Positions 1 to 27,306 of a stretch of DNA of 27,306 nucleotides are shown here, in pieces (position 1 is the first letter of the stretch; every line of letters starts with the position of its first letter). The position numbers and the translations under genes were made by a program. Below the pieces are notes generated by a model, which was given only the letters and a program-made list of their open reading frames with translations, was not told where the DNA came from and did not search any database. This stretch comes from a virus. The DNA lies in IMG/VR virus record IMGVR_UViG_3300050011_000184, positions 1-27,306 of that record. One strand, 5' to 3'.

Positions 1-483
1 CATCCGCTTCCGGCACTGAGGTGCGCCGAGATACAGGTTGTTCTGGATCAGCACCGTGACATGGTAGCCGTTGGCCAGCCAAAGCTTGGCTTTCTCATCC
101 ACGAAGCTGCGGCCTTTACCCCAGGCAACGGTGACACTCTCCCAGATGTAGGCTTTCACCTTCATCTTCAGACCGGCTTCCATGAGGGTGTCGATGCAGC
201 TGAGACGAGGATCCTGGTCCCACGTGTAGGCACGACCAGCGCTTAGGGTTGACCACGGCGCACATGGCGGATTGCAGTAGAGCAGGTCCACCTTCTTCAG
301 GTTCTCCACATGCCAGTTTTCGACGCCCACCCGGATGTCGAGGTTGGGGAAGTTCAGCATCGAGGTCTTGATTCCATACGGCGCATGCTCGAGGTGGACA
401 TTGACGTCAAACCCCGCCTGAACCACGCCTTGGGTGAAAGCTCCAGCGAAGACGTCACCCCCAACCGCTAGGTGACGGCTCAC
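1..483 (-). CDS. C5-cytosine DNA methyltransferase, C-terminus cut by window edge
   Basis: The 161 visible residues hold the ordered motifs of a C5-cytosine DNA methyltransferase. Motif I for S-adenosylmethionine binding is DVFAGA (residues 10-15). Motif IV is NPPCAPWS (71-78) with the catalytic cysteine at 74. A motif VI-like ESV is at 115-117 and motif VIII QCRKR at 156-160. The target-recognition domain and motifs IX-X lie beyond the window. The enzyme would transfer a methyl group to cytosine C5 in phage DNA, probably to evade restriction; that role is inferred. The GTG start overlaps the previous stop as GTGA and has GGAGGTG about 6 bases upstream. Motif IV is unusual: families normally read GPPCQ or similar, and ENV is normal for motif VI. 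Confidence 0.85.
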   Translation of the reverse strand, partial: MSRHLAVGGDVFAGAFTQGVVQAGFDVNVHLEHAPYGIKTSMLNFPNLDIRVGVENWHVENLKKVDLLYCNPPCAPWSTLSAGRAYTWDQDPRLSCIDTLMEAGLKMKVKAYIWESVTVAWGKGRSFVDEKAKLWLANGYHVTVLIQNNLYLGAPQCRKRM

Positions 484-665
484 TTCTTCACCTCCTGCAC
501 GTCCAGTTTTTCGATCGTCTTGGTCAGTCGTTCGGTCGTCTGGGCAAGCTGATTCACGGCCTGGATTAGATTGAGCGTGGCGACGTTGATGACGGTAGCG
601 GCATCACGGATCTGACGTCCAGCTGCCTCTACCTCCTGTGATCCTTCAAGCTTGACGCTGTCCAT
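480..665 (-). CDS. Small coiled-coil protein, unknown function
   Basis: This 61-residue protein is not recognised. It is predicted by eye to be almost entirely helical. The second half has hydrophobic residues at heptad-like spacing and a charged C-terminus, as in a short coiled coil. It has no cysteines, signal peptide or membrane segment. It starts directly after the helicase stop codon, has AGGAGAAGG upstream of its ATG, and overlaps the methyltransferase start by 4 bases. It is therefore co-translated between the helicase and the methyltransferase. A role as an oligomerising accessory factor is possible but unsupported. Confidence 0.75.
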   Translation of the reverse strand: MDSVKLEGSQEVEAAGRQIRDAATVINVATLNLIQAVNQLAQTTERLTKTIEKLDVQEVKK

Positions 666-2195
666 CTACCTTCTCCTCTTGGCTAGGTCCAACAACGCGT
701 TGAACAGTTTTTGCTGGTTAAAATCCTTGTCCTTCAAGCAGGGAAGCATCACCAGATCCTCGATGGTATTCTGAGCGAGGATGTGATGGTTGGTCGTGTG
801 CTTGGCCTTGTTTCCCGGTCGCCAGACTCGACGTAAAAACTGGTCGTAATCCTCCTGGTTCCACGTAAGAGAGTGCCAGCAGACATCACCTTCCGACTCC
901 TGCAGGTTCAGACCGTGGGCGATGGACTGTGGGTGACCGAACATCACCTCGATCTCACCGGCGTTCCAGCGTCGCTCGATCATCTCGAACTCACGATCAC
1001 TGTGATCACAGATGTAGACCACTCGCTTGGAGGGCTTGAATGTCTTGCGGAGACGGTCAAGATCATGCTTGAAGTCATAGGCTACCAGCAACGGTCGGTG
1101 CTGCATCTCGCTGACGAGGTCCTCCAGCGCATCAACCTTGAGGTTGTGCAGGTTGATCCACTCACGCTGACTAGGCCGGATCTTCATGTTCAGATCCTGC
1201 ATCACATCTACGAGCTCCGGGTCGAGGTAGATGCCCCCACAGCAGACCTGACGGCACTTGCCGTGAGCCACCGCGACGTTGGACGCCGTTACCTTGCGTG
1301 TCTTTTCCTTCTTCCGTGTAGCGATGTCAAGCACGGTGAGCATACTCGCCTCGAGTTGATCATACACTCGACGTGACTCATCATCAAGTTCGATCATGAT
1401 GTTGTTCTCAAGAAGTTCCGGCAGGTCCAGACCGGTCTCGGGGACGTGCATCATGAGGTTCGACAGTTTTTCATAGATCCTCTCCTCGGCGTCAAGCTGA
1501 GGCACCCAGGTGTAGGCGTCCACCACGTCGAAGTACTCGGTGCGGAACTCGGTGACATAGCGACCAAGTGAGGCACCTTGATCCAGCATAAAGGTCTCCC
1601 CGAAGAGGTCCATCAGCCCGTTGGCGGCTGGTGAACCGGTGAGACCCCAGCGTCTGCCAAACATGCCGATGATCTTCGTCAGCATCTTGGATCGTCCCGA
1701 GGTAAGGTGCTTGAACTTACTCAGCTCGTCGATGACCAGCACGTCGAAGCCGAGGTTCTTGAACTTCTTGGTGTCGATCTTGACCACCTTTCGGTTGGTT
1801 CGGGTGTTGATTCCCCACTCCGGCTGAAGCAGCCACGGCAGACTTTCATAGTTGGTAACGTAGATGTCTGCGTCACGAAGCAGCGCATCGTCACGGTCCT
1901 TGCCACGGAGGACTTCCACTCGCAGGTGATTGAAGTCCGACCACTTCTGGACTTCGGCCGGCCAGACCGTTGTGCAAACCCGCTTCGGTGCCAGAACCAG
2001 CACCTTGTTGATCAAACCTCTCTTCTTCAGGTAGGAGATCGCCGCCAGTGTGATGGCGGTCTTGCCGCGGCCGGGCTTCAGCAGCAGCCCGGCACAGGCG
2101 TGCTCCAGCAACCACTTGAGACCGGCCTTCATATACTTCTTAGGAACCCACTTCTGTGGTGTCTTTCGGATCATGGTGTATTCAGCGTCGATCAT
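666..2195 (-). CDS. SNF2-type superfamily 2 DNA helicase
   Basis: This 509-residue protein has the SF2/SNF2 helicase motif series. Walker A is PGRGKT (residues 41-46), motif II is DELS (156-159), and motif III is TGSPA (186-190). Motif V is around 421-432 and motif VI is QFLRRVWRPG (452-461). It is an ATP-dependent DNA translocase or helicase. Phage members of this family are common beside replication and recombination nucleases, as here: the VRR-NUC gene immediately upstream overlaps its start by ATGA. AAGGAAG lies at good distance from the ATG. Length is typical for phage SNF2 helicases, with no extra DNA-binding domain. It probably remodels forks or recombination intermediates during phage replication; that role is inferred. 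Confidence 0.93.
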   Translation of the reverse strand: MIDAEYTMIRKTPQKWVPKKYMKAGLKWLLEHACAGLLLKPGRGKTAITLAAISYLKKRGLINKVLVLAPKRVCTTVWPAEVQKWSDFNHLRVEVLRGKDRDDALLRDADIYVTNYESLPWLLQPEWGINTRTNRKVVKIDTKKFKNLGFDVLVIDELSKFKHLTSGRSKMLTKIIGMFGRRWGLTGSPAANGLMDLFGETFMLDQGASLGRYVTEFRTEYFDVVDAYTWVPQLDAEERIYEKLSNLMMHVPETGLDLPELLENNIMIELDDESRRVYDQLEASMLTVLDIATRKKEKTRKVTASNVAVAHGKCRQVCCGGIYLDPELVDVMQDLNMKIRPSQREWINLHNLKVDALEDLVSEMQHRPLLVAYDFKHDLDRLRKTFKPSKRVVYICDHSDREFEMIERRWNAGEIEVMFGHPQSIAHGLNLQESEGDVCWHSLTWNQEDYDQFLRRVWRPGNKAKHTTNHHILAQNTIEDLVMLPCLKDKDFNQQKLFNALLDLAKRRR

Positions 2196-2533
2196 GTCGA
2201 CTTCCTTTTCTTCTTCATAATCTTCTCCATTGCCTCTCGAATAAGCTGCTTTCCGGTTTCCACATCATCAACTACACAAACATCGTAGCCCAACCCACGC
2301 AGCCCTGCGTGGTTATCAGCCTGCGCGGAGGTGATGATTCCGCCTTCACGCTTGAACTCGATGAGCAGTGGCTTGCCGCCCGGCAGGAAGAAGATGAAGT
2401 CTGGGAAGCTGCTTTTCTGAAAGCGAGAACCAGTGCTGAGCTTCTGGCAGACGATACCGTAGGTCTTCTTGGCCCAACCAACCACGGCACCTTGGATGGA
2501 GGACTCACTTCGCTTGATGGTGATGATGGCCAC
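2192..2533 (-). CDS. VRR-NUC domain nuclease
   Basis: This 113-residue protein matches the VRR-NUC family of stand-alone virus-type replication-repair nucleases, a PD-(D/E)XK fold. Visible signatures are a glutamate near the N-terminus (SESSIQ), the metal-binding FPDFIFFLPGG segment, and the catalytic LLIEFKREGG followed by a conserved glutamine. The C-terminus is lysine-rich and may bind DNA. It starts at GTG with GAGGTG upstream and its stop overlaps the SNF2 helicase ATG. A VRR-NUC and SNF2 helicase pair is a recurrent phage module, often suggested to process branched DNA; the substrate here is inferred. Confidence 0.9.
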   Translation of the reverse strand: MAIITIKRSESSIQGAVVGWAKKTYGIVCQKLSTGSRFQKSSFPDFIFFLPGGKPLLIEFKREGGIITSAQADNHAGLRGLGYDVCVVDDVETGKQLIREAMEKIMKKKRKST

Positions 2534-2536
2534 AGA

Positions 2537-2803
2537 TCACCTCTTGTATGGATTCGGATTGTGGTTATCGCGGAAGAACACGCAGATCTTACAGCTACAT
2601 GGCGACCAGGTTTTGCAATCATCGGGCATCTCAAGATGTTGCGTTACGGTAGTCTTGCAGATCTTCTCCAATTTTTCCAAGCGCGTGTTATCATTCATTA
2701 GGACGTAGATGATACCCGCTAACAATTTTGCTTCATGGGACCCCGAAGTTGCGTGGCCTATGAGCCAATGTGTCGCTTCATTTACTTCTTGATCAGTTGA
2801 CAT
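2537..2803 (-). CDS. Small cysteine-containing protein, unknown function
   Basis: The 88-residue product is not recognised. It has a helical first half and a C-terminal cluster CKTWSPCSCKIC that could bind zinc or an iron-sulphur cluster; that is inference. An in-frame ATG exists at 2827, but the ATG at 2803 has GTGAGG at normal spacing and lies just after the upstream stop, so 2803 is preferred. It sits between the Cas4-like nuclease and the VRR-NUC gene, 3 bases before the latter's start, suggesting a recombination or repair accessory. Confidence 0.7.
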   Translation of the reverse strand: MSTDQEVNEATHWLIGHATSGSHEAKLLAGIIYVLMNDNTRLEKLEKICKTTVTQHLEMPDDCKTWSPCSCKICVFFRDNHNPNPYKR

Positions 2804-2814
2804 ACATGCCTCAC

Positions 2815-3483
2815 TCAAAATTTGCATGGACCGCCCGCAGACTTCCGCAGGTAGCAGAACCGGCAGTAGTTTCCCGGCCGTGGCGTGAAGGTGGTATCCA
2901 ACATCATCTTGGTTGTTTCCTTGCGCCAGTGAGCCTTGGCCTTTTCGAGATCCTTGCGTTCGAGCTGACTTGGCTTGATTACTTTCTGGTCGAGGTAGAT
3001 GAACCGGCTCTTGGAGACCTCGACCTCGGGGTGAAGCAGCAACCCACCGAGGTTGTAGAGGTCAAGCTGATCCTGCTTCTCCTCGTAGACGCGTCCTGTC
3101 TTCCAATCGTCGATCATGAGAATGGTCGGCTTGGGCTGACTGGCCGCATCCACGACGATCCGGAGCCAGCAGTCCTTGTCGAACCACCCAGTAGGCGTCC
3201 AGTCCTGACGGAACGCCCACTGCAGTTCAGTTCCAATCAAGAACTTCTTGATGTCCTTCACCTCGGTCTTGAACGGCTGAAGCATGATCGGCAGTCGCTT
3301 CACCGTGCCGTTCAGGTAGGCTTCACAGGTTTTGTGAACTTCGGTGCCGTGTGCTAAAGCTGGGCCTTCGGGCTCAGGAAGCTTGTCGAGGAACTTCTTG
3401 CAGGCTTTGAACGGGCACTCACGATATACTGTGAGGCGAGAGTAAGACCATGCCGTGAAGCGCTTGAGGATCTTGGCTACCAT
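2815..3483 (-). CDS. Cas4/RecB-like PD-(D/E)XK exonuclease with probable Fe-S cluster
   Basis: This 222-residue protein has the order of features found in Cas4 and AddB/RecB-type nucleases. These are an N-terminal SRLTVYRECP with Cys23, the HGTEVH motif with His50, catalytic Asp112, DDWKTG (125-130) carrying the active-site Asp and Lys128, and a QLDLYNL motif-IV-like segment. A C-terminal cluster Cys207, Cys210 and Cys220 together with Cys23 would ligate a 4Fe-4S cluster. The enzyme would resect DNA ends during replication or recombination. The ATG overlaps the previous stop as TGATG and the ribosome-binding site is weak, so translation is probably coupled. The family is confident; the cluster is inferred from cysteine spacing. 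Confidence 0.9.
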   Translation of the reverse strand: MVAKILKRFTAWSYSRLTVYRECPFKACKKFLDKLPEPEGPALAHGTEVHKTCEAYLNGTVKRLPIMLQPFKTEVKDIKKFLIGTELQWAFRQDWTPTGWFDKDCWLRIVVDAASQPKPTILMIDDWKTGRVYEEKQDQLDLYNLGGLLLHPEVEVSKSRFIYLDQKVIKPSQLERKDLEKAKAHWRKETTKMMLDTTFTPRPGNYCRFCYLRKSAGGPCKF

Positions 3484-3806
3484 CAGTTGCCACCCAGCAA
3501 ACGGTCCATGATTGCATGACGCTCGGCCACCCTGACCCCACCATCCGCGTTACGTTGCTCAACGAGCTTCATCGAGGTGCGGACCCAAGCGCCACTACGA
3601 CTGACCTGGTATGTGGTTCCATCCGGCAGCTCGTGACGCTTACCAGGGGCGTGGTTGCGCTTCGACTGGATGACCAGCTCGGCTTTTTTCTTGACCGCTT
3701 TCACTTCTTCGTTCAGTTTTTTGGACATCTTCTCTTGCTCCTCAAGGAATTTGTTGACGACGTCACTGTTGAATAACGAACAGAGGATACTGAGCGCATA
3801 TGACAT
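3483..3806 (-). CDS. Unknown protein with basic coiled-coil segment
   Basis: The 107-residue product is not recognised. A mildly hydrophobic N-terminus is followed by a charged helical stretch around residues 20-50, then a short region with glycine and basic residues (GAWVRTSMKL) that reads like a small beta structure. The segment PDGTTYQVSRSGAWVR looks like a compact globular motif. It lies 3 bases after the 65-residue gene upstream and couples to the Cas4-like gene by TGATG. A later in-frame ATG (MSKKLNEE) could give a shorter form. No function can be assigned. Confidence 0.75.
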   Translation of the reverse strand: MSYALSILCSLFNSDVVNKFLEEQEKMSKKLNEEVKAVKKKAELVIQSKRNHAPGKRHELPDGTTYQVSRSGAWVRTSMKLVEQRNADGGVRVAERHAIMDRLLGGN

Positions 3807-3809
3807 GTA

Positions 3810-4007
3810 TCATCTCTTAGCACAATAGTCAACCTGTGGTTTCGGGTTGATGTTAGTAAAACGGATGTCATTTGGTGCGATGAGATTGATCAGATCAATG
3901 GCGGTCATGGACCCAAGCCTCTCCTCATCAACAATGCCGCCTGCTTCTTCCATTGCCACCGCAAGTGAAAGAATGGTTTGTGATTTTGACTTCAGATCAA
4001 CACTCAT
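3810..4007 (-). CDS. Small protein after DNA polymerase, unknown function
   Basis: This 65-residue protein starts MSVDLKSK. The start at 4007 is chosen because AAAGGAA lies just upstream and the polymerase stop is only 1 base away; a longer reading from 4055 would overlap the polymerase without a ribosome-binding site. The sequence looks helical and acidic in the middle (EEAGGIVDEERLG) with no recognised motif. It is co-transcribed with the DNA polymerase. Confidence 0.65.
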   Translation of the reverse strand: MSVDLKSKSQTILSLAVAMEEAGGIVDEERLGSMTAIDLINLIAPNDIRFTNINPKPQVDYCAKR

Positions 4008-4008
4008 G

Positions 4009-6051
4009 CTAAGTTCCTTTCTTGTGGTTGTAGACGAGCTTGCCCTTCTTGTCATAGTCTTGCATCACCGCCCAGTTGACTTTGGACACGGTGCCTTCAC
4101 TCAACATGGGAACATCGAAGTCCACCGTCTCAAGCGCCTGACTCATCACCTCTTGGGCTTTAGCCATGCTAGCTGCGGGGACCGACATGAGAAGCTCATC
4201 ATGGACCTGGATCAGCACCCGCCATCCTTCCATCCCCTGGCGGATGCACCCGCGAAGACCGTCTTTACCGAGTGGATACATCGAATTCAACAGGTTGATC
4301 ATGGCCCGCTTGGTGCAGTCTGCGGCTGATCCCTGGATGAGGGTGTTAACCATCTTGTAGTCGTAGGTGTGCAGCCGGTTGTTGATGATCTTCGGCTCCT
4401 CGCAGTAATACTCTCTCCCGCCCCAGGTCCGGATGGGTTGGTTCGCCTTGGCGCGTGACTTCATCTCTGCGTAAATCACCTTCAGCCCAGGCAGGATGGC
4501 GAGGTAAGCATCCTTCACCTTCTTCGCTAGATCTACGGTGATGTCGGACTTCAGCGCCAGCTTACCTACGCCCATGCCGTAGATCAGACCGAAGCCGGTG
4601 TTCTTGACGGGCTTGCGGGCCTTGTCATGGGTGAGGTTGGGGAACATTCCGTAAGTTTCCTGCATCTCCGTCGTGGCCCAGTCGTGCACGTCCAGCCAGG
4701 GGTCGGATACGTAAGCTTCACGCAGCGCCTCGCCCTCGAAGTGACCGAGGATACGAAGCTCCTGCTGGCTGTAGTCCCGATCCACGAGGATCTGATTCTT
4801 GTCCCACGGCACGATGTAGCTGCGACAGAGTGGCAGGCTTGGCAGACCCTTGATCGGACAGACGGGCAGCAATTTAGCAAGTTTCTTGTCAGGCTGCTCA
4901 TGACGAAATATCGGTTTGAACTCCTTGGGGATGTTCTGGAAATTCGGGCTGGAACTAAGTCGGCCGGTGCGGGTGCCGGTGCTATTCTTCCCATCAGCCG
5001 AGCGAGTCTGATTCCAGCTTGTAAAGATGAGGCCCTTCGTCTGCTCTGCAACTTCCAACCAGGCAGACATGAACGTGCCCACGCAGGTCTGAAGCTGCGC
5101 CCGATACTGCAGGATACCATTGAGCGGCTTGTCGGTAACCGCCAGCGAGAGTGCCTCCTTGTCAGAAGACCACTTGCCGGTGTCGGTGCGCTCCAGCAGA
5201 GACTCATCCACCTTGCCAGCCTGGATGAGTGCCTCTACCAGATGATCACCGTTGTTCAGGTTAAACTCACCTTCTACGCGTTTCCGGCCCTTCTTGATGG
5301 GCTTGAACACGGTGATCTTCAGCTGCTTAGCTAACCACAGATCGATCTTGGCAAGCCACTCGGTATAGCTCTTCACGTCAGCCCGAAGTCGCTTCAGGTC
5401 GACAGGGACACCCTGCTGCTCCAACTTTAAGAGGATGGGCATGAGCTCACGCTCGGTGTCATAGGCGTTCATCATCTTGCGCTGCTTGATGTCCTTCAGC
5501 AGCAGCACAAACAACTTCTCGGTGCGAATGGTATCGCCATCAGCATACTTACCGACGAGTGTTCCCGGAGCCAGACTGATGAAAGCACCGAAGTTCGCCT
5601 TGGTGACGTTGATGTCATACTTCTCCTTCAGTTCCTTGCGGTGGCCCCAAAGCCAGTCACGAACCGCGTCCTGCTCTTCCGGCGGCATACCCAGAAGGCG
5701 GTCAGCCGAGGGTTTCAACTTGAAACTCGGTGCGTAAGGGTTGTTTAGAAAGAGAAGAAACATGGTATCATGCAGTCGTTCCCACGGAAGCTCAGGGAGT
5801 CCGAGTTTCACAGTGGCAACTTCGTAGTCAAACTTCGCGTGGTGAAACACGATAGGCAACCCGCTCTCCCACACCTGCTTGAGAGCCTTGATCGCTTCCG
5901 CCTTGGTGCAGTTGTTCTCGGTCGGGTGGCCCCACGCGAGATAGGTTCCTTTCTTACCGGATCGCTTGAGGCTCACACCCACGGGTTCGGGCGGGTAGTG
6001 CGGACGAGGCATGATGGCCGTCGTCTCGAAGTCAACAGTCCAAAAATCCAC
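4009..6051 (-). CDS. Family A DNA polymerase with 3'-5' proofreading domain
   Basis: The product, 680 residues from the preferred start, is the replicative DNA polymerase of the phage. The N-terminal DEDDy exonuclease shows ExoI VDFET (Asp7, Glu9), ExoII FHHAKFD (Asp75) and ExoIII with Tyr169 and Asp173. Polymerase motif A is DRDYSQQELR around 424-433. Motif B carries Arg479, Lys483, Phe487 and Tyr491. Motif C is VHDE (616-619). There is no 5' nuclease domain, as usual for phage enzymes. The GTG at 6051 is preferred because GAGGG precedes it and the protein then begins right at the exonuclease fold. A GTG at 6096 would add 15 residues but has no spaced ribosome-binding site. Phe at the position of E. 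coli Phe762 suggests discrimination against dideoxynucleotides. Confidence 0.96.
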   Translation of the reverse strand: MDFWTVDFETTAIMPRPHYPPEPVGVSLKRSGKKGTYLAWGHPTENNCTKAEAIKALKQVWESGLPIVFHHAKFDYEVATVKLGLPELPWERLHDTMFLLFLNNPYAPSFKLKPSADRLLGMPPEEQDAVRDWLWGHRKELKEKYDINVTKANFGAFISLAPGTLVGKYADGDTIRTEKLFVLLLKDIKQRKMMNAYDTERELMPILLKLEQQGVPVDLKRLRADVKSYTEWLAKIDLWLAKQLKITVFKPIKKGRKRVEGEFNLNNGDHLVEALIQAGKVDESLLERTDTGKWSSDKEALSLAVTDKPLNGILQYRAQLQTCVGTFMSAWLEVAEQTKGLIFTSWNQTRSADGKNSTGTRTGRLSSSPNFQNIPKEFKPIFRHEQPDKKLAKLLPVCPIKGLPSLPLCRSYIVPWDKNQILVDRDYSQQELRILGHFEGEALREAYVSDPWLDVHDWATTEMQETYGMFPNLTHDKARKPVKNTGFGLIYGMGVGKLALKSDITVDLAKKVKDAYLAILPGLKVIYAEMKSRAKANQPIRTWGGREYYCEEPKIINNRLHTYDYKMVNTLIQGSAADCTKRAMINLLNSMYPLGKDGLRGCIRQGMEGWRVLIQVHDELLMSVPAASMAKAQEVMSQALETVDFDVPMLSEGTVSKVNWAVMQDYDKKGKLVYNHKKGT

Positions 6052-6117
6052 GGTGCCCTCGAAGAAAAGGTGAAGGGCGAGGTGATTAAACCCCACCCTT
6101 CGATGACTCGATCGGTC

Positions 6118-7035
6118 CTAGAACTTACTCTTACCACCACGAACCGGCTTGGCGACGGCGGCAGCTTGGGCGGGTTTCTCCTTCCTTCCACGGGCGGCCA
6201 CTGCGGGTTTTTCTTTCTTGCCCCGCTTGGGCTTGGCATCACTGATGGTCTGCTGATAGGGGAAGGTGATGGCCACCTGAGCCTCCGCGTGACGCTCCAT
6301 GATGACCTTGCCAAGGCTGTTGGGGATGACGTCCACCGCCTCGAAGTTCAGGGCGATCATGTTCTCACTGGGCGTCATGAACATCCTGGTGAAGACACCG
6401 TAGGGCGGTCGCTTGAGGCTGCCGGCGACCTGCTGCACGAAGCCACTGTAGATCTTCGTGGACGTGACAGGCGTCTTGATGTAGGCCATCGCTGCGGTGG
6501 CGTAGTGCTCGGTGTCTGTGGTGTTGATGGCGAACTGACCCTTTTTGGTGGCACCCAGCACAGGGATGAGCGCGAGACGTCGGGTGTTCTTGCACGCCTT
6601 GCCGGCCCCTTTCTCCGCGGAGCCAAACTGGTTCCTCGGGCACTCCGCGCAGGTGTCACACACGCGGTCGATCACCGCCTTGTGGGGCTTCATCTCGGAG
6701 GTGTCGTCATCCCACGTGTCGATGCCAAGGATGGTCTTGCCGTCCTTGTGATAACGTCCGTAGGCGAAGCACCGTGGACCGGTCGGGTTGTCCTTGTCAT
6801 ACTCACCCTCGTAGTTCACGTTCTCGAAGATGGCGTCTAGGATGACGCAGTGGATCTCGTTGTTCGGAACCACCGCCCCGTTGAAGGTCATCTGGTTCTG
6901 ACCGAGACCGATGAAGGCGCCACCGCCTGAGAGGCTCTCAGACTCGGCTGCCACGACGGCATCCGCTTCCATCTCCGCTTCCCAGCTATTGACGGCACCG
7001 GTGCCACGCTTGTTCACTTCATTCTTGCGGACCAT
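6118..7035 (-). CDS. Putative ssDNA-binding protein with four-cysteine zinc motif
   Basis: This 305-residue protein has a central cysteine set, Cys126-X2-Cys129-X2-Cys132-X15-Cys148, in CDTCAECPRN...GKACKN, that should bind one zinc ion. A beta-rich region follows. The last 40 residues are a flexible basic tail rich in Lys, Pro and Ala, with two KEKPA copies. Proteins of this pattern next to phage polymerases are usually annotated as single-stranded DNA-binding proteins. A canonical SSB has an acidic tail, so the basic tail here is odd. The ribosome-binding site (AAGGAG, 6 bases) is excellent and follows an unstructured CAA-rich leader, suggesting high expression. The SSB role rests on context and cysteine pattern only. 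Confidence 0.65.
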   Translation of the reverse strand: MVRKNEVNKRGTGAVNSWEAEMEADAVVAAESESLSGGGAFIGLGQNQMTFNGAVVPNNEIHCVILDAIFENVNYEGEYDKDNPTGPRCFAYGRYHKDGKTILGIDTWDDDTSEMKPHKAVIDRVCDTCAECPRNQFGSAEKGAGKACKNTRRLALIPVLGATKKGQFAINTTDTEHYATAAMAYIKTPVTSTKIYSGFVQQVAGSLKRPPYGVFTRMFMTPSENMIALNFEAVDVIPNSLGKVIMERHAEAQVAITFPYQQTISDAKPKRGKKEKPAVAARGRKEKPAQAAAVAKPVRGGKSKF

Positions 7036-7068
7036 GCTGGTCTCCTTATGGTTGGTTGTTGTTGTTGA

Positions 7069-7536
7069 CTATAGTTTGTGGATGCTGACGCGAACGACGT
7101 TGAATACCCCCACGCCGGGAACAGCCTTCTTGACATCCCAACGGGCCTTGACAGCCTCGGTGTTGAGTGACTGAGACAGCAGATCCAGCTCACCGGTCTT
7201 CCGGATGTGGGCGAGAAACTTCGCCTTATCCTGGATGGTTGGCACCGGCTTCGTTTCGATACTGGCACGGGCAACCTTCCCGGCGATACCGGAAGCCTCA
7301 CCCTTGGGGAGCGTGTTGATGAGGTGCTCAGCAAGGGCTTTCTCTTCTCGCACCAGATCTTCAAGTTCCTTGGTCAGCTGCTTTTGCTTGTCCAGACGCT
7401 CATGCATGACCAGATAGTAACGGTCAGCACAGGCGGCCAGTGACTTAGGCAGCTTGACTGGCTTCAGGTCCTTCTTAGCCGGCTTCTCCTTCTTCTCGAT
7501 GACCTTCTTGACAGGTGCTTTCGTGACGGCTGCCAT
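7069..7536 (-). CDS. Conserved phage coiled-coil protein of unknown function
   Basis: This 155-residue protein has a lysine/proline-rich N-terminus (KKEKPAKKDLKPVKLPKS), a long charged helix around residues 35-75, and a C-terminal region ending in VGVFNVVRVSIHKL. The pattern of a helical hairpin, then KGEASGIAGKVARASIETK, then a WDV..AVPGV end recurs in a phage family I know but for which I cannot name a proven function. It superficially recalls Gam-like host-nuclease inhibitors; that is a weak inference. The second ATG (7536) is preferred because GGAGG is then 5 bases away and the start couples to the previous stop as TGATG. It precedes the putative ssDNA-binding gene. Confidence 0.75.
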   Translation of the reverse strand: MAAVTKAPVKKVIEKKEKPAKKDLKPVKLPKSLAACADRYYLVMHERLDKQKQLTKELEDLVREEKALAEHLINTLPKGEASGIAGKVARASIETKPVPTIQDKAKFLAHIRKTGELDLLSQSLNTEAVKARWDVKKAVPGVGVFNVVRVSIHKL

Positions 7537-7745
7537 CATGGCCTCCAGGTGTTGAGGACGGTTTCTTCTTCGGTGGGCGTCGCGTGATCCAATGCTTCAA
7601 GCATGTCACCGTTGAATACCTCGGCTCGGATGAAAGCCACCATGCTATCAGGAAGTATGATCACCGTTGCGTCAAAGGTCGTGCTGATCACCTGTCGCCT
7701 CTGGGAGATGTAGAAGACGTAAGATGGATCTTCATTCTTCATCAT
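7536..7745 (-). CDS. Small protein, unknown function
   Basis: This 69-residue protein is not recognised. The middle segment (QVISTTFDATVIILPDS) is beta-like and hydrophobic but too short and mixed to call a membrane helix. The C-terminus is acidic. Three successive possible starts (GTG 7748, ATG 7745, ATG 7742) follow the upstream stop, with TGATG coupling at 7745 and no good ribosome-binding site. Translation is therefore probably by reinitiation from the repeat-protein gene. Confidence 0.6.
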   Translation of the reverse strand: MMKNEDPSYVFYISQRRQVISTTFDATVIILPDSMVAFIRAEVFNGDMLEALDHATPTEEETVLNTWRP

Positions 7746-9100
7746 CACACCAACGTGATGAAGCCGTATTCAACGGCCATCTTGACGTGGGTAGCATTGA
7801 CGGACATCTTCTCACCGTCCTGGCGCTTGACTTTCTTGGACAGCGCCTCATCAACGGTGGCGCAGGCCATGACGGCCTTCATGAGTGCCATGCGCACGGT
7901 GCCTTCGCGCACGAGGCTGAGGTCTGCCTTCACATTGACCTTGATCTTCTTGCTCGTGAGTTCAGCACTTCTGACTCCCACGCGACGATCAGACTCACCG
8001 GTTCGATGTCCGGCGGACTCGGCTTTGACAGTCTTCTTGACGGTAGCCTTGGGCATGGTCTTCGCAGTGGTCTTAGGCGCCGCCTTCGTGGCAGCGGTGG
8101 CGGTCTTCGTGGCAGGCTTGGTAGTAGACACGGTGGTCTCCTTTTCATCGGTGGAGGTATGGGGTTTAGGGTCCTCTCCTGCGAGAGTCTTGCCGATCTT
8201 CAGGTCAGAGTTGACTGGCGCGGCGATTACGACTGCGGTGGCCAACGGCAGTTCGGAGTTGGGGACCTTGACTTCCTTCTTAGTGCCGGTGCTGACGAGG
8301 TGTTTGAGCGTCACGGTAGGCTTCTTGGCTGGCTCCTTCTTGGCTGGCTCCTTCTTGGCTGGCTCCTTCTTGGCTGGCTCCTTCTTGGCTGGCTCCTTCT
8401 TGGCTGGCTCCTTCTTGGCTGGCTCCTTCTTGGCTGGCTCCTTCTTAGCTGGCTCCTTCTTGGCTGGCTCCTTCTTGGCTGGCTCCTTCTTGGCTGGCTC
8501 CTTCTTAGCTGGTTCCTTCTTGGCTGGTTCCTTCTTGGCTGGTTCCTTCTTGGCTGGTTCCTTCTTGGCCTTGTCCGCTTCCTGGTTCTTCTTGATGACT
8601 TCGGTAGCTTTGGCAGCTTTCTCCGCGTCTGCCTGAGCAGTAGGACCTGGGGTGACCCCTGGCAGGGATGACTTCTTTGTCTCCGCGGCGGTCGCCTTGG
8701 CGGCGTCAGCGATCGGCGTATCGGTCTTCTTCGTTGTCTTCTTAGTCACCTCCGTCTTAGCTGGTGCGGTTTTGGCAGTGTCCATGTCCTGAGTCTCCTG
8801 GTTAAGAATATCGGCGACAGCGTGCCGAGCCGCGGGGGTGATCATCACCCCTAACGATGAAAGTCCCATCCACTTTTCTGTGATGCCCTTGAGCGAAGTA
8901 GTGTTAACTTCAAGCTTGTAGGTGTTGTTGAATTTGTCGGTAGGGAGCTGATGAACGTCTACCGCCCGCTTGCCCTTGACTTTACTGTCGCTGATGCCAA
9001 GGAAAACCGTTTTGTTACCAATGTCACGGATACGAATGCAGGCATGGCGATTGGCGTCGAAATAGAGAGCTGGCTTGACGACGGAATCAGTATCTGACAT
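7745..9100 (-). CDS. Lysine/alanine-rich protein with 16 tandem EPAKK repeats
   Basis: This 451-residue protein has an N-terminal globular part (about 1-105), a Lys/Ala/Thr/Pro-rich linker, 16 perfect pentapeptide units EPAKK at residues 181-260, a second Lys/Thr/Ala-rich linker, and a conserved-looking C-terminal part from about 385 to the end. The repeat resembles the tails of histone-H1-like and AlgP-like bacterial proteins. Such tails bind nucleic acid through lysines and stay extended because of proline. A DNA- or RNA-condensing or scaffolding role is therefore possible but not shown. The ATG has AGGAGG about 8 bases upstream and overlaps the DUF6165 gene by 14 bases. The N- and C-terminal parts are not recognised. 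Confidence 0.8.
   Translation of the reverse strand: MSDTDSVVKPALYFDANRHACIRIRDIGNKTVFLGISDSKVKGKRAVDVHQLPTDKFNNTYKLEVNTTSLKGITEKWMGLSSLGVMITPAARHAVADILNQETQDMDTAKTAPAKTEVTKKTTKKTDTPIADAAKATAAETKKSSLPGVTPGPTAQADAEKAAKATEVIKKNQEADKAKKEPAKKEPAKKEPAKKEPAKKEPAKKEPAKKEPAKKEPAKKEPAKKEPAKKEPAKKEPAKKEPAKKEPAKKEPAKKEPAKKPTVTLKHLVSTGTKKEVKVPNSELPLATAVVIAAPVNSDLKIGKTLAGEDPKPHTSTDEKETTVSTTKPATKTATAATKAAPKTTAKTMPKATVKKTVKAESAGHRTGESDRRVGVRSAELTSKKIKVNVKADLSLVREGTVRMALMKAVMACATVDEALSKKVKRQDGEKMSVNATHVKMAVEYGFITLV
8321..8560 (-). repeat. Tandem repeat, 16 units of 15 bases inside the EPAKK gene
   Basis: Sixteen contiguous 15-base units of the plus-strand form CTTCTTGGCTGGCTC fill this interval, followed by a partial copy. 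Units are nearly identical at DNA level, with only TTAGC and GGTTC variants. This indicates recent expansion by slippage or recombination rather than old protein-level conservation. The unit length keeps the reading frame, so copy number can change without breaking the gene. Confidence 0.97.
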
Positions 9101-9485
9101 AGCTCTTTACCTCCTGGATGTCAGAGCCGAACAGTTGGCTAATCTGGTTCTTGACTGTGAAGCGCTGATCATTGAGACGGTAGACGGACCGAGCGAGCTG
9201 GATGAAGTTCTCAGTATCATGCGGTGAGCTGAAGATACCATCATGCTCATACTCACGAAGGAGATCTTCCACTCTCCAAAGCTCAGTGTTGATGTTTGCG
9301 AGCTGAGTCGTGAGTGAAAGGGTGTCATAGGGTGGTTGAAGCTTGGAGTAGACCTCAAACAGTTCATCACGTTCATGACTGATCTGCTTCAACTTCTCTT
9401 TGTCAGATACCTTGACCAGCTTCAAGTTCAGGATGGTCAGCTTGTCAACGAGCTCACCGACGGATACGGGTATCAGGATCTGCAT
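9087..9485 (-). CDS. DUF6165 family protein
   Basis: The N-terminus MQILIPVSVGELVDKLTILN, followed by a charged helix, matches the DUF6165 pattern of an ILVPVSxGELxDKxTIL start and then a helical bundle. The 132-residue length is typical. The family's function is not known. The start at 9485 is preferred over an ATG at 9497 because GGAGAAAAGC lies immediately before it. It overlaps the 9473-9751 gene upstream and the EPAKK-repeat gene downstream by about a dozen bases each. Confidence 0.75.
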   Translation of the reverse strand: MQILIPVSVGELVDKLTILNLKLVKVSDKEKLKQISHERDELFEVYSKLQPPYDTLSLTTQLANINTELWRVEDLLREYEHDGIFSSPHDTENFIQLARSVYRLNDQRFTVKNQISQLFGSDIQEVKSYVRY

Positions 9486-9751
9486 GCTTTTCTCCATGTT
9501 GGAAGTGATGAGGTATCTGGTTCAGGTTCTAAACGCGGCTGCACGGTCCAATCTTCAAGGATGGCCTTGGCTATCATGTCGGGCGGCCATTCACCGCCAT
9601 GGCAGAAATTTTCGGCGCACCATTCGTGAAAGTCAGTTCGCTCTTGATGATCAAGTGCTTCTTCTTGTGAATGATAGTAGTCACCATGGGTGGTGATCCA
9701 CATAAGGTGTGACTCTACCTTCTCACGACTACTACGGATGTCTTTGATCAT
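9473..9751 (-). CDS. Small acidic/histidine-rich protein, unknown function
   Basis: This 92-residue protein is not recognised. It contains a His, Trp, Tyr, Glu and Asp-rich centre (MWITTHGDYYHSQEEALDHQ and FHEWCAENFCHGGEWPPDM) that could bind metal, but no established motif is visible. The ATG has GAGGTG at good spacing. It lies 6 bases after the DUF932 gene stop. Confidence 0.7.
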   Translation of the reverse strand: MIKDIRSSREKVESHLMWITTHGDYYHSQEEALDHQERTDFHEWCAENFCHGGEWPPDMIAKAILEDWTVQPRLEPEPDTSSLPTWRKACRS

Positions 9752-9757
9752 GTTTGC

Positions 9758-10747
9758 TCACCTCTTCGCCAGCACGAGGGCCAGCTCCAATGCTTTGGAC
9801 TTCAACTTAGCTGCCTGGCCGAAGAGGATCGAGTTGGTTCGATCCACCTGGCCAGCAGCGTTCTTGGCATTACGAACAATGCTATGCCAATCCTGATACT
9901 CACCAAAGGCATTCAGCAGACCGTAGACGGTGCCAACCACGCCCTTGATCTCGGTGCCGTGACCGGTGACCATCAACTGCTCAAACTTCTCCAGCTTCTT
10001 CTTGAGGATGGTCTGACTGGTTCCCCCCTCCGTCTTGGTGAGATCACCAAACATCTCGATCTCGAACTCACGAACGAGAGTGTCGGTGATGGGGTGCTTG
10101 GCCAAGTAGATCATGGCTTCACGGAAGGTCTTGCTCGCTCGCACGTAGCCTTTGTAGATCTCGGCAGCAAGCGAGGCTCGCTGGTGCATGTTCGCGGTGT
10201 GCTTGATCTTCACCACGGCGGGGTTACCGGAAGTGGCGGCGTCTAACGTGTTCTGGCAGACTACCCGGATGTCCGTGTTGCGTCCTTCCAAGGCGGAAGA
10301 GAAGTCGTAGCTGTTGGTGACGAGCGTGTAGGTGCGATGCTCATCACCCTTGACTGGTTCCCAGCGGTGATCAGGCGCATGGCAGAGAAACCAGATCTTC
10401 TCGCCATCACCGAGGGCGCCGGCCGTTTCGCAGGTCATGCCTTCATCACTCAGCGCCTCGATGAACTTCGCGCAGTCTTCAGGCTGGTAGATGGAGCAGG
10501 TAGCACCACCGATGTTCATGATCTTTCTGGTATCACTGATGACGATGGCCACGTGCGTGGTGATCTCGGAACCATCAACCCGGAACAGCTTCTCCTTATA
10601 GTAGTGAAAGGGAAAGACGCTCTTGGCAACTTCCACCGTCATAGGCCCCGTGACCGGCGTCCCACCGCCCCACCAGGGTCGGCCACCCTGCTCGTTGTAG
10701 ATCATGGCCACACGGCCGTCGGCATTCTGCTTGATGTTAGCGGTCAT
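9758..10747 (-). CDS. DUF932 phage/plasmid-like protein
   Basis: This 329-residue protein fits the DUF932 family (phage/plasmid-like protein, TIGR03299 type). It has an early EVAKSVFPFHYY segment, a beta-rich middle, the typical RVVCQNTLDAA motif near residue 162, and a helical C-terminal third. The family is widespread on phages and plasmids, with no settled biochemical role. It lies between the pentapeptide-repeat gene, which it overlaps by 11 bases, and the small histidine-rich gene. Family assignment is by pattern and is fairly secure; function is unknown. Confidence 0.85.
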   Translation of the reverse strand: MTANIKQNADGRVAMIYNEQGGRPWWGGGTPVTGPMTVEVAKSVFPFHYYKEKLFRVDGSEITTHVAIVISDTRKIMNIGGATCSIYQPEDCAKFIEALSDEGMTCETAGALGDGEKIWFLCHAPDHRWEPVKGDEHRTYTLVTNSYDFSSALEGRNTDIRVVCQNTLDAATSGNPAVVKIKHTANMHQRASLAAEIYKGYVRASKTFREAMIYLAKHPITDTLVREFEIEMFGDLTKTEGGTSQTILKKKLEKFEQLMVTGHGTEIKGVVGTVYGLLNAFGEYQDWHSIVRNAKNAAGQVDRTNSILFGQAAKLKSKALELALVLAKR

Positions 10748-11306
10748 TAGAGATCTCCTTCTTAAGGCGAAGTTCTGGGGCCTCGGTTTGGATGGTGCGG
10801 AACTCCTCCGCTAGGCGACGAAGCGGTTCCAGCGCGACCACGATCTCGGGGTCCAGATGATCATTGTTGAACACGTGGTAGATGAGCTGCAGGCTAAGGT
10901 GACGATCAAGTTTGACCCGCGTGCCACCACACCAGAGTGGCCAGACAGCAAAGTCCAGGTCGGCCATGCTCAGGTCGGCCCTGCGCAGGTCGGCCATGCT
11001 CAGGTCGGCCCAGCTCAGTTCGGCCCCGCTCAGGTTCGCCCAGCTCAGGTTCGCCCTGCTCAGGTCGGCCCCGCTTAGGTCGGCCCCGCTCAGGTCGGCC
11101 CCGCTTAGGTCGGCCCCGCTCAGGTTCGCGCCGTGCAGGTCCGCGCCGTGCAGGTCCGCGCCGTGCAGGTCCGCGCCACGCAGGTTCGCGCCACCCAGGT
11201 CCGCGCAGTGCAGGTCCGCGCCGCAGAGGTCGGCGTCGCGCAGGTCTGGAAGTAGTCCCTGTTGATGTGCGTTCGCGACGATCTGGAACAGCTCTTCAAT
11301 TTTCAT
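10737..11306 (-). CDS. Pentapeptide-repeat protein
   Basis: Residues 25-119 of this 189-residue protein are 19 consecutive pentapeptide repeats of the A(D/N)LXX type. These fold into a right-handed four-sided beta helix of about five coils. The central Leu and preceding Ala face inward. A short N-terminal helix and a C-terminal domain beginning FAVWPLWCGG and rich in Leu, His and Asp follow. Some family members mimic DNA and inhibit gyrase (MfpA, Qnr); whether this one does is unknown. AGAGGAG lies 8 bases before the ATG. The DNA of the repeats is itself highly repetitive, suggesting recent unit duplication. Confidence 0.93.
   Translation of the reverse strand: MKIEELFQIVANAHQQGLLPDLRDADLCGADLHCADLGGANLRGADLHGADLHGADLHGANLSGADLSGADLSGADLSGADLSRANLSWANLSGAELSWADLSMADLRRADLSMADLDFAVWPLWCGGTRVKLDRHLSLQLIYHVFNNDHLDPEIVVALEPLRRLAEEFRTIQTEAPELRLKKEISNDR
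10950..11234 (-). repeat. 15-base repeats encoding 19 pentapeptide units
   Basis: The interval reads on the plus strand as variants of GCTCAGGTCGGCCCC or CAGGTCCGCGCCGTG. Blocks of near-identical neighbours show local duplications of 15 or 30 bases. The frame is preserved throughout. Confidence 0.9.
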
Positions 11307-11442
11307 CAGATGTTCTCCTCTCAGGGCCGACGGTGGTGAAGCATTTCCAGTTGAGCGACCAGACTCGATTGTAGGGGTGAGTGGCGAGGAACTTCAGCGA
11401 GACTTGACTGAGTCGCTGGTTAACGAAGATAGGGTCATTCAT
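11296..11442 (-). CDS. 48-residue protein, unknown function
   Basis: This short product begins MNDPIFVNQRLSQVSLKFLA. It is called from its ATG at 11442, which has a perfect AAGGAG 6 bases upstream and sits in the shared leader sequence seen again before the 13696-14202 gene. A longer reading from 11559 would overlap the ligase heavily and is rejected. It overlaps the pentapeptide-repeat gene start by 11 bases. The sequence has no motif I recognise. Confidence 0.65.
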   Translation of the reverse strand: MNDPIFVNQRLSQVSLKFLATHPYNRVWSLNWKCFTTVGPERRTSDEN

Positions 11443-11448
11443 GTTGCT

Positions 11449-11469
11449 CTCCTTGTGATGGTGGAGGTT
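11449..11469 (-). promoter_or_regulatory. Shared 21-base translation leader, copy 1
   Basis: The plus-strand sequence here, CTCCTTGTGATGGTGGAGGT plus a final T, is identical to 14209-14229. On the RNA it is an unstructured ACC-rich leader ending in CACAAGGAG just before a start codon. The ligase stop codon touches its upstream end. It probably acts as a strong ribosome-binding leader. At this locus no hammerhead precedes it. Confidence 0.7.
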
Positions 11470-12400
11470 ACAAGTCATCTCGCCAACCACGGAAAACAGG
11501 GAATCGTGGTTTATTCTTTGAGCCACTCGGAAAAAATTTGTAAGTGAGGACCTTACCATTTAGCTTGCCGCTGATGGCATTGAGGAACCAGTCCTGTCGC
11601 TGTTCACGAGTGAAACCGGTTCCGATCTCGAACTCGACTCCGCTCTTCACGTCACGGGCGACGAAGCCACCGAGGATGCCGGCAGCTACCTTTCCCGCAG
11701 CGTGACTGGTGCGCTTGCCACTCGCGTCCTTCTCGTTGAAGTTGTGGTTCAGCTCGAAGGCACCGATCACGATCGCCTCGCTGTCCTGGAACCGCTTCAG
11801 TTTCAGCAGCCAGCCCTCCTTCACGGTAGAACGTCCGTGCTTATAAGGACCAGCGGGGTCACGGACCATCACTCCTTCAAAGCCCTTCGAGAGGCAGACC
11901 TCCTCGTAACGAAGTAGTTCCTCTTCCGTCTTGATGGTGAGGTGCGGGACCAGCTTGACATAACCGACGGGATAGCTGACCTCGTGAAGAACTTCCTTGA
12001 TCTCCCGCAGCCGATCGGCGAAAGCATAGCGAACTCCGTTCTGCCGATCAAAGACGTGGAAGACGACGTTGGGTTCTCCATCACGGCTCATCACCGCACT
12101 GCTCGTTCGACGAAATACACTATCGGCTATCTGCGTCGTCCCTTCAGGTATCTCAACGGAATTCCAAACTGTAGGTCCGGTAGGATCACCGCAGATCAGT
12201 TCACCGTCGAGACCAGCGAGCGCTTTCAGGCTGAAAAGTCGTCTTACGTGTTCATTCTGGATCAGCTTTCCGTTGCGACTCATGAGGTTTCCGTTCGGGT
12301 CGACGATAGCTCGGATACCATCCAGCTTAGGGCTGGCCAGCACGGGAAAGCGCAATGTCCCGAGGTTATCAAGTGTGCCAGCGAGCATAGGCTTATCCAC
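11468..12400 (-). CDS. ATP-dependent DNA ligase
   Basis: This 310-residue enzyme has the nucleotidyltransferase motifs of ATP-dependent DNA ligases: motif I SPKLDGIR with adenylated Lys25, motif III-like LDGEL (64-68) and FHVFD (114-118), motif IV EGVMVRD (175-181), and motif V WLLKLKR (197-203). A C-terminal OB-fold runs from about 205. It seals nicks left by lagging-strand synthesis and recombination. Length fits the short phage ligases. The GTG start at 12400 has GAGGAGG about 6 bases upstream and overlaps the previous gene by 8 bases; an ATG four codons later is possible. Confidence 0.95.
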   Translation of the reverse strand: MDKPMLAGTLDNLGTLRFPVLASPKLDGIRAIVDPNGNLMSRNGKLIQNEHVRRLFSLKALAGLDGELICGDPTGPTVWNSVEIPEGTTQIADSVFRRTSSAVMSRDGEPNVVFHVFDRQNGVRYAFADRLREIKEVLHEVSYPVGYVKLVPHLTIKTEEELLRYEEVCLSKGFEGVMVRDPAGPYKHGRSTVKEGWLLKLKRFQDSEAIVIGAFELNHNFNEKDASGKRTSHAAGKVAAGILGGFVARDVKSGVEFEIGTGFTREQRQDWFLNAISGKLNGKVLTYKFFPSGSKNKPRFPVFRGWRDDL

Positions 12401-12755
12401 GATCTACCTCCTCAGGAAAAAGCGGCTGGGTGACACCGAGTTCCATCTTCAGTCGATTAAAGGTCCCGGTCAGCACTCGCAGGTTCAGTTCGAGATCATT
12501 CAGCATGTCATGGGCAGTGCCGGTCACGGACAAGGTAACTCGTGCTGGTGCCCGCCACCATTTGAGATTCAACAGAGCCAGTCGTGAGGTGATCCCTTTC
12601 ACCGAACGAAGGTGGACATCACTGATCTGAGTAAGACTCATCTTAGCTCGCATATGAGCACGTAGGGCGTTATCCTCAGCGGTAGACCAGGGCGTGTAGT
12701 TCCGCGGGTGATGACCCATCCAGGATGGTAATGGCTGATAAATATGACCGGTCAT
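12393..12755 (-). CDS. SANT/Myb- or GcrA-like helix-turn-helix protein
   Basis: This 120-residue protein carries YTPWSTAEDNALRAHMR at residues 20-36, followed by LTQISDVHLRSVKGITSRLALL (41-62). The pattern is Trp, acidic, then three short helices ending in an Arg-Ser and RL..L recognition helix. It is shared by Myb/SANT-like and GcrA-like DNA-binding domains of phage regulators. The C-terminal part is a long helix. It probably binds DNA, perhaps as a regulator. The ATG at 12755 has GAGGGTG 6 bases upstream; a much longer upstream reading is rejected because it would run through the small gene and the ribozyme-like leader. Confidence 0.75.
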   Translation of the reverse strand: MTGHIYQPLPSWMGHHPRNYTPWSTAEDNALRAHMRAKMSLTQISDVHLRSVKGITSRLALLNLKWWRAPARVTLSVTGTAHDMLNDLELNLRVLTGTFNRLKMELGVTQPLFPEEVDRG

Positions 12756-12756
12756 C

Positions 12757-12924
12757 TTAGTCACCCTCGTGATCGAAGAGGTAGCTGCTGTAGTGCGTGT
12801 TGGTTCCGGTGCTGTGATCCAGCTGGTCGAGGTTCGGCTTGGGCCTAACGTGACCATCATTTGCAGGACCGAGACGGAGCGGTGGGAGCTGGTAGTCACG
12901 ATTATCTTCGGGGTCGATCGGCAT
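12757..12924 (-). CDS. 55-residue protein directly downstream of ribozyme-like leader
   Basis: The reading frame MPIDPEDNRDYQLPPLRLGP... encodes 55 residues, polar and rich in Pro, Asp and His, and ending LFDHEGD. It is supported by a strong AAGGAGG 6 bases before the ATG, and by a fit that leaves 1 base to the following helix-turn-helix gene. It is not recognised and looks largely unstructured. The hammerhead-like element at 12957-13018 is in its 5' leader. Confidence 0.7.
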   Translation of the reverse strand: MPIDPEDNRDYQLPPLRLGPANDGHVRPKPNLDQLDHSTGTNTHYSSYLFDHEGD

Positions 12925-12956
12925 GGTAGCCTCCTTGTGATGTTGGTGGTTTGCCC

Positions 12957-13018
12957 GGGCTCATCAGCGCGAGGGTGGGCGCGTCTCACGGACCGGCCAC
13001 GCGGCCGGTTTTACTTAG
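12957..13018 (-). ncRNA. Degenerate type II hammerhead-ribozyme-like element
   Basis: Read on the minus strand, the element has stem III CCGGCC/GGCCGG (13008-13003 with 12998-12993) closed by GCGU, then U and C at the cleavage position (12992 and 12991). Stem I is CGUGAG/CUCGCG (12990-12985 with 12973-12968) and is followed by the conserved CUGAUGA (12967-12961). The layout matches the two elements near 14.3 kb. However, the core GAAA reads AAAA, so the general base G12 (position 13012) is A, and stem II is poor. It is probably inactive or very slow. The stop codon of the 13015-13275 gene lies inside the stem II segment. Confidence 0.55.
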
Positions 13019-13275
13019 CTGATCTTCTTGACATTTAGCACCCGACTATATTCACCATCACCAGGCGCCCAGTCCTGAGTGACCGGCACCTGTTCCTTCT
13101 CACGCCGTGACTTCGGATCCAGGGCTTTCAAGAAAGCGATGCTAGACCTGATCCGTCCTTCAAGATGGATGACATCAGCTTGGATCATGGCCTTCTCCCA
13201 AACCTTGAGTTTCGGTCGCATGAGCAGCCCTCGTCGAGTGGTAAGCTTGCCCTGCAGATCTTCGATGAAGATCAC
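13015..13275 (-). CDS. Small charged protein, unknown function
   Basis: The 86-residue product (MIFIEDLQGKLTTRRGLLMR...) is basic with an acidic C-terminal part and is not recognised. The central helix around residues 27-52 is amphipathic. Its GTG overlaps the stop of a 15-codon frame upstream as GTGA, which supplies translational coupling in place of a spaced ribosome-binding site. Its UAA lies at the 5' edge of the hammerhead-like element. Confidence 0.65.
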   Translation of the reverse strand: MIFIEDLQGKLTTRRGLLMRPKLKVWEKAMIQADVIHLEGRIRSSIAFLKALDPKSRREKEQVPVTQDWAPGDGEYSRVLNVKKIS

Positions 13276-13319
13276 CTGCCGATCCTTGGCCCCTGACGTT
13301 TGACTTCCTTGGTCTTCAT
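13272..13319 (-). CDS. 15-residue basic micro-ORF
   Basis: The frame MKTKEVKRQGPRIGR begins 1 base after the upstream stop, has GGAGG with 6-base spacing, and overlaps the next GTG start as GTGA. The translation signals are as good as those of the surrounding genes. It may be a coupling peptide that feeds ribosomes to the next gene rather than a functional protein. Whether the peptide itself matters is unknown. Confidence 0.45.
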   Translation of the reverse strand: MKTKEVKRQGPRIGR

Positions 13320-13320
13320 C

Positions 13321-13494
13321 TCACCCCTCCTCGCTACGATAGGTGATGATCTTCTGCTGAGCCTTAACCACCAGCTTGGCGGTCTCACTCAGGATGGTGT
13401 AGTCGGCATCGTTGTTAGGTTGGTTCACCAGCTGACTGAGCAGCTTCTGAACCTCATTGAGGCGCTTAAGGATCTGTTGGGCCTTCTCTGGCAT
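13321..13494 (-). CDS. 57-residue helical protein, unknown function
   Basis: The protein starts MPEKAQQILKRLNEVQKLLS and is predicted by eye to be two amphipathic helices separated by NQPNNDADYT. A longer reading from 13659 would run antisense-like through the next gene and lacks a ribosome-binding site, so the ATG at 13494 with GAGGTG upstream is used. The final codons overlap the ribosome-binding site of the 15-codon frame. Confidence 0.7.
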   Translation of the reverse strand: MPEKAQQILKRLNEVQKLLSQLVNQPNNDADYTILSETAKLVVKAQQKIITYRSEEG

Positions 13495-13495
13495 G

Positions 13496-13696
13496 CTACA
13501 CCTCACTCGTTTCTTCAATGTAGGACAGGTGGCCGGTGAGGCGGAAGTGCTCAACCAGTCGCTCGGCGGCCACGGCATCAGTGCTGATGACCCATGATCC
13601 CATCTTGTTACGCTCCTGCCACGTGGTCTTACGACCCAGCAGCTTCTCCGCGAGGTCAATCTTGTCCTGTGACAGATAGAAGATGACGAAGTTCAT
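13496..13696 (-). CDS. 66-residue protein, unknown function
   Basis: The product begins MNFVIFYLSQDKIDLAEKLL and is not recognised. It looks like a small alpha-beta protein. The first strand (NFVIFYL) is followed by a helix and then a WVISTDAVAAERLVEHF segment resembling a second strand plus helix. The ATG at 13696 couples to the previous stop as TGATG with AGGTG upstream; a GTG one codon earlier is possible. Confidence 0.7.
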   Translation of the reverse strand: MNFVIFYLSQDKIDLAEKLLGRKTTWQERNKMGSWVISTDAVAAERLVEHFRLTGHLSYIEETSEV

Positions 13697-14202
13697 CACA
13701 GCACCTCACCAAGTTTCTTGGCGTTGTAGCGAATGAATTTAAGATCGCAACGGTAGAGATTCTTCAAGGCGGACCGCCTCAGGATGGCACAGGCATTGTG
13801 AGCGATGCTCGTGCTGTAAGGTTCGAGGTCCTCGCCCTGCCAGCCGTAGTTGTCGAGGAGAGCGTTCTGAACAGCTGCGTAGATGATCTTGACTGCCTCC
13901 CATGGTGAACCGGCGAATGACTCACCATCAGGTCTGGGCCTGATCAGATTGTCGAAGTATTTGATCACTCCCTCCTTGATCTCCAGCTTAATCATGTCGT
14001 CGAGGTTCCAGCTGATGATGCTAGTGAAGTCGGCGTTGGGGGCGGCTAACTTGGTTGCGAGTTCAAGACGATCTTTGTCGTTATGCTCTCGCATATACTT
14101 GATGTATAAGACCGTTTCCTCGTTGGCTTGCTTGAGCAGCTCGTCGTGGGTGAGGATAGGTTCAGGCGTGGTTGGGACGGCGGTGTGAAGCTTCTTAGCC
14201 AT
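13696..14202 (-). CDS. 168-residue protein led by hammerhead leader, unknown function
   Basis: This mostly helical, unrecognised protein starts MAKKLHTAVPTTPEPILTHD. It is the first gene downstream of the complete hammerhead element at 14233-14299. It has the strongest leader in the region, with CACAAGGAG 6 bases from the ATG. Features include a helical WNLDDMIKLEIKEGVIKYFD segment and a C-terminal helix with AHNACAILRRSALKNLYRC. Cleavage of the ribozyme would leave its mRNA with a defined 5' end about 66 bases before the start codon. Confidence 0.75.
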   Translation of the reverse strand: MAKKLHTAVPTTPEPILTHDELLKQANEETVLYIKYMREHNDKDRLELATKLAAPNADFTSIISWNLDDMIKLEIKEGVIKYFDNLIRPRPDGESFAGSPWEAVKIIYAAVQNALLDNYGWQGEDLEPYSTSIAHNACAILRRSALKNLYRCDLKFIRYNAKKLGEVL

Positions 14203-14208
14203 GGTGAT

Positions 14209-14229
14209 CTCCTTGTGATGGTGGAGGTT
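14209..14229 (-). promoter_or_regulatory. Shared 21-base translation leader, copy 2
   Basis: This is identical to 11449-11469. It lies between the hammerhead element and the ATG at 14202. On the RNA it reads AACCUCCACCAUCACAAGGA and then G. A related sequence without the exact match precedes the ATG at 12924. Confidence 0.7.
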
Positions 14230-14232
14230 GTG

Positions 14233-14299
14233 GGCTGACTCATCAGCGCGGTGCGCCCGTGATCCGCGGACTCCGCCTCGCGGCGGAGTTTCGTCTTAG
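14233..14299 (-). ncRNA. Type II hammerhead ribozyme, complete core (B)
   Basis: On the minus strand the order is as follows. Stem II strand GAC (14295-14293), then GAAA (14292-14289). Stem III CUCCGCC/GGCGGAG (14288-14282 with 14277-14271) is closed by a GCGA tetraloop. U16.1 is at 14270 and C17 at 14269. Stem I CGCGG/CCGCG (14268-14264 with 14251-14247) has a 12-base loop. Then comes CUGAUGA (14246-14240), followed by GUC (14239-14237) pairing with GAC. Every invariant core base is present. Predicted self-cleavage is between 14269 and 14268. Stem II is the open helix, so this is type II, the form known mainly from bacteria, phages and metagenomes. It lies in the leader of the 13696-14202 gene. 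Confidence 0.85.
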
Positions 14300-14313
14300 A
14301 AGAAGCTCATCAT
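14296..14313 (-). CDS. Five-codon micro-ORF between two hammerheads
   Basis: The frame ATG ATG AGC TTC TTC TAA (MMSFF) is preceded by a perfect AAGGAG at 4-base spacing. Its stop codon is within a few bases of the GAAA core of the downstream hammerhead. It could be a translated leader that affects ribozyme folding, or the remnant of a deleted gene. The peptide is unlikely to matter by itself. Confidence 0.35.
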   Translation of the reverse strand: MMSFF

Positions 14314-14343
14314 CTTCTCCTTTTAGTCTTGGAGTTTTGAGGT

Positions 14344-14424
14344 GGCTGACTCATCAGCACCACTACCACCTCGAAGCTGTGGTGGACGCCGTGGCTCATA
14401 ACTTCCACGGCGTTTCGTGCACTC
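14344..14424 (-). ncRNA. Type II hammerhead ribozyme, complete core (C)
   Basis: On the minus strand GAAA (14416-14413) leads into an 8-bp stem III CGCCGUGG/CCACGGCG (14412-14405 with 14394-14387) with a 10-base loop. U16.1 (14386) and C17 (14385) follow. Stem I is CACCAC/GUGGUG (14384-14379 with 14363-14358), then the invariant CUGAUGA (14357-14351). Stem II is the open helix. It starts AC:GU and continues imperfectly with a bulge (GC:GC). All invariant core bases are present. Predicted cleavage is between 14385 and 14384. It sits upstream of the MMSFF micro-ORF and hammerhead B. Confidence 0.8.
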
Positions 14425-15036
14425 ACTGGCCTCGTCTCACGACGAACCCTTATCTATTCTGTTCTGCGTGTGCAACGTGAGTGACTCCAACCACCCTGTC
14501 ACGGCAGTGACTCACGCTTACTGACCCATTCTATCGGTGGTGGCTCTAGGCTCCTCACCGGTGGTCCACTAACGAGCAGCACTGCAACCCACCTGGTTGC
14601 CCTTTGATCTGTTGTTCCTCTCGCTTCGTGTCTGACCAGGCTGGCAAATGTTCAGGATTGTCTCGTCGCTTCCGGTGACTGATTCGCTTCGGAGTTTCCT
14701 CTCACTCATCTTCACCGCGTTCTTCGACTCTTGACTCATCCTGCTTGCGTTTCCCAGGTGCCCCGTGAAGGCTGCCTGCGGTTGGCTACTCACTCCCACC
14801 AGGAGGTGCCGTGTTGCCTGACCCGTGTCATCTACCAGCTACCTGTGACCCGCGTCCTAATCTCAAATAACCCTGACTGATATTACCATATAACGTTGGT
14901 ATCAGACACTCTACGAGCTATTATAACTGAAAATTGTTGTGATATAATGAAAGTTTTTTTGATATGTATATTGCACTAAGCACTCGATGGCCGGCTAGAC
15001 CAGGTCTCTGACTAAGTTTGATTATCATATTGCAGT
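14425..15036. other. Non-coding intergenic stretch, about 0.6 kb
   Basis: No reading frame here has a convincing start. A 76-codon minus-strand frame (14569-14799) lacks a ribosome-binding site. The stretch holds small stem-loops, such as GCAACC/GGTTGC at 14584-14600 and the inverted CGTGAGT/ACTCACG pair near 14476-14516. It ends in an AT-rich part (14870-14975). The latter has ATTATA at 14920-14925 and TATAAT at 14943-14948, good -10 boxes for leftward and rightward promoters respectively, without clear -35 elements. It probably begins the transcript that carries the hammerheads. Confidence 0.5.
14918..14950 (-). promoter_or_regulatory. Possible leftward promoter -10 box
   Basis: On the minus strand TATAAT (14925-14920) lies in an AT-rich segment upstream of the hammerhead-bearing leader. 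No TTGACA-like -35 is found at 16-18 bases, so support is only the consensus -10 and the position. Confidence 0.25.
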
Positions 15037-15318
15037 TCAGCCGTTCGGGTAGCCACTACCACCACAGGAAGGACAGGTCACCCGCGTGACACGCCACCCA
15101 GTCTGCACCGTCAGCTTGCCGGATCCCTGGCACTCCTCGCAGGGCTGCTCACTCGCTTCTTCGAGCGCGGCGAGGTAGGCCTCGTGCAGCACACGGAACC
15201 TCTCCGTGTCACCACCAACATCTGGATGGTGAACCAGCGAGAGTTCCTTGAAGCGTGCCTTGATCTCCGTGATGGAGGCAGTCACCTCAAGACCAAGGAG
15301 AGCGGTCGCCTGGCTCAT
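15037..15318 (-). CDS. Mini J-domain protein with one zinc-finger pair
   Basis: This 93-residue protein has a compact J-domain (residues 5-55) with the essential HPD at 31-33. CEECQGSG (60-67) and CPSCGGSG (82-89) follow, the two halves of one DnaJ-type zinc site. It should stimulate a host DnaK-type chaperone, perhaps to help assemble or disassemble replication complexes; the target is unknown. Full DnaJ has four such CxxCxGxG motifs and substrate-binding domains, missing here. The ATG at 15318 has AAAGGTG 5 bases upstream and overlaps the previous stop as ATGA; a longer reading from 15354 is less likely. Confidence 0.85.
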   Translation of the reverse strand: MSQATALLGLEVTASITEIKARFKELSLVHHPDVGGDTERFRVLHEAYLAALEEASEQPCEECQGSGKLTVQTGWRVTRVTCPSCGGSGYPNG

Positions 15319-15632
15319 GGTTTCACCTTTGGCGGTTCTGGCAACGGAAGCCAATAATCATTCTTATCCGGCTCAATGTAGACCTGCCCATTCCACCACC
15401 CTAGCCCGTCCCATCGAACAAGATGATGGCGTCCCGTGTAGCACAGGATCTTTGTTCCATCCTTCGGTGCCATCTCCATAGGCTGCCACTCACCTTCAAG
15501 CAAAGCTTGGTGAGCTATGATTGCCGCTCTCCGCCCCATCTTGGCGCATAAAGCACAAAGCTCCTTGTAATTGGGTATGCAACGGCAAGCATGGTTCCTG
15601 ATTGACGTCAAAGCTTCTCGATAACTCATCAT
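15315..15632 (-). CDS. DUF551-like protein
   Basis: The C-terminal half of this 105-residue protein reads EWQPMEMAPKDGTKILCY...WDGLGWW...YWLPLPEPP. It matches the DUF551 pattern of W-P-hydrophobic...P.DG..VL at the start and W.PLPEPP at the end. The function of that family is unknown. The N-terminal half is helical with four cysteines (CRC and CALC). It starts with two consecutive ATG codons after GGGGTG, and couples by ATGA to the 40-residue gene upstream and to the J-domain gene downstream. Confidence 0.75.
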   Translation of the reverse strand: MMSYREALTSIRNHACRCIPNYKELCALCAKMGRRAAIIAHQALLEGEWQPMEMAPKDGTKILCYTGRHHLVRWDGLGWWNGQVYIEPDKNDYWLPLPEPPKVKP

Positions 15633-15751
15633 GCACCCCAGTACAGCTCAGCTCGCCACCGGCATGAAACACACCAGATGCGTTCCCACTTGCTTCCCCA
15701 TCTCATATGAACAATCCTGAAGGTACAGGTGCAAAGGTGACCGCCACTCAT
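15629..15751 (-). CDS. 40-residue cysteine-containing mini-protein
   Basis: The frame MSGGHLCTCTFRIVHMRWGS... has CxC near residue 7 and CVSC near residue 28, with many Trp and Arg, like a treble-clef or zinc-ribbon micro-domain. It fills exactly the gap between two genes. Its ATG overlaps the upstream stop as TGATG and its stop overlaps the downstream ATG as ATGA. A weak GGGTG precedes it. The exact double coupling is the main support; the zinc binding is inferred. Confidence 0.6.
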   Translation of the reverse strand: MSGGHLCTCTFRIVHMRWGSKWERIWCVSCRWRAELYWGA

Positions 15752-15957
15752 CACAGCACCCGATCCGCAACCCACTTTCGTAGATCCTCGACACCGAAGC
15801 TGAAGTGGCCGTACTCTGGTCGGCTAGGCATCACTGAGAGCAGTGCCCCGCGGCCGGACATGAGAGACTCCACCCTCAGGATGATCAAGCCACCTCGGAT
15901 CCGCTGCCGAAGCTCCTGGAGCAGTTGGTCGTTGTCAACCTCATGAAGATCGATCAT
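15751..15957 (-). CDS. 68-residue protein, unknown function
   Basis: The product starts MIDLHEVDNDQLLQELRQRI. It appears to have an N-terminal helix, a strand (GGLIILRVES), a loop and a C-terminal helix with FGVEDLRKWVADRVL. The ATG at 15957 has GGAGGAG at good spacing; an upstream extension to 16080 has none. Not recognised. Confidence 0.7.
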   Translation of the reverse strand: MIDLHEVDNDQLLQELRQRIRGGLIILRVESLMSGRGALLSVMPSRPEYGHFSFGVEDLRKWVADRVL

Positions 15958-15958
15958 G

Positions 15959-16144
15959 TCACTCCTCCACGGCATGGTAAGGCAAGTAGCAAACGTGAAA
16001 CAATCCGACCTTGTCCACAAACTGGCAAGCAGTCGGCAGCCGCCTGAAGTGGGTGCAGTGTCGGTAAACCTCCGCACCATCAGACATCATCGTGATGGTC
16101 CATATCGTGACACCCAGTTCACGCGCATCGAGCTCGTCGGTCAT
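15959..16144 (-). CDS. 61-residue protein, unknown function
   Basis: The product starts MTDELDARELGVTIWTITMM and contains several His and Cys residues in its second half (YRHCTHF, CQFVDKVGLFHVCY). No motif is recognised. The ATG has GGGAGG 5 bases upstream and overlaps the previous stop as ATGA. Confidence 0.65.
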   Translation of the reverse strand: MTDELDARELGVTIWTITMMSDGAEVYRHCTHFRRLPTACQFVDKVGLFHVCYLPYHAVEE

Positions 16145-16332
16145 CGTTTCCTCCCAATTCCCAGTGACTCTCGCTCTTCCTGGTTCAGCTTCAGATCATA
16201 GCTCGGAGTTTCTTCAACCTGGTCTCGGCTAAACAGCGCCTTACCGGTGGTGAGATCTCTTCCCACCGCCTTGGCCCCGCGACGAACATGGAACCCCAGA
16301 TCCTGCCATCCCGCGTAGTCTCTCAGCTTCAT
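16141..16332 (-). CDS. 63-residue conserved-looking phage protein
   Basis: The segment GWQDLGFHVRRGAKAVGR followed by FSRDQVEE resembles small phage proteins with a WxxxGxxVRRGEKAxGR core. I cannot name a proven function for them; the core also recalls the N-terminal region of ArdC-like proteins. The ATG has GGAGGGGG 5 bases upstream. It overlaps the zinc-ribbon frame by 92 bases. Confidence 0.65.
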   Translation of the reverse strand: MKLRDYAGWQDLGFHVRRGAKAVGRDLTTGKALFSRDQVEETPSYDLKLNQEERESLGIGRKR

Positions 16333-16498
16333 ACCCCCTCCTCAGTTCCGATGCCAAGCAGCTTGGGCAGATGTAACCTTCTGAAACGATCTTACTGCAC
16401 CCATCACATGGACGATTGTGCGGCACCCAACTAGGACTTCTCGCCAACGTCGAAGGTGTGTGCAGTCGATCCCAGCACCGCGCAGCGAGACTGATCAC
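16241..16498 (-). CDS. Small zinc-ribbon-like protein
   Basis: This 85-residue frame contains CDGC (31-34) and CPSC (44-47), a classic two-knuckle zinc ribbon, in its middle. The GTG start overlaps the thyX stop as GTGA and has GGAG 8 bases upstream. The last 30 codons overlap the next gene in another frame, so the tail (GVPCSSRGQGG...) is probably dispensable or the gene is degraded there. Zinc binding is inferred. Confidence 0.55.
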   Translation of the reverse strand: MISLAARCWDRLHTPSTLARSPSWVPHNRPCDGCSKIVSEGYICPSCLASELRRGYEAERLRGMAGSGVPCSSRGQGGGKRSHHR

Positions 16499-17100
16499 GG
16501 CTTGAACTCCTCGAAGACGGTGGGCGCGAGCGTAACCAGCTGATCACGGATCAGACCGGCCAGCTCACGCATGTCCGGATGGGCTGCGGGTGAGAGCCTC
16601 AGCTTCAGAAAGTGTCGCCACTCGCGGAAGTTTGCCGTCATCACCACCTCGGTCTTCAAGCAGGTGGGTAGGACGGACCTCGTTACCTGAGGCGTGAGGC
16701 CTTCACCGAGCAACGCCAGGTAGCAATCCTCAGCCTCTACCATGGCATCATACCAGATGCGCTTGGCATTCTCGCTGATGATACCACAGGGCCGAATCAC
16801 GGTGATGCTATTCTGATTGCCGTAGTTGCAGTAACGGGTAGACTCCTGCGAGTAGCTCGCTAGTCGGTGGCGGACCAGCTCATGACTGATGCCGCGATCG
16901 GTGACGAGGTGGAAGCTGGCACTGGCATGCTCCAGCACACTCTCGTGCCCACTCTTCAGGATCATCTTGATGAAGGCGACGTGACTGTCCGCGGTGATCT
17001 TCTCCTCGCTCTTGTAGCAGACCCGCCCTGCCAGTTCGATGACCTTCTCCGAGTCAAGCGTATGAGTAATGAGCGTTGCTGATGGCTGAACGATTCTCAC
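16495..17100 (-). CDS. thyX: Flavin-dependent thymidylate synthase ThyX
   Basis: This 201-residue protein contains the ThyX signature RHRLASYSQESTRY at residues 77-90. It also has the conserved GHESVLEHAS (51-60) and FREWRHFLKLR near 158-168. The enzyme makes dTMP from dUMP using methylenetetrahydrofolate, FAD and NADPH, and works as a homotetramer. It would supply thymine for phage DNA synthesis. The GTG start overlaps the exonuclease stop as GTGA and has GAGGTG upstream. Confidence 0.96.
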   Translation of the reverse strand: MRIVQPSATLITHTLDSEKVIELAGRVCYKSEEKITADSHVAFIKMILKSGHESVLEHASASFHLVTDRGISHELVRHRLASYSQESTRYCNYGNQNSITVIRPCGIISENAKRIWYDAMVEAEDCYLALLGEGLTPQVTRSVLPTCLKTEVVMTANFREWRHFLKLRLSPAAHPDMRELAGLIRDQLVTLAPTVFEEFKP

Positions 17101-17690
17101 AGTTTCACCTCACCACGTGCCTTGAATGCCTGATACCGTGCCGCGGGTCCGAGCATCGCGATGAGGTGGTTGGCCTGATTGAGCGCATCATCCAGCGCGT
17201 TGTGGTGAGTTCCCTCTCGTGGTGCCATCACAACATCGGGATGAAGGGTCTTCACCGTGCGGTAGCAGCGATCATTCCAGAACTTCCACGGCAGCGTCAG
17301 CCCACACAGTTCATAGGCGGAGCGTAGGATCACGTTGTCGAAGCCAGCTCCGTTACCCCACACTCGGCAGTCATGGGCCAAGCCTTCACCATCGACCGAC
17401 TGGGTGACGAGCCAGTGACTGAAACTAACCAGTGTTTCCCTAAGATCTACCGCAGCCACGGTGGGGTTGGTCAGCGCCAACCTCGCGGCGTCATTCTGTC
17501 GCAACCACCACATCACGGTGTCCGCGTCCATCTCCAGACCCGCCTTGACGCTGGATCTCAGATCTACCACGCGATAGAAGATCTCACCGAGCTGGCCGGT
17601 TTCCAGGTCGAACGCCACCGCACCGATGGCAACGATCGCGGCACGTGGTCCCGTGCCCATGGTCTCGAGGTCAAGCATTACGTCTTGCAT
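17097..17690 (-). CDS. DnaQ-like (DEDDh) 3'-5' exonuclease
   Basis: This protein of about 197 residues has the DEDDh residues of RNase T/DnaQ-like exonucleases. LDLET near the N-terminus supplies Asp and Glu, GAGFDN near residue 118 supplies the middle Asp, and HHNALDDA near 162-169 supplies the catalytic His and last Asp. The middle segment resembles the Rv2179c/exonuclease VIII-like group. Substrate (DNA or RNA) is not evident. Two ATG codons stand in a row; the second (17690) is 5 bases from AAGGAG and is preferred. Confidence 0.88.
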   Translation of the reverse strand: MQDVMLDLETMGTGPRAAIVAIGAVAFDLETGQLGEIFYRVVDLRSSVKAGLEMDADTVMWWLRQNDAARLALTNPTVAAVDLRETLVSFSHWLVTQSVDGEGLAHDCRVWGNGAGFDNVILRSAYELCGLTLPWKFWNDRCYRTVKTLHPDVVMAPREGTHHNALDDALNQANHLIAMLGPAARYQAFKARGEVKL

Positions 17691-17824
17691 CATGACTCCT
17701 TGGGTAGATAGTGAACGCCGTTCAGGATGATCTCTGCCACGGGATGTCTTTGCAGTGCCCCGTTGTGGATGATGATACTAAGGACGGCACCGATAAGCAC
17801 CTTACTGATCTTATCTTCGATGCT
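17690..17824 (-). CDS. Frame without normal start; possible +1 frameshift extension
   Basis: The open frame SIEDKISKVLIGAVLSIIIH...YLPKES (44 codons) ends in TGA overlapping the exonuclease ATGs and contains the ribosome-binding site for it. No ATG, GTG or TTG precedes it in frame until a GTG at 17800. It becomes readable if ribosomes finishing the upstream gene shift +1 on UUU UAG C (17828-17822). That would give a 153-residue fusion. Alternatives are GTG at 17800 (36 residues, poor spacing) or initiation at a rare AUC. The amino-acid content looks coding. Confidence 0.45.
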   Translation of the reverse strand, partial: SIEDKISKVLIGAVLSIIIHNGALQRHPVAEIILNGVHYLPKES

Positions 17825-18152
17825 AAAACCAGTAACCTTGATGGGATTTTAAAGACAAGCCGGGGATGCTGATCGTGAAGTCTTTAAACTGACCGACATC
17901 CCACTTCTGTAGTGCTTCATCAAGCAGGCCACGCAGCTTCTCGTTCAGTTCATCGCAGCCGAGATCGAGGACCACGTCGCCAGGCTGCTCTAGGGCGAAC
18001 TCGAGACGATACACCGTGCCCGCATTCACGCCATTGTTGAAGTGTAAGGACTCGTGCTCCTCGGGCGTATACTTACGAAAGAGAAAACCACCAGTCCCTT
18101 TGGGGCCGGTGATGAAGTGCGTGTGACGACGCATGTTGATTCGTTCGACCAT
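17823..18152 (-). CDS. 109-residue protein, unknown function
   Basis: This unrecognised protein (MVERINMRRHTHFITGPKGT...) looks alpha-beta, with a positively charged start, a VYRLEFALEQPGDVVLDL strand region, a helix, and an FTISIPGLSLK strand at the end. The ATG has GGAGGTAA 4 bases upstream and follows a strong stem-loop at 18166-18206. It may be extended by +1 frameshifting into the next frame. Confidence 0.7.
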   Translation of the reverse strand: MVERINMRRHTHFITGPKGTGGFLFRKYTPEEHESLHFNNGVNAGTVYRLEFALEQPGDVVLDLGCDELNEKLRGLLDEALQKWDVGQFKDFTISIPGLSLKSHQGYWF

Positions 18153-18165
18153 GACTTACCTCCAT

Positions 18166-18206
18166 AAAGAAGAAGAAGGCGACAACCGGCCACACCGATC
18201 GCCGCC
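18166..18206 (-). terminator. Strong stem-loop with U/C-rich tail
   Basis: On the minus strand GGCGGCGAUCGG (18206-18195) pairs over all 12 positions with CCGGUUGUCGCC (18189-18178), counting G-U pairs. The loop is 5 bases. UUCUUCUUCUUU follows. It lies between the DUF3310 stop (18218) and the next start (18152). It could be an intrinsic terminator or attenuator, but the tail is interrupted by C, so it may instead stabilise the upstream mRNA end. Confidence 0.5.
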
Positions 18207-18217
18207 AACTTGTTGTC

Positions 18218-18508
18218 TTACCGCTCAAGCACCTCGATGAGACGCTTGAGATACCACTCGCACTTCTTGGCATCTTCGAGCGGCGAGTCTTTGTCCTCCA
18301 GCCGCCAGGTATACTTCATGATGGTGCCACGAAGGAAGGCGATGAAACCGTCACGTCCAAGGGCGGACTCGATGGCCTCGATGCATTCCACCGCACCCTG
18401 CGTGTAGTGGGGAGGATGATTCACGAGGTCTTCCGGCTCGTCTGGTGCGTCTGCCGGTGTGACCATCTGACCACGCTTCGGCGTCACGTCACTCTTCTTC
18501 ATCGCCAT
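18218..18508 (-). CDS. DUF3310 family protein
   Basis: This 96-residue protein has the DUF3310 signature: VNHPPHYTQG (29-38), ECIEAIE, a hydrophobic G..MKY.WR segment (61-69), and K..PLEDAKKCEWYLKRL (73-90). The family is common in phages. It is often listed as nucleotide-kinase-like, but no activity is established. The start at 18508 has AAGGAG 6 bases upstream; a GTG at 18526 lacks one. Confidence 0.88.
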   Translation of the reverse strand: MAMKKSDVTPKRGQMVTPADAPDEPEDLVNHPPHYTQGAVECIEAIESALGRDGFIAFLRGTIMKYTWRLEDKDSPLEDAKKCEWYLKRLIEVLER

Positions 18509-18749
18509 CGCCTTCTCCTTTCTCACCGCCCGGCAGCACGAAGTCCACGTTGTCGTCTTGCTGTTCCAGCAGGATGTTGATGAAGGCCAAGAGGTCGGGC
18601 TTGGCCGTCTTGATGTCGATCTGATCGATCGCGACCTTCTTCTTCATCACGCCGCGCTCATCCACAAATGCTTGGCGGTAGGCGCGGGCTTCACCGCCGG
18701 TGGCCGCGAGCCTGACGCAGCCGGGGACTTTCACGAGGTAGCAGCGCAT
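18489..18749 (-). CDS. 86-residue protein with acidic tail
   Basis: The product starts MRCYLVKVPGCVRLAATGGE. It has a strand-like start, a KKKVAIDQIDIKTAKPDLLAF centre and a strongly acidic tail ending GDGDEEE. The pattern of a short beta start, ARAYRQAF helix and VEQVDIxTxKxxL motif recurs in small phage proteins of unknown role. The ATG has AAGGAGG 5 bases upstream and couples by TGATG to the 19-residue frame. Confidence 0.7.
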   Translation of the reverse strand: MRCYLVKVPGCVRLAATGGEARAYRQAFVDERGVMKKKVAIDQIDIKTAKPDLLAFINILLEQQDDNVDFVLPGGEKGEGDGDEEE

Positions 18750-18808
18750 CAGACCTCCTTCACGATGAGGTAGCGGGTGCTGGTGAGGTAGAGATCCGGC
18801 GGGGTCAT
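18749..18808 (-). CDS. 19-residue micro-ORF coupled on both sides
   Basis: The frame MTPPDLYLTSTRYLIVKEV overlaps the upstream stop as ATGA and the downstream ATG as TGATG. It contains the ribosome-binding site of the next gene in its own last codons. It has no spaced ribosome-binding site of its own. It may serve mainly to pass ribosomes along. Confidence 0.45.
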   Translation of the reverse strand: MTPPDLYLTSTRYLIVKEV

Positions 18809-18942
18809 GGAGCAGGGTTATAGAGCTGGATGGTCCGCGCCAGAGTGTCAGGCTCGCCGGCAGGATATCCCTTGTCCCACACCTCCACTACCACCTTGAA
18901 CGTGGCGTTGTCGGCGTTCTCGACTCGAATGGTCTTGGTCAT
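18805..18942 (-). CDS. 45-residue protein, unknown function
   Basis: The product MTKTIRVENADNATFKVVVE... looks like a small beta-sheet protein, with two strands separated by a turn and then GYPAGEPDTLARTIQLYNPAP. The ATG has GAAGGAG 6 bases upstream. It begins 3 bases after the coiled-coil gene. Confidence 0.65.
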   Translation of the reverse strand: MTKTIRVENADNATFKVVVEVWDKGYPAGEPDTLARTIQLYNPAP

Positions 18943-18945
18943 GTG

Positions 18946-19134
18946 CTACTCCTTCGGCGCCAGCTTGTCTTCGAGATTGGCGATCTTCGTGTCCAGCTTG
19001 TTGACGGCCTTGGTGTTCTTCGCTTCCAGCTTCTCGTGGGCCTTCAGGGAGGTGGCGACTTCCTTCTCCAGACCGGCCTTCTCGCTGTTGAGGGTCTTGA
19101 TTTCCGATTTCACTGCCTTGATGTCGATGGCCAT
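18946..19134 (-). CDS. 62-residue coiled-coil protein
   Basis: The sequence MAIDIKAVKSEIKTLNSEKA... is a continuous charged helix with hydrophobic residues at heptad positions, so it is a coiled coil of about 55 residues. It lacks cysteine and aromatic residues. The ATG has CAAGGAGG 5 bases upstream; an extension from 19167 would run through the hairpin and is rejected. Function unknown. Confidence 0.7.
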   Translation of the reverse strand: MAIDIKAVKSEIKTLNSEKAGLEKEVATSLKAHEKLEAKNTKAVNKLDTKIANLEDKLAPKE

Positions 19135-19146
19135 GATGGCCTCCTT

Positions 19147-19186
19147 GTTGGTGAAAACCGGGCGCACGGTCCCGGCGGTTGGTGAA
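19147..19186 (-). terminator. Hairpin followed by UUUU, flanked by 9-base direct repeats
   Basis: On the minus strand CCGGG (19075+100 to 19171) pairs with CCCGG (19062+100 to 19158) around an 8-base loop and is followed by UUUUC. It looks like a weak intrinsic terminator or leader hairpin. The 9-base sequence GTTGGTGAA (plus strand) occurs at 19147-19155 and 19178-19186, flanking the hairpin. The short stem makes termination uncertain. Confidence 0.35.
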
Positions 19187-19190
19187 CTCG

Positions 19191-19403
19191 TTAGATACGA
19201 ACTTCATGTGATGGCACGGTGAAGTCATCGCCCTTGTTGATGTTGTAAAGCGTAATAAATTGTTGAGGTGTGTGTGCAAACTTTGTGAGGGTGGTGATGA
19301 TCTCATCCGCACTGTCCTTGGAATAGTCGTCATTCACTTCGATGACAATGACTGCATCCTGCGGACAGCAAATCAACTTTTGAATAAGCTCGGCAACGAC
19401 CAT
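19191..19403 (-). CDS. 70-residue protein, unknown function
   Basis: The product MVVAELIQKLICCPQDAVIV... is a small alpha-beta protein: helix, strand (DAVIVIEV), acidic turn, helix (DEIITTLTKF), and strand (FITLYNI). It is not recognised. The ATG has ACAAGGAG 6 bases upstream. Confidence 0.7.
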   Translation of the reverse strand: MVVAELIQKLICCPQDAVIVIEVNDDYSKDSADEIITTLTKFAHTPQQFITLYNINKGDDFTVPSHEVRI

Positions 19404-19426
19404 GACTTCTCCTTGTTACGGTTGAA

Positions 19427-19570
19427 CTACTTGTCATCACGAAGATGGATGGTGAGGATAGCCTCATCAGCACTGACCAGCTCGTCAGCCATCTCTGAAA
19501 CAATCTCGTGGAACAGCTCAAGCGCTTCTCCCTCGGTCCGGCACTCGGTGTCAACGACCACGTTCTTCAT
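19427..19570 (-). CDS. 47-residue acidic protein
   Basis: The frame MKNVVVDTECRTEGEALELF... is acidic and probably strand-helix-strand, ending AILTIHLRDDK. It is supported by GGAGG 6 bases upstream of its ATG and a TGATG overlap with the phosphatase gene. Within it the CTGATGAG sequence near 19465 is coding and not a ribozyme. Not recognised. Confidence 0.65.
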   Translation of the reverse strand: MKNVVVDTECRTEGEALELFHEIVSEMADELVSADEAILTIHLRDDK

Positions 19571-20052
19571 CAGAAACCTCCAGCTGCTACCTGGCAGCAA
19601 GTGACACCGTTACGTCGCCACATCTCAACCACGGCATCACGATCCTCGAACACACAGATGAGGCGACGACGATCATATGGGTCTAGTGCCTTCAGCCACC
19701 CCTCCTTGAGCTCGTGGTCTGGGCGGTGATCACCGTGAGTGCGAAGTTTCAGCTCATCAAAGTAGTGTCCAGCATACCTCTTCAACCACGTGGTGGTGAC
19801 TTCACGTGTCGTCTCATCACGTCCACTCCAAATCTCAACGGAAGCCAGGGCGGCGTTGCCGAGATCATCCATCAAGCCCAGCATCGACCTGATCGGCTTA
19901 TCCTCACCGCAGGCGGCAAAGAAAGCATCCCAGTCCGGGATGAACACTTGACTCGGTGCTTGGTCCTCCGATTGCCTGATGAAGTGAAGACGGTGATCCA
20001 GGTTGGCAAGGGTGCCATCCAGGTCGAAGATATAGAGTGGGCAGTCGTTCAT
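19570..20052 (-). CDS. HAD-type polynucleotide 3'-phosphatase-like protein
   Basis: The 160-residue product has HAD motif I DLDGT (Asp10, Asp12) and a motif-II-like WSGRDE. It ends with CVFEDRDAVVEMWRRNGVTCCQVAAGGF in overlapping pieces, the hallmark of the phosphatase domain of T4-like polynucleotide kinase/phosphatase. It would remove 3'-phosphates, and possibly 2',3'-cyclic phosphates, from DNA or RNA ends. No kinase P-loop domain is fused. The ATG at 20052 has AGGAG upstream; the longer frame from 20115 overlaps the primase and is rejected. Confidence 0.85.
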   Translation of the reverse strand: MNDCPLYIFDLDGTLANLDHRLHFIRQSEDQAPSQVFIPDWDAFFAACGEDKPIRSMLGLMDDLGNAALASVEIWSGRDETTREVTTTWLKRYAGHYFDELKLRTHGDHRPDHELKEGWLKALDPYDRRRLICVFEDRDAVVEMWRRNGVTCCQVAAGGF

Positions 20053-20060
20053 ACCTTCTC

Positions 20061-22109
20061 CTAAACTAGTGTGTTGAGATACTTGGCACCAGCAGCATGC
20101 GAGGCGCGTAACCACTTCTCCGTATTTCGCACGATGAAATAACGGTTCATGCCTTTGGTGGAGCGAACGGTCTTGCCTTTGTTGAACATCGGGACACCGG
20201 AGCGGCGCAGCTCACGGCCTAGGCCATTCGCGGTGACCTTCGATTCGATGGGGTTGTAGATCCTCAGCAGCTCGGCGGCGGTGAACATGTCACCTGCCAC
20301 CTTCACCTTTCCGACTCGCAGCACCATGTCCGGGTCGGCTTTCAGCTGGCTTACCCACGCACCGAGGTCGGACTTTGTGTCGCTGATCATGTTGTCTTTG
20401 GCCTGAGTATACAGTGCCGGTGCCGCTGGGTTGAAGTCACCGAGATCCAGACGTAGGAGCCAGTCGAAGACGATAGGACCGAGGGTCTTATCCTCGAACA
20501 GCGCATCGCAGTAGCAGCGATAAAACTCCTCGTTCATCGGCGGGGCGGTTGCCTCCCAGATGAAGGACCGCCGATCCTTGTCTTCGAGGAAGAAGGCATC
20601 TGGCTGGTTGGAGGTGAAGAGGTAGTTCACGCAGTCGGGGACCGAGAAGGCGGGGACATACTTGATGTTGATGCGCATGGTCTTCTGGGTAACCAGCGTC
20701 TTCAGCGTGCCAGCGTGCTGGCGGCTGTCGTTTCCCGTGACATCATCGGCAAGGATGAACTGCTTGTTCTCTGCCCAGTCGGTGAACCCACCCTCCAGGT
20801 TCTCCTGCTTGATCTCCTGGAAGTTCTTGCCGTAAATCGCCCCCAGCGTGTAGCCCACGAGTGATTTGCCGGTGCCCTGGTCCACACCATGGATAAGGCA
20901 GGTGGTGAAGAGCTTGGTCCCCGGGTGCTGGAGCGGGTAGGCTAGCCAGCGCAGAAACCAGAGTCTCTCGTCGGCGGTGGCGCCGGTGAAGATGTGGTCG
21001 ATCAGCCGCAGGAATAACGCTGGGTCACCGCGCTTCGGCTCACAGCCCCAGCCTGGCCACGTATTCAGTTCACGGGTGTCGGTCAGCTGGTCCTGTCCGG
21101 GAGCGTAGGTAAGACGTGAGGCAACACTTCGGAAAGGCCACGTGAGCCACCGTTCTGCGAGGGGCGTCCGCTTCAGGCTGGTGTCACCGCTGGGCGTCAC
21201 GACCAGCTCCGGACCAGAGAGATCCGCGTAAGCGTGATTTACGAAGGCATTCGGTGCGATCTTCTGGCCGGTGCCTAGCTCGTAGACCAGACCCGGGTCA
21301 CGCACGTAGATGACCTGCTTGTTCAGGTCCCACATCGACTTCGCCAGCGTGAGAGGCTCACTGCCTCGGTTCAGCAGGTCGGTGAGATCCGCCTTCGGGT
21401 GCTTGCAAGCGAGGAGATAATCGTCAAGACCTACCTTCTCGCCGTCCGGGCCGGGTGAGAGGGCCACGTAGTGAGGCAAGGCTCCGTGAACCCACAGCTC
21501 CTCCGCAAGGGCATTCAGTGCCGAGCACACGTCGGGCTTCTCCCGAAAGTCAGAGTCGTAGATGATGCAGACGTGACGCTGACACCAGTTGACCGCTTCC
21601 AGTTCCGGTAGTAGCAGATAGCCGGCACTCTTGGACTTGAAGTTCCACACCCCACCAACACCGATGGTTGGGTAGCCGACCTGACAGGCCTTGGCCGCCT
21701 TGAGCTCACCCTCGGTGATGATCAGTGGCAGCTTAGCGTCACCCAGAAGTGGTTGCCACCGAACACTCGGTGGAAAGTAAGGGCGGATGCTGGTGTCAGG
21801 TAGCTGAACATACTTGATCTCACGAGTGTCGGTCTGCGCCTTGAAGCTGCTGTCACCGCGCAGATAGCGCCATCGCTTGAAAGGTTCCTTGCCGCCTCGG
21901 TTCACCATCATCGGAGAACCATCCGCGTTGAAGTAGGGAATCTCCAGGGCGGGGGCGGGACGAAACCAGGTGCAGAGCGCAACCATCTCCGTGGCGGTGC
22001 GGACATCCATCTTCAGGGCCTTGTAGTCCGCCTCGGTTAGTCCCGAAGTCTGGAGCTTGGCGAGGGCGAGCTTCCGCACCTCCGGTGAGGGACTACCAGC
22101 ACGTGACAT
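20061..22109 (-). CDS. D5-like primase/SF3 helicase (DUF3854 + DUF5906 type)
   Basis: This 682-residue replication protein has two halves. An N-terminal TOPRIM-like domain shows LIITEGELKAAKA (Glu133, Glu135), CIIYDSD (Asp185, Asp187) and KVGLDDYL (225-232), the pattern of DUF3854. A C-terminal superfamily 3 helicase shows Walker A GVDQGTGKS (408-416), Walker B FILADD (451-456), a motif C-like NYLFTSNQPDAF (495-506) and DRR near 512-514. It would unwind and probably prime phage DNA. The ATG at 22109 follows the previous stop by 2 bases and lacks a good ribosome-binding site, so it may depend on coupling. Confidence 0.9.
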   Translation of the reverse strand: MSRAGSPSPEVRKLALAKLQTSGLTEADYKALKMDVRTATEMVALCTWFRPAPALEIPYFNADGSPMMVNRGGKEPFKRWRYLRGDSSFKAQTDTREIKYVQLPDTSIRPYFPPSVRWQPLLGDAKLPLIITEGELKAAKACQVGYPTIGVGGVWNFKSKSAGYLLLPELEAVNWCQRHVCIIYDSDFREKPDVCSALNALAEELWVHGALPHYVALSPGPDGEKVGLDDYLLACKHPKADLTDLLNRGSEPLTLAKSMWDLNKQVIYVRDPGLVYELGTGQKIAPNAFVNHAYADLSGPELVVTPSGDTSLKRTPLAERWLTWPFRSVASRLTYAPGQDQLTDTRELNTWPGWGCEPKRGDPALFLRLIDHIFTGATADERLWFLRWLAYPLQHPGTKLFTTCLIHGVDQGTGKSLVGYTLGAIYGKNFQEIKQENLEGGFTDWAENKQFILADDVTGNDSRQHAGTLKTLVTQKTMRINIKYVPAFSVPDCVNYLFTSNQPDAFFLEDKDRRSFIWEATAPPMNEEFYRCYCDALFEDKTLGPIVFDWLLRLDLGDFNPAAPALYTQAKDNMISDTKSDLGAWVSQLKADPDMVLRVGKVKVAGDMFTAAELLRIYNPIESKVTANGLGRELRRSGVPMFNKGKTVRSTKGMNRYFIVRNTEKWLRASHAAGAKYLNTLV

Positions 22110-22111
22110 GT

Positions 22112-22528
22112 TTAAGCTCGCGTGATGGTGATGGTGTCGTGCTTGCCGGTCTGCTGATTCAAGACCGGCACGGTAAGCACCTCATGGGCTTTCGAGAACT
22201 TCGTGCGGAAGGTGCTGAGGTTCCACCCAAGCTTGGCCACTACCGCGTCGATTCCCTGAATCACGATAGGCTCCTCGGGTCCACTAGGATCATCCCACCG
22301 AGGACCGGGCTGGCGCTGCCAGAGAAACTTCTGCTGATCACGAAAGCGCTTCCACTGGCCACCACGACCGATGGGCGGCGCGAATACCATCAGCATCATA
22401 TCTTGGATCGCCGTTCGTCGCTCTTCGAGGCGCGGCAGCTTGGTGACTTTACGATCCACAACGTGGTGCTTAATAAGATCTTCGATCAGATCTTCCTGCT
22501 GGTGAACAAGGTCATAGGCGGTGGTCAC
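22112..22528 (-). CDS. 138-residue protein at head of replication block
   Basis: The protein starts MTTAYDLVHQQEDLIEDLI from GTG at 22528, chosen because GGAGG is 8 bases upstream. An ATG at 22564 has no ribosome-binding site. The N-terminus is helical and acidic. A middle segment is basic, with Gly, Gln, Trp and Arg. The end (VVAKLGWNLSTFRTKFSKAHEV) reads like a helix-turn-helix with a recognition-helix-like TFRTKF. A DNA-binding or regulatory role is possible. It is the first gene of the leftward operon. Confidence 0.7.
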   Translation of the reverse strand: MTTAYDLVHQQEDLIEDLIKHHVVDRKVTKLPRLEERRTAIQDMMLMVFAPPIGRGGQWKRFRDQQKFLWQRQPGPRWDDPSGPEEPIVIQGIDAVVAKLGWNLSTFRTKFSKAHEVLTVPVLNQQTGKHDTITITRA

Positions 22529-22755
22529 AATCAAAACCTCCAGGTTGCGTGGTTGAGGCTGCATGATTTTAGAGGGCTATCATACACCCGTGATCGTGGT
22601 GGAGTCCAATATAATTTACACCACGAGATCAGCTCGAGGGCGGCGTGATGGCTCGTCAAATTCTTATAGACATATGTAAGATTGAGAGTGAAGCGTGAAG
22701 TTGGGCGATCGCTGTTTTGCACCGGTACAGCAACGTGGATGTGCACCGAAAAATT

Positions 22756-22841
22756 GCCTCAAACTAGCCTCGATGGGCCTCAAAAACAGGCGAAAGAATG
22801 GCACAAATAGGCGAAACAACACGGACCAACAGGTGAAAGAA
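22756..22841. repeat. Iteron-like short repeats
   Basis: GCCTC occurs at 22756, 22767 and 22777 (steps of 11 and 10 bases). CAGGCGAAAGAA, TAGGCGAAACAA and CAGGTGAAAGAA occur at 22787, 22808 and 22830 (steps of 21 and 22). These steps correspond to one and two helical turns, so bound proteins would lie on one face of the DNA. Confidence 0.6.
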
Positions 22842-23090
22842 AAGAGAACTCACAAAATAGGTTACAGGTGCTTCACCCAACGTAAGTGAAGATGTGCTGC
22901 GTGATATGCCTGTAAATCTCGGTTCACGTTTCTCTGTTACTCTAAAAGAGGGCCCAAACCTATATATATATCCATAACTCCTATCTATTAATACTTACTT
23001 ATTTCCCTTCCTCCTCCTAAGAGAATTAGAGAAAAAAGAGATACAAAGATACAAAACTTTTTATAGCAGCTGTCTCACTAACTCTGTGGC

Positions 23091-23119
23091 GTATCTGATT
23101 CTCAAAAAAAATCAGATAC
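23091..23119. repeat. Perfect 10-bp inverted repeat GTATCTGATT
   Basis: GTATCTGATT (23091-23100) and its exact reverse complement (23110-23119) flank a 9-base A-rich spacer. A third, single copy of GTATCTGATT is at 23191-23200. The element lies upstream of the terminase operon and could be an operator or a protein-binding site. Confidence 0.7.
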
Positions 23120-23285
23120 AGAGATACATAGCACCATCATGTCGCCCGACGAGAGGTCCTGTCCTTCCTGTTGTGGCGCGTGTGAGAGGTGTATCTGATT
23201 GTGTTTTTGGCCTGTATGGTGAAGCGCGGTGTGTGGCTAAGAGTGGGCAGTGGATTTATATTTTACCGATTGGAGAATATCACCG

Positions 23286-23798
23286 ATGCCACGTAAGGTC
23301 AACCACGCCACTGAGACTCAGCGCACCGGCGCTTCTAAGGGTGTCAAGAAGACCGACGATCAGTGGCAGATGTTCCTCGATGCGCTGGTGGAAGAGCCCA
23401 ACGTCTCGAAGGCCTGTGACGTTGCCAACATCACTCGGTTCTGCGCCTACGATCGCAAGCGTGACGATCCGGCATTCTCCGCTGCTTGGGACGATGCCTT
23501 TGATCGCGGCTACAACAAAGCGGAAGAGGAGGCGTGGCGCCGAGCGGTGACCGGAACGCCGCGTCAACTCTTCTTCAAAGGACGGCCGGTGACGGTGAAA
23601 GATCCCAAGACCAAGAAGCGGAAAGAAGTCACCGTGCTCGAGACCAGTGACACGCTGCTCATGTTCTTGATGAAGGGTCGCAAGCGCAACGTATTTGGCG
23701 ACAAGACCGAGGTGGTGATGGCTGGCCACAAGCGGGAGAAGCAGCAGCTCACCGACGAAGAGCTTGACGCGCTGATCGCCGAAAGGCTGGGATCATGA
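23286..23798 (+). CDS. terS: Terminase small subunit
   Basis: This 170-residue protein starts MPRKVNHATETQ. It has the small-terminase pattern: an N-terminal helix-turn-helix (VEEPNVSKACDVANITRFCAYDRKRDDPAF), an extended middle with EEEAWRRAVTGTPRQLFFKGRPV, and an oligomerisation segment with LLMFLMKGRKRNVFGDKTEV. It recognises phage DNA for packaging and stimulates the large subunit. The ATG at 23286 has GGAG 10 bases upstream; a GTG at 23250 is less likely. Its stop overlaps the large-subunit ATG. Confidence 0.85.
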   Translation: MPRKVNHATETQRTGASKGVKKTDDQWQMFLDALVEEPNVSKACDVANITRFCAYDRKRDDPAFSAAWDDAFDRGYNKAEEEAWRRAVTGTPRQLFFKGRPVTVKDPKTKKRKEVTVLETSDTLLMFLMKGRKRNVFGDKTEVVMAGHKREKQQLTDEELDALIAERLGS

Positions 23799-25507
23799 CG
23801 CACGCGGTGCTAGCACCTCCTCGCCTCGACAACCGCCCGCGTGGCAAGGGGTCCAAAGGCCCACGGAAGAAGAACCGCAAACCTAGCACCAGTGTCCACC
23901 AGTCACCCTCAGCGGCCCCGAAGGACCTTCAGGCTAAGGTTCTAACCCGGGAGGAGAAACTGGAGCTTCTGGACTGCATCAGTGAACGCGCTCGCCGGCA
24001 CCTGGTGCCCTTCATGCAGTTCACGCGCAAGGGCTACAAAGCGGGGATGTTCCACAAGCAGCTTGGCGAGGCGCTGGAAAAGTTCCTCGATGACGTGGTG
24101 GCGGAGAAGTCACCGCGGTTGATCATCATGGCACCGCCTCGTCACGGCAAGAGTGAGGAAGCTTCGCGGTGCTTCCCCGCCTTTGCGCTGGGAAAGTATC
24201 CCGACCTGGACATCATTGCTACGAGCTACGCTAGTGATCTTGCCTCATCGATCAACCGTGACGTGCAGCGCATCATCGACTCGGAAGAGTACCGTGAGCT
24301 CTTTCCTGACACCACCCTGTGGGGCACGAACATCCGCACCGTGGCGGATGGTTCCTATCTGCGCAACAGTGACATCTTCGAGATCGTCGATCACAAGGGA
24401 ATCTACAAGAGCGCCGGTGTTGGTGCCGGGGTCACCGGCCGTGGGGCGCGCGTCATCCTCGTTGATGACCCAATCAAAGATGCGCAGGAGGCCGGCAGCG
24501 AGACCATTCGCCAAGGCGTCTGGGACTGGTTCACGTCGACACTCTACACTCGCCTGATGCCCGGTGGTGGGATCATCATCATCATGACTCGGTGGCACGA
24601 GGATGACCTGGTGGGCCGAATCCTCGCGAACATGAAGATGGGCGGCGAGCAGTATCAGGTGCTTCGCTTCCCCGCCGTCGCGGAAGAGGATGAGTTCGAT
24701 GAGGACAAGGTGCTGCTTCGCAAGAAGGGTGAGGCACTGCACCCTGAACGCTACCCGCTGAAAGCGCTGGAGCGCATCAAGCTGGGGACTTCCGACAAGC
24801 CGGGTGTGGGCTCGAAGGTGTGGGCTTCCCTGTATCAGCAGCGTCCGGCGGCGGCGGAAGGAAACCTCTTCAAGAAGGACAACTGGCAGTGGCACCGGTT
24901 GCAGAACAAGCGCTATTCCGAGATGACGCAGCGTGAGCGTCGGGCGTTGCACATCCAGCTGGACATCAACATGGTGACGCAGACGTGGGACACGGCTCTG
25001 GGCGTCAAGAAGCAGAATGATTACTCGGCGTGCGTCACTCTCGGCATCGCCAAGAGTCGCTTTTACATCCTGGACGTGTGGAAAGATCGCTTGCAGTTCC
25101 CCGATGTGAAGCGCCAGGTGGAGATGCTCTTCGACGCGTGGGCGGTGGTGAACAAGGTCAACGTCGAAGGTGGTGGCTCCGCGTCAGGCAAGGCCACCGT
25201 GCAGGCGGTGAGTCGCGATTCTCGTGTGCCGATCTTTGAAGTCATCCACGCGACGGACAAGGTGCTGCGTGCTGACACCATCACGCCGTATCACGAAGGC
25301 AAGATGATCTACTTCCTCGAAGGTCCCAACGGGGAGAAGGAAGAGTGGCAGTCCGACTTCATCGATCAGTGCAGCAACTTTCCCAACGCGAAGCACGACG
25401 ATGACGTGGATGCCTTCATCGGTGCGATGGAAGACGCGACTGGCGGAGAGGGACCGATCGAGATCAGTGATGAGCTGCTGGCCCTGGCCATGAATGGTGA
25501 GCTATGA
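23795..25507 (+). CDS. terL: Terminase large subunit
   Basis: This 570-residue packaging motor has an ATPase domain with Walker A APPRHGKS (113-120), Walker B ILVDDP (221-226) and the coupling motif MTRWHEDD (264-271). The RNase H-like nuclease domain carries WDTALG with Asp399, a Glu near 458 (NVEGGG) and KHDDDVDA near 533-540. The first 45 residues are a basic extension rich in Lys and Pro. It cleaves concatemers and pumps DNA into the prohead. It overlaps terS by ATGA. Confidence 0.97.
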   Translation: MTHAVLAPPRLDNRPRGKGSKGPRKKNRKPSTSVHQSPSAAPKDLQAKVLTREEKLELLDCISERARRHLVPFMQFTRKGYKAGMFHKQLGEALEKFLDDVVAEKSPRLIIMAPPRHGKSEEASRCFPAFALGKYPDLDIIATSYASDLASSINRDVQRIIDSEEYRELFPDTTLWGTNIRTVADGSYLRNSDIFEIVDHKGIYKSAGVGAGVTGRGARVILVDDPIKDAQEAGSETIRQGVWDWFTSTLYTRLMPGGGIIIIMTRWHEDDLVGRILANMKMGGEQYQVLRFPAVAEEDEFDEDKVLLRKKGEALHPERYPLKALERIKLGTSDKPGVGSKVWASLYQQRPAAAEGNLFKKDNWQWHRLQNKRYSEMTQRERRALHIQLDINMVTQTWDTALGVKKQNDYSACVTLGIAKSRFYILDVWKDRLQFPDVKRQVEMLFDAWAVVNKVNVEGGGSASGKATVQAVSRDSRVPIFEVIHATDKVLRADTITPYHEGKMIYFLEGPNGEKEEWQSDFIDQCSNFPNAKHDDDVDAFIGAMEDATGGEGPIEISDELLALAMNGEL

Positions 25508-25779
25508 TCGACGTGCGCGGCAGCATCGTGATCGGGTCTGATGAGGACTTTGCGCTGAGCATGACGCTCGATGAGCATGCGAATCAGTACACCGGCAAGG
25601 AGCTTGGTGACAATGCATATCGCTCTTCCATCAAGGCAGCGCAAAGTGATAAGCATGAAGATCATCGTCAGGCGGGCAAAGATCACCGTGCGGCACAGAT
25701 GCAGTACAAGAAAGAGAACAACGTCTCGAAGATGTATGAGCACGCCCATCGTGCGGATTACCACGAGGAGAAGTCATGA
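25504..25779 (+). CDS. 91-residue His/Lys-rich protein
   Basis: The unrecognised protein starts MIDVRGSIVIGSDEDFALSM. Its last two-thirds are very hydrophilic, with many His, Lys, Gln, Asp and Tyr residues (DKHEDHRQAGKDHRAAQ, YEHAHRADYHEEK), probably helical and able to bind metal or nucleic acid. ATGA overlaps join it to the terminase before and the portal after, so it is expressed with the head genes. Confidence 0.75.
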   Translation: MIDVRGSIVIGSDEDFALSMTLDEHANQYTGKELGDNAYRSSIKAAQSDKHEDHRQAGKDHRAAQMQYKKENNVSKMYEHAHRADYHEEKS

Positions 25780-27306
25780 CCTTCAACCCAGCCAAGTGGA
25801 TCCGCAACTGGCGCAACGAGCGTGAGCTTGAGCATCGCCGTGAGCGTGATCGCCACGAGCTGGTGGAGACGCAGGAAGAGTACGCGAAGAAGCTGCTCAA
25901 CATCGATGATGGTGCACTCGCGATGGCTATGATCCAGCGAGGTCAGAACGCCTTCTTGGAGCTGCCGAAACCGAAGTTCAGCCTGCATCCCTACACCCCA
26001 CCTTTCAAGAACGTCGCCCCTGCCGATCACATCCTCGCGATGGATGATGCCTACAACAGTATGATCGGCCCGAGGCCTAACAGTCGTACCGGGATGTTCG
26101 CCGGCACGGGTGGCTTTCCTGGTTTCCCTTACCTCACCGAGCTGCTGCAAATCAACGAGTATCGGGACATCACCGACTGCACCGTCGATGAGATGACTCG
26201 CAAGTGGATTGAGCACAAGTCCTCGGCGAACAAGGACCGCACCGACGTCATCAAGCAGCTTGATACGTGGTATAAGGATAAGCACGTCAAGGAGTGGTTC
26301 AACTGGGCGGGGAAGTTCGAAGGCTACATGGGTCGCTCACAGCTCTTCACCGACTTCGGTGATGAAGATGAGGAGCTTGTCACTCCTCTCGCGCTGGACC
26401 CAAGCAAGATCAGGAAGGGTTCTTTCAAGCGGTTCAAAGGCATCGAGCCGATTACCACCTACCCTGCGGAGTATAATGCCAGTGATCCGCTGGATCCGTG
26501 CTACTACGTCATCGAGTCGTGGTTCGTGTACAGCAAGAAAGTTCACTCGAGCCGGCTGTTGGAGTTCAACTCGCGGCCACTGCCCGATCTGCTTAAGCCG
26601 GTGTTCAACTTCAGCGGTATGTCGCTCAGCCAGTTAGCTCAGCCGTACATCGACTACTGGCTCAGTAGTCGGGACAGCGCTGGACGTCTGTTGCGCAACT
26701 TCTCTACGGCGACACTCAAGACGAATATGAATGGCATCCTGCAGGGGCAGAACTATGAGAGCTTCAAGAAGCGTCTCATGTTCTTCACCGCGATGCAGCA
26801 GAATAACGGCGTGTTCATGCTCGATAAGTTGGAAGAGTTCGGTAAGGAGAACACACCACTCTCTGGCGTCAAGGATTTAGTATCCCAGGCCCAGGAGCAC
26901 ATGGCAACCGTCGCTAAGGTGCCGCTGTCCGTCATGTTTGGCTTGTCGCCCTCGGGACTTACCACCACGGCTGAGTCAGATATCACCATCTACAACAACC
27001 GTGTCAATGCCCGCCAGGAGGCGATGTTCCGTCAGCCGCTCGAGGCTGTGGATAAGATCGCCATGCTGGATCTGTTCGGGGAGATCTACGACGACATCAC
27101 CTTCGACTTCGTGGACCTCGTCTCGATGAATGGCAAGGAGCAGGCTCTCATTCGTAAGTCGGATGGCGAGACCGATGCCGCTTACATCACCGCTGGCGTG
27201 GTTGAGCCTGAAGAAGTTCGTGCGAAGATCGCCGCCGACCCGGACAGCGGCTACAACAACCTTGATCCGAACAAGAAGATCACCCCGCCCGCGCAGCAAG
27301 AACCGC
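25776..27306 (+). CDS. Portal protein, DUF1073 type, cut by window edge
   Basis: The frame from the ATG at 25776 is open to the window end (510 residues visible). The signature of the DUF1073/Mu Gp6-like portal group is visible: a middle TGMSL-like segment (FSGMSLSQLAQPYIDYW), LLRNFSTATLKTNMNG, a FKKRLMFFTAMQQNNGVFMLDKLEEF stretch in pieces, LSGVKDLVSQAQEHMATVAKVPLSVMFG, and SPSGLTTTAESD then a QEAMF helix. It forms the dodecameric DNA channel at the capsid vertex. The first 70 residues are highly charged. The C-terminus is missing. Confidence 0.9.
   Translation, partial: MTFNPAKWIRNWRNERELEHRRERDRHELVETQEEYAKKLLNIDDGALAMAMIQRGQNAFLELPKPKFSLHPYTPPFKNVAPADHILAMDDAYNSMIGPRPNSRTGMFAGTGGFPGFPYLTELLQINEYRDITDCTVDEMTRKWIEHKSSANKDRTDVIKQLDTWYKDKHVKEWFNWAGKFEGYMGRSQLFTDFGDEDEELVTPLALDPSKIRKGSFKRFKGIEPITTYPAEYNASDPLDPCYYVIESWFVYSKKVHSSRLLEFNSRPLPDLLKPVFNFSGMSLSQLAQPYIDYWLSSRDSAGRLLRNFSTATLKTNMNGILQGQNYESFKKRLMFFTAMQQNNGVFMLDKLEEFGKENTPLSGVKDLVSQAQEHMATVAKVPLSVMFGLSPSGLTTTAESDITIYNNRVNARQEAMFRQPLEAVDKIAMLDLFGEIYDDITFDFVDLVSMNGKEQALIRKSDGETDAAYITAGVVEPEEVRAKIAADPDSGYNNLDPNKKITPPAQQEP

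Follow-up and report, generated by a model that had tools for sequence, protein, structure and literature searches.

Does a hammerhead ribozyme in the replication region of a phage genome serve to cut the messenger on which it is carried? This question is raised by a 27.3-kb virus record from IMG/VR (referred to here, over its full length of 27,306 nucleotides, as the window), in which an earlier note based on sequence inspection described one complete type II hammerhead on the minus strand at 14233-14299. The function of prokaryotic and phage hammerheads has been described as an open question (PMC6155905). In this study, the element was analyzed by covariance models and geometric searches, and its placement was compared with that of type II hammerheads in other viral contigs.

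Results

Three type II hammerheads on one strand

In a cmscan search of the whole window with all Rfam families, the element (HH1) was recovered as RF02276 (Hammerhead_II) with 40.9 bits (E=2.8e-5), above the gathering score of 37. Re-reading of the sequence bore out the structural description in the earlier note: the invariant core bases GAAA, UC, CUGAUGA and GUC/GAC are present on the minus strand, as are a 7-bp stem III with a GCGA tetraloop (ACUCCGCC/GGCGGAGU; 8 bp if A15.1-U16.1 is counted) and a 5-bp stem I (CGCGG/CCGCG, 14268-14264 / 14251-14247). The 5′ side of the minus strand reads UAA-GAC-GAA-A, CUGAUGA is found at 14246-14240, and stem II is formed by GUC (14239-14237) pairing with GAC (14295-14293). 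Stems I and III are closed by loops and stem II is open. Both figures given for the predicted cleavage, its position between 14269 (C17) and 14268 and its distance of 66 nt from the ATG at 14202, are correct. By the curated threshold of Rfam and by every core base, HH1 is a type II hammerhead. When the core and pairing in stems I and III were required in a strict geometric search, shuffled windows contained 0.03 motifs on average over both strands; the actual window has three on one strand, two of them with a canonical core and the third with a G12A core. A chance motif was ruled out because of the Rfam score and these shuffles.

The element is thus real, but it is one of three rather than single, since HH2 and HH3 are located on the same strand (Table 1). 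The earlier note mentions neither of these two copies, nor the loop-I/tail pseudoknot of HH1 or the mini-ORF. HH2 has all core bases (CUGAUGA, GAAA, GUC) in type II topology, with a stem III of 9 bp, a stem I of 6 bp and a predicted cleavage at 14385/14384. Its score of 30.0 bits does not reach the gathering threshold of 37 (E=0.0016 for a scanned stretch of 2.1 kb, E=5e-6 in a search of its own genome). No gene-length ORF ends at HH2, and an ATG is present downstream. HH3, with a predicted site at 12991/12990, keeps a 7-bp stem III, a 6-bp stem I, GUC and CUGAUGA, but its core reads AAA instead of the required GAA, with an A replacing G12 at 13012. G12 is the catalytic general base of the hammerhead. 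Among the matches listed, the G12 triplet of strict-geometry copies elsewhere was GAA in at least 173 cases and AAA in none, for which reason HH3 is classified as a hammerhead-like, degenerate copy that is probably inactive; with A in place of the catalytic base, it would be a relic or a very slow copy.

Table 1. Features of the hammerhead region of the window
Feature	Position	Strand	Basis or remark
HH1, complete type II hammerhead	14229..14296	-	RF02276 score and geometry
HH2, second complete type II hammerhead	14340..14420	-	RF02276 match at relaxed threshold and geometry
HH3, degenerate type II hammerhead	12954..13012	-	RF02276 21.8 bits at relaxed threshold, E=6.6e-4; sequence; geometry
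HH1 pseudoknot	loop I GGGC 14255..14258, tail GCCC 14232-14235	-	sequence, geometry
HH2 pseudoknot, 7 bp	GAGGTGG 14366-14372 / CCACCTC 14339-14345	-	geometry
HH3 pseudoknot, 4 bp		-	geometry; strands swapped relative to HH1 (GCCC in loop, GGGC in tail)
Mini-ORF, ATG ATG AGC TTC TTC TAA (MMSFF)	14296..14313	-	between HH2 and HH1
168-aa gene downstream of HH1	13696..14202	-	coding-like codon use
55-aa ORF	12757..12924	-	ATG 36 nt downstream of HH3 core
ORF upstream of HH3	13015..13275	-	UAA 13015-13017 ends 2 nt before HH3 position 12
116-nt fragment if HH2 and HH1 both cut	14269..14384	-	predicted cleavage coordinates

Loop-I/tail pseudoknots and folding

In each of the three copies, loop I is complementary to the tail that follows stem II; the stem sequences differ among HH1, HH2 and HH3, yet all pair. 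In one related phage the pseudoknot pair is CGCCCT/AGGGCG. At least five loop-I/tail pairs were counted in 112 of 365 hammerheads listed from viral contigs, compared to about 44 when tails were dealt randomly among the ribozymes; a pseudoknot of four or more pairs is usual in type II, not universal. In the hammerhead of a related phage (L134, G003 45123-45178), the core reads CUGAAGA, loop I is 3 nt long and a pseudoknot is absent. For type II hammerheads, the loop-I/tail contact is required for fast cleavage (PMC3088659).

With pseudoknots not counted, the best nested fold is lower in energy than the active fold for HH1 (-28.9 vs -23.7 kcal/mol) as well as for HH2 (-33.0 vs -20.6 kcal/mol), and self-pairing CUGA...UCAG is possible in the shared tail. 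Such pseudoknot-free nested folding neither shows nor excludes the active fold of the two ribozymes. The 228-nt double leader exceeds all 200 shuffles in stability (z = -4.27).

Genes, leaders and junctions

The leftward genes of the window include those for a primase, a DnaJ-like protein, a DNA ligase, a DNA polymerase A and a helicase, and the terminase is oriented opposite to the replication genes. Elsewhere, the window encodes a protein of 451 aa that contains a long tract of AKKEP repeats and is weakly similar to histone H1-like HC2 (7745-9100) and a pentapeptide-repeat-like protein with runs of ADLSG / ANLSG (10737-11306). The 168-aa gene following HH1 has the Shine-Dalgarno (SD) sequence AAGGAG (14209-14214); its product has no match in Pfam or PHROG and no relative among the viral contigs searched. 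HH1 was said to stand in the 5′ leader of a replication-region gene. It does lie in a 5′ leader within the replication module; since the downstream gene has no family match, this gene is better described as being in the replication region than as a known replication gene.

The mini-ORF, preceded by the SD sequence AAAAGGAG, holds the first start after HH2, and its UAA directly abuts the GAC of HH1 stem II. HH1 is therefore flanked by the stop of the mini-ORF and by an ATG, on the same strand as the genes; HH3 likewise has a stop 2 nt before it and an ATG after its core. The distance from the end of the core to an SD-equipped ATG is 37 nt for HH1, 37 nt for HH2 and 36 nt for HH3. On the minus strand between 12300 and 15500, no sigma-70-like promoter or terminator was found.

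A 21-nt leader, AACCTCCACCATCACAAGGAG, is present in near-identical form at 11445-11469 and 14204-14228, before two unrelated genes. It follows HH1 and, with no hammerhead, the ligase stop codon near 11469, so the presence of a ribozyme is variable at otherwise similar junctions. The tail of HH1 together with the leader has a relative in one contig (L144), where no hammerhead is present. At this leader, CTCC is able to pair with GGAG of the SD sequence.

The roughly 600 nt separating HH2 from the DnaJ-like gene (14424-15036) have an AT-rich start and contain no convincing gene, and 14421-14870 is purine-rich on the transcribed strand (62%, rank 4th of 143 windows). This stretch has no homologue in phages or plasmids, and a 20-mer from it has no match in the viral contigs. 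It also gave no clear coding signal in a test that is weak because two longer neighboring ORFs scored equally low. A large structured ncRNA in this region is not supported, with fold z-scores of just -0.6 to -0.95.

Placement of type II hammerheads in other phages

Viral contigs were scanned with the type II pattern, and placement was measured on 204 dereplicated hammerheads among the matches listed. An SD sequence and start codon 15-60 nt after the core accompany 107 of these 204, compared to 8.9% of random positions, with a sharp mode of the core-to-start distance at 24-31 nt. Upstream, an ORF stop lies 0-9 nt before G12 in 102/204 (control 4.4%). The same stop and start pattern is seen in R4-like Streptomyces phages and in all other contigs listed: outside the R4 group, a start is present in 45 of the 78 hammerheads listed (control 8.1%) and a stop within 15 nt in 61 of 78 (control 11.3%).

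In the R4-like phages, a single early-gene block contains as many as 12 type II hammerheads, and most of the annotated-gene gaps of 70 nt or more hold one. In Streptomyces phage Paedore (L145, MH001460.1 39000-52743), 12 hammerheads were detected, 11 of them above the Rfam gathering score and all 12 located in gaps between leftward genes of the deposited annotation; a scan of this 13.7-kb region revealed no hammerhead on the other strand. The R4-like contigs L117, L027, L037 and L074 likewise contain a hammerhead block. No paper on the hammerhead block of Paedore or the R4-like phages was found in the literature searched.

The order of stop codon, ribozyme and ribosome-binding site is thus a rule for phage type II hammerheads, and the window follows it. 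The earlier note had regarded the position of HH1 as notable; in view of the survey counts, both lineages and Paedore, it is the rule and not an exception. Unusual here are the tandem pair enclosing a five-codon ORF and the degenerate third copy, and no second case of a tandem pair with an ORF this short between its members was found among the viral-contig matches listed.

Back-to-back pairs of a different kind, without an intervening ORF and with cleavage sites separated by 64-70 nt, are formed by type II hammerheads in L007, L022, L027, L031, L051, L068, L074, L080, L083, L087, L103, L108, L117 and L120, Streptomyces phages among them. A double cut in such a pair would give an RNA of about 69 nt.

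Related phages

The primase, polymerase, ligase and helicase of the window match those of Stenotrophomonas phage AXL_3, Pseudoxanthomonas phage PW916 and phage ctUtU524 with identities of about 43-52% and a generally similar gene order. No hammerhead match was obtained in these three genomes, and the ribozymes are therefore not essential to the genome plan. Two contigs with a primase 98-100% identical to that of the window (L123, L124) end short of the hammerhead region. The metagenomic relatives G006 and G008 have one hammerhead each, of the same sequence; a UAG precedes its G12 by 2 nt, and the core is followed 30 nt later by an ATG. This hammerhead comes after a DnaJ-like gene and a further small ORF, comparable to the order of DnaJ-like gene, HH2 and HH1 in the window. 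In G003, a UAA stands shortly before the hammerhead and an ATG 21 nt after its core. The hammerheads of these relatives occupy the same kind of junction as the copies in the window.

Discussion

Intercistronic cutting as the main reading

The reading that we favor, with a probability of about three in four, is that HH1 and HH2 are cis-acting ribozymes cutting the leftward transcript of the replication operon at cistron boundaries. Being located at gene junctions, the hammerheads of the window would probably split one long messenger into separate mRNAs. Core, stems I-III and the loop-I/tail pseudoknot are expected to place the scissile phosphate after C17 in the active site, and from the family we infer self-cutting at 14385/14384 and 14269/14268. 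On the upstream RNA, the stem III hairpin would then be followed by a single terminal base bearing a 2′,3′-cyclic phosphate. The downstream mRNA would carry its 5′-OH on the first nucleotide of the stem I hairpin, and the remainder of its leader (66-71 nt in total) would contain the ribosome-binding site. In this way, translation and decay of the downstream gene may be insulated from upstream sequence. In bacteria, such hairpin ends should resist 5′-end-dependent RNase E and 3′ exonucleases. The new 5′ end would thus be protected from RNase E stimulated by a 5′-monophosphate and the new 3′ end from exonucleases that depend on an unpaired tail. To our knowledge, no permutation other than type II has both of the strands next to the cut closed as hairpins, so that both new ends would carry a hairpin at once; this may be the reason why phages favor the type II form. 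In favor of cutting are the Rfam match of HH1 and the two further copies, the rarity of the geometry in shuffled windows, the unlike stems that all pair and the pseudoknot strands swapped between HH1 and HH3, the near-constant distance to an SD-equipped ATG, the placement in other viral contigs, relatives and Paedore, and the cleavage seen for prophage clusters (PMC3088659). Counting against cutting are the score of HH2 below gathering together with its 2-bp stem II, the nested folds that favor non-active structures, HH3 without G12, and the three related genomes in which no hammerhead match was obtained.

Alternative readings

The hammerheads might instead be relics or spreading cassettes with no present function. 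The missing G12 of HH3, the related complete genomes without hammerheads, and the occurrence of AACCTCCACCATCACAAGGAG at junctions with and without a ribozyme all point in this direction. On the other hand, two of the three copies retain every core base, paired stems and pseudoknots, and the narrow range of distances on either side, shared by phages that are not related, speaks for selection, which makes the passenger explanation unlikely.

A second alternative builds on the mini-ORF, which has a strong SD sequence and a spacing of 37 nt from the HH2 core, as the real genes have, and whose stop codon touches HH1 stem II. Ribosomes translating it would cover the 5′ strand of HH1, which could then fold and cut only if the mini-ORF is untranslated, and since stop codons abutting hammerheads are common in the other phages listed, interference by ribosomes could be general. 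Such a translation-gated switch is nevertheless decidedly unlikely: the matches listed include no other tandem pair around so short an ORF, the mini-ORF may be the remnant of a lost gene, and folding and cutting of a hammerhead can outpace translation of a gene. Its full form, in which HH2, mini-ORF and HH1 together constitute a self-cleaving leader and ribosome occupancy of the mini-ORF decides on HH1 cutting, we regard as highly improbable; if true, it would couple mRNA processing in the replication operon to the cell's translation state.

Least probable of all is the release by HH2 and HH1 of a small RNA with a hairpin at each end, stable or circularized by RtcB, for which the spacing of 116 nt between the predicted sites and the back-to-back pairs of Streptomyces phage relatives could speak, since no conserved sequence is known within the fragment, and circular or spliced products were sought and not seen in comparable clusters (PMC3088659).

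Comparison with known systems

Intercistronic cutting, our preferred reading, resembles in outcome a device of synthetic biology. In the RiboJ insulator, a hammerhead placed between upstream sequence and ribosome-binding site creates a defined 5′ end with a hairpin; RiboJ is an engineered derivative of a satellite-RNA hammerhead belonging to a different type, whereas the elements of the window are natural type II ribozymes. With family RF02276 (Perreault et al. 2011, PMC3088659), HH1 and HH2 share all core bases and the GUC site as well as closed stems I and III, a short open stem II and the loop-I/tail pseudoknot. HH2, with its 10-nt stem III loop and 2-bp stem II, differs in lying under the curated threshold, and HH3 differs in carrying A at position 12.

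In the haloviruses HF1/HF2, a transcript 5′ end was mapped within three nucleotides of the hammerhead cleavage site (PMC3088659). As in the window, this hammerhead (HHphage) lies upstream of the start codon of a gene, in that case an early gene, but it has a variant core, belongs to archaeal viruses and is located 13 nt from the start codon (PMC3088659).

A further parallel is provided by the prophage clusters of A. tumefaciens (a triple set), C. scindens and A. caulinodans, for which cleavage was shown in vitro and, in the case of the A. tumefaciens set, in E. coli as well (PMC3088659). The window likewise has a group of hammerheads within a single phage operon, around small genes of unassigned function. 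It differs in the location of its copies in a replication region, in the distances between them (116 nt and about 1.3 kb), in a tandem pair with nothing but a five-codon ORF inside, and in the degenerate state of one copy. Perreault et al. (2011) proposed that hammerhead clusters cut long phage transcripts into shorter mRNAs (PMC3088659). Clustered phage hammerheads and the idea of polycistronic cutting have thus been in print since 2011, and the window adds another example of RF02276. The fixed frame of stop codon, ribozyme and ribosome-binding site, which spans type II hammerheads of unrelated phages, fits this proposal, and a cultured Streptomyces phage with twelve hammerheads in gene gaps makes the intercistronic-cutting hypothesis directly testable.
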